Positions 1 through 44,593 of a DNA stretch of 44,593 bases are shown here, piece after piece. The translations under genes and the position numbers were made by a program. Source of the DNA: Rubricoccus marinus (lineage in GTDB: Bacteria > Bacteroidota > Rhodothermia > Rhodothermales > Rubricoccaceae); the NCBI RefSeq assembly GCF_002257665.1, contig NZ_MQWB01000001.1:2845723-2890315 (forward strand), given 5' to 3'. How positions within the stretch are numbered: the stretch's first letter is position 1; every line of letters begins with the position of its first letter. The notes under the pieces were generated by a model, which ran no database searches, was not told where the DNA came from, and was given only the letters and a program-made list of their open reading frames with translations.

Positions 1-7
1 CCGGCTC

Positions 8-27
8 GGCCTCTGGCGCAAGAGGCC
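8..27. repeat. Near-perfect copy of the dispersed palindrome
   Basis: Matches GGCCTCTGGCGCCAGAGGCC with one mismatch (C to A just right of centre). First member of the repeat family that runs through the window. Confidence 0.75.
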
Positions 28-89
28 TCTCTATGCGATTGTCAGCGCGAGCGATGCGCGGCGGTCCCATGGCGCCGGGCACGGCCTAC

Positions 90-125
90 CAGATCGCCGC
101 GTCGCTGCGCTCCTCGCGGTGACAA
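90..125 (-). repeat. REP-like interspersed repeat of the 'GCGAGGAGCGcAGCGACGCGGCgATC' type
   Basis: On the minus strand this reads GTCACCGCGAGGAGCGCAGC followed by GACGCGGCGATCTGG. It closely resembles a short imperfect-palindromic repeat that I recall from many unrelated bacterial genomes, where its spurious translation gives HREERSDAAI-type peptides. Only one copy is seen here. It lies in the non-coding left edge, downstream of the T9SS-sorted gene. Function is unknown. Confidence 0.55.
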
Positions 126-152
126 CGTCCACGCGCCTCTGGCGTCGGAGGC

Positions 153-1640
153 CTAGCGCCGTACGACGCGCGCGGTTGCGGACCGTTCGCCAGAGGTCGC
201 GCGGAGGACGTAGACGCCGGGTGCCCAGCCGGAGGCGTCGATCTCCATTCTGGCCTCTGGCGCGATCTCGCGCGAGAGCACGCGACGGCCAATCGCGTCG
301 AAGGCCTCCACGAGCACCGGGCCTCTAGCGCCGGTGACGTTTATCGCCAGAGGCCCGGCGGTGGGGTTGGGGAAGGCGGTCAGCGCGAGCGTGGTCGCCA
401 GAGGCTGGGCTTCGCCGGCGACGTCCACGACGGGCACGGGCGTGCCGCGCTCGACCCCGCCGACGCGGGAGTAGACCAGCTCTTCGGAGAAGCTGAAGCC
501 TGAGAAATAACCGATCAGCCCAACGCCCAACTGGTAAGACTGCGACATCTCCCCGATCGTGAACGCCTTGACCTGTTCCTCAAACATGGTGACGGACACA
601 CCGTCACAAGGGCCTCCTTGAATCTGCCCCTCCAGGTCCGCGTCGAGCGGGCAACTGTCCGTGCTCTCGTCGGCCTCGTTCCGGACACGTACGGTCGCCG
701 TCCGGCGGTCAAAACGGACGAGTCGCTGGGACTGCCCCGTCGAGAGGTAGTCGCCCTCGCCTAGGCCTGTGCGTTCGTACACCTTGTCGCGGACGACCGC
801 GTAGGTCGTGTCCCCGACGCTTTCCGTACCGATGACCTCTGTCAGCGTGACCTCATCCCGAACGCAAAGCCCTTTAGGGCCGTCACACAGTCTGTACTGC
901 CACAGGTCTCCCACTGCGAGCGGGTAGTACCGCGCCGCGTCCGTCGTGTCCGGGATGCCTGGGAAGTCCGCCTCTGGCGCGTCGCCGTAGAAGCGTCCCT
1001 GGATGCGAGCCGTGACGAGTTCGAGCGTCCGCGCCCCCGCCTCCTCGAACGCGCTCCGCACGAGCCCGACGCCGGCCGCGTACGTCTCCGAGCGGTCGAT
1101 CGTGCTGCTCCGGCTGATCGTCTTGGCCGTGAGCGTGTACGTCTCCGCACCGATGGCGACGGACTCCGCGTACCCGCCCGATATCACCGAGAGCCCCCCA
1201 TCCGCGCAGGTCACCTCGCGCTGCTCCCCAGACGCCCGCGGGAACGACTCGGAAAGCGCGCACGCCGAGAGCGTTTCTTCCGCCGCGCCGATCTCGCGCG
1301 TGGCGACGCGCGACGAGAGCGTATCGAACCGCGCGAGGTAGCGCCGAGCCTCTGGCGGGGGCGGGGCGCCCGCCGGCACCTCTCGCGCCCACTCCTGCAC
1401 GACGGCGTACGTGCGGCCCGCTACGAGGGTGTCCGCCTCCACCCGGCGCCTCAGGGTGTAGACGTACGGCGGCACCTCGCCCTGATCCACCTGCACACGG
1501 TACTGCCACACATCGCCAAGGTGGAGCGGGTAATAGCGCCACGCCGAGGTGCTATCCGGCGGCGGCGGCGGCCCGGGAGGGTTCTGCGCCGCCGCGCCAG
1601 AGGCCACGAGGAGCGAGAAAAAGAGGAGCAACGCGCGCAT
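153..1640 (-). CDS. Secreted protein with T9SS type A C-terminal sorting domain
   Basis: The 495-residue product begins with a signal peptide (MRALLLFFSLLVASGAAAQ). The start at 1640 is chosen because an upstream in-frame ATG would put 18 non-signal residues ahead of it. The body carries two copies of a roughly 200-residue unit, each opening with YYPLxxGDxWQYR, so it arose by internal duplication. The last 75 residues (LTAFPNPTAGPLAIN through GWAPGVYVLRATSG to RVVRR) are a type A sorting domain. In Bacteroidota such domains direct export through the type IX system and cell-surface anchoring. The function of the repeated domain is unknown. The TAG stop lies inside a degenerate copy of the dispersed repeat (cctagcgcc). 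Confidence 0.85.
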   Translation of the reverse strand: MRALLLFFSLLVASGAAAQNPPGPPPPPDSTSAWRYYPLHLGDVWQYRVQVDQGEVPPYVYTLRRRVEADTLVAGRTYAVVQEWAREVPAGAPPPPEARRYLARFDTLSSRVATREIGAAEETLSACALSESFPRASGEQREVTCADGGLSVISGGYAESVAIGAETYTLTAKTISRSSTIDRSETYAAGVGLVRSAFEEAGARTLELVTARIQGRFYGDAPEADFPGIPDTTDAARYYPLAVGDLWQYRLCDGPKGLCVRDEVTLTEVIGTESVGDTTYAVVRDKVYERTGLGEGDYLSTGQSQRLVRFDRRTATVRVRNEADESTDSCPLDADLEGQIQGGPCDGVSVTMFEEQVKAFTIGEMSQSYQLGVGLIGYFSGFSFSEELVYSRVGGVERGTPVPVVDVAGEAQPLATTLALTAFPNPTAGPLAINVTGARGPVLVEAFDAIGRRVLSREIAPEARMEIDASGWAPGVYVLRATSGERSATARVVRR

Positions 1641-1724
1641 GCGTTCGGGACAGATGTGTACGCCTATCGTACGCGATCCACGCAGAGGCTCCAAACGACT
1701 CCATGCGCGCCTCCCCCTCTCCGA

Positions 1725-1744
1725 AGCCTCTGGCGCCAGAGGCT
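1725..1744. repeat. Perfect 20-bp head-to-head palindrome
   Basis: AGCCTCTGGCGCCAGAGGCT, in the 208-bp gap between the divergently transcribed T9SS-sorted gene and dps. Two half-sites overlap at GGCGCC. Confidence 0.9.
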
Positions 1745-1848
1745 CTGCGCTCGCGTGGCATGAGGGGGGCCAGAGTTAAGACGCCGTGGCGCCGGATCAC
1801 CGTCCCTGGCGTGGGGTTTACAGGCTCCACTCTCCAACACCTCTTCCC

Positions 1849-2400
1849 ATGTCTGACTCCAATGGCGCCCTGACGGCGCAGACCCCCTACAAGACCCGCA
1901 TCGACATCTCGGAGGAGGACCGCCACAAGCTCACGGCGCTCCTCAACCAGACCCTCGCCGACACGTCCGACCTGTACTCCCAGACGAAGCAGGCGCACTG
2001 GAACGTGAAGGGCAAGGACTTCTACCAGCTCCACCTGCTCTACGACGAGCTGGCAGAGAAGCTCGAAGAGCCCGCCGACCTCGCCGCAGAGCGCGTCGTG
2101 CTCCTCGGCGGGTACGCCTACGGAACCGTGCGGATGGCCGCCGAGACCAGCCGCATCTCGCCGTTCCCTGGCCCCGGAGAAGGCGAAGCCAACTTCCTCA
2201 CCACCCTCGCCGACCGCTGGGCGGAGTACGCCAAGTACATCCGCGAGGACAACGGCAAAGCCGACGAGATCGGCGACCCGGGGACCACGGACCTCTACGA
2301 CCAGATCACGCACATCGCGGATCGCGGCCTGTGGTTTATCGAGGCCCACGTGCAGCGCTACCACGGCGAGCTCACCGAAGGCGGCGAGGACCCGAGCTAG
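1849..2400 (+). CDS. dps: Dps/ferritin-like DNA-binding protein from starved cells
   Basis: A 183-residue Dps-family protein. Dps dodecamers oxidise and store iron with peroxide as oxidant, and shield DNA. The diagnostic block is present: QAHWNVKGKDFYQLHLLYDE followed by DLAAER, supplying the inter-subunit ferroxidase His, Asp and Glu. The ATG at 1849 (MSDSNGAL) is preferred to an ATG 63 bp upstream because family N-termini are short and flexible. It is divergent from the T9SS-sorted gene and convergent with the amidase. It contains no full copy of the dispersed motif, but two copies follow its stop. I saw no clear OxyR- or PerR-like operator. Confidence 0.93.
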   Translation: MSDSNGALTAQTPYKTRIDISEEDRHKLTALLNQTLADTSDLYSQTKQAHWNVKGKDFYQLHLLYDELAEKLEEPADLAAERVVLLGGYAYGTVRMAAETSRISPFPGPGEGEANFLTTLADRWAEYAKYIREDNGKADEIGDPGTTDLYDQITHIADRGLWFIEAHVQRYHGELTEGGEDPS

Positions 2401-2410
2401 AGCCGCGCCC

Positions 2411-2441
2411 GCCTCTGGCGCGGCTATGCGCCGCCAGAGGC
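2411..2441. repeat. Stem-loop from two separated motif copies
   Basis: GCCTCTGGCG and CGCCAGAGGC arms flank an 11-base GC-rich spacer, just downstream of the dps stop. It could fold as a strong hairpin but has no T tract. Confidence 0.75.
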
Positions 2442-2460
2442 CACGTGCTCAACCCGTTCC

Positions 2461-2489
2461 GACGCCAGAGGCCCTGCGCTTCTGGCGTC
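2461..2489. terminator. Hairpin between convergent dps and amidase genes
   Basis: GACGCCAGAGG pairs with CTTCTGGCGTC (one mismatch) around a short loop, so it is again built from the dispersed motif. Its position between two convergent stops would suit a bidirectional terminator. There is no run of T on either side, so termination is inference. Confidence 0.35.
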
Positions 2490-2507
2490 GGTCTGTTCTG
2501 AAGCTCT

Positions 2508-3176
2508 CTAGAGCCGTGAGGGATCCAGCCGCGAGAGCGGCATGGTGCCCTTGAACTTGGGGAAGAAGATGCGGAGCGCGTCGCCCGGGCACTGCGTCTG
2601 GCCGGTTGCGCGGTCGCCGTGGCCTTCCAGGCGGTTGCGGGGGATGTCGTAGCGCGCCGCGAGAGCGCGGACGAGGTTCATCGTGCTCGCGACCTGGCGC
2701 TCGGTGGGCTGCTCCTCCATAAAGTTGCCCTCCACGACGATCTGAATCTGGCCGTGGAGGTCGTAGTTCGTGTTCGTGTCGCCTTCCAGCCGCACGTCGC
2801 GCCCTTCCAGGATGGTGCCGTCGCTCGCGATGTAGTAGTGGTACGGCACGTCCGCCCAGGCCTTTTTAGGGCGGCCGTCATCCAGCGTGTCCGAGGACAG
2901 CGAGAAGCGCTGGAGCGCCTGGATCTTGGCCTCTGGCGTGCGGTCCGCGTTCTGGTACGTGGCCGTGTGGTGGATCGTGATCGCGTCCGGCGTCTGCGGC
3001 GGGACGGCGAACGCCAGAGGCTCTGCGCCCCACTCAGCGCGGGTGACGACCTCCACGTCCGGCAGCGGGTCCAGCGGCGGCAGCACGGGAATGGCGGAGA
3101 CCGTCTGCGTGGAGCCACCCGAGGAGCAGCCCGCGAGTGTGAGGAGAGCGACGGCGACGAGAGAGAAGCGGGACAT
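2508..3176 (-). CDS. Lipoprotein N-acetylmuramoyl-L-alanine amidase (PGRP/Amidase_2 fold)
   Basis: A 222-residue peptidoglycan amidase predicted to cleave the MurNAc-L-alanine bond. The N-terminus is a lipoprotein signal (MSRFSLVAVALLTLAGCSS), so it is probably anchored in a membrane facing the periplasm. The zinc triad of the T7-lysozyme/PGRP family is visible: His in ITIHHTA, His in LEGHGDRA and Cys in GQTQCPG. The catalytic Tyr region is VPYHYYIASDGTI. The start at 3176 is picked because it places the lipobox correctly; an upstream ATG would spoil the signal. Neighbours do not define a pathway. Role in wall turnover or recycling is inferred from the family. Confidence 0.88.
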   Translation of the reverse strand: MSRFSLVAVALLTLAGCSSGGSTQTVSAIPVLPPLDPLPDVEVVTRAEWGAEPLAFAVPPQTPDAITIHHTATYQNADRTPEAKIQALQRFSLSSDTLDDGRPKKAWADVPYHYYIASDGTILEGRDVRLEGDTNTNYDLHGQIQIVVEGNFMEEQPTERQVASTMNLVRALAARYDIPRNRLEGHGDRATGQTQCPGDALRIFFPKFKGTMPLSRLDPSRL

Positions 3177-3282
3177 GTAGTGGAGTGTCCAGAAACGGGA
3201 GGGCGAATACCTCAGAGTACCGAAGCCTCTGGCGAGACCGATCAACAATCCGCACGGGCGGGACTGTGCGCGCTCTGAACGG

Positions 3283-3302
3283 GGCCTCTGGCGCCAGAGG
3301 CC
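3283..3302. repeat. Perfect 20-bp head-to-head palindrome
   Basis: GGCCTCTGGCGCCAGAGGCC, 7 bp beyond the stop of the ABC-F gene and upstream of the amidase gene. Confidence 0.9.
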
Positions 3303-3308
3303 GACCGG

Positions 3309-5372
<2,064 letters not shown>

Positions 5373-5489
5373 GCGAGGCGTCTGCTTTTCCGAAGGGTCG
5401 CACTTCTGGGCGCTACGGGGGTTGAAAAACGCGCGGTTCCTCCGCGTGCGCATTCACGCGCCGAGGGTTCACGTTCTTTCGACAGCCGC

Positions 5490-5507
5490 GCCTCTGGCAC
5501 CAGAGGC
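5490..5507. repeat. Imperfect head-to-head palindrome
   Basis: GCCTCTGGCACCAGAGGC, one central change from the perfect form, upstream of both the ABC-F gene and the feo genes. Confidence 0.8.
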
Positions 5508-5600
5508 CACCCGCCGACCTCGCGAGACCTGCAACAAAACTTGACCGAGCGCATAGGCCCGCCGCAGCCTACCTTAGAACCGGTCCAGATAAGCACCCCT

Positions 5601-5837
5601 GTGTTCGACGCCCCTCCCGCTCCGGTCTCGTCCTTCCCCGCGGGGAAGACGATCCGTGTGTGCTTTATGGGCCTGGACGATGCCACATGCTCGCGCCTAC
5701 GCGATCTCGGCATCCGCGAGGGCTGCGACGCCTGCGTGATGGCGACCGGCGACAAGTGCGTGCTGGCGCTCGGCGCCTCCCGCGTCGCCCTCCGCCGCGA
5801 GGTCGCCATGGGCCTCTTCGCGACCGACACGCCCTAG
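5601..5837 (+). CDS. feoA: FeoA-domain protein, cysteine-rich (first of two)
   Basis: A 78-residue SH3-like FeoA-family protein, read from a GTG start because no ATG lies nearby in frame. The pattern LRDLGIREGCDACVM followed by LGASRVALRREVAMGLF matches the FeoA core, where MGLxPGxxVxV is usual. It carries five cysteines (21, 30, 42, 45 and 53), which is unusual for FeoA and suggests metal or redox contact. It lies 7 bp before a second feoA and upstream of feoB, so it is probably cotranscribed. FeoA proteins are thought to modulate the FeoB ferrous-iron channel. Function of this cysteine-rich copy is inference. Confidence 0.75.
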   Translation: MFDAPPAPVSSFPAGKTIRVCFMGLDDATCSRLRDLGIREGCDACVMATGDKCVLALGASRVALRREVAMGLFATDTP

Positions 5838-5844
5838 GCCTCTC

Positions 5845-6072
5845 GTGACGCAGACGCTGGACACGCTCGCCTCTGGCGCTAGAGGCACCATCTCTGGCTA
5901 CGACGGCGATCCACCGATGCGTCTGCTGGAAATGGGCCTTGTGCCCGGCACGCCGGTCGAGGTCGTGCGGCTGGCCCCCCTGGGGGACCCGATGGATGTC
6001 CGCGTCCGCGGCTTCCACCTCTCCGTGCGGAAGGCCGAGGCGTCGCGCGTGGTGATCGAGGTGGCGTCGTGA
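5845..6072 (+). CDS. feoA: FeoA-domain protein (second copy)
   Basis: A 75-residue FeoA protein starting at GTG, 7 bp after the first copy. The core MRLLEMGLVPGTPVEVVRLA followed by PLGDPMDVRVRGFHLSVRKAEA is close to the family consensus and lacks cysteine, unlike its neighbour. Residues LASGARGT are encoded by an almost perfect head-to-head copy of the dispersed motif (5869-5886), so the repeat is tolerated inside this tiny gene. Expected to act with FeoB at the inner face of the cytoplasmic membrane. Confidence 0.88.
   Translation: MTQTLDTLASGARGTISGYDGDPPMRLLEMGLVPGTPVEVVRLAPLGDPMDVRVRGFHLSVRKAEASRVVIEVAS
5869..5886. repeat. Near-perfect palindrome inside feoA
   Basis: GCCTCTGGCGCTAGAGGC, one mismatch from the perfect form, wholly within coding sequence. 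Confidence 0.85.
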
Positions 6073-6152
6073 CCTGCCCCTCGGTGTTACGGGCGAGTAT
6101 GGTGGCCGCAGGCCTGGGACGCAGAGTGAACCGACGTGTACAGAACGCATCC

Positions 6153-6170
6153 GCCTCTGGCGCCAGAGGC
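6153..6170. repeat. Perfect head-to-head palindrome before feoB
   Basis: GCCTCTGGCGCCAGAGGC between feoA and feoB, ending 13 bp before the feoB start codon. A hairpin here could affect feoB translation (inference). Confidence 0.9.
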
Positions 6171-6183
6171 CTCTACTGGTAGC

Positions 6184-8442
6184 ATGGAAACCCTCACACG
6201 CGTCCACACCGTTGCCCTGGCGGGCAACCCCAATGTTGGGAAGACCACGCTGTTCAACGCGCTGACCGGCTCGTTCCAGAAGGTGGCGAACTACCCCGGC
6301 GTGACGGTCGAGCGGAAAAGCGGGCTTCTGGCGGGGCGTGGCGACGGCGAGGCGGCGGTCGAGATCGTGGACCTGCCGGGGACGTACAGCCTCAACCCGC
6401 GCTCGGTCGATGAGCGCGTGGCGTTTGACGCCCTCGTGGGCCGGATCAAGGGCGAGCCCGCGCCGGACGTGGTCGTCTGCGTCGTGGACGCGACGAACCT
6501 GGAGCGCAACCTCTACCTCGTCACCCAGGTGCTCGACCTCGGTTTGCCGACGGTCGTAGCGCTGAACATGATGGACGCGGCCGAGGAGGCTGGGATCACG
6601 GTCGATCACGAGGCCCTTGCGCAGACGCTCGGCGTGCCCGTCCTCCCCATCGTCGCGCGCAAGGCCGAGATCGACGCGCTCCGCGCCGCCATCCTGAACC
6701 CGCCGAAGCGCGCCGAGGGCGTGGGCTGGGAGCTGATGCCCGCCGTCGAGGCCGAGATCGAGCCTCTGGCGGAGGCCCTCGCGCAAGAGGCCGCGTCCGT
6801 CCCCGAGGGGCAGCGCCGCTTCGAGGTGCTGGGCGCGCTCACGTCCGACCCGCTTCTGGCGGCCTGGGAAACCAAGGCCCCGCAGTTCCACGCGACCATT
6901 CTGGCCACGCGAGAGAGGCTGGAGGCGCGGCCCGTGCCGTACAAGATCGCCGAGATGCAGGGCCGCTACGGCTGGATCAGCCCCGTCGCGGCCCGGGTCG
7001 TGACGCAAGAGGCGGCCTCTGGCGAGGCGACGCTTTCCGACCGGATCGATGCCGTCGTGACGCACAAGATCTGGGGGCCGCTGATCTTCGGCGGCGTGCT
7101 GCTGGTCATCTTCCAGGCCGTGTTCTCATGGGCCGTCCCGGCGATGGACCTGATCGAGTGGCTGGTCGGCGTGACCGGCGAGGGGATGCGCGCGGTCCTG
7201 CCCGACGGCGTCTTCGAGGACGTGATGGTGGAGGGCGCGCTGAGCGGGGTCGGCAACGTGCTCATCTTCCTGCCGCAGATCCTGCTGCTGTTCTTCTTTC
7301 TCGGGCTCATGGAGGACTCGGGCTACATGGCCCGGACGGCGTTCATCATGGACCGCGCGATGCGCCGCGTAGGCCTCAGCGGCGCGAGCGTGGTCCCGAT
7401 GCTCTCGGCGTACGCCTGCGCGATTCCGGGCATCATGGCCGCCCGTACCCTCGCCGACGAGCGCGACCGGATCATCACCATCATGGTGGTCCCGCTCCAG
7501 GGCTGCTCGGCGCGGTTGCCGGTCTACGTCCTGTTCATCGCGGCCTTTATCCCCTCTGGCGCCCTGTTCGGCATCATCGGGTACCAGGGGCTCGCGATGA
7601 CCTCGCTGTACGTCCTGGGCACCGTGATGGCGTTTTTCGCGGCGTGGGTGCTGCGGAAGTTCGTGTTCAAGGGCGAGGGCTCGTCCTTCGTGATGGAGCT
7701 CCCGCCGTACCGGATGCCGCAGCCCAAGCACCTCTGGCGCCGGATGCGCGACCGCGCAAAGGTGTTCGTGGTCCGCGCGGGCAAGATCATTTTCGGCCTC
7801 AGCATCGTGCTGTGGTTTCTCGCGAGCTACCCCAAGGTGGACCTCCCGCCGGAGTTGGCGGCGCAAGCAGAGGCGGCCGAGGCGCAGGTCGGCGAGCGGT
7901 TCGTCGAGGTCGAGCCCGACGTCCGCGCCGAGCTGGAAGAGACCGACGCCGCGTCGATTGCGTCGGCGCAAGAGGCCGCCGACGCCGAACTCGTGCAGGA
8001 CGAGGTCGCGGGCTACCAGGTGCGCAACAGCTACATCGGCCGCTTCGGCCACGCCATCGAGCCGGTCATGCGCCCGCTGGGCTTCGACTGGAAGATCTCG
8101 GCGGGCATCGTCGCCTCGTTCGCCGCGCGCGAGGTCATCGTGAGCGCCCTCGCGACGATCTACAGCGCCGGCGCCGACGCCAACGAGGAAAGCCTGGCCC
8201 TGCGCGACGCCATCAAGGCCGACCGCTACCCCGACGGCACGCCGGTCTTTACGCCGCTCGTGGCGGTGAGCCTGCTGGTGTTCTTCGTCTTCGCGCTGCA
8301 GTGCATGAGCACGCTCGCCATCGCCAAGCGCGAGCTCAACTCCTGGCTGTGGCCTCTGGCGATGTGGGGCTACATGTTCGCCCTCGCGTACGGCTTCTCG
8401 TTCGCGATCTACCAGGGCGGGAAGCTTCTCGGCCTGGGCTGA
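6184..8442 (+). CDS. feoB: Ferrous iron transport protein B
   Basis: A 752-residue FeoB. The N-terminal GTPase shows G1 GNPNVGKTT, G3 DLPGTYSLNP and G4 NMMD. A helical GDI-like segment follows, then the membrane domain with Gate motifs, including the conserved VVPMLSAYACAIPGIMAART and a second Gate near GFDWKISAGIVASFAAREVI. A Glu/Ala-rich insertion of about 70 residues (7849-8010) lies between transmembrane blocks. The start at 6184 (METLTRVHT) is chosen because the earlier ATG at 6136 would translate the intergenic palindrome. It takes up Fe(II) across the inner membrane. No feoC was seen. Confidence 0.95.
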   Translation: METLTRVHTVALAGNPNVGKTTLFNALTGSFQKVANYPGVTVERKSGLLAGRGDGEAAVEIVDLPGTYSLNPRSVDERVAFDALVGRIKGEPAPDVVVCVVDATNLERNLYLVTQVLDLGLPTVVALNMMDAAEEAGITVDHEALAQTLGVPVLPIVARKAEIDALRAAILNPPKRAEGVGWELMPAVEAEIEPLAEALAQEAASVPEGQRRFEVLGALTSDPLLAAWETKAPQFHATILATRERLEARPVPYKIAEMQGRYGWISPVAARVVTQEAASGEATLSDRIDAVVTHKIWGPLIFGGVLLVIFQAVFSWAVPAMDLIEWLVGVTGEGMRAVLPDGVFEDVMVEGALSGVGNVLIFLPQILLLFFFLGLMEDSGYMARTAFIMDRAMRRVGLSGASVVPMLSAYACAIPGIMAARTLADERDRIITIMVVPLQGCSARLPVYVLFIAAFIPSGALFGIIGYQGLAMTSLYVLGTVMAFFAAWVLRKFVFKGEGSSFVMELPPYRMPQPKHLWRRMRDRAKVFVVRAGKIIFGLSIVLWFLASYPKVDLPPELAAQAEAAEAQVGERFVEVEPDVRAELEETDAASIASAQEAADAELVQDEVAGYQVRNSYIGRFGHAIEPVMRPLGFDWKISAGIVASFAAREVIVSALATIYSAGADANEESLALRDAIKADRYPDGTPVFTPLVAVSLLVFFVFALQCMSTLAIAKRELNSWLWPLAMWGYMFALAYGFSFAIYQGGKLLGLG

Positions 8443-8470
8443 TCCCGCCAGAGGCGGTCTCGTGATCCGG

Positions 8471-8488
8471 GCCTCTGGCGCCAGAGGC
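8471..8488. repeat. Perfect head-to-head palindrome after feoB
   Basis: GCCTCTGGCGCCAGAGGC, 28 bp past the feoB stop. A further copy (cgccagagg) lies at about 8448. Confidence 0.9.
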
Positions 8489-8679
8489 TGCGGGTCCCGA
8501 TAGCAAGGCATCTCCTCCCCCAGACGCGGGGGCCGGGAGGGGGCTGATCGCGCAGCGCTCGCAGACGTCGCCCTGAGACCTCTACCCCGAGATCGGCTTT
8601 GCGCCCACCGCTCCCTCTTGAGGGAAACGCGCGCGCCAGAGGCGTGCCTAGCTTCCCGCCCCTTCACGCCCCGACGCCG

Positions 8680-9885
8680 ATGCGCGCTCTCTTCAGCTTC
8701 GCCCTCGCCCTCGTCCTCACGGCTCCGCTCGCGGCCCAGCCGGCAGAGACGGACTCCACCGTCGCCGCTATCGAGCAGGCCGCCACTGCCCGGTTCGAGG
8801 GCGAGATCGCCCGGATTGAGAGCGAGGCCCGCGCGCTCCGCGACCGCGTGGCGCAGCAGGACCAGCAGATCGACCGGATCAACGCGCTTGAGGGGCAGAT
8901 CGCGCTGGCGGAGCGTCGCGACCGCGCCGAGCGCAACCGCTTTTTCAACGTGGCCCGCGTCAAGTACCAGCGCGGGTTCGACGTGCTCCGCGACATCGAG
9001 TCCAACACGCGCGCGCTGCAAGGGCAGGCCCTCGTGACGGACTTCTTCGGGACGGTCCTCGAACTGACGGACCCGACGACCTACGAGGGCTTCGACACCG
9101 CCTTTGCCGACATCCGCCGCGAGCTCCGCGACGACCGCGCGCGCACGTGGTTCGACCAACTCGTCAGCCGCATCGGGCTCACGAGCGACGCCGCCGTCGC
9201 GGTGGGTGGCTTCGTGCCGCAGATCGACGCCGCCAGCCGCGCGCTCGGCACGGCGCGCTCGGTCGTCTCCGGCCTGTTCGGCCAGAGCAGCCGCCGCGTG
9301 GACGACCTCCAGCGCCTCGAACGCGTCGAGTGCGCGCTCCACGCCATCGACCAGCTCCACGCCGACCTCCGCTCGCTCAGCGCGTCCAACGCCGCGCTGC
9401 TCCCCCAGTTCACCTCCGTCCTCGCGACCTCTGGCGGCACGCGGCGGTCCTACATGCAAAGCCTGACGGGCGAGCCCGCCCCGCTTCCCGCCCCGCCGGA
9501 GTTCTTCCGGGCCGTCAACGGCGCCTTCCAGACCGCCATCGACGACGGCGGCGCCGAGTCCCTCGCGCTCTACGACCGCGTGGAGCGGACGCTGCTGGAC
9601 ACGGAGGCGGCCATGCTGGAGTACCACATCGGTGTCCGCGCCTACCTCGGCTACTGGGAGCGGATGCGCGCCTCGCTCGTCGCCCGACGCGACGATCCGT
9701 GCGTGGTCGGGCAACAGGCCGTGCGGCAGCGGTACTCGCTCGCCATCGACAAGGTGGACACCATCACGCGGACGGTGGAGCAGAACTACCTCTTCCGCTC
9801 GACGGAGCCCGCGAACGCGCACCACGAGTACTACCGCCTGGTGACGGGCCGCTTCACGCCGCTGCTGGGCAGCCAGGGCCTCTAA
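8680..9885 (+). CDS. Secreted coiled-coil protein of unknown function
   Basis: A 401-residue protein that I do not recognise. It starts with a signal peptide (MRALFSFALALVLTAPLAAQ). Residues ~25-75 are a heptad-like, charged coiled coil (IARIESEARALRDRVAQQDQ), and most of the rest looks helical. A single Cys pair candidate is ECAL and DPCVV. It ends in helix-breaking LLGSQGL without a T9SS sorting domain. Probably periplasmic. It is convergent with the sugar-transferase gene downstream and follows feoB after a 237-bp gap that holds two repeat copies and no other gene I can see. Confidence 0.7.
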   Translation: MRALFSFALALVLTAPLAAQPAETDSTVAAIEQAATARFEGEIARIESEARALRDRVAQQDQQIDRINALEGQIALAERRDRAERNRFFNVARVKYQRGFDVLRDIESNTRALQGQALVTDFFGTVLELTDPTTYEGFDTAFADIRRELRDDRARTWFDQLVSRIGLTSDAAVAVGGFVPQIDAASRALGTARSVVSGLFGQSSRRVDDLQRLERVECALHAIDQLHADLRSLSASNAALLPQFTSVLATSGGTRRSYMQSLTGEPAPLPAPPEFFRAVNGAFQTAIDDGGAESLALYDRVERTLLDTEAAMLEYHIGVRAYLGYWERMRASLVARRDDPCVVGQQAVRQRYSLAIDKVDTITRTVEQNYLFRSTEPANAHHEYYRLVTGRFTPLLGSQGL

Positions 9886-9913
9886 CCTCTGGCGCTCCCG
9901 CCCGAAGTCTCCA

Positions 9914-9929
9914 CCTCTGGCGCCAGAGG
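9914..9929. repeat. Perfect 16-bp palindrome between convergent genes
   Basis: CCTCTGGCGCCAGAGG ends directly at the stop codon of the minus-strand sugar transferase and 28 bp after the plus-strand gene. Confidence 0.9.
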
Positions 9930-11369
9930 CTAGTACGCGTTCTCGTTGACGAACCCCTTGACGACGGTCATCGCCATGATCTTGAGGTCGAAGGCGAGGC
10001 TCCAGTTCTGGATGTAGTAGAGGTCGTACTCGATGCGCTTCTCCAGGCTCGTGTCGCCGCGCCAGCCGTTGACCTGCGCCCAGCCCGTGATGCCCGCCTT
10101 CGCCTTGTGGCGGAGCATGTAACCAGGGATGCGGTGGCGGAACTCCGAGATGAAGACCGGCCGCTCCGGCCGCGGCCCGACCACCGACATGTCGCCGCGG
10201 AGCACGTTGAAAAACTGCGGCAGCTCGTCCAGCGAGGTCTTGCGCAGGAACGCGCCCACGCGCGTCGCGCGGTTCTCGCCCGGCTGCGCCCAGACGGCGC
10301 CAGAGGCCTTCTCCGCGTTGACAGGCATGGACCGAAACTTGAGCATGTCGAACGTGAGCCCGTTCAGGCCCATCCGCCTCTGGCGGTAAAAGACCGGGCC
10401 CGGGCTGGAAAGCTTGACGGCGATCGCGATGCCGGCCAGCAGCGGCGCGAGCGCCAGCAGCACGAGGCCCGAAAACGCGATATCGAGGCCTCGTTTGACG
10501 ACCGTTCGGATGTCGAACGGCGCCTCGTCCATGAGGTGGATAACCGGCAGGCCGTCCACGTCCGAGATCCGGCTGTTGAGAAGCAGCTCGATGTGGAACA
10601 GGTCGGGCACGAGCGCCAGGCTCGCCGTCCGGATAGAGCACTCCGCCGCGAGCCCCTCGATTTTGCGCGACGCCGCCAGAGGCAGCGCGGCGTAGACCAT
10701 GTCGACGGGCCGGTTCTCGCTCGCGAGCCGGTCCATCACCTCGCCGGCCTCCTCCAGCGTGCCGATCACCTCTGGCGTAAACGTCTGCTCCGGGTAGAAC
10801 GGGTCGGGCGGCTCGGCTTCCACCGTTGTGCCGCGGTCGTCCAGGAAACCCACCACCTCGAAGCCCATCCACGGGTAGTGCCGGAACGCGCGCGAGAGGC
10901 GCTGACCGGCCTTGCCCGCGCCGGCGATGAGCACGCGCCGGACGTTCGCGCCCTTCTGCCGCGCGCGCCGGAGCCCTGCGTAGATCGCCAGCCGCAGGCC
11001 GACGAGGAAGCCCGACGACAGGATGGCGAAAAACACCATGTGCAGCCGCGAGAACGAGAACTCGCGGTAGAAGAACGAGGCCCCCAGCGAGACCAGAAGG
11101 CTCAGCCCAACCGCCCGCGCCACGGCCCACACGACGAGCGTCAGCCGCTGCGCGCGGCGCGTCTGGTACAGCCCCGAGAGCAACAACGCCCCGCCCCAGA
11201 TCGCGGCGACAAACGGCAGGAACTGCACGTAGTAGCTCAGCGGGACCGAGTCCACCGGCGTCAGGACCTGAAAGCGGATGACGTACGCCACCACCCACGC
11301 GACCGCGATAAGGGCGAGGTCCGCCAGGAAGAGGCCGCGCTGGAGGAAGAGACTGCGTTCGCGAAGCAT
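9930..11369 (-). CDS. Undecaprenyl-phosphate sugar phosphotransferase (WcaJ/EpsL-type)
   Basis: A 479-residue polyprenyl glycosylphosphotransferase that would load a sugar-1-phosphate onto undecaprenyl phosphate to begin an exopolysaccharide or capsule unit. Four hydrophobic helices come first (residues ~10-125), then a nucleotide-binding-like fold (VLIAGAGKAGQRLSRAF), another helix near FSGLVLLALAPLLAGIAIAV, and the catalytic C-terminus. Catalytic-domain marks include SPGPVFYRQRRMGLNG, FDMLKFRSM, KTSLDELPQFFNVLRGDMS and VGPRPERP. The start at 11369 (MLRERSLFLQRG) is the first Met before the membrane region; an upstream ATG would add a basic extension. No other polysaccharide gene lies nearby, so the final polymer is unknown. 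Confidence 0.9.
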   Translation of the reverse strand: MLRERSLFLQRGLFLADLALIAVAWVVAYVIRFQVLTPVDSVPLSYYVQFLPFVAAIWGGALLLSGLYQTRRAQRLTLVVWAVARAVGLSLLVSLGASFFYREFSFSRLHMVFFAILSSGFLVGLRLAIYAGLRRARQKGANVRRVLIAGAGKAGQRLSRAFRHYPWMGFEVVGFLDDRGTTVEAEPPDPFYPEQTFTPEVIGTLEEAGEVMDRLASENRPVDMVYAALPLAASRKIEGLAAECSIRTASLALVPDLFHIELLLNSRISDVDGLPVIHLMDEAPFDIRTVVKRGLDIAFSGLVLLALAPLLAGIAIAVKLSSPGPVFYRQRRMGLNGLTFDMLKFRSMPVNAEKASGAVWAQPGENRATRVGAFLRKTSLDELPQFFNVLRGDMSVVGPRPERPVFISEFRHRIPGYMLRHKAKAGITGWAQVNGWRGDTSLEKRIEYDLYYIQNWSLAFDLKIMAMTVVKGFVNENAY

Positions 11370-11430
11370 TCGGGGTCCGGATCTGCCCAGGAACGGGCGG
11401 GGCGCCAAGATAGAACGCACACATGCCGCC

Positions 11431-11448
11431 GCCTCTAGCGCCAGAGGC
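11431..11448. repeat. Near-perfect palindrome in intergenic gap
   Basis: GCCTCTAGCGCCAGAGGC, one mismatch, between the sugar transferase and the racemase gene. Confidence 0.8.
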
Positions 11449-11459
11449 CGGGGCGCGAG

Positions 11460-12365
11460 CTAGGTCAGGGGCCTGAGCTTGGCCGGGTGCGTCTCACGGA
11501 TCAGCGCCCGCGCGAGCGCCCGCGTGGAGCTGACAAACGGCACGCCGCTGGCGTCGTGGACGGCCTCGGGGATCGCCAGAGGCAACTCGGTGCAGCCCAA
11601 GATGACCGCCTCGGCGCCGCGCTCGATGAGGTGCTCGGTCGCGCGGAGCAGTACCTCGCGGGCCTTCGGCTTCGGCGGGTGCGAGAACGCCTTGAGCCCC
11701 CAGGACGGATCGAAGATCGACGCCTGCACCTCGCGCTGCACCTCCGCCAGAGGCACCACGGCGTGCATCCCGGCCGCTTCCAGTCCGATCTCGTGAAGCC
11801 GGTTCGCGATCGACGAGTCCGTGGCCAGCACGCCGACCGTCTCGGCCTCTGGCGCCACTTCCTGCACGCGCGCCACGATGGCGTCCACGATGTGGAGCAG
11901 CCGGATGTCGCGCCCGTCCGCGGCGAGGTAGCCGCGCAAGAGGTCGAACAGCGCCGGCGCGTGGGCCGTGTTGCACGGGATCCCGGCGACGGCACAGCCC
12001 GCGTCGTCCAGCTTCCGCAAAACGTCCAGCATGGGCGGGACCGGGCTCGGCGCGGTGTGGTCGTGGATCCACGTGCTCCGGTCCGGGATGCGGCCCGGGT
12101 ACGAGAGCAGCGCGACCGGCAGGTGCTCCTGGTCGGCGTGTGCGTGGGTCTCGTCGAAGATGGCGCGGACGAGGTCGAGCCCGGCGTACGGGCCGAGGCC
12201 TCCCAGCACGCCGATGGCGTCGCGCGGATCGGGGGCGGGGCGGGGTGCGGGCAATGAAAAGGGGAGCAAGGACGGGGTGCCGGCCGACAGAGCGCCAGAG
12301 GCTTCTGTAGTTTCGCTCTGTTCCGCTTCTGGCGCACGGCGCCGGGCCGCGGACGTTTGCCCCAT
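11460..12365 (-). CDS. Aspartate/glutamate racemase family protein
   Basis: Cofactor-independent racemase fold with both catalytic cysteines: GIPCNTAH and ILGCTELP. The conserved N-terminal strand is DAIGVLGGLGPYAG. The likely reaction is interconversion of L- and D-aspartate or a related amino acid; substrate is not decided by sequence. The start is uncertain. The ATG at 12365 gives 301 residues but adds a low-complexity stretch and overlaps the opposite-strand tRNA-Gln by 8 bp. TTG codons at 12269 or 12254 would give ~264-269 residues, closer to the domain. The 5' stretch holds degenerate motif copies that translate as PEAE and EASGA. Confidence 0.82.
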   Translation of the reverse strand: MGQTSAARRRAPEAEQSETTEASGALSAGTPSLLPFSLPAPRPAPDPRDAIGVLGGLGPYAGLDLVRAIFDETHAHADQEHLPVALLSYPGRIPDRSTWIHDHTAPSPVPPMLDVLRKLDDAGCAVAGIPCNTAHAPALFDLLRGYLAADGRDIRLLHIVDAIVARVQEVAPEAETVGVLATDSSIANRLHEIGLEAAGMHAVVPLAEVQREVQASIFDPSWGLKAFSHPPKPKAREVLLRATEHLIERGAEAVILGCTELPLAIPEAVHDASGVPFVSSTRALARALIRETHPAKLRPLT

Positions 12366-12428
12366 GGTGTAATGGCAGCACACCACTCTTTGGAAGTGGT
12401 TGTGGAGGTTCGAATCCTCCTGGGGCAA
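12358..12428 (+). tRNA. trnQ: tRNA-Gln (anticodon UUG)
   Basis: The acceptor stem TGCCCCA pairs with TGGGGCA. The D arm is GTGTAATGGCAGCAC. The anticodon stem CCACT/AGTGG encloses CTTTGGA with anticodon TTG. The T arm GAGGTTCGAATCCTC is canonical. The CCA end is not encoded. It lies upstream of prs in the same direction. Confidence 0.96.
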
Positions 12429-12446
12429 CACAGGCCGCGGTCGGCG

Positions 12447-12464
12447 GCCTCTGGCGCCAGAGGC
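12447..12464. repeat. Perfect head-to-head palindrome after tRNA-Gln
   Basis: GCCTCTGGCGCCAGAGGC, 18 bp beyond the tRNA. It could form the 3' hairpin of the precursor, but lacks a T tract. Confidence 0.9.
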
Positions 12465-12630
12465 GCGACAGGGGTGTTTCTGGCGCGATGCGAGCGTAAC
12501 CGAGCCTGTTGGATGGGGCGTACGCTCCGCCTTCAACCGTTTGCATTCGCGAGGCCTCTGGCGGAAACGCGGTGAAAGGCGCCGCGCGGGGTAGACCCAG
12601 GGGCTCCGGCGGGGCTAGCCTCCCGCTTCT

Positions 12631-13605
12631 GTGTCCCCGCGATCCGCTTTGCACGACAACCTTCCCATCATGCTCTTCGCCGGCCGGTGCAATCCGGCGC
12701 TGGCACGCGGCATCGCGGACGATGCGGATTGCGAGGGCCTCAGCGGCGTCACGCTCCGCAACTTCTCCGACGGCGAGATCTACGTCCGCTACGACGAGTC
12801 CATCCGCGGACACGAGGTGTTCATCATCCAGTCCACGCCGCCCCCCGGCGACAACTGGATGGAGCTCCTCTTGATGGTCGACGCCGCGCGCCGCGCGAGC
12901 GCGCGCACCATCACCGCCGTCATCCCCTACTTCGGCTACGCCCGGCAGGACCGCAAGGACCAGCCCCGCGTGTCCATCGCCGCGCGGATGCTCGCGCGGA
13001 TGCTAGAAGAGGCCGGCGTGGACCGCGTGCTGACGATGGACCTCCACGCCGCGCAGATCCAGGGCTTTTTCGACATTCCCGTCGACCACCTCTACGGCTC
13101 GGTCGTGTTCGAGGAGTGGCTGGACACGAACCCGCTGGGCGCCGCCTTCCGCGAGAACCTCGTGGTCGTCGCCCCAGACGTGGGCGCCTCCAAGGTGGCC
13201 CGCGCCTACGCCAAAAAGCTCGGCGCCGACCTCGCGCTGATCGACAAGCGTCGGCCACAGGCCAACGAGGTCGAGATCATGAACATCATCGGCGATGTCA
13301 AGGGCCGCAACTGCCTCCTCATCGACGACCTGGTGGACACCGCCGGCACGCTGACCTCCGGCGCCGACGCGCTCCACGCCTCTGGCGCCCTGGAGATCCA
13401 GGCCTTCTGCACGCACGCGTTGCTTTCCGGCCCCGCCTACGAGCGCATCGAGGCCAGCGCGCTCAGCCGCCTCATCGTGACCGACACGGTCCCGCTCCGC
13501 CGCCAGAGCGACAAGATCGAGGTCATCACCGTGGCGCCGCTTTTCGCCGACGCCATCCACCGCATCTACACCGACGAGTCGATCTCGACGCTCTTCGACG
13601 ACTGA
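12631..13605 (+). CDS. prs: Ribose-phosphate pyrophosphokinase
   Basis: A 324-residue class I PRPP synthase that makes PRPP from ribose 5-phosphate and ATP for nucleotide, His and Trp synthesis. Motifs include LRNFSDGEIYVRY, the flexible loop YFGYARQDRKDQPRVSIAA, the metal site MDLHAAQIQGFF and the PRPP loop LLIDDLVDTAGTLTSG. The GTG at 12631 is chosen because about 13 residues precede LFAGRCNPALA, as in the family; an ATG at 12670 would trim the first strand. The segment HASGAL carries its one full motif copy. It begins a prs-rplY-pth-hppA run. Confidence 0.95.
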   Translation: MSPRSALHDNLPIMLFAGRCNPALARGIADDADCEGLSGVTLRNFSDGEIYVRYDESIRGHEVFIIQSTPPPGDNWMELLLMVDAARRASARTITAVIPYFGYARQDRKDQPRVSIAARMLARMLEEAGVDRVLTMDLHAAQIQGFFDIPVDHLYGSVVFEEWLDTNPLGAAFRENLVVVAPDVGASKVARAYAKKLGADLALIDKRRPQANEVEIMNIIGDVKGRNCLLIDDLVDTAGTLTSGADALHASGALEIQAFCTHALLSGPAYERIEASALSRLIVTDTVPLRRQSDKIEVITVAPLFADAIHRIYTDESISTLFDD

Positions 13606-13706
13606 CGCCTCCGGCGCGCGAGCGCCAATCGTGAGGTGACCGCGCGGCGCCCGCCGCCCCGCCAGAGGCTTCTGGCGCCCCGACTTCCAGCACACCCCCT
13701 CCTGAT

Positions 13707-14351
13707 ATGGATTCCATCACCCTCCACGCCGCCGAGCCCCGCGAAGGCGGCAAGAAAGAAGTCAAGGCCGTCCGCAACGCCGGCCGCGTCCCCTGCGTGC
13801 TTTACGGCCCGTCCACCGAGCCCGTGCACTTCTCCGTGCCCACTCTCGACCTCCGCCCCCTCATCCACACGACCGAAAACTACCGGGTCGAGGTGACGAT
13901 GGGCGGCGAGGACCACGAGGCCATCCTCAAGCACATCGACTTCCACCCGATCACCGACGAGCCGCTCCACGTGGACTTCCTCGCGCTGACGAAGGGCCAG
14001 ACGCTGACGCTCACCATCCCGATCCGCCTCGAAGGCACGGCTCCGGGCATCAAGGCCGGTGGCCAGCTCGCGCAGCCGCTCCACGAGCTGACGATCTCCA
14101 GCCTCCCGAAGGACATCCCGGGCTACGTCACCATCGACGTGTCCACGCTCCAGGTGGGCGACTCCCTGCACGTCTCCGACCTCTCGCTCGGCGACACGAT
14201 CGACGTGCTCACCGAGCCCGAGCGCACCATCGTCTCCATCACGGCTCCTCGCGTTGAGGAAGTCGAGGCGGACGACGACGCCCTCCTCCTCGGCGACGCT
14301 GCCGACGAGGCCCCCGCCGACGACGCCGCTGGCGACGACGCCGAGGCTTAA
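13707..14351 (+). CDS. rplY: 50S ribosomal protein L25/general stress protein Ctc
   Basis: A 214-residue long-form bL25 (TL5/CTC type). The 5S-rRNA-binding domain comes first (LHAAEPREGGKKEVKAVRNA then GRVPCVLYG), and the beta-rich CTC domain follows (HIDFHPITDEPLHVDFLAL through SSLPKDIPGYVTIDVS). The acidic Asp/Ala-rich tail (residues ~190-214) is typical of long forms. The gene has no copy of the dispersed repeat, although one starts right after its stop. Placement between prs and pth is conserved in many bacteria. An intrinsic terminator follows. Confidence 0.95.
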   Translation: MDSITLHAAEPREGGKKEVKAVRNAGRVPCVLYGPSTEPVHFSVPTLDLRPLIHTTENYRVEVTMGGEDHEAILKHIDFHPITDEPLHVDFLALTKGQTLTLTIPIRLEGTAPGIKAGGQLAQPLHELTISSLPKDIPGYVTIDVSTLQVGDSLHVSDLSLGDTIDVLTEPERTIVSITAPRVEEVEADDDALLLGDAADEAPADDAAGDDAEA

Positions 14352-14378
14352 GCCTCTGGCGAACGCCATTCCCCCCGG

Positions 14379-14414
14379 AGAGTCCTCCTTCCGCTCGGGA
14401 GGAGGGCTCTTTTT
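14379..14414 (+). terminator. Intrinsic terminator after rplY
   Basis: Stem AGAGTCCTCC / GGAGGGCTCT (10 bp, one G-U pair) with a 12-base loop, followed by a short T tract (ctttttg). It ends only 6 bp before the ATG usually taken for pth. Confidence 0.8.
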
Positions 14415-14420
14415 GTTTCT

Positions 14421-15077
14421 ATGAGCTTCCTCCGCCGCCTCCTTTCCCGCTCCGCGCCCGCGGCCTCTGGCGCCACCGCTTCCGGGGATTCACGCCCGAG
14501 GCCGCAGCCCCAGGTGCTGCTCGTCGGCCTGGGCAACCCCGGCGCGCAGTACGCCGCCACGCGCCACAACATCGGCTTCGCCGTGATCGACCGCCTGGCG
14601 GACGAGTTGGGTGTGGCCGTGACCACGCCGGAGGCGGGCTCGCTCGTGGCCCGCGCCGTTTGGGAAGGCGTGCCGGTCCTGCTCGTCAAGCCGCAGCAGT
14701 TCATGAACCGCTCGGGCGGGCCTCTGGCGGAGCTCCTGGCGGAGTACGACCTCGCGCCAGAGGCCGGCCTCGTGATCTACGACGACCTCGCGCTACCCGT
14801 CGGCGCGCTCCGGCTGCGGCCAAAGGGCGGTGCTGGCGGTCACAACGGCATCAAGAGCATTATCCAGTCACTAGGCTCCACCGAGTTTCCCCGGTTGCGT
14901 GTAGGTGTGGGGGATACTTTTGCGCCCGGTACGCAGGTCGATTTCGTGCTCTCTCCCTTTCCCGAGGACGAGCGCGAGGCTGCCCGAGATGCCGTCGCCC
15001 TCGCGTGCGAGGCGGCACTGGTGTTCGCCCGCGACGGGATGACCACCGCGATGAACCAGTACAACCGCCGGGGCTAA
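14421..15077 (+). CDS. pth: Peptidyl-tRNA hydrolase
   Basis: A 218-residue Pth that releases peptides from stalled peptidyl-tRNA. Motifs: [19 protein letters not shown] with the catalytic His, [17 protein letters not shown], the [20 protein letters not shown] block, GGHNGIKSI, and the C-terminal AMNQYN. The N-terminus is 31 residues longer than usual and contains motif-coded ASGA. A GTG at 14514 would start directly at [10 protein letters not shown], giving 187 residues, the usual size. Because the ATG sits immediately behind the rplY terminator, the GTG start is a serious alternative. Confidence 0.93.
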
Positions 15078-15105
15078 CCCGGACACTCACCCACCCCGTT
15101 TTCAG

Positions 15106-18051
15106 ATGAACGAATCCTTACTAGCCCTGCTCGTGCCCCTCGCGGGCGTGATCGCGCTGGGCTACGCCTTTCTCCGCTCTCAGTGGGTCAACAAGCAGCC
15201 CGTCGGCACCGACCGGATGGCTGAGATCGCTGGCGACATCCAGGAAGGCGCCAACGCGTTTCTCCGCCGCGAGTACCGCGTGCTCGCCGTCTTCGTCGTC
15301 GTCGTCGCCGCGCTGCTGCTGCTGGTGAACCTCGGTCGCGAGGACTCCTCGCCGCTGATCGCGCTCTCGTTCATCGTTGGAGCGGTCTGCTCCGGCCTCG
15401 CGGGCTTTTTCGGCATGCGCGTCGCCACCAAGGCCAACGTCCGCACCACCAACGCGGCTCGCACGAGCCTCGGTGAGGCGCTCAACGTGGCGTTCTCGGG
15501 CGGTCTGGTCATGGGCCTCTCCGTGGTCGGCCTCGGCCTCCTCGGCCTCGGCGGCCTCTTCGTCGTCTACTCCGGCATGTTCGACGCCGACGGCGTCGTG
15601 GGCCTGAGCAACTTCGAGCTCACGCGCTCCCTCAACGTGCTCGCCGGCTTCTCGCTCGGCGCGTCCTCCATCGCGCTCTTCGCGCGCGTGGGCGGCGGCA
15701 TCTACACCAAGGCCGCCGACGTCGGCGCTGACCTCGCGGGCAAGGTCTACGAAGGTATCCCCGAGGACGACCCCCGCAACCCGGCGACCATCGCCGACAA
15801 CGTGGGCGACAACGTGGGCGACGTGGCCGGCATGGGCGCCGACCTCTTCGAGTCCTACGTCGGTTCCATCATCGGCGCGATGGTGCTCGGTGGCGCGTTC
15901 ATGACGGCTCTCGACGCACAGGGCGGCATGATTCTCGGCGCGGTCCTGCTCCCGCTCGTGCTCGCGGCGGTCGGCATCCTCGTCTCCATCCTGGGCTCCT
16001 TCTTCGTGAAGGTCAAGGAAGGCGGCAGCCCCCAGCGCGCGCTCAACATCGGTGAGTTCGGCGCAGCGGGCCTTATGGCCATCCTGAGCTTCTTCATCAT
16101 CACGTGGATGCTCCCGGCGGAGTTCGAGGCCAACACGCTCATCGTCGGCATCAAGACCTACACGTCGTTCAAGGTCTTCCTGGCCGTCGTGATCGGCCTC
16201 GCGTCGGGTACCGCCATCGGTCTCATCACCGAGTACTACACGGCGACCCACACGAAGCCTGTGACCGACATCGCTCGCGCCTCCGTTACGGGCTCGGCGA
16301 CCAACATCATCGCGGGTCTCGGCGTCGGCATGTACTCGACGGGCCTCCCGACGGTCGTGCTCGCGCTCGCCATCATGGGCTCCTTCTGGGCCGCGGGCCT
16401 CTACGGCATCGCGATCGCCGCGCTCGGCATGCTGAGCGTGACGGGCATCCAGCTCGCCGTCGACGCCTACGGCCCGATCTCCGACAACGCCGGTGGTATC
16501 GCCGAGATGGCGGAGCTTCCGCCAGAGGTTCGCGAGCGCACCGACCTGCTCGACGCCGTCGGCAACACGACCGCCGCTATCGGTAAGGGCTTCGCGATCG
16601 GCTCGGCTGCCCTGACCGCACTCGCGCTGTTCGCAGCGTTCATGCAGCAGGCCGGCCTGGACTCCATCAACGTCGCCAACCCGAACATCCTCGCGGGTGT
16701 GCTCCTGGGCGCGATGCTGCCGTTCGTGTTCTCGGCCATGGCGATGAACGCCGTCGGCCGCGCCGCTGGCGACATGATCAAGGAGGTCGGCCGTCAGTTC
16801 GCCGAGATCCCCGGTCTCCGCGAGGGCACGGCCAAGGCCGACCACGCGCGCTGCGTGGACATCTCGACCAAGGCCGCTCTCCGCGAGATGGTGCTTCCGG
16901 GCCTGCTCGCCCTCGCTGCGCCGGTGTTCATCGGCTTCGTCGGCGGTGCCAACATGCTCGGTGGCCTGCTCGTGGGTGTGACCGTTTCCGGTGTCCTCAT
17001 GGCCATCTTCCAGTCCAACGCCGGTGGCGCCTGGGACAACGCGAAGAAGCGCATTGAGGGCGGCGTCGAGTTTGACGGCGTGAAGTACGGCAAGGGCTCC
17101 GACGTGCACAAGGCGGCCGTCACCGGTGATACGGTGGGCGACCCGCTCAAGGACACCTCCGGCCCGAGCCTCAACATCCTCGTCAAGCTCATCTCCGTTG
17201 TCGCGCTCGTGATTGCGCCGCTCCTCGCCGGCTCCGGCGTTGAGACCATCGGCCAGAGCGAGTTGGTGCCCGTTGGTGCCGCGTCCGTCGCCGGTGGCGA
17301 CGTGATGGCAGACGCCTACGACTTCGACCTCCGCTTCGACGGGGGCGACGTCGTCCTCACGGGCACGGTCCCGACCGAGGCGATGAAGGCCGAGATCGCC
17401 GAGCAGGCCAACGCCGTCTACCCGACGGCCACGGTCCGCAACGAGCTCCTCGTCGACCCGTCGGCGGAGGCCTCTGGCGGCATGGGAACAGGCATGGGCA
17501 CGTTCCTGGGCTACCTCGGCCGCGTGCGCTCCAACCCGGGCATCACGCTCCGCGAGCGCCAGATCGGCCTCCGCGGCGACGTGGACTCCGAGGAGGACAA
17601 GATGGCGCTCGACGCCGAGGCTGCTGCCGCCGTCCCGCAGGGGTACTCGTACCTCTCCGAGATCAACGTCGTCGCCCCAGACCCCGACGTGGTCGCGGCG
17701 GAGGCGCGGATCGAGGAGGCGCTGATCGAGCCGGTGCAGTTCACGACCGGCACGGCCAACATGGTCGGCACGTCCACCACGATCCTGGATCAGGTGGCCG
17801 AGACGCTGATGGAGTACGAGCAGTTCAACGTCACCATCGGTGGCCACACGGACAACACGGGTTCGGCGCAGACGAACCAGCAGCTCAGCCAGCAGCGCGC
17901 GGAGGCCGTCCTGGCCTACCTCGCTGACAAGGGCATCGCCGCAGAGCGCCTCACGGCGGTCGGCTACGGCCAGGCCCGCCCCGTGGCGAGCAACGACACC
18001 GAGGCCGGCCAGGCGCAGAACCGCCGCGTCGACTTCACGGTCAACAGCTAG
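15106..18051 (+). CDS. hppA: Membrane-bound pyrophosphatase fused to BON-like and OmpA domains
   Basis: A 981-residue protein. Residues 1 to ~710 are a cation-pumping membrane pyrophosphatase, with [20 protein letters not shown] and the substrate motif [36 protein letters not shown] has Ala where K+-independent enzymes have Lys, so it belongs to the K+-dependent class; Na+ versus H+ is not decided. Residues ~730-785 ([20 protein letters not shown]) and ~800-855 look like two BON-like units. Residues ~870-981 are an OmpA domain ([39 protein letters not shown]). Known structures place the C-terminus in the periplasm, so wall binding is topologically possible. The whole gene has only two motif copies. 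Confidence 0.93.
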
Positions 18052-18061
18052 ACCGCCCGGC

Positions 18062-18079
18062 GCCTCTGGCGCCAGAGGC
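18062..18079. repeat. Perfect head-to-head palindrome after hppA
   Basis: GCCTCTGGCGCCAGAGGC, 10 bp after the hppA stop and just before a conventional terminator. Confidence 0.9.
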
Positions 18080-18090
18080 TGAACGGCATC

Positions 18091-18130
18091 GCGCCCGGCT
18101 CCCGTTGTGGGGGCCGGGCGCTTTTGGTTT
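18091..18130 (+). terminator. Intrinsic terminator after hppA
   Basis: GCGCCCGGC pairs with GCCGGGCGC over a 13-base loop, followed by TTTTGGTTTT. It separates hppA from the convergent kinase operon. Confidence 0.75.
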
Positions 18131-18131
18131 T

Positions 18132-18149
18132 CGCCAGAGGCCTCTGGCG
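18132..18149. repeat. Perfect tail-to-tail palindrome
   Basis: CGCCAGAGGCCTCTGGCG. Here the half-sites meet at AGGCCT rather than at GGCGCC. Confidence 0.9.
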
Positions 18150-18166
18150 GATGACGTGGCAGGCTC

Positions 18167-18727
18167 TCAGTCCTCGACGGGCCTGGCCTCGCCACCGTCG
18201 AGAAGGAGAAGCTGGGTGCCGCCGAGCGACGCCTCCGCCTTGGGTGGGGCCGCCTCGGCCCATCGCGCGCAGCCGTCCTTCCCGTTCGAGGCGACGCACA
18301 CGTACACGCGCAGGGTGTAGCGAGAGAGTGGGTCCTCGCTGCGAGCATCGCGCTCCACCACCTTCATCTGGCCGACGGGGTTGTCCTCGGTGAGCAGCAG
18401 CGAGTTGGGAGACAGCCCGAGAGGTCCGCCGTCGCTCTGCACGAACACGAGGACCTTCGGCACACCACTCGACCGAACCATCAGCACGCCACCATCGGAG
18501 GTGAGCACGCGAGGTTGGCCGTCGGCGTCTGTACCGGCGGCAGATGGCGAGGGCTCGAACTGGTAGACGTAGCCCCCTTCGCCATCGCGCTGGACGTGCA
18601 GCACTTGAAAAGCGGTGGCGCGGTCGTAGGCGTCTCTCAGTTCCGCGTTCTTGTCCGGCGGCGCGTCCTGCGCCTGAGCGCCAGAGGCGGCGAGTGCGAA
18701 TGCGAGGCCGAGCAACAAGCGTTTCAT
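18167..18727 (-). CDS. Small secreted protein, paralogue of the upstream gene
   Basis: A 186-residue protein of unknown function with a signal peptide (MKRLLLGLAFALAASGAQAQ). It shares DAYDRAxxFQVLHV, LLLTEDNPVGxM, a CxxxxxxxGCxRWxEA pair of cysteines and the terminus GEARPVED with the product of 18825-19415, so the two arose by tandem duplication. Secretion to the periplasm or surface is predicted; no T9SS domain or lipobox is seen. It is the last gene of a run kinase, paralogue, paralogue. A sensor or substrate role for the kinase is conjecture. Confidence 0.78.
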   Translation of the reverse strand: MKRLLLGLAFALAASGAQAQDAPPDKNAELRDAYDRATAFQVLHVQRDGEGGYVYQFEPSPSAAGTDADGQPRVLTSDGGVLMVRSSGVPKVLVFVQSDGGPLGLSPNSLLLTEDNPVGQMKVVERDARSEDPLSRYTLRVYVCVASNGKDGCARWAEAAPPKAEASLGGTQLLLLDGGEARPVED

Positions 18728-18781
18728 AGAACCGGAGGGAGCGGATGCACATCAGGTGGCAGCAGGACTGGGCCCGCTGCG

Positions 18782-18799
18782 CGCCAGAGGCCTCTGGCG
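18782..18799. repeat. Perfect tail-to-tail palindrome between paralogues
   Basis: CGCCAGAGGCCTCTGGCG in the 97-bp gap between the two duplicated secreted-protein genes. Confidence 0.9.
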
Positions 18800-18824
18800 A
18801 GAGGGTCGGCGCGAGAGGCCGGGG

Positions 18825-19415
18825 CTAGTCGTCGACGGGCCGCGCCTCGCCTCCCAACTCAGGCCCCCTGATGATGAGGAGTTCGGTCCCGTAGAAGATG
18901 TCCGACCCGTCGGCGCCCGGGGGCGTGGCCTCGATCCACCGGTCGCACCCGTTCTCGTCGGCAGGGCTGGTGCAGACCAGCACCCGGATGGTGTGGCTGC
19001 TAAGGAAGGGCCCAGGGCGCCCGTCCCGTTGCGTGGTCTCCATCCGGCCGACCGGGTTGTCCTCGGTCAGCAGCAGCCCGTTGGGGGCCAGGCCGGAATA
19101 CCCGTCGTAGCTGCTCTCCACGAACACGATCGCCTTGCTGACGCCGGTCGATCGGGCGATGAGAGCGCCGCCCTGGGAGTAGAGCACGCGGGGCTCGCCG
19201 CGAGCGTCCTGATCCTGGAACGACTGCGAGGGCTCGAAAAAGTAGACGTACCCCTCCCCTTCGATCCGCGTGACGTGCAGCACCTGAAACATCGCGGCGC
19301 GGTCGTAGGCGTCCCGGATGCGCTGTTCGTCCTGCTCGTCGGGGGTCGGAGAATCCTGGGCCTGCGCGCCAGAGGCGGCGGCGAGGAGAAACGCGAGGCA
19401 GAGGAGTCGTTTCAT
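18825..19415 (-). CDS. Small secreted protein, paralogue of the downstream gene
   Basis: A 196-residue protein with signal peptide MKRLLCLAFLLAAASGAQAQ and no recognised domain. It aligns along its length with the 18167-18727 product (same FQVLHV, VGRM/VGQM, GCDRW/GCARW and GEARPVDD/ED landmarks). Its start codon lies 3 bp past the kinase stop, so the two are almost certainly cotranscribed and probably translationally coupled. The conserved Cys pair suggests a disulfide in the periplasm. Confidence 0.8.
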   Translation of the reverse strand: MKRLLCLAFLLAAASGAQAQDSPTPDEQDEQRIRDAYDRAAMFQVLHVTRIEGEGYVYFFEPSQSFQDQDARGEPRVLYSQGGALIARSTGVSKAIVFVESSYDGYSGLAPNGLLLTEDNPVGRMETTQRDGRPGPFLSSHTIRVLVCTSPADENGCDRWIEATPPGADGSDIFYGTELLIIRGPELGGEARPVDD

Positions 19416-19418
19416 GGG

Positions 19419-22001
19419 TCAGGGATCGGGGGTGAGGAGGGAAATCGCGAGGGGGTCTTCGCGCAGGTCGCCGAGCCACGGAGACCGCTTGATCTGCTCG
19501 GCACCGAAGCCGCGGTCCAGTGCGCTCCGCAGCCACGAGAGCGCCTCCGCCCGCTGCCCCGCTAGCTCGTGCGTGACGCCGATGACGAAGACTTCCTGCA
19601 CGCTTGCGGCCTCTGGCGAGATGCGCTCGCCGATCTCGCGGAGGTAGACGCGGGCGCTGTCCCGCTGGCCGCTCAGCGCGAACACCCGGGCCATGACCTT
19701 CAACACGTCCGGATCACGCCCGACGGTGAGGTGCCCGCGTGCGAGGCGGAGAGAGGTCTGGAACGAGGCGCGGGCCTCCCCTTGCTTGCCCGCGTTCCAC
19801 AGCGCCTCTGCAAGCGCCTCGTGAGCCTCATAATCGTCGGGCCGGAGGGCGACGGCGCGCTGGGCCGCCTCAACGGCGCCCCCCGTATCGCCGAGAAACG
19901 CCCGAACGGTCGAGAGGTTGTAGGCGGCGTCGGAGTCGTCGGGGTCGAGACGCAGCACCTCCTCGAAGGCCCGCTGCGCCTGCTCGAAGTCTCCCGAGAT
20001 CACCGACGCGACCCCGAGGTTGATGAACAGCGAGAGGTTGACCGGATTGATCTCCAACCCCTTCTGAAACTGCGCGGCGGCCTCCGCAGCGCGTCCCTCG
20101 TCCAGGTAGAACACGCCGAGGCTGTTGTAGGGGCGCCAGAGGTCCGGCGCGAGCGCGATGGCGCGCCGGAACGCCCGCTCGGCCTCTGGCGCGCGGCCCA
20201 GGTCGGCGTAGATCTTCGCCTGCCGCCGGACGGCCTCGCCGTTGGTGGGGTCGATCTCCAGCGCGCGGTCGATAGAGGCCAGACCGTCCCGGAAGCGCTG
20301 GCGCCCCTGGTAGATGATGGCGAGCGAAATGTGGACCTCCGCGAGACCATCGTCTAGTTCCAGCGCGTGCTTGGCGTTGGCGATGGCGCGGTCCGCCCAC
20401 TCGACCGCGTCGGTCCGGCGGTAGGTCTGCCACTCCGCCTCGGCGAGGCCGGCGTAGGCGAGCGCGAAGGCGGGGTCCCGCGAGATCGCCTCCCCGAAGA
20501 GGTCCCGCGCGCGCGCCACGTCGGCGTCGGACTGCTGGTTGCGGAGCACGCCGCGGCCGCGGAGGTACCGCTCGTTGGCCTCGGGGTCCCCGGTCCCGCC
20601 AGAGGCCAGCGCGCTCTTTTCTGCCGCCCCGATTTCGATGCGGAGCATCCGCAACACGCCGAGCGCGGCGGCATCCTGTAGTGCGAAAGAAGAGCCTCTG
20701 GCGTCGTCGATCTGCTCCGTCGGACCCTGAACCGGCCCCTCGCGCCCCACCTCGACGAGTCCGAACGTGACGCGGACCTCGTCGCCCTCGGTCGCGACCG
20801 ACCCCTCGACCACGAGCGTGGCGCCGAAGCGCTCGTGCGCCTCGCTCGGCGTCATCCCCGCCTCCACTTCGCTCGCGGGCACCACGCGCACGCGCTCCCG
20901 CAAGGGGCCAAGCGCGCCGAGCTTGCTCGTGACCGCCTCCACCAGCCCTTCGGACAGGGCCTCCGCATCCGGGCCGCTGGCGCGGAACGGGAGCACGACG
21001 AGCCGCTGCGACTCGGCTCGCGCGGGCTCCGGCCAGAGCACCACGACTGCGATGGCCACCAAGACCACCGCGAGGAGAGCCGCCGCCCAGCGCCAGAGGC
21101 CTGTACCCGCTCGGGCAGGCGTCGCCTCCGGCGCCGGGGGCACGCGGCCATCCTGGAAAGCGTCGAGGTCCGCCGCGAGCGCCTCCATCGACGCGTAGCG
21201 GGCTTCTGGCGACTTGGCGAGGCACCGAAGGACCACGGCCTCCAACCCGTCCGGCAGGTCTCCCGCCAGAGGCGGCGGGTCCTCGTGCAACACGGCGTAG
21301 CCGATGGCGGCGGCGTACGAGCCCCCGAACGGTCGGCGCCCGGCGAGCATCTCGTAGAGCACGGCGCCGAGCGCCCACACGTCGGAGCGCGCGTCGGTGG
21401 GCTCGCCGCGGAGTTGCTCCGGGCTCATGTACAGCGCCGTGCCGACGCTCTCGCCCTCTTGCGTCAGGTGAACGTGCTCGGTCTTGGCGATGCCGAAGTC
21501 CAGAACCTTCGCGCTTGCCGGCTCTCCCACCAGCATCACGTTCGCGGGCTTCACATCACGATGTACGATGCCGGCGCGGTGCGCCGCGCCCAGCCCGCTC
21601 GCGATCTGGCACGCGATCTCGACCGCGGCCTCTGGCGCCAGAGGCCCCTGCTGGAGGCGCGCCTCCAGCGTCTCGCCCTCGTAGAACGCCATCGCGACGT
21701 ACTCCCGGCCGTCCTCGGTCTCGCCCACGTCGAACACGCTCGCCACGTGCGGGTGGTCCAGCGCCGCCACGGCGCGGGCCTCTTCGCGGAGCCTCTGGCG
21801 CGCCGTGGGATCGGCGCGGAGGCGGGCCGCTAGGAACTTGAGCGCGACGGTCCGGCCAAGACGCGTATCCGTCGCGCGGTACACCACGCCCATACCGCCG
21901 CCGCCGATCCGCTCCTCGATCCGGTAGGGACCGACGGAACGGCCGACGAGGAACGAGCCGTCGTCAGGAGACGCGCCAGAGGCGGGGGGGGAAGCAGTCA
22001 T
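19419..22001 (-). CDS. Ser/Thr protein kinase with C-terminal TPR repeats
   Basis: An 860-residue PknB-like kinase. The kinase domain covers residues ~26-285, with GGGGMGVVYRA, Lys55 in ALKFLA, HRDVKPANVML (147-157), DFG (168-170) and the SVGTALYMSPEQLRGEPT activation segment. A single membrane helix lies at ~301-323 (AAALLAVVLVAIAVVVLW). The outside part has a ~100-residue region and then a long array of TPR units (residues ~470-830). The architecture suggests a kinase that senses or scaffolds partners through a periplasmic TPR array. A perfect motif palindrome (21627-21646) encodes PLAPEA inside the kinase domain. Targets are unknown. Confidence 0.92.
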   Translation of the reverse strand: MTASPPASGASPDDGSFLVGRSVGPYRIEERIGGGGMGVVYRATDTRLGRTVALKFLAARLRADPTARQRLREEARAVAALDHPHVASVFDVGETEDGREYVAMAFYEGETLEARLQQGPLAPEAAVEIACQIASGLGAAHRAGIVHRDVKPANVMLVGEPASAKVLDFGIAKTEHVHLTQEGESVGTALYMSPEQLRGEPTDARSDVWALGAVLYEMLAGRRPFGGSYAAAIGYAVLHEDPPPLAGDLPDGLEAVVLRCLAKSPEARYASMEALAADLDAFQDGRVPPAPEATPARAGTGLWRWAAALLAVVLVAIAVVVLWPEPARAESQRLVVLPFRASGPDAEALSEGLVEAVTSKLGALGPLRERVRVVPASEVEAGMTPSEAHERFGATLVVEGSVATEGDEVRVTFGLVEVGREGPVQGPTEQIDDARGSSFALQDAAALGVLRMLRIEIGAAEKSALASGGTGDPEANERYLRGRGVLRNQQSDADVARARDLFGEAISRDPAFALAYAGLAEAEWQTYRRTDAVEWADRAIANAKHALELDDGLAEVHISLAIIYQGRQRFRDGLASIDRALEIDPTNGEAVRRQAKIYADLGRAPEAERAFRRAIALAPDLWRPYNSLGVFYLDEGRAAEAAAQFQKGLEINPVNLSLFINLGVASVISGDFEQAQRAFEEVLRLDPDDSDAAYNLSTVRAFLGDTGGAVEAAQRAVALRPDDYEAHEALAEALWNAGKQGEARASFQTSLRLARGHLTVGRDPDVLKVMARVFALSGQRDSARVYLREIGERISPEAASVQEVFVIGVTHELAGQRAEALSWLRSALDRGFGAEQIKRSPWLGDLREDPLAISLLTPDP
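21627..21646. repeat. Perfect 20-bp palindrome inside the kinase gene
   Basis: GGCCTCTGGCGCCAGAGGCC in coding sequence, read on the minus strand as GPLAPEA at residues 119-125. Confidence 0.9.
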
Positions 22002-22098
22002 GGGAAGAGGCCAGGGAGGCCAGCTCCAAGGTGTACTCTAGAGAGTTAAAATCCAAGCACTCAGAGCCCCTACTTCCACACTGCGGCGCTCTCCTTCC

Positions 22099-23289
22099 AT
22101 GACCGAACTCGACGAACTCCGCCGCGACGTCGGGCAACTCTCCCTGCTCAACGACATCGCCGTCGCGCTCGGCAGCGCGAAGGACCTCGACGCCGCCGTC
22201 CACACGCTCGTCAGCCGCTCGGTCGACGCCATCGGCGCCGAGCAAGGCGTCGTCACGCTCGTCGGCCGCGCCTCTGGCGACGCCGCGGCCACGTTTGTGC
22301 GGACGGTCCGCGACGCCAGAGGCTCCGACCTCCGGCCGGATGAAGCGCTCATGGCCTGGATGGACGCCAACCGCCGCACGCTCCGCCTCGCGGATCCCCG
22401 TGCGGAAGCGCCGTTCTCGGGCTTCCAGTGGGGCGAGTCCGTTCGCTCGGTTCTCTGCGCGCCGCTGATCTCGGCCGGGCGCTTTCTGGGCGTGCTCACG
22501 CTGTACAACAAGCGCGCGACCGCCGCCTCATTGGAGGCGCAACCCGCCGGAGCCTCTGGCGTGGCGTTCACGCCAGAGGACGGGCGGCTGCTCACCATCC
22601 TCGCGATGCAGTCCGCGCAGACGCTCGACGCGGCGCAGAAGGCGACCGAGCACACGCGGATCCTGAACATCTTCGGCCGCCACACGGCCCCGGCCGTCGT
22701 GGAAGAGTTGCTGCGCTACGACGCCGACCCGCCCGGTCGGCGCACGCACGCGTGCATCATGTTTCTGGACGTGCGCGGCTTCACGACGTTCGCCGAGCAG
22801 GCCGAGCCCGAGGCCGTGGTCACGTTCCTCAACCGCTTTTTCGGCCTCACCATCGACGCCGTGACCTCGCGCGGCGGCATCGTGCACCAACTCCTCGGCG
22901 ACGGGTTCATGGCCGTGTTCGGTGCGCCTCTGGCGACGCCGGACGACTGCATGCGCGCCGTGGAGGCGGCGTTGGACATCGTAGCGCGCGTGGAAGCAGA
23001 GGTGGCCTCTGGCGAGCTTCAGCCCGTGCGGGTCGGGATCGGGCTGCACGCGGGCGAGGTGATTGCGGGAACGGTCGGCTCGGCGCAGCACAAGGAGTAC
23101 AAGGTCACCGGCGACGTGGTGAACGTGGCCGCGCGCGTGGAGGGGCTGAACAAGACATACGACTCGCAGGTGCTCGTCACCGACGCGGTCTGGGCGCGGG
23201 TGCCCCCCGGCCAATTCGCCGCCGAGCCGCTCGGCCGCGTCGACCTCCGCGGGCGGAGCGTGGCCCCCGAGGTGCACCGTCTCGTGTGA
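22099..23289 (+). CDS. GAF-domain class III nucleotide cyclase
   Basis: A 396-residue soluble protein. Residues ~10-190 look like a GAF sensor, and ~215-396 are a class III adenylate/guanylate cyclase catalytic domain. The two metal-binding Asp residues are in MFLDVRGFTTF and LLGDGFMAVFGAP, and the transition-state Asn and Arg are in GDVVNVAARVE. The purine-recognition residues are not canonical: Gln264 stands where adenylate cyclases have Lys (HQLLGD versus xKxxGD), and Lys335 where Asp or Thr is usual (EYKVTGD). So substrate preference (ATP, GTP or neither) is open. It is divergent from the Ser/Thr kinase across 97 bp. Confidence 0.88.
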   Translation: MTELDELRRDVGQLSLLNDIAVALGSAKDLDAAVHTLVSRSVDAIGAEQGVVTLVGRASGDAAATFVRTVRDARGSDLRPDEALMAWMDANRRTLRLADPRAEAPFSGFQWGESVRSVLCAPLISAGRFLGVLTLYNKRATAASLEAQPAGASGVAFTPEDGRLLTILAMQSAQTLDAAQKATEHTRILNIFGRHTAPAVVEELLRYDADPPGRRTHACIMFLDVRGFTTFAEQAEPEAVVTFLNRFFGLTIDAVTSRGGIVHQLLGDGFMAVFGAPLATPDDCMRAVEAALDIVARVEAEVASGELQPVRVGIGLHAGEVIAGTVGSAQHKEYKVTGDVVNVAARVEGLNKTYDSQVLVTDAVWARVPPGQFAAEPLGRVDLRGRSVAPEVHRLV

Positions 23290-23413
23290 GCCCCTGGCGC
23301 CAGAGGCCGCGCGCTCTTCACCGCTTGTATGGGAGCGCTTCCGAGTGCGGGGGCGTAGGCTAGCAGCCCGTATCTTCGCCCCTCTCTCCTCCGAACCCGA
23401 ATCCCCTCCCGAA

Positions 23414-25357
23414 ATGGCCCGCGTCGATGTTGTCATGCCCAAGATGGGCGAGAGTGTCATGGAAGGCACCGTCCTCGAATGGAAAAAGGCCGTCGGTGAG
23501 ACGGTCGAGCAGGACGAGACCCTCCTCGAAATCTCGACCGACAAGGTCGATTCCGAGGTCCCGTCGCCCGCCGAGGGCCGCATCGTCGAGATCCTCGTGC
23601 AGGAGAACGACACCGTGGAGGTGGGCACGCCCATCGCCATCATCGAGACCGACGTGAACGCGCCCGCCGACGGCGGCGGAGCCTCTGGCGGAGGCGACGC
23701 GCCAGAGGCCGCCGAGCAGGCCGCTGAGCCGCTCGACGTGAGCGAGCCTGCCGCATTGGCCGAGGTGGAGCCCGCTGCCAAGCCGGCCGCGCCCATCATG
23801 CGCACCGAGGAATCCGCCGAAGCGGAGGCCGCGCCAGAGGCCTCTAGCGACGCGCCCGATCCGTCCAGCGCGCCCGCAGGCGGCGGCGTGGAAGTGGTCA
23901 TGCCCAAGATGGGCGAGAGCGTGATGGAAGGGACGGTCCTCGAATGGAAAAAGGCCGTCGGCGACGAGGTAGAGCAGGACGAGACGCTGCTGGAGATCTC
24001 GACCGACAAGGTCGACTCCGAGGTCCCGTCCCCTGCTGCCGGCACGCTTGTCCAGATCCTCGTCGAGGAGGGCGAGACCGTCGACGTGGGCACGCCCATC
24101 GCCATCATCGGCTCCGCCGTCGACGGCACCGTGCAGTCGCCCGCCTCGCCAGAGCCCACGAACGCTCACGTGTCTCCGGCGCTCTCCGAGAGCACGCCAG
24201 AGGCCGCGCCCGCTTCGGGCGACGCTCCCGAGCCCGCCGAGAAGAGCTACGGGTTCTCCGGCCAGCCCGGAGGCCCCGGTCTCGCCGAGCCCGCCCAGCA
24301 CGCCGCCTCTGGCGACGGCGACAGCGGCCCGATCCCGCGCCGCGACGACGACGGCAACTTCTACTCCCCTCTTGTCCGCTCCATCGCGGAAACCGAGGGC
24401 GTCTCGCTCTCCGAGCTTCAGAGCATCAAGGGCACGGGCTCCGACGGCCGCATCTCCAAAGCCGACGTGATGGGCTACCTGGAGACCCGGGGCGCCAGCG
24501 CGCCAGCGGCCCAGACCCCGCCCGCAGCTCAGGCCGCCCCCGCGCAGCCTACGCCCGTCGCCCCGGCCCAGCCGGCGCCAGCGGCTCCCAAGGCCGCTAC
24601 GCCCGCACCACGCCCGGCTCCCACGTCCGACGCCTCTGGCGATGGCGTGGAGGTGATGCACATGGACCGGATGCGTCAGCTGATCGCAGAGCACATGACG
24701 CGCTCGAAGTCCACGAGCGCACACGTGACCTCGTTCGCGGAGATCGATGTGACCGGCTTGGTCGCGCACCGCAACGCGCACAAAACGGAGTTCCAGAAGC
24801 GCGAGGGCGTCAAGCTGACGTACACCCCGTACTTCTTGCACGCCGCCGTGGAGCCGCTCCGCGCGCACCCGCTCCTGAACTCCTCCGTGGAGGGCAACGA
24901 GATCCACATCAAGAAGGCGTTCCACATCGGCATCGCCGTCGCGATCGGTACCAAGGGGCTTCTCGTCCCGGTCGTGCGCAACGCGGGGCAGCAGAACCTG
25001 ACCGGCCTCACGCACAACATCGCGGACCTCGCCGAGCGGACGCGGAGCAAGAAGCTCCAGCCCGACGAGCTCCAGGGCGGCACGTTCACCATCACGAACG
25101 TCGGCAGCCTCGGCAGCCTGATGGGCACGCCGATCATCAACCAGCCGCAGGTGGCCATCCTCTCCCCCGGAGCCATCGTCAAGCGGCCGGTCGTGGTCGA
25201 GGACCCGAACCTGGGCGACGTCATCGCCATCCGCCAGATGATGTACGTCTCGCTCTCCTACGATCACCGCATCATCGACGGCTCGATGGCGGCCAGCTTC
25301 CTCGCGGCTTACCGCGCGTCGCTGGAGTCCATCACGGCCGAGAGCAACCTGTTCTAA
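23414..25357 (+). CDS. Dihydrolipoamide acyltransferase (E2) of a 2-oxo acid dehydrogenase
   Basis: A 647-residue E2. Two lipoyl domains (residues ~1-77 and ~158-235) each carry EISTDKVDSEVPSP with the lipoylated Lys. An E1/E3-binding domain lies at ~316-359 (SPLVRSIAETEGVSLSELQS), and the catalytic domain at ~412-647 ends with the active site SYDHRIIDG. It transfers the acyl group to CoA. Pyruvate, 2-oxoglutarate or branched-chain specificity is not clear. All six full motif copies fall in the Ala/Pro linkers, none in a folded domain. The start at 23414 (MARVDVVMPKMGES) is canonical. No E1 or E3 gene adjoins it. Confidence 0.93.
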   Translation: MARVDVVMPKMGESVMEGTVLEWKKAVGETVEQDETLLEISTDKVDSEVPSPAEGRIVEILVQENDTVEVGTPIAIIETDVNAPADGGGASGGGDAPEAAEQAAEPLDVSEPAALAEVEPAAKPAAPIMRTEESAEAEAAPEASSDAPDPSSAPAGGGVEVVMPKMGESVMEGTVLEWKKAVGDEVEQDETLLEISTDKVDSEVPSPAAGTLVQILVEEGETVDVGTPIAIIGSAVDGTVQSPASPEPTNAHVSPALSESTPEAAPASGDAPEPAEKSYGFSGQPGGPGLAEPAQHAASGDGDSGPIPRRDDDGNFYSPLVRSIAETEGVSLSELQSIKGTGSDGRISKADVMGYLETRGASAPAAQTPPAAQAAPAQPTPVAPAQPAPAAPKAATPAPRPAPTSDASGDGVEVMHMDRMRQLIAEHMTRSKSTSAHVTSFAEIDVTGLVAHRNAHKTEFQKREGVKLTYTPYFLHAAVEPLRAHPLLNSSVEGNEIHIKKAFHIGIAVAIGTKGLLVPVVRNAGQQNLTGLTHNIADLAERTRSKKLQPDELQGGTFTITNVGSLGSLMGTPIINQPQVAILSPGAIVKRPVVVEDPNLGDVIAIRQMMYVSLSYDHRIIDGSMAASFLAAYRASLESITAESNLF

Positions 25358-25381
25358 GACCGCTTCGGCGTGTCAGCAGAA

Positions 25382-25413
25382 GCCTCCACCCCATCCGGGT
25401 GGGGGCCTTTTTT
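25382..25413 (+). terminator. Intrinsic terminator after the E2 gene
   Basis: GCCTCCACCC pairs with GGGTGGGGGC (one T-G pair) around a 5-base loop, followed by CTTTTTTG. Confidence 0.88.
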
Positions 25414-25464
25414 GTTCGGCTCGCCTCTGGCGCTTGGCTCGCGTACAGACCGGGCGCACCCCGG

Positions 25465-25495
25465 TTGCAGGCGCCAGAGGCCCGCCCTAGCTTGG
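25465..25495 (+). promoter_or_regulatory. Possible Bacteroidota-type promoter of the recombinase-like gene
   Basis: TTG, then a 20-base spacer, then TAGCTTGG, compared with the Bacteroidota consensus TTTG-N17-23-TAnnTTTG. It lies 40 bp before the start codon at 25535. The spacer itself holds a copy of the dispersed motif. Confidence 0.35.
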
Positions 25496-25534
25496 ATAAC
25501 CGTTATTCAGCCCGGCGTACTCCGCCCCGCGCGC

Positions 25535-26506
25535 ATGGCCGACCGAGAGACCGCCTCTGGCGGGACCCATCGCCCCCTGTTCCTCACCGCCGGTGACCTC
25601 GCCGAACGCCTCCAGGGGTTCCTCACGGACTACCTCCAAGGCAAGAGCGACGCCACCATTGGCACGTACCGGCGCTCCCTCAACGAGTTCGAGCGGTACC
25701 ACGGCGCGCGCTTGGGGAGTGGCGCGCACGCGCGCTTCGGCTTCCGCGAGGACGACGTCACGGCGTACAAGCGCTACCTCATGGAGGAGCGCGAGTTGAG
25801 CCAGGTCTCGGTCTCCACCTACCTCACCGCCCTCCGCCGCCTGTGTGAGTACCTCGTCGCCAGAGGCGACCTCGCGGAAAACCCCGCCCGCGCGGTCAAG
25901 GGAAACCGCCGCCCGGGCCAGCACACCCGAGGCGTCCTGGCGCAAGAGGACGTGGAGCGCCTGCTCGACCTTATCCCGCAGGCGACGATCATCGGCCTGC
26001 GCGATCGCGCGCTCGTGAGCCTGATGATTTACGGAGGCCTCGCCGAGATCGAACTCGTCCGCTCGGACCGCGGCGACCTGGACCACACGCTCATGGGCGC
26101 CTTTCTCCGCGTGCAAGGCAAGGGTCGGCAGTCCAAGGACCAGCAGGTCCCGCTCGATCCTCTGGCGTTGGACCCGCTCGTGACCTACCTCCAGAAGCGC
26201 GAGGACACGTCGCCAGAGGCCCCGCTGTTCGTCAGCCACGGCCACCGCAGCGATGGCACGCGGCTCAACACGCGGTCCATCCGCAGCCGCATCAACGGCT
26301 ACCTCCGCGAGGCGAAGCTCAAGCGGCCGGGCATCAGCCCGCACTCGCTCACGCACACCGCGGCGCTGATCTGGCTCAACGACGGGATGGACCTCGAAGA
26401 GGTGCGGCGAAGAATGCGGCACGGCACGCTGGAAACGACCATGATCTCGTTTCGCAAGCAGGGTCTTCTTAAGCGGCCATCGTCCGAGGGCGATACCTCT
26501 GCGTAA
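25535..26506 (+). CDS. Tyrosine-recombinase-family protein lacking catalytic residues
   Basis: A 323-residue protein with the SAM-like core-binding domain (residues ~20-115) and the catalytic-fold domain (~130-310) of XerC/XerD-type integrases. The first catalytic Arg (GLR in the family) is Ala170 (YGGLAEIEL). The HxxRH box reads HSLTH, with Thr273 for Arg. The Tyr nucleophile position reads TTMISF, with no Tyr. Lys in GKGRQSKDQQVPL and His270/His296 remain. It should fold and bind DNA but not recombine, if my alignment is right. No att sites or other mobile genes adjoin. The reading frame is intact, so it is not a decaying pseudogene in the usual sense. Confidence 0.82.
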   Translation: MADRETASGGTHRPLFLTAGDLAERLQGFLTDYLQGKSDATIGTYRRSLNEFERYHGARLGSGAHARFGFREDDVTAYKRYLMEERELSQVSVSTYLTALRRLCEYLVARGDLAENPARAVKGNRRPGQHTRGVLAQEDVERLLDLIPQATIIGLRDRALVSLMIYGGLAEIELVRSDRGDLDHTLMGAFLRVQGKGRQSKDQQVPLDPLALDPLVTYLQKREDTSPEAPLFVSHGHRSDGTRLNTRSIRSRINGYLREAKLKRPGISPHSLTHTAALIWLNDGMDLEEVRRRMRHGTLETTMISFRKQGLLKRPSSEGDTSA

Positions 26507-26522
26507 CAACACGTCTCTCACC

Positions 26523-26993
26523 ATGCCTGCACGCATTTTCGCCCCGCTCGTCCTCTGCGCCCTCGTTTTCACGGGTTGCGACTTCATCGACGAGATCCAA
26601 GAGGAGCCGGCCGTTCCGGTCACGATCAGTTCCATCACGGTCCAGGACCTGCCGGAGCGGAGATGGGACAACGACGGGACCGGGCCAGACCTGTTCCTAG
26701 AGGTGCAGGACCCCGGCGGGGGCGACTACCTCCAAAGCGAGGTGGTCCAGGACGTCGACCTCTCGCAGCCGCTCACATTCACGTTTTCCGACAGCTTCGA
26801 GGTTGCGACGTCCACGTCTCGCATCTCCATCGTCGTTTTCGATGACGACGGCGAAGGGAGATTCACAGCCGAACTGGTAGGGGCGAGCGAGTCATTCACG
26901 GCCGAAGACGTCGCCGCAGCGGATGGAAGCTTCGTCCTAGAAAGCCTATACGCCGACCTCGGCCGCGTATCCACGTACACCGTCGTCAAGTAG
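26523..26993 (+). CDS. Lipoprotein of unknown function
   Basis: A 156-residue protein with a clear lipoprotein signal (MPARIFAPLVLCALVFTGCD). The mature part is acidic and beta-rich, with RRWDNDGTGPDLFLEVQD and ISIVVFDDDGEG, which faintly recall calcium-binding C2-like folds; I do not claim that family. It follows the recombinase-like gene by 16 bp and may be cotranscribed. It contains no full copy of the dispersed motif and is visibly less GC-rich than its neighbours, which may reflect later acquisition. Confidence 0.75.
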   Translation: MPARIFAPLVLCALVFTGCDFIDEIQEEPAVPVTISSITVQDLPERRWDNDGTGPDLFLEVQDPGGGDYLQSEVVQDVDLSQPLTFTFSDSFEVATSTSRISIVVFDDDGEGRFTAELVGASESFTAEDVAAADGSFVLESLYADLGRVSTYTVVK

Positions 26994-27035
26994 TCCTCGA
27001 GCCAGAGGCCTCCCCTGGGCGAGCGCCTCTGGCGC

Positions 27036-27506
27036 CTAGAGATCGCGTACGGCGGTCTCTAGGCGGGACAGGAATTGGTCCGTCATTCGCCCGAACTCGA
27101 ACGCGACGGCCGGTCGCACGATGCCGCCCATAAAGCGCGGCGCCGGGATGTCCAGCGCGGCGTCGAGCCACAGCGTTCCGGCGGTACCGCCGCCAGAGGC
27201 CTCTGGCGCGAAACGCACGCCCCCTGCGAACGTAGCGTTGCCAACACCCGGCTCGGGCGTCCAGGTGACCTCGTGCGCCTCGGCGTTGAAAACGTAGCGG
27301 CACGCGTACACGGTCCGCGCCTCGAAGCCCGGTGGGCCGAGCGGCTTCATGTCCCACTGCCACACGTCCTCCTCCAGAGCCGTGATGCGCGCGACGTTGG
27401 GAAACAGGGCCCCCCAGGCGGGCACGTCGCGCATGAGGGCGAACGCGGCCTCTGGCGAGACCGGGAGCGCGAACGCGCGTTGGACCTCAGCCGGAACGCG
27501 AATCAC
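27036..27506 (-). CDS. SRPBCC (START-like) family protein
   Basis: A 156-residue protein resembling polyketide-cyclase/CoxG-like helix-grip folds: [20 protein letters not shown] at the start, a beta-rich middle ([19 protein letters not shown]), and a C-terminal helix [15 protein letters not shown]. These bind hydrophobic ligands or act as chaperones; the ligand is unknown. The GTG start overlaps the purQ stop (GTGA), so it is translationally coupled to purQ. A tail-to-tail motif palindrome encodes PEASG (27191-27208), and the TAG stop lies in a degenerate motif. Confidence 0.78.
27191..27208. repeat. Perfect tail-to-tail palindrome inside the SRPBCC gene
   Basis: CGCCAGAGGCCTCTGGCG, read on the minus strand as PEASGG in a loop-like segment. 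Confidence 0.9.
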
Positions 27507-28225
27507 GGCGCGACGGCCTCAGCGGGCTCGCCGAGGTGCGCGAGCGCCGAGCGGAACAGGACCGCACCGTCGGCGCCCTCGTGGCCGAGCAGCTCCTCCA
27601 CGCAGCGCTCCGGGTGCGGCATCATGCCCAGCACGTTTCCGCCCTCGTTTATGATGCCCGCGATGTTGCGCGCCGAGCCGTTGGGGTTGGCCTCTGGCGT
27701 GACCTCGCCCGAGGCCGACACGTAGCGGAACACGACGCGGCCGTTGGCCTCGAGCGCGTCCAGCGTGGCCTCGTCGGCGGTATAGTTGCCGTCGCCGTGC
27801 GCGACCGGGATGGTCAGCACGTCGCCAGAGGCCGCGGCGTTGGTGAACGGCGTCTCGGCGTTCTCGACGCGGAGGTGGGCATCGCGGCAGACGAACCGGA
27901 GGCTGACGTTGCGGAGCAGCGCGCCTGGCAGCAGCCCGGCTTCGCAGAGCACCTGGAAGCCGTTGCACACGCCCATCACCAGCCCCCCCTCGTTCGCGTG
28001 GCGCACCACGTCGTTCATCACGGGCGAGAACCGCGCGATGGCGCCAGAGCGGAGGTAGTCGCCGTAGGAAAAGCCCCCGGGCACGATCACGAGGTCGGCG
28101 TCACCGACGCTGTCCTCCTTGTGCCACACGAAGCGCGCGTCCTGCCCGAAGACGTGCTTCGCGGCGTGGTAGGCGTCGTGGTCGCAGTTGGAGCCGGGAA
28201 AGACGAGGACGGCGATGCGGGCCAT
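27503..28225 (-). CDS. purQ: Phosphoribosylformylglycinamidine synthase, glutaminase subunit
   Basis: A 240-residue class I glutamine amidotransferase that supplies ammonia to PurL in the fourth step of purine synthesis. Marks: [33 protein letters not shown], the nucleophile Cys in [17 protein letters not shown], and the His/Glu pair in [10 protein letters not shown]. The start [13 protein letters not shown] at 28225 is the canonical N-terminus. Neither purL nor purS is adjacent. The downstream SRPBCC gene overlaps by 4 bp. Confidence 0.95.
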
Positions 28226-28340
28226 CTGAGGAAGGAGCGAAGAGGAAAGAGGAAGGAGGGCCACGCCCGCTAGGGGGAGACGTGCCCCGCGCCCGAGCCG
28301 TAATCTAACCGGAGCAGACGCCGGGCTCCGAGAACCCCTC

Positions 28341-28360
28341 GGCCTCTGGCGCCAGAGGCC
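28341..28360. repeat. Perfect 20-bp palindrome between divergent purQ and DUF58 genes
   Basis: GGCCTCTGGCGCCAGAGGCC, 37 bp before the DUF58 start. Confidence 0.9.
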
Positions 28361-28396
28361 CGCCCGTTTCGTTTTCTTCACGCCCCCCTCCTCCCG

Positions 28397-29296
28397 GTGA
28401 TCCCCCGCGAGCTGTTCCGCAAAATCCGGCACGTCGAGATCCGCACAAAGGGGCTCGTGGAAGACGTGTTTGGAGGCGAGTACCACTCGGCGTTCAAGGG
28501 CCGCGGCATCGAGTTCGCCGAGGTGCGCCCGTACCAGATCGGCGACGACGTGCGGACGATCGACTGGAGCGTGACGGCGCGCTCTGGCGAGCCGTTCGTC
28601 AAGCTCTACGAAGAGGAGCGTGAGCAAACGCTGCTGTTGTGCGTGGACGTGAGCGCGAGCGAGGCCTTTGGCAGCACCGGCACGCTCAAGCGCGAGCTCG
28701 CCGCCGAGGTCTGCGCCGTCCTGGGCTTCAGCGCGATCCGCAACCAGGACAAGGTGGGCCTGCTGCTCTTCACCGACCGCGTAGAGCGCTTTGTGCCACC
28801 GCGCAAAGGTCGCCGCCACGTGCTCCGGGTCATCCGAGACCTCTACGTCCACGAGCCGGAGCATACCGGGACGGACCTACGAGATGCCTTCGAGCACGCC
28901 CTTCGGGTGCTCAAGCGCCGCGCCATCGTGGTCGTTGTGAGCGACTTCCGCGAGTCGGCCTCTGGCGCCAGAAGCTCGGAGGCGAGCTACGAGAAGTCGC
29001 TGCGGCATCTCGCAGCACGGCACGACGTGGTGGCGGTCCGCGTAGTGGACCCGCGTGAGGAAGAGCTGCCGTCGGTCGGCCTCGTCACGCTGCGGGACTC
29101 GGAAACGGGCCAGCCGGTCCTGATCGATACCTCCAGCCGGAAGGCCCGCGAGGCGTTCGCGCGCCGCGCGCAGGACCGCGAGGTACAAACCGTCGAGACG
29201 CTCAAGCGCGCCCGCGTGGGCGCCGTCACCGTCCGCACCGGCGAGGACTTCGTGGGGCCTCTGGCGGCGTTTTTCCGGCGGCGGAACCGGGAATGA
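28397..29296 (+). CDS. DUF58 domain protein (Bat/MoxR-associated)
   Basis: A 299-residue protein from a GTG start. [20 protein letters not shown], then [20 protein letters not shown] and [20 protein letters not shown], is the standard DUF58 N-terminus. A degenerate VWA-like fold follows ([17 protein letters not shown]). DUF58 proteins usually work with a MoxR AAA+ ATPase and VWA membrane proteins in envelope stress or metal-insertion functions. No moxR precedes it here; purQ is upstream and divergent. It overlaps the next gene by ATGA. Confidence 0.92.
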
Positions 29297-30366
29297 CAGA
29301 GAGACTGGACTCCAGGAACTGTGGATGGGTGCCTCGCCTCCGGCGCCAGAGGCGCGGGCCGGTCTCCACCACCGCTCTGCTCGCCGGGCTCGTGCTGGCC
29401 TCTGGCGCGATGGCGCCGACCGCCGCAGCACAGTCTGGGCCGGACGCCTCGCGCGTGAGGCTCTACGTCCTCGCCGATACGGTCGCGCTCGGCGAGGCCT
29501 TCGAGGTCGCCGTCGCGGCCGATCACGCGCCGGGCGTGCAGGTGCTCTTTCCTGCCATTCCCCTCGAGAGCACGCCTGAGGCCGCGCCGCTCGTCGCCCT
29601 GGGCGATGCTGAGGCGACCGACCTGCGTCGCTTCGCGCCTCGCGCCAGAGGCCGCGTGCAGACCGACAGCGTGGTGTACCGCGCACTCGCCTTCACTGCG
29701 GACTCCGCGATGGTGTCCGTCTCCGTGCGCTTCGCCTCTGGCGCGGACACGACCGAGGTGACCTCTGCCTCGCGCGAGGTCCGCGTGCGCCGCCTCGTCC
29801 CGGGCCCCGACGCCGAGCCGGAGCCGCCTGCTGAGCCGTTCGCGTTCCCCGATCCACGGCCGGTCTGGGCGCTGCTCAGCATTCTCGGCCTCGCGGTCCT
29901 CACGCTCGCTGGCTGGGGCCTCTGGCGCCTATGGAAAAAGCCTGCACGCCAGCGGCCCACGCCGCGTGCGCGCCCGTACCCCGAGGCCCTCGCGCGGCTC
30001 GACGCGCTCGCGGCGTCGCCGCCCACGCCAGAGGCGTCGCAGGCGTGGTTCGTGGAGTTGGCCGACGCGCTCCGGGTCTACCTGGAGCGCCGCGTGGGCG
30101 TCCCGGCTCGCGAGCGCACCACTCGCGAGATCGACGCCACGCTTGCCTCGCGCCTGCCCGACGAGCCCCGCGCCGCTTTCCGAGGGGCCCTCCGCGCCGC
30201 AGACCGCGTCAAGTTCGCCGACCTCCGCCCGGGCCCCGAGGCCTCTGGCGACGTGCTCACGCGCGCTCGCACGGGTCTGGACGCCGTCGAAGCGCACCTC
30301 AAGGCGCAGGAGGAAGCCGCGCGAGAAGCCGCGGAAGCCACGCAAAAATCGGACGCTACGCCGTAA
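29293..30366 (+). CDS. DUF4381/BatD-like membrane protein
   Basis: A 357-residue protein. A basic N-terminus and hydrophobic segment (TTALLAGLVLASGAMAPTAA) act as signal or anchor. A beta-rich periplasmic domain follows (residues ~50-185), then a membrane helix (WALLSILGLAVLTLAGWGLW) and a cytoplasmic helical tail with ADALRVYLERRVGVPARERT and RLPDEPRAAFRGAL, as in DUF4381/BatD tails. It is coupled to DUF58 by a 4-bp overlap. The sequence LWRLW at the helix end is motif-coded. Annotation as BatD-like is by context and layout; sequence support is moderate. Confidence 0.75.
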   Translation: MTERLDSRNCGWVPRLRRQRRGPVSTTALLAGLVLASGAMAPTAAAQSGPDASRVRLYVLADTVALGEAFEVAVAADHAPGVQVLFPAIPLESTPEAAPLVALGDAEATDLRRFAPRARGRVQTDSVVYRALAFTADSAMVSVSVRFASGADTTEVTSASREVRVRRLVPGPDAEPEPPAEPFAFPDPRPVWALLSILGLAVLTLAGWGLWRLWKKPARQRPTPRARPYPEALARLDALAASPPTPEASQAWFVELADALRVYLERRVGVPARERTTREIDATLASRLPDEPRAAFRGALRAADRVKFADLRPGPEASGDVLTRARTGLDAVEAHLKAQEEAAREAAEATQKSDATP

Positions 30367-30401
30367 CCACTCCCCGTCTCTAACGCCAGAGGCCCGCTGC
30401 C

Positions 30402-31163
30402 ATGCTGTTCTCGACCGCCCTCGTCCAACGCCTCGCCACGGCCCGGCACGTCGGCGTGCTGACGGGCGCGGGGATCTCCGCCGAGAGCGGCGTGCCAACG
30501 TTCCGCGATCCCGACGGCCTCTGGCAACAGTTCCGGCCCGAGGAGCTCGCTAACGTCGAGGCGTTTCTCGCCAACCCGACGCTTGTCCAGGGCTGGTACG
30601 CGCACCGGCGGCAGGTCGTGGAGGAGGTGGCGCCGAACCCGGGCCACGAGGCCCTGGCCGAGTTGGAGCGCCTCGTCGTCGCCAGAGGCGGATCGTTCCT
30701 CCTCGCGACCCAGAACGTGGACGGCCTTCACGTCCGCGCGGGCTCCGAGCACGTCGTCGAACTCCACGGCTCGCTGCTCCGCTCCCATTGCATCGCGTGC
30801 GAGCGCCCGGCCTCTGGCGACAATACCGGCGCCATCGCCAGAGGCGAGCCCGGCGTCTGCCCCGCCTGCGGCGGCCTCATCCGTCCCGACGTGGTTTGGT
30901 TTGGCGAGATGCTCCCCGAGGAGCCCATTCACCGCGCCGAGCAGTCCGCGCTGGACGCCGATGTGTACCTCTCCGTCGGTACGAGCGCGGTCGTGTTTCC
31001 CGCTGCCGGGCTGCCCCTGACAGCGCGCGCGGCCGGCGCCTATGTCGCCGAGGTCAACCCGGAGCCTAGCGCCATCGCGCACGAGTTAGACGAGACCGTG
31101 GGGGGCCGCGCCGGAGACGTGTTGCCCGCGCTTGTGGACGCCGTCCGTGCCGCGAGCGCGTAG
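30402..31163 (+). CDS. cobB: NAD-dependent protein deacylase, Sir2 family
   Basis: A 253-residue sirtuin. GVLTGAGISAESGVPTFRD and TQNVDGLH form the NAD site, and HGS in VELHGSLLRS holds the catalytic His. The zinc pairs are CIAC and CPAC. WYAHRRQ has the Tyr-x-x-Arg that in class III sirtuins (SIRT5, CobB) favours succinyl or malonyl lysine. So it is predicted to deacetylate and desuccinylate proteins. It sits 35 bp downstream of the DUF4381-like gene, inside a Bat-type cluster where a sirtuin is not usual. Confidence 0.93.
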   Translation: MLFSTALVQRLATARHVGVLTGAGISAESGVPTFRDPDGLWQQFRPEELANVEAFLANPTLVQGWYAHRRQVVEEVAPNPGHEALAELERLVVARGGSFLLATQNVDGLHVRAGSEHVVELHGSLLRSHCIACERPASGDNTGAIARGEPGVCPACGGLIRPDVVWFGEMLPEEPIHRAEQSALDADVYLSVGTSAVVFPAAGLPLTARAAGAYVAEVNPEPSAIAHELDETVGGRAGDVLPALVDAVRAASA

Positions 31164-31166
31164 CCA

Positions 31167-31180
31167 CCAGAGGCCTCTGG
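31167..31180. repeat. Tail-to-tail palindrome after cobB
   Basis: CCAGAGGCCTCTGG, directly after the cobB stop. The 172-bp gap also holds another copy (cgccagagg) near 31272 and no gene I can see. Confidence 0.85.
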
Positions 31181-31335
31181 CGGTAGCCACTGGGCCTCTC
31201 TTTGAGGGGCGTAAACCGCACGAGGAGATGTCCATAGCGGCACCATAAACGCCTCGGAACGCGAGATGTAGCGCCAGAGGCCGATATCAGGGGTCAGCCC
31301 TTCCTCGCGGGCACTCCTCCCCTACGCTCTTCTCC

Positions 31336-31776
31336 ATGGGTCAGCAACAGCTTCTCCTCCTCGTCCTCGGCATCGTAATCGTCGGCCTCGCGGTCGTCGT
31401 GGGCCTGCAGGCGTTCGAGCGCAACCAAGAACAGGCCGCCGGCGACGCGATGGTCAACGACGCGCTCCGCATGATCTCGGACAGCCAGGTGTGGGCACTC
31501 AAGCCGAAGCTCCACGGCGGTGGGCAGGGTGCCTACACCGGCCTCACGCTCGATGCCATCGGGTACTCTACCGGCGGGAACGCGTACTACGAGGGGTACA
31601 ACGCGCGCTTCGCGATCGCAGTGAGCAGCCCAACCCAGATCGCGATCACGTTTTGCAACAAGGCACAGTCCGCCGGCGGCACTGCGGTAGTGACCGGGAT
31701 CGACGAGGCCAATATCACGATGGACGCCGCTGCTCTGGAGGGCGGCAGGATGGACGCCAGCGACTGCCCCTCCTGA
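31336..31776 (+). CDS. Pilin-like single-pass membrane protein
   Basis: A 146-residue protein. MGQQQLLLLVLGIVIVGLAV VVGLQAF is a long N-terminal hydrophobic helix followed by a soluble domain with two cysteines (FCNKAQ and SDCPS) that could bridge, as in type IV pilins and pseudopilins. There is no classical prepilin GFTLIE site. I recall similar MGQQQLL-type hypothetical proteins in related phyla but cannot name a family. It has no full motif copy. Extracellular or periplasmic placement of the C-terminal domain is inferred. Confidence 0.68.
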   Translation: MGQQQLLLLVLGIVIVGLAVVVGLQAFERNQEQAAGDAMVNDALRMISDSQVWALKPKLHGGGQGAYTGLTLDAIGYSTGGNAYYEGYNARFAIAVSSPTQIAITFCNKAQSAGGTAVVTGIDEANITMDAAALEGGRMDASDCPS

Positions 31777-31906
31777 GCGGGCATTCCGAGGACCCGATCT
31801 CCGGGACGCGGCCTCTGGCGGGACTGCTCCCGCATCCGCGCGCCTCTTCGTGACGACACTGGGCACCGCCCAAAGAGCCCAAGGCCGAAGTTCTAAAAGG
31901 GGAAGT

Positions 31907-31920
31907 CTCTGGCGCCAGAG
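31907..31920. repeat. Head-to-head palindrome before the first VWA gene
   Basis: CTCTGGCGCCAGAG in the 212-bp gap between the pilin-like and VWA genes. Single motif copies also lie near 31811 and 31981, the latter abutting the GTG start. No other gene is seen in the gap. Confidence 0.85.
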
Positions 31921-31988
31921 GCCGCCTTGCGCCGGGCACGAGGGGCGCCGCGTGGCGAGTTTGAGCCGCCCGCACCCGACCCTCTGGC

Positions 31989-32969
31989 GTGATCCTCGCT
32001 CAGCCGTTTTGGCTCCTCCTGCTCCTCCCCATCGCGTGGCTCGCGTGGCGCACGTGGGCCGCCAGAGGCAGGACCGGGCAGGCGGTCTCGTTCCCCGCCA
32101 CTGCCGATGCCTCTGGCGTGCCGACAACGGTCTGGGCGCGTCTGCGGTGGCTTCCCGAGGCGCTGCTCCTGGCGGCGCTCGTCCTCGGCACCCTTGCGAT
32201 GGCGCGGCCTCAAACCCGCGACGCCAGCGTTGAGCGCACGTCCGAGGGCATCGACATCGTGCTCGCGCTGGACATCTCGACTTCGATGACGGCCGAGGAC
32301 TTCGTGCCCAACCGGTTCGAGGCCGCGCGACGTGTCGCGGGCGAGTTCGTCGAAGGGCGCACGTCGGACCGCATCGGGCTCGTGGTCTTCGCTGCGCGGG
32401 CGTACACCCAGGCGCCGCTGACGCTGGACTACCGCTTTCTCCAGCGGATGCTCGGCGAGGTCCGCATCGGCGTCGTGGAGGACGGGACGGCCATCGGCAC
32501 GGCGCTGGCGACCGCGGTCTCGCGCCTGCGGGATTCGGACGCGGACAGCAAGGTGGTCATCCTCCTCACCGACGGCCAGAACAACCGCGGCGAGGTGGAC
32601 CCGCTGACGGCCGCCGAGGCCGCCGAAGCGCTCGGCGTGCGCGTCTACGCTATCGGCGTGGGCGGCGACGGCGCCAACCAGCGCGGCCGGCTCCCGTTCG
32701 GGGGCAGCCTTCTCGGTCCCGCCGCGGACGTGGACGAAGAGACGCTCCAGGCCGTCGCACGCCAGACAGGCGGGCGCTACTTCCGCGCAACCGACACCGA
32801 AGCACTCCGCTCCATCTACGAGGCCATCGGCGAGTTGGAAAAGACCGAGATCGAGGAAACCGTTTTCCTGGACGTTGACGAGAAGTACCCGCTCGCGCTT
32901 TGGCCTGCGCTCGGGCTTCTGGCGCTCTCCATCGCCCTGAGCACCACGCGCCTCCGCACCGTCCCGTAA
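31989..32969 (+). CDS. VWA-domain membrane protein, BatA-like
   Basis: A 326-residue protein from a GTG start. Two N-terminal hydrophobic helices (residues ~5-20 and ~52-70) precede a von Willebrand A domain with an intact MIDAS (DISTSM, then LLTDGQN). A C-terminal helix (LALWPALGLLALSIALS) closes the anchor. Layout and the TSEGIDIVLALDISTSMTAE stretch match BatA. BatA/BatB act with MoxR and DUF58 proteins in envelope stress tolerance in Bacteroidota and Leptospira. A second VWA gene follows after 58 bp. Confidence 0.9.
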   Translation: MILAQPFWLLLLLPIAWLAWRTWAARGRTGQAVSFPATADASGVPTTVWARLRWLPEALLLAALVLGTLAMARPQTRDASVERTSEGIDIVLALDISTSMTAEDFVPNRFEAARRVAGEFVEGRTSDRIGLVVFAARAYTQAPLTLDYRFLQRMLGEVRIGVVEDGTAIGTALATAVSRLRDSDADSKVVILLTDGQNNRGEVDPLTAAEAAEALGVRVYAIGVGGDGANQRGRLPFGGSLLGPAADVDEETLQAVARQTGGRYFRATDTEALRSIYEAIGELEKTEIEETVFLDVDEKYPLALWPALGLLALSIALSTTRLRTVP

Positions 32970-33027
32970 CGCGAGAGGCCCGGTCCCGAGCAATGGCCTC
33001 TGGCGGCATTCTCCCTTCTCCTCACCC

Positions 33028-34050
33028 ATGAACTTCTCCACCCCCGAAGCCCTCTGGCTCCTGCTCCTCGCGCCTCTGGCGGCGGCGCTCTACGCGTACG
33101 CGGCGCGCCAGAGGCAGGCGGCACTGGCGCTGTTCCTCGGGCCCGGCGCCTCACCGGCCGTTGCGGCCTCTGGAGGGGTGGTCCGGCGGCGCGTCGTCGG
33201 GGCCGCGCTCGTGACCGGAGCGGTGGCGTGCGTGGTGATCGCGCTGTCAGGGCCGCGGTTTGGGCGCACCCTGCGCGAGACGACGCAGGAGTCGTTGGAC
33301 CTCATGGTGGCGCTCGACGTCTCGCAGTCGATGGAGGCCGAGGACGTGGCGCCGAGCCGGCTGCAGCGCGCGAAGCTGGAGATCCAGCGCATCGTGGAGG
33401 AGCGTCCGGGCGCGCGCGTCGGGCTCGTCGTCTTCGCGGGCGAGGCGTTTTTGCAGTGCCCGCTCACGACCGACCGCTCCGCCTTCCGCCTGTTCCTCGA
33501 CGCCGCCGAGCCGTCGCTCGTCCCGCTCCAAGGGACCGACCTCGGCGCGGCGCTCGACGTGACCCGCGCCGCGTTCGAAGAGGCCGCCGAAGCCGACCGC
33601 CCGCGCGCCGTCCTCGTCGTGAGCGACGGCGAGGCTCACGAAGGCAGCGGGGCCTCTGGCGCGGACGCGCTGCGCGAGAGCGGCGCCGAGTTGTTCGCCA
33701 TCGGCGTGGGGACTGACGACGGCGGGAAGATCCCGCTTCGCCGCCAGGGCGCCATCGTGGGCTATAAAACCGACCGCGAGGGCGCCGAGGTCACGACGCG
33801 GTACGAGGACGCCTCGCTCCGGGCCGTCGCCGGGCGCGGGAGCGTGTTCCGCCTCGGGCGCCGCGGCTCCGTCGCCGCCGACGTGGACCGCCGACTGGAC
33901 GGCTTGGACCGCGCCGTGGCAGGCGGCGAGCGCTACGAGACCTACGCCGAGCGCTACCAGTGGCCTCTGGCGCTGGCGCTGCTGCTGCTGCTCACCGAGC
34001 GGGCGCTGTGGCTCCGTCCCGAGCGCCAGAGGCGCGCCGTCGCGGCGTAG
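33028..34050 (+). CDS. VWA-domain membrane protein, BatB-like
   Basis: A 340-residue protein. EALWLLLLAPLAAALYAYAA and a second helix (VGAALVTGAVACVVIALSG) precede the VWA domain with MIDAS DVSQSM and VVSDGEAHEG. The C-terminal helix is WPLALALLLLLTERALWL. It is paralogous to the preceding BatA-like protein; the two probably form a membrane complex. Usual Bat partners BatC (TPR) and BatD do not follow: the next gene is on the other strand. PLA and LWR at helix ends are motif-coded. Confidence 0.9.
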   Translation: MNFSTPEALWLLLLAPLAAALYAYAARQRQAALALFLGPGASPAVAASGGVVRRRVVGAALVTGAVACVVIALSGPRFGRTLRETTQESLDLMVALDVSQSMEAEDVAPSRLQRAKLEIQRIVEERPGARVGLVVFAGEAFLQCPLTTDRSAFRLFLDAAEPSLVPLQGTDLGAALDVTRAAFEEAAEADRPRAVLVVSDGEAHEGSGASGADALRESGAELFAIGVGTDDGGKIPLRRQGAIVGYKTDREGAEVTTRYEDASLRAVAGRGSVFRLGRRGSVAADVDRRLDGLDRAVAGGERYETYAERYQWPLALALLLLLTERALWLRPERQRRAVAA

Positions 34051-34074
34051 CCGTCCGCGCGGACCGAGGGCGCA

Positions 34075-34094
34075 GGCCTCTGGCGCCAGAGGCC
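34075..34094. repeat. Perfect 20-bp palindrome between convergent genes
   Basis: GGCCTCTGGCGCCAGAGGCC, 25 bp after the BatB-like stop and 5 bp from the minus-strand lipoprotein stop. Confidence 0.9.
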
Positions 34095-34098
34095 ACCA

Positions 34099-34872
34099 TT
34101 ACGGAGCGTTGGGGATGGCCGGGCGCGAAGGCGGGCGCGAGCTGAACAGGCGGTCCAGTCGGAAGCTCAGGCCCACGCCGCCGAACAACGGGTACGCATC
34201 GTATTGCCGGTACGCATCCGTTTCCAGCGGGAGGCTGATCCCCGCCTGCGTCTCGATCGCGAACACGTCCGCGTCGTAGCGGAAGCGGAAAGCGGGCTCG
34301 ATAAAGCGTTGCGCCTCGTCCTCGTACGACGTGAAGCCACCGTCGGTCGCCCTCACGTTTTGCACGTTGACGTACGTCCCACGCACGAGGAAGCCGACGG
34401 ACATGTACTCCGTCCGCCCGTACCCCGGCTCCAGATCACGCTCCACGCCGACGCCGATGTGGGCGCTGGAGCGGACCACGTCGGCGCGGATGTCGTCCGG
34501 GCCCCTGTCGAAGTAGTAATCGTACGCCCGGACGCTCGTCGTGCCGACGCCGATGCCGCCCTCGACGAACCCGATCTCGCCAAAGCGCCCGAGCCCGAGC
34601 ACGCCGACCTCGCCGCCGCGCCCGCTGTGGTTCCAGTCGCCGTCGCTGCCCGAGCCCCCGCCCGCGAAGTGGCCGCTGGCGTAGAGACCGAGGCCATCGG
34701 CAGGGGAGCCCGTCGCGCGGACCTGCCCAGAGAGGAACGCCATGCCGAGGTCGCCCTGGACCTCTACGCCCGTCGTCCGGGGCGCCGCGGGGATCGGCTG
34801 CGGCACGTACATCAGCGGGTTGCACCCAACGAGCGCGCTGAGCACGAAGAGAAAAGCGGAGGTGCGAATCAT
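34099..34872 (-). CDS. Outer-membrane-like lipoprotein of unknown function
   Basis: A 257-residue protein with a lipoprotein signal (MIRTSAFLFVLSALVGCNP). The mature part alternates short Gly-rich and aromatic strands (VGVLGLGRFGEIGFVEGGIG, FRFRYDADVFAIETQAGISL), and ends near YPLFGGVGLSFRLDRLF. This pattern suggests a small beta-barrel or barrel-like surface protein. I do not recognise a family. The start at 34872 is preferred because it places the lipobox correctly; an upstream start at 34959 would read through the intergenic palindrome. Confidence 0.75.
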   Translation of the reverse strand: MIRTSAFLFVLSALVGCNPLMYVPQPIPAAPRTTGVEVQGDLGMAFLSGQVRATGSPADGLGLYASGHFAGGGSGSDGDWNHSGRGGEVGVLGLGRFGEIGFVEGGIGVGTTSVRAYDYYFDRGPDDIRADVVRSSAHIGVGVERDLEPGYGRTEYMSVGFLVRGTYVNVQNVRATDGGFTSYEDEAQRFIEPAFRFRYDADVFAIETQAGISLPLETDAYRQYDAYPLFGGVGLSFRLDRLFSSRPPSRPAIPNAP

Positions 34873-34931
34873 GAGATCGGGGGAAGGATCGGCGCACAGG
34901 TTACGGCCGTTCGGAACTCCACCAAACCCTC

Positions 34932-34949
34932 GCCTCTGGCGCCAGAGGC
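34932..34949. repeat. Perfect palindrome between divergent genes
   Basis: GCCTCTGGCGCCAGAGGC between the lipoprotein and the deacetylase-family gene, 21 bp before the proposed CTG start. Confidence 0.9.
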
Positions 34950-34970
34950 CGCGCCCCACGCGTTCCCGCC

Positions 34971-35924
34971 CTGAAAGTCTCCTACCACCCCGGCTACGTT
35001 GTACCGCTGCCCGAGAAGCATGCCTTCCCGATGGGCAAGTTCTCCGCGCTCCACGAGATCCTGCTAGCGGAGTGCGTGATCGCCCCAGAGGACGTGATGA
35101 CGCCGCGCGAGGCCGACTGGAGCGACCTCCTCCTCGTCCACACGCGCGAGTACCTCGACGCGCTTGCCACCTCCACGCTCACGCGTCAGGCCGAGCGCCG
35201 CATGGGCCTGCCGCAGAGCCCCGGCCTCTGGCGCCGCAGCCGCCTTGCCGTGCAGGGGACGATGAACGCCTGCCTCGCCGCGCTTACGGACGCCAGAGGC
35301 CTCGCCGGCAACCTCGCCGGCGGCACGCACCACTCTCACCCCGAGGGCGGCCGTGGCTTCTGCGTGCTCAACGACGTGGCCGTCGCGCTGATCAGCCTCC
35401 AGCGTGCGGGCTGGCTACGGCGCGCGCTCGTGGTAGACTTGGACGTGCACCAGGGCGACGGCAACGCGTTCGTGTTCGGCGGCGAACGCGCGTGGCCGCG
35501 CGGCGGCGTGTACACGCTCTCGCTCCACGGCGCCAAGAACTACCCGTTCGTCAAGCCGCCGTCCACGCGCGACGTGCCGCTGGCGGACGGGACGGGGGAC
35601 GACGAGTACCTCGCGACGCTCGCGCACCACCTGCCTCTGGCGCTGCGCGAGAGCGACCCCGATCTCGTGGTGTACCTCGCGGGCGTGGACGTGCTCGCCG
35701 ACGACCGCTTCGGACGCCTCTCGCTCACGCGCGAGGGGCTCGCGGTCCGAGACCGCTACGTATGCGAGACCGTCCGAGCCTCGGGCGTGCCGCTGTGCCT
35801 GCTCCTCTCCGGCGGCTACGCCACGCGCGGCGCACGCGCAGACCGCCGCACGTCCGCGCACGACACCGCCGACCTCCACGCGACGGTCTTCCGGGAGGCC
35901 TTGTCCGCCTACGGGCTCCGCTGA
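34971..35924 (+). CDS. Histone deacetylase family protein (AcuC/HDAC-like amidohydrolase)
   Basis: A zinc-dependent deacetylase fold of 317 residues if read from the CTG at 34971. Active-site marks: GGTHHSHPEGGRGFCVLNDV with the His pair, DLDVHQGDGNAF with Asp and His zinc ligands, and LAGVDVLADDRFGRLSLT with the third Asp. LLSGGYA is near the end. Residues KVSYHPGYVVPLPEKHAFPM lie upstream of the first ATG (35031) and match the family N-terminus, yet no ATG, GTG or TTG precedes them in frame. So a CTG start is proposed; from 35031 the protein would have 297 residues. Likely substrates are acetylated amines or proteins. Confidence 0.85.
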   Translation: MKVSYHPGYVVPLPEKHAFPMGKFSALHEILLAECVIAPEDVMTPREADWSDLLLVHTREYLDALATSTLTRQAERRMGLPQSPGLWRRSRLAVQGTMNACLAALTDARGLAGNLAGGTHHSHPEGGRGFCVLNDVAVALISLQRAGWLRRALVVDLDVHQGDGNAFVFGGERAWPRGGVYTLSLHGAKNYPFVKPPSTRDVPLADGTGDDEYLATLAHHLPLALRESDPDLVVYLAGVDVLADDRFGRLSLTREGLAVRDRYVCETVRASGVPLCLLLSGGYATRGARADRRTSAHDTADLHATVFREALSAYGLR

Positions 35925-35942
35925 CGCCAGAGGCCTCTGGCG
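35925..35942. repeat. Perfect tail-to-tail palindrome
   Basis: CGCCAGAGGCCTCTGGCG immediately after the deacetylase-family stop codon. Confidence 0.9.
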
Positions 35943-35956
35943 CGGGCGAGCAGCAC

Positions 35957-35995
35957 AAAAAAAGCCGCCCCAGGACCCTCTCGACCTGGGGCGGC
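35957..35995 (-). terminator. Strong intrinsic terminator for the CheY-like gene
   Basis: On the minus strand GCCGCCCCAGG pairs perfectly with CCTGGGGCGGC (11 bp, 10-base loop), followed by seven T. It lies about 155 bp beyond the response-regulator stop at 36150. Confidence 0.88.
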
Positions 35996-35997
35996 AC

Positions 35998-36082
35998 GCG
36001 GGAGCGCATTAGATGTGCTGCGCTCCCGGGTAGAACGGTGCGCCACGAGGGCACTCCATACGAGGCACCGTGGACGCCTCGT
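35998..36082. other. Structured non-coding segment with overlapping hairpins
   Basis: GGGAGCGCA pairs with TGCGCTCCC (~36000-36028). ACGAGGC pairs with GCCTCGT (36060-36082). ACGGTGC near 36035 can instead pair with GCACCGT inside that second loop. The last two exclude each other. It lies between the CheY-like stop and its terminator, so it would be in the 3' part of that transcript. It could be a small RNA or regulated 3' UTR; no family is recognised. Confidence 0.4.
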
Positions 36083-36149
36083 GCAAAGGTCCGGAACGGC
36101 CCGGCGGCCCGCTATCGGAGCGACCTCCAACGGCCCGTCCGTGTCTGGA

Positions 36150-36530
36150 CTACGCCCGCGCTCTGGCTACCTGACGGAGGACATCCCCGATGCCGTCGAG
36201 GTCCAGAGACTTGTCCAGGAAGTGCGTAGCGCCCGCGTCCATGCACGTCCGGCGGTACACCGCATCGCCGTGGTTGGTGAGGATGACCACCTTCGTCTCG
36301 GGCAGGCGCACCTGGAGCGCGCGGAGCGCTTGAAGCCCGCTCATGCGCGGCATCTGCAAATCCAGAACTACCACCTCGGGGCGGACCTCCTGCGCGCGGG
36401 TGATCGCCTCAACGCCGTCCGCGGCCTCACCGACCAGTTCGAGGTCATCGGAGGCGAGGAGCAGGTCGGCGATGAGACCACGGATAATCTGGGAGTCGTC
36501 GGCGACGAAAACGCGGAGGGGAGGATGCAT
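36150..36530 (-). CDS. Single-domain response regulator (CheY-like)
   Basis: A 126-residue receiver domain with no output domain. The acidic pair is in VFVADDSQIIRG, the phospho-acceptor Asp in VVVLDLQMPRMSG, the switch Thr in VVILTNHGD, and the Lys in HFLDKSLDLDG. It probably takes part in a phosphorelay or acts by protein contact. It lies 135 bp downstream of the LuxR-type regulator and in the same direction. It could share partners with the nearby PAS kinase (inference). It has no motif copy in its coding sequence. A strong terminator follows after ~155 bp of structured sequence. Confidence 0.92.
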   Translation of the reverse strand: MHPPLRVFVADDSQIIRGLIADLLLASDDLELVGEAADGVEAITRAQEVRPEVVVLDLQMPRMSGLQALRALQVRLPETKVVILTNHGDAVYRRTCMDAGATHFLDKSLDLDGIGDVLRQVARARA

Positions 36531-36665
36531 GCCTTAACCTACTCTGACGAGGCTGAGAAGCCCCCTGGGCGCGCCCTGTCCTCGCGTCGGCTCCCGCCCC
36601 CGCTTCCCGTCCGCGTCTGTCCTACAACGTGGCCTCTGGCGAAGCGCCTGCACTGAGCGCGCGGG

Positions 36666-37298
36666 TCAATCCACGAGGTCCTGCTCGATGGCGTAGCGCG
36701 TGATCTCGGCGTTGTTGGCCATCCCCATCTTCTGGAGCAGGCGCGTGCGGTACGTCGAGATCGTCTTGACCGAGAGCGAGAGCTTCTCAGCGACGGCGCT
36801 CACCGGGAGGCCCGACGCGATAAGCCGCATGACCTGGAACTCGCGGTCGGAGAGTTGCGCGTGCGGGGCCTCGTCGGGGTCAGAGTCCAGTTGGTCCAGC
36901 AGCGCCTCGGCCATGCCGGGCGTGAGGAACTTCTTGCCGCCCGCGACGCGCCGGACGGCGCTCACCAGTTCGGCCTCGGCGCTCTCCTTGGTGAGATAGC
37001 CAGAGGCCCCGGCCCGGACGATGCGGACGGCGTACTGGTCCTCCGGGTTGGCCGAAAGCACCAGGACCTTCAACTGCGGGAACTCGGCGCGGAGGTGTTT
37101 GACGAGGTCGAGCCCGCTGGGGCCCGGCATCCGGAGGTCCATGACCACGACATCGGGGCTGCGCTCGCGGAGGGAATCCAGGAGCGCGTCGCCGTCGGCG
37201 GTTTCGGCCAGCACCTCGATGTCGTCGGTCTGGCGAAGAATCTCGGCGAGGCCGCGGCGGACCACGGCGTGGTCGTCGGCGATGGAAACGCGGATCAT
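36666..37298 (-). CDS. Response regulator, NarL/LuxR family
   Basis: A 210-residue regulator. The receiver (residues 1-~120) has IADDHAVVRRGL, the phospho-acceptor Asp in VVVMDLRMPGPSG, and KVLVLSANPED; the Lys is in YLTKESAEAEL. The LuxR helix-turn-helix follows at ~148-205 (LSDREFQVMRLIASGLPVSA, then LSLSVKTISTYRTRLLQKMG). It overlaps the upstream histidine kinase by ATGA, so the pair forms a two-component system. Kinases of this HisKA_3 type normally pair with NarL-type regulators. Target genes are unknown. Confidence 0.95.
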   Translation of the reverse strand: MIRVSIADDHAVVRRGLAEILRQTDDIEVLAETADGDALLDSLRERSPDVVVMDLRMPGPSGLDLVKHLRAEFPQLKVLVLSANPEDQYAVRIVRAGASGYLTKESAEAELVSAVRRVAGGKKFLTPGMAEALLDQLDSDPDEAPHAQLSDREFQVMRLIASGLPVSAVAEKLSLSVKTISTYRTRLLQKMGMANNAEITRYAIEQDLVD

Positions 37299-39058
37299 GG
37301 GGGCGGGGGGAGCGGGAAGGAGACCAGAACGGTGGCACCCCTGCCAGGGGATCCCGCGAGGCGCAACGTGCCCCCGAGGGCGCGGGCGCGCTCGCGCATG
37401 CCGAGCACGCCCAACGAGCGGCGCGCTTGCAACGCGTCGGCGTCTAGGCCAACGCCGTCGTCGGTGACGCGCACGTGCAGGCGGGAGTCTTCCACCTCCA
37501 CGTTGATCACCACCGAGGTTGCCTCGGCGTGGCGCGCCACGTTGGTGAGGGCCTCCTGCACGATACGGAAGGCCGCCGTCGCCACGTCGTCCGGCGCGCC
37601 GCTGGCGTCGCCAGAGGCCTTGACCAAGATGTCCAGGCCGGTACGCTCCGACGTGCGCTCGGCGAACCACTCCAGCGCGGTGACGAGCCCGAAATCGTCC
37701 AGCACGCCCGGGCGGAGGTCGGCGGAGATGCGGCGGACCTGTTGGATGGTCTCGTCGATGAGGCCTCTGGCGTCGGCGAGGCGGCGCTCGGCCTCGGCAT
37801 GGCCGGGGAGCTGCCGCCCAAACCAGCCGACGGCGTAGCGAATGGCGGTGAGTTGCTGGCCGAGGGAGTCGTGGACCTCGCGCGAGAGGTGCGTTCGCTC
37901 TTCCTCGCGCACGTCCTGGAGGCGTGCCGCGAGCGCGCGGAGATCAGCTTGCGAGGCTTCCAGTTCCGCTTTGCTCTGCCGGATGCCCCTCTCGGCGTTG
38001 ACCTCCGGCGTCACATCGCGCAGGATGGAGAGCACCTCGTCTGGCCCGTGCGGCACGATGCGCACCTCGCGGTGGCGCGCCTCGCCCTGGACCTCCACCT
38101 CGTAGCGGTACGTCACCGGCCCCGGCGCCCCGGCCTCGATCTGGGCGATGGCGTCCTTGAACTTCTTCGCCAGAGGCGCCGGGATCTCCTGCGGCAGCAC
38201 CTTCCCGAGAAGGGCGTCGGCGGGGAACTCCGTGGTAAACACGGGCGGCACGTGGAAGGCGAGCACGAGACCATCGCGGCGGATCCGCGAGATCACGTCC
38301 GGCAGCGCGCCGAGCAGCGAGCGGTATCGGGCCTCGCTGTCGCGGAGCGCGGCCTCGGCGCGCACGCGCTCGGTCACGTCGCGCGAGGTGATGATGGCGT
38401 ACGGCTCGCCGTCGGCGCCCACGAGCGCGCGGCCTTCGGCCTCCATGTTCAGGACTTCGCCCGAGGCCATCCGCACGCGGTACGAGACCGACCGCGACGT
38501 TCCCGGCGTCCCGATGGCTTCGAGAAAGACGCCCATCACGTGCGGCACGTCCTCTTTGTGCAACATGTCAAAGGCGCTCGTGCCCCGGAGCGCCTCTGGC
38601 GCGTAGCCAAGGTGCTCCTCCGTGGCGGGGTTGGAGTAGACGTAGCGGCCCTTTTCGTCCACCACGGTCACCACGTCGCGGGAGTGCTCCACGATCACGC
38701 GGAAGCGCTCGGCGTCGGCGCGCCAGAGGCCTCTGGCGCGGGCGCGCGCGACGGCGCGCTCGGTCTCGGCGCGGCTCGCATCGGCCTCCAGCACCTCGCT
38801 GGCGCCAGAGGCCAGCAGAGCGAGCTCGTCCTCGCCGCCGATGACGACCACGCGCGGCGTGCGCCCGGGGCCCCGCAGCCACGCCGTGAGGTCGTGGGCG
38901 GACGGGCCGCCGGGGGCCGACGCCCGCATGACGCCGATGCGGCGAGGCGACGCGGCGACGGCCTCGCGGAACGCGTCCCAGGTGCTCACGACCTCTCCGT
39001 CGCACGGGACATCCCCGAGCAGGAGTGGCGGCAGGTGGTCGGGTGGAGGATCGGTCAC
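37295..39058 (-). CDS. PAS-domain sensor histidine kinase, HisKA_3 (NarX/DesK-like) type
   Basis: A 587-residue cytosolic-looking kinase with a GTG start. Residues 1-~110 resemble a degenerate receiver-like fold (LLLGDVPCDGE, VVVIGGEDELALLASGASEV) without an obvious phospho-acceptor. Two PAS domains follow (~120-245, FRVIVEHSRDVVTVVDEKGR; ~245-370). A coiled coil leads into the HisKA_3 box EERTHLSREVHDSLGQQLTA with the phospho-His, then the ATPase domain with VTDDGVGLD and LGVLGMRERARALGG. No membrane helix is seen, so an intracellular or redox signal is likely. It partners the overlapping LuxR-type regulator. Confidence 0.92.
   Translation of the reverse strand: MTDPPPDHLPPLLLGDVPCDGEVVSTWDAFREAVAASPRRIGVMRASAPGGPSAHDLTAWLRGPGRTPRVVVIGGEDELALLASGASEVLEADASRAETERAVARARARGLWRADAERFRVIVEHSRDVVTVVDEKGRYVYSNPATEEHLGYAPEALRGTSAFDMLHKEDVPHVMGVFLEAIGTPGTSRSVSYRVRMASGEVLNMEAEGRALVGADGEPYAIITSRDVTERVRAEAALRDSEARYRSLLGALPDVISRIRRDGLVLAFHVPPVFTTEFPADALLGKVLPQEIPAPLAKKFKDAIAQIEAGAPGPVTYRYEVEVQGEARHREVRIVPHGPDEVLSILRDVTPEVNAERGIRQSKAELEASQADLRALAARLQDVREEERTHLSREVHDSLGQQLTAIRYAVGWFGRQLPGHAEAERRLADARGLIDETIQQVRRISADLRPGVLDDFGLVTALEWFAERTSERTGLDILVKASGDASGAPDDVATAAFRIVQEALTNVARHAEATSVVINVEVEDSRLHVRVTDDGVGLDADALQARRSLGVLGMRERARALGGTLRLAGSPGRGATVLVSFPLPPPP
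38721..38738. repeat. Perfect tail-to-tail palindrome inside the histidine kinase gene
   Basis: CGCCAGAGGCCTCTGGCG. On the minus strand it encodes ARGLWRA in the linker before the first PAS domain. Confidence 0.9.
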
Positions 39059-39069
39059 GATCCCCCAAT

Positions 39070-40287
39070 CTACACGCCTCGCGCGCGACGAACGACGGCG
39101 GCCAGCGCGCTAGAGGCCGCGTCGATGTCGGCCTCGGTGGTAGTGCGGCCGAGGGAGAAGCGCACGGTCGCGGCAGCCGTCTCGCGCGGGACGCCCATCG
39201 CGAGGAGCACGTGGCTGGGCGTGAGCGCACCGCTGGTGCAGGCGCTTCCGGCGGAGGCGTGGACGCCCGCGAGGTCGAGCCCAAGCAGGATCATTTCGCC
39301 GTCCAGGGGGCCGTGGGGGCCGGGCGGGAACGAGACGCTGAGGATGTGGGGAGCGGTCGGGATTGCGTTCTGGGGATCGAGGGCGCCAGAGGCCTCTGGC
39401 GAGGACGGGCTCTCCCCTTCCGTCGCATCGGCGGTGTTGAAGACGGCCTCCGGGAGCGCCGCGCGGATCTGGGCCGCGAGCCTCTGGCGCAGGCGCGAGA
39501 GGCGCGCATAGGTCTCTTCGCGCTCTTGCTCCGCGAGTGTCAGCGCAGTCGCGAAGCCGACGATAGCGGCGACGTTTTCGGTCCCGCCGCGCCGGCCGCG
39601 CTCCTGTGCCCCGCCGTGCACGGAGGGCGCGAACGCGGTCCCCGCGCGCACGAACAACGCGCCGATGCCCTTGGGGCCATTCACTTTGTGGGCGGAAAGC
39701 GAGAGCAGGTCCACGCCCAGCGCGTCCACCGCCAGAGGCAGCAAGCCAGGCGCCTGCACAGCGTCGGTGTGCACGAGCGCGCCAGCCCGGTGCGCGTCCG
39801 CCGCGATCCGCGTGATGTCCGACACGGCGCCCACCTCGTTGTTGACGAGCATCGCGGAGACCAGCCCGGTGGTCTCTGACGTGGCTGCGGCGAGGCCCTC
39901 CGGGTCCGCCGCGCCGCTCGCCAGAGGCGGTACGACCGCTACGGCGTGCCCGGCCTCGCGCCACGCCTCGGCCGTGCGCAGGATGGCGTCGTGCTCCGCA
40001 GCGCTCGTCACGAGCCCGGTGCGGGCCTCCGGCGCCAGAGGCCCGAGCGCGCCTCGAAGGGCGGCGTTGTCGGCCTCGGTCCCGCCCGAAGTGAAGAGGA
40101 CCTCGGCCGGCTCGCAGCCCAGGACGGCGGCCACGGCCTTCCGCGCGTTCTCGACGGCCACGCGCGCGCGCCGCCCCGGGCCGTGCTGGGAGGACGCGTT
40201 GCCGTACTCCTCGCGCAGCCACGGCAGCATGGCGTCCAGCGCCTCTTCGCGGAGGGGCGTCGTGGCGGCGTGGTCGAGGTAGGGCAT
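39070..40287 (-). CDS. Cysteine desulfurase (NifS/IscS-like)
   Basis: A 405-residue PLP enzyme that takes sulfur from cysteine for Fe-S clusters or thio-modified tRNA. Marks: PYLDHAATTPLREEALDAML, TSGGTEADNAALRGAL, the PLP Lys in LSAHKVNGPKGIGALFVR, GGAQERGRRGGTENV, and the catalytic Cys in AGSACTSGALTPSHVL. The start at 40287 (MPYLDHAATTP) is canonical. A tail-to-tail motif copy inserts SSPEASGALD (39384-39401) into the variable region. No iscU or sufE is adjacent. Only 11 bp separate it from the histidine kinase start. Confidence 0.94.
   Translation of the reverse strand: MPYLDHAATTPLREEALDAMLPWLREEYGNASSQHGPGRRARVAVENARKAVAAVLGCEPAEVLFTSGGTEADNAALRGALGPLAPEARTGLVTSAAEHDAILRTAEAWREAGHAVAVVPPLASGAADPEGLAAATSETTGLVSAMLVNNEVGAVSDITRIAADAHRAGALVHTDAVQAPGLLPLAVDALGVDLLSLSAHKVNGPKGIGALFVRAGTAFAPSVHGGAQERGRRGGTENVAAIVGFATALTLAEQEREETYARLSRLRQRLAAQIRAALPEAVFNTADATEGESPSSPEASGALDPQNAIPTAPHILSVSFPPGPHGPLDGEMILLGLDLAGVHASAGSACTSGALTPSHVLLAMGVPRETAAATVRFSLGRTTTEADIDAASSALAAVVRRARGV
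39384..39401. repeat. Perfect tail-to-tail palindrome inside the desulfurase gene
   Basis: CGCCAGAGGCCTCTGGCG, read as PEASGA in a variable loop. Confidence 0.9.
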
Positions 40288-40321
40288 CTTGCGGGCGGAG
40301 GTGTGCCCGCAAGATCGCGCC

Positions 40322-40339
40322 CGCCAGAGGCCTCTGGCG
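40322..40339. repeat. Perfect tail-to-tail palindrome between divergent genes
   Basis: CGCCAGAGGCCTCTGGCG in the 144-bp gap between the desulfurase and clpX. A single copy also lies near 40373. Confidence 0.9.
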
Positions 40340-40431
40340 AAACGCGCCGCTCCTCGCACCCTCCACCGTCACCGCCAGAGGCGGGGCCTTAACATGTGCC
40401 CCGCGCTTTCCCACCCACGGCTCCCCGTCAG

Positions 40432-41688
40432 ATGGTCCCGGCCGACGACCTCATTCGCTGCTCGTTTTGTGGACGCACCGCCCACGAGGTCTCCTCGATG
40501 GTGGCCGGGCCGGACGTGTACATCTGCGACCGCTGCATCTACGACGCCAACGGCATCGTGCGCGGGGACATGCAGCCGTACCCGGCGCCGGCGCGGCGGC
40601 CGTTCAACGCGCGGAACAACCGGCTGACGCCGCGCGAGATCAACGCGGCGCTGGACGAGCACGTGATCGGGCAGAGCCGCGCCAAGCGCGCGCTCTCGGT
40701 CGCCGTCTACAACCACTACAAGCGCATCGAGGCCGAGGAGCATCTCCACGCCTACGACGACGTGGAGATCGAGAAGAGCAACATCCTGCTCGTGGGCCCG
40801 AGCGGTACGGGCAAGACGCTCATGGCGCGCACGCTCGCGAAGGTCCTGGACGTGCCGTTCTCCATCGCCGACGCCACGGCGCTGACCGAGGCCGGCTACG
40901 TGGGCGAGGACGTGGAGAGCATCCTCAGCCACCTACTCCAAGCGGCCGATTTCGACATCGAGCGCGCCGAGCGCGGCATCATCTACGTCGACGAGATCGA
41001 CAAGCTGGCGCGCAAGGGCGACAACGCGAGCATCACGCGGGACGTGAGCGGCGAGGGCGTGCAGCAGGCGCTGCTCAAGATGCTGGAGGGGACCGTGGCC
41101 GGCGTGCCGCCAAAAGGTGGACGCAAGCACCCGGAGCAAAACCTGATCTCCTTCGACACGCGCCACGTGCTGTTCATCTGCGGTGGCGCGTTCGACGGGC
41201 TCGCGCCCCTTATCGCGCGGCGGCGCTCGCACTCCGCCATCGGCTTCAACGCCGGGGGCGTGCGCGTCGAGGCCGACGATCCGCACCTGTTCCGCGACGC
41301 CCGCCCCGAGGACCTCATGCGCTACGGGCTGATCCCGGAGCTGATCGGGCGGTTGCCCGTCATGGCGCCGCTGGACGGCTTGACGGCCAAAGACCTCCGC
41401 CGCATCCTCACGGACCCCAAGAACGCGCTCACCAAGCAGTACGAGAAGCTTTTCGCCATGGACGGCGTGGAGCTCGTCTTCGACGACGACGCGCTGGATG
41501 CGGTCGTGGAAAAGGCGCTCGCGCTCAAGACCGGCGCCAGAGGCCTCCGCGCGGTCTTGGAGGAGTCCATGCTTGGCCTCATGTTCGACGCGCCAGAGGC
41601 CAAGCCTTCCACCGTGGTCCGCGTCACGCGCGGCGTGGTGGAGCACGGCGAGGCGCCGATTTTGGAGGAGCGCCGGGCGGCGAGCTAA
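40432..41688 (+). CDS. clpX: ATP-dependent Clp protease ATP-binding subunit ClpX
   Basis: A 418-residue AAA+ unfoldase that feeds substrates to ClpP. The N-terminal zinc domain has [11 protein letters not shown] and YICDRC. The ATPase shows Walker A GPSGTGKT, pore loop GYVGED, Walker [15 protein letters not shown], and the RKHPEQN loop. HSAIGFNAG contains the IGF loop that docks to ClpP, so ClpP should exist elsewhere. The ATG at 40432 is chosen; a GTG at 40396 would add 12 residues. No clpP or tig is adjacent, which is unusual but not rare. Confidence 0.96.
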
Positions 41689-41716
41689 ACCTTACAGGGC
41701 CTCTGGCGCGTCGCCT

Positions 41717-42115
41717 CTAGGCCCGCGTAGACTGCAAGAGGCGAAGCCTGTACGTGGCGGCGCCCGCGCGGCAGTCTCCCTCCCAGGCGTCCGTCCCGGT
41801 GTTCGCGAGATCGCACCGCAGCGAGCGCCGCGTGGTGTTGGTGACCGGGAACTGGTCTACGCGGAAAATGAGGCGTGTGCCCGCGCTCCGTGCGTCCGTG
41901 CCCATCGCGCGAGCGGCCCCCGCGATCAGCGTTACGCGGACGCCCTCCTCAATGATGAGTTGGGCTGGGATGGCGGTCCCGGCGTCAAGCGAGAGGAGCG
42001 TCCCGCGCCACGTCCCGAGCGGGGGCGGCTCCGAGACGCCGTTGCCCGAACTCGCGCAGCCAGCGAGAGCGAAGAGGAATGCGAGGGAGGCGATGCGCAT
42101 GGCGGGGTGGGTCAT
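41717..42115 (-). CDS. Small lipoprotein of unknown function
   Basis: A 132-residue protein with a lipoprotein signal (MRIASLAFLFALAGCASSG). The mature part is small and beta-rich (LGTWRGTLLSLDAGTAIPAQ, RLIFRVDQFPVTNTTRRSL), with two cysteines near the end (RCDLAN and GDCRAG). No family recognised. The ATG at 42115 overlaps the gluQRS stop (ATGA) and suggests coupling; the ATG at 42100 would give a more typical signal. The TAG stop falls in a degenerate motif (cctctaggc). Confidence 0.72.
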   Translation of the reverse strand: MTHPAMRIASLAFLFALAGCASSGNGVSEPPPLGTWRGTLLSLDAGTAIPAQLIIEEGVRVTLIAGAARAMGTDARSAGTRLIFRVDQFPVTNTTRRSLRCDLANTGTDAWEGDCRAGAATYRLRLLQSTRA

Positions 42116-43164
42116 CGGTGAGAGAGCGTGCGGCTGAGAGTTCGTGGGACCGCGACAGGATCGGGACGGACCGCACCCCACTGCCAGTCCTGTGCGAGGG
42201 CCTCTGGCGCCAGAGGCCGCGGTTCGGGGATCTGGCCGAGCGCCCACGCGAGCCAGCCGAGGACCGCCTCTGGCGAGGCGCCGGCGTCGCGGATCTCGCG
42301 GAGCGACACCGCGCCGTCGCGCTTGGAGAGCTTCTCGCCCGAGCCGTTGACGAGCAAAGGCACGTGGGCGTAGGTGGGAACGGCGCCGCCGAGCGCTTGG
42401 AGGAGCAGGATCTGCCGCGGCGTGGAGTCCAAGAGGTCCATGCCACGCACGACTTCGGTCACGCCCATCGCGAGGTCATCCACGACGACGGCGAGCTGGT
42501 ACGCGAACACGCCGTCCCGCCGCTTCAGCACTACGTCGCCGACGGCTCGCTGCACGTCTTCGGTCACGCGCCCCACCACGCGGTCCTCGAACGTGACCGG
42601 CGCGCCATCGACGCGAAAGCGGAGCGCGCAGTCGGGACGGGGGCCGAGGTCATCGAACCATTCGGGCGCGAGGTCTGCAGGACGCCAGCGGCGCGGGTAC
42701 GGCGGCAGGCCCGCCGACGCGCCAGAGGCCGCTCCGTGCGGCGCGCTCGCGAGGGACTGGAGGTCTTTCCGCGAGCGTCGGCATGGGAACAGCAGGCCTC
42801 TGGCGGCGAGGTCCGCCAGCGCCGCGTCGTAGAGCGCGCTCCGTCTGGATTGCCAGTACGGCCCGTGTGGCCCCACGTCCTCGCCAGAGGCGGGGTCCGG
42901 CCCTTCGTCCCAGTCCAAGCCGAGCCAGCGTGCGTCCTCCATCTGGCGCTCGGCGCTTCCGGGCACGGTGCGCGGCCCGTCGAGGTCTTCCACGCGCCAC
43001 ACGAAGCGCCCCCCCTTGGTCCGCACGCTTGCCCACGATGCCACAAGTGCCAGAGCGCTGCCCAAGTGCAGATCGCCCGTCGGGCTCGGCGCGAAGCGCC
43101 CGGCTGCAAGGCGCTCGCCAGAGGCCTCTGGCGGCGTACCGGACCGGGGCGGCGCCGGGCTCAC
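42112..43164 (-). CDS. gluQ: Glutamyl-Q tRNA(Asp) synthetase
   Basis: A 350-residue GluRS catalytic-domain paralogue without the anticodon-binding part. It attaches glutamate to queuosine-34 of tRNA-Asp. Marks: GRFAPSPTGDLHLGSALALV with the HIGH-like box, WRVEDLDGPR, and the KMSKS-like KLSKRDG. Of the CxC zinc pair, one Cys remains (FPCRRSRKD), so the zinc site is altered. GTG start at 43164 overlaps the esterase stop. Motif copies encode PPEASGE at the N-terminus and PLAPEA near the C-terminus. Confidence 0.9.
   Translation of the reverse strand: MSPAPPRSGTPPEASGERLAAGRFAPSPTGDLHLGSALALVASWASVRTKGGRFVWRVEDLDGPRTVPGSAERQMEDARWLGLDWDEGPDPASGEDVGPHGPYWQSRRSALYDAALADLAARGLLFPCRRSRKDLQSLASAPHGAASGASAGLPPYPRRWRPADLAPEWFDDLGPRPDCALRFRVDGAPVTFEDRVVGRVTEDVQRAVGDVVLKRRDGVFAYQLAVVVDDLAMGVTEVVRGMDLLDSTPRQILLLQALGGAVPTYAHVPLLVNGSGEKLSKRDGAVSLREIRDAGASPEAVLGWLAWALGQIPEPRPLAPEALAQDWQWGAVRPDPVAVPRTLSRTLSHR
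42199..42218. repeat. Perfect 20-bp palindrome inside gluQ
   Basis: GGCCTCTGGCGCCAGAGGCC, read as RPLAPEA near the C-terminus of the synthetase. Confidence 0.9.
43116..43133. repeat. Perfect tail-to-tail palindrome at the start of gluQ
   Basis: CGCCAGAGGCCTCTGGCG, read as PPEASGE in the N-terminal extension. Confidence 0.9.
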
Positions 43165-43859
43165 AGCGCCCCCAGGCCTGCGAGGACGCGCGCGTTGAGG
43201 CGGTGCTCACCCGAGAAGGTGATCGTCTGGTAAGGGATGCCCGCTTCGCGGAGCGCGGTCTCCTGCGCGATCACGCGGCCCGGCGTCGCGACCGCGTCAC
43301 GGTCCCCGGCGATGATGTGGAGGTCGGCCTGCTCCAACCATGGGCGCTGCGCGCCGAGGTCGAGATCGGTCGGCACGCGGCCGCCCCAGAGGATCACGCG
43401 GTTGGCCCGGCGCGGGCGTTGGGCCACGAGTGCGCTCTGCTCCAGCCAGCGCATGATCGTCGCCGTGCCCTGGCTGAAGCCGAACCCGACCAGGCGAACG
43501 CTAGCGAGATCGACTCCCGCGCGGCCACAGGCTTCGGTCATCACCGCGTCCAGGTAGCGGATCTGGTCGGCGACCTCGCTCTCGCGGTTCTCGCGCGTCA
43601 TCCAGCTCGCGCCGACGCGCTGGTAGCGGTCGTCCAGGTAGAACTTGCTTAGCGCCTCTGGGACCACGATCAGCCGCTCGGCGCTCGCCAGCGGCTCGAA
43701 GTGCCGCGCCCACCGCGCCGCGGATTGGCCGTAGCCGTGACACGCCAGCCACACCTCGCGCACGCCGCCCAACGCATCTGCCGTCAGGTCCTCTGGCGGG
43801 GGGCCGCCCAGCGTGAGGTAGCGGGCTGTGCGGAGGGTTTCGATCGAATGTGTCGTCAA
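43161..43859 (-). CDS. Alpha/beta hydrolase (phospholipase/carboxylesterase family)
   Basis: A 232-residue serine hydrolase. The nucleophile elbow is [14 protein letters not shown], the oxyanion region is [20 protein letters not shown], and the Asp and His are in [12 protein letters not shown] and [14 protein letters not shown]. The family includes YpfH/Est-type esterases; the substrate is unknown. No ATG fits: a TTG at 43859 gives [15 protein letters not shown], a sensible N-terminus just ahead of the fold. Its stop overlaps the gluQ start by GTGA, so it heads an esterase-gluQ-lipoprotein operon. Confidence 0.85.
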
Positions 43860-43932
43860 CGCGTCGCGGGCGGGTTCAGGCCGTGAACCCGTCTGCCCGT
43901 TCGGGGTTTTCCACTCCCCGCTCACGCAAAGC

Positions 43933-43962
43933 GGCCTCTGGCGCGGGTCTGCGCCAGAGGCC
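43933..43962. repeat. Stem-loop from two motif copies between divergent genes
   Basis: GGCCTCTGGCGC and GCGCCAGAGGCC form a perfect 12-bp stem around a 6-base loop, 10 bp before the DUF2256 start. Its place between divergent genes argues against a terminator. Confidence 0.85.
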
Positions 43963-43972
43963 GGATCATCCG

Positions 43973-44131
43973 ATGGCCCACAAGAAGCCCCACCTGCCCA
44001 CGAAGACCTGCCCCGTGTGCAGGCGGCCGTTCGCGTGGCGGAAAAAGTGGGCCCGCGATTGGGACGACGTCGTTTACTGCTCGGAGCGGTGCAGGAGGGA
44101 AGCCGCGGCGGCGCGGAAGCGCTCGGCGTAG
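43973..44131 (+). CDS. DUF2256 zinc-ribbon-like small protein
   Basis: A 52-residue protein: [20 protein letters not shown], then [20 protein letters not shown]. This is the DUF2256 pattern with a CxxC...CxxxC zinc-type ligand set. Function is unknown; such genes often sit near photolyase/cryptochrome genes, which are not visible here. The ATG at 43973 fits the family; an upstream start would translate the stem-loop. Its last 58 bp overlap the 3' end of the opposing gene. Confidence 0.85.
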
Positions 44132-44593
44132 GCGGTCTTCGTCTCGGGCTGCTCCAGTTCCTCCGGGCGGTCCCGGCGGTACATCGTGAACGGCTTGTCG
44201 CTGCGGAGCGTGAGCGTGAACTCCTCACCCGTGGCGCGGCGCACGAAGGTGCGCTCGTGAAGGATGTAGTTCTCCGAGTCGGCGCGGCTGCCGATGACCT
44301 CGAAGGTCCAGAGGTTGTCGGAGTACGGTCCGTCCTCCACATCTAGCTCCAGCACGGGCTCGACAAACGTGCCACCCGCGATATCGTCGTTGGTGATGAC
44401 GCCGCTCTGGTAGCGGGTGGTGTCGGCGGTGAAGCCGGCCTCGCGGTACACGGTGTCGCCCTCGCGCATCGCGCGGATGCGGCCGACCACGAGCCCGTCG
44501 TCCTGCGTGAGGTCGAACGAAAACTGGAACTCGTAGTCCGCCTTGATGCGGGCATTCTGATCCACGAGGATCGTGTCGGCGGAGAAGCTGGCC
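44074..44593 (-). CDS. Protein of unknown function, 5' end cut by the window edge
   Basis: The visible 172 or so C-terminal residues read [20 protein letters not shown] onward without a stop to the window edge, so the true start lies outside. The sequence is beta-rich with repeated charged strands ([40 protein letters not shown]). No domain recognised. The segment resembles a lipid-binding or hydrolase-like sandwich only in general character. It overlaps the DUF2256 gene tail to tail by 58 bp. Confidence 0.65.

Follow-up and report, generated by a model that had tools for sequence, protein, structure and literature searches.

The open reading frame at positions 25535 to 26506 on the forward strand of the window, the whole 44.6-kb stretch of Rubricoccus marinus DNA that was analyzed, encodes a 323-amino-acid Xer-family protein that is very probably not a recombinase. 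This protein, hereafter dead Xer, probably binds an array of short, oriented sites at the chromosome terminus. We see about an even chance that the fuller picture holds, namely, that an autoregulated, catalytically dead Xer binds polar half-sites in the terminus region and most likely serves as a Tus-like fork barrier. The polar block to replication forks, taken by itself, is proposed more tentatively.

The frame is intact from its ATG start, and domain matches, alignment, and a structural model place its product in the Xer family. Dead Xer scored 63.9 bits against the Pfam Phage_integrase model (cut-off, 27.1), and a domain search found a SAM-like domain at its N terminus. An AlphaFold model built with 58 relatives had a mean pLDDT of 92.2 and matched XerA, XerH, lambda Int, and Cre at Z scores of 18 to 20. 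Domains, model, and structure matches all point to a recombinase fold with core-binding and catalytic domains. Dead Xer has the fold, domain order, and sequence kinship of XerC and XerD, and its best match among solved structures was the XerD structure 1a0p, but it has lost catalytic residues and scores far below the NCBIfam equivalog cut-offs of the XerC and XerD models (121 and 105 bits compared to 335 and 330). It also belongs to a separate clade. The 83 family members grouped together (SH-aLRT 100) apart from XerC, XerD, an XerA-like group, and an active-looking tyrosine recombinase type, L010, although the tree program warned that long branches meet near the join of this clade. The protein is basic (pI 9.5), and the family has about a dozen conserved Arg and Lys residues of its own, mostly absent from XerC and XerD. 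A PADLOC search with dead Xer gave no match, and a PHROGs search gave only generic integrase. A link to the ribosome through PDB entry 9i5v was rejected, as the matched chain is an Xer domain joined to RaiA and is no close relative. In chain 14 of that entry, named RaiA, an intact-looking Xer recombinase domain precedes the RaiA part.

Catalytic columns were set by alignment with 41 intact tyrosine recombinases. The residues R, K, H, R, and H were present in 41/41 of these references and the Tyr in 40/40 scored; therefore, residue loss in dead Xer is not family noise. Of the R-K-H-R-H/W-Y set, dead Xer lacks Arg I, Arg II, and Tyr, exactly the three losses that the initial annotation had read from the sequence. 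Ala170 (codon at 26042 to 26044) stands at the Arg I position, where most relatives have Ser, Thr, Ala, or Gly; Thr273 (26351 to 26353), a Thr in most of the order Rhodothermales, takes the place of Arg II in HxxR; and Ser305 (26447 to 26449), within TTMISF, occupies the position of the nucleophile. Lys196 (26120 to 26122), His270 (His II, 26342 to 26344), and His296 (His III, 26420 to 26422) align to catalytic columns and are kept, again as annotated. Two of the checks put forward at that time, an orthologue alignment and a structure model, gave substitutions fixed in the orthologues and a confident Xer/Cre/lambda-Int fold.

Judged from the alignment, the three losses differ in age. First, the loss of Arg I is family-wide: it was replaced in 79 of the 83 members, by Ser in 63, and the remaining four, of which three have Gln at Arg II, come from a single genus surrounded by Ser-bearing relatives in the tree. 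Second, the loss of Arg II is order-wide, with Thr at the position in 52 members (essentially Rhodothermales) and Arg retained in 24, almost all of them from the outgroup. Third, loss of the Tyr, which 69/83 members retain, is late and recurrent. The position is Ser in the query, in four members of a single genus within the same family as the query (G421 to G424), and in G418 and G096. Family f8 has decayed further, with the Lys also lost in several members. Arg I was thus probably lost first, Arg II second, and Tyr last.

The array is defined by a sharp 12-bp consensus, CCGTTATTGCAA, obtained from 36 collected sites. The CCGTTATTGCA sites cluster at the terminus, with a median distance from the center of 17 to 150 kb compared to the expected 590 to 1,200 kb or so. 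All of the 91 sites counted in nine genomes, sites on small contigs being left out, point to the center, + on the left and − on the right; the center was taken as the L010-type gene or, in G073, set from the sites themselves. In G000, for instance, the rule holds for 14/14 CCGTTATTG sites within 200 kb. Two genomes of family f12 have few, spread sites, of which 6/6 and 8/9 are oriented. In the eight genomes of the order among the nine, dnaA lies opposite the site center, at 0.47 to 0.57 of the chromosome. Each of the four centers examined (G000, G179, G030, and G073) has one dif-like 11-6-11 site, flanked at the terminus by about 5 to 15 copies of CCGTTATTGCAA. The one in G000 is at 1720998, 68 bp before an active recombinase gene, and the one in G073 is of the XerCD type. 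A reversed control pattern was near zero in array genomes. Strand-biased k-mers are common near the terminus, and in G179, G-rich 9-mers of this region were also strongly oriented; weight is therefore placed on clustering, orientation, and controls together, orientation alone counting for little. By a crude gene call, many array sites lie inside open reading frames. A de novo array search in 260 kb of the outgroup genome G005, which has a family member, gave nothing convincing.

Four plasmids or small replicons also carry single convergent pairs of sites. The Salinibacter ruber plasmids pSR61 and pSR118 each have exactly one such pair, 120 bp apart and about 2.3 kb from a replication-initiation gene in pSR61, and 235 bp apart and about 0.5 kb from one in pSR118. 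The pairs on G325:C5 and C10 are about 130 and 143 bp apart, and a dif-like site sought near these two was not found. A scan of pSR60 found no sites.

A related element precedes the dead-Xer gene. The heptamer CCGTTAT, a proposed operator at 25500 to 25506 on the + strand and the sole copy in the window, is the commonest 7-mer upstream of the orthologues; it was found at 49/64 Rhodothermales genes against a background rate of 2.3% for 180-bp stretches of those loci. It is absent upstream of the gene in families f3, f8, and f14, of which f3 and f14 nonetheless have arrays. Around it lies an imperfect palindrome, GGATAAC-C-GTTATTC (25494 to 25508), and overlapping this is TAGCTTGG (25488 to 25495, + strand), which resembles a Bacteroidota −7 box (TANNTTTG). 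Farther upstream, between the neighboring E2 gene and the dead-Xer gene, is a terminator-like hairpin with a T run (25382 to 25406, + strand). The hairpin and the conserved heptamer bear out the earlier suggestion that the gene has a promoter-like element of its own, but the upstream region gave no match to the sigma-70 consensus. Read by eye, the place of CCGTTAT relative to the promoter varies between families, which suggests a protein-binding site and not a promoter box. By its coordinates, the promoter copy breaks the replichore rule in G000, G030, and G147, which fits a role as operator better than membership in the array. The idea that CCGTTATCG copies at other genomic positions form a regulon was rejected; the 21 copies in the 20 stretches sampled lie inside long reading frames and look like coding sequence.

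In the mechanism that we favor, one dead-Xer molecule would recognize the asymmetric 12-bp CCGTTATTGCAA, which by its size and TTAT start may resemble one Xer half-site. Inward-pointing sites around the dif-like site would mark the terminus for dead Xer, convergent plasmid pairs would be bound likewise (in two cases near a replication-initiation gene), and the copy in its own promoter would let the protein regulate its own level. Given this polarity of the sites, the bound protein would most likely interact with something moving along DNA, and it may let replication forks enter the terminus but not leave it, as Tus-Ter does. Tus is unrelated in fold to dead Xer, and Ter sequences are 23 bp compared to 12 bp for the predicted dead-Xer sites. 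However, the anatomy matches, in that opposed site groups flank the terminus (91/91 sites), the dead-Xer promoter itself has an element (49/64, f3, f8, and f14 being the exceptions), and two-site forms occur. All three are features of Tus-Ter as well: its sites are opposed and polar, one lies in its own promoter, and a minimal form with two sites exists (PMC8707476). On the protein side, the match is with MrpR, whose recombinase fold has lost catalytic residues and now serves a DNA-binding repressor (PMC10516654).

This autoregulated dead-Xer fork trap of the Rhodothermales and a sister lineage could be a third independently evolved bacterial terminus system, a claim that we make with some reserve. 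The only fork traps known to us are Tus-Ter and RTP-Ter. The streptococcal XerDL, from a different phylum than dead Xer, is likewise an Xer homologue described as having no recombination activity, and we know of no terminus array associated with it. Our literature search found neither the dead-Xer family nor the array described, but its incomplete coverage makes this weak evidence of novelty. If the favored mechanism is true, dimer resolution and replication termination would share one protein family in an order without canonical XerD. The reason for the existence of fork traps is debated, and this would be an independent system for asking what they are for. The dead-Xer reading also predicts exact 12-bp sites.

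An alternative with a real though clearly smaller chance is that dead Xer binds the array without arresting forks and instead has an organizing or tethering role at the terminus, or acts on the FtsK translocase by halting or guiding it. The sites are densest close to dif, the order keeps FtsK gamma nearly everywhere despite having no canonical XerD, and XerD binds FtsK gamma in the solved structure 5dcf, which is a structural match of the dead-Xer model. However, a MatP-like tether would have no need of strict polarity, and the plasmid pairs, with no dif found between them, fit a fork trap better.

It is unlikely, though less so than some other readings, that dead Xer is a local repressor, mainly of its own gene, and that the array belongs to another protein sharing the core motif. 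There is a precedent in MrpR, a protein with a Y-recombinase fold in which Arg I has become Val/Ser and Arg II has also changed, with Lys and Tyr kept; MrpR binds a repeated element and has shown no recombination (PMC10516654). MrpR/YopR and SroF of SPbeta-like phages matched the dead-Xer model at Z scores of 13 to 16. Like MrpR-type regulators, dead Xer has a recombinase fold without the catalytic Arg residues; both Arg are lost in both proteins, and Lys and Tyr are kept in MrpR and in many members of the dead-Xer family. The likeness seen is one of structure, and the former are phage repressors whereas dead Xer is cellular, vertically inherited, and order-wide. Two observations stand against this reading. 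One is that, in most of the order, the element in the promoter and the motif of the array share an identical 9-bp core. The other is the distribution of the array across families. Array copies averaged 5.2 in order genomes outside f8, and 4.5 in f14, which has both the dead-Xer gene and XerCD and whose arrays surround an XerCD-type dif site. The means fell to 0.5 in f8, where the dead-Xer protein has decayed, and 0.63 in f15 to f18 and f58, families taken as lacking the gene (from the phylum sample for f15 to f18 and by assumption for f58). Arrays are present in f3 and G250, with no L010-type recombinase detected in either. Array counts in these groups therefore follow the dead-Xer gene rather than the active recombinase or FtsK gamma. 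Families f5, f12, f56, and f6 have kept the gene yet have few exact copies (means of 1.0 to 2.2).

The same distribution bears on the idea that the array is a KOPS-like guide recognized by FtsK gamma itself and has nothing to do with dead Xer. The orientation of the sites to dif on both arms would suit such a guide, but FtsK gamma was found in 230/244 genomes of the class, array-less families included, and the copy in the promoter would be left unexplained. In addition, the 10 or so copies seen here would be a low number for a guide of the KOPS type. We regard this reading as very unlikely.

No more likely is a continued role of dead Xer in recombination, whether it uses an Arg at another position or serves as the inactive member of a pair with an active recombinase such as L010. 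In IntDOT-type integrases, the first Arg is absent and another Arg is used instead (PMC8138268). Many family members retain Tyr, Lys, and His, and one distant member, G288, has the full catalytic set, the only one to do so, although it is nested among Ser-bearing relatives. On the other hand, the order also lacks Arg II, the query also lacks the Tyr, and the Tyr was lost repeatedly. No shifted Arg was seen at the presumed IntDOT-like position when the motif lines were read by eye, and a Gln lies two residues before Lys196. The two findings that were to overturn the initial annotation, a shifted residue and orthologues with intact sites, mostly failed to appear, G288 being the one member that comes near. 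A universal active partner was likewise rejected, the L010 type being present in only 63/113 genomes of the order; other genomes have an XerA-like recombinase type.

By model score, canonical XerD was found in 0/113 Rhodothermales genomes, and no XerC-type match was seen in the 21 listed in full, whereas sampled outgroup genomes had XerD and a second, XerC-like match. L010 (G000:C1:1721066-1722028) lies at the chromosome terminus opposite dnaA, and many genomes have a dif-like 11-6-11 site just upstream of it; it therefore probably resolves chromosome dimers, and it is likely that it substitutes for XerCD in part of the order. In each of G309, G348, G147, G195, and G325, two dnaA-family genes scored above the DnaA cut-off.

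A single orthologue of dead Xer was present in 104/114 Rhodothermales genomes, and distant family members occur elsewhere in the phylum. Pairwise dN/dS values of 0.01 to 0.29 indicate purifying selection on the gene. In the order, it sits behind the gene for the 2-oxoacid dehydrogenase E2 subunit (23411 to 25357, + strand), a synteny marker outside the mechanism, and near prs, rplY, pth, and an H+-pyrophosphatase gene. No conserved partner gene emerged, since the outgroup neighbors are unrelated and mostly housekeeping genes. The missing catalytic residues might recall a decaying pseudogene or a recent mobile integrase remnant, but dN/dS well below 1, order-wide single copy, synteny with housekeeping genes, and intact frames refute this. 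The gene is best explained as a vertically inherited Xer paralogue whose product appears unable to cut DNA. The earlier view of a domesticated, Xer-derived DNA-binding protein agrees with the fixed substitutions, purifying selection, synteny, fold, and conserved basic residues, but it missed the link to the terminus.

Finally, the speculated link to a dispersed repeat was refuted. The 9-mer GCCTCTGGC/GCCAGAGGC has about 160 copies in the window (e.g., at 25552, 25860, and 27024). DNA sampled from a relative in the same genus has no copy, and there are essentially none outside this genome; the repeat was rejected as a dead-Xer target because it is lineage-specific whereas the gene is order-wide. 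It is a HIP1-like repeat, dense at other chromosomal loci of the genome and sparse or absent in some small-contig loci.
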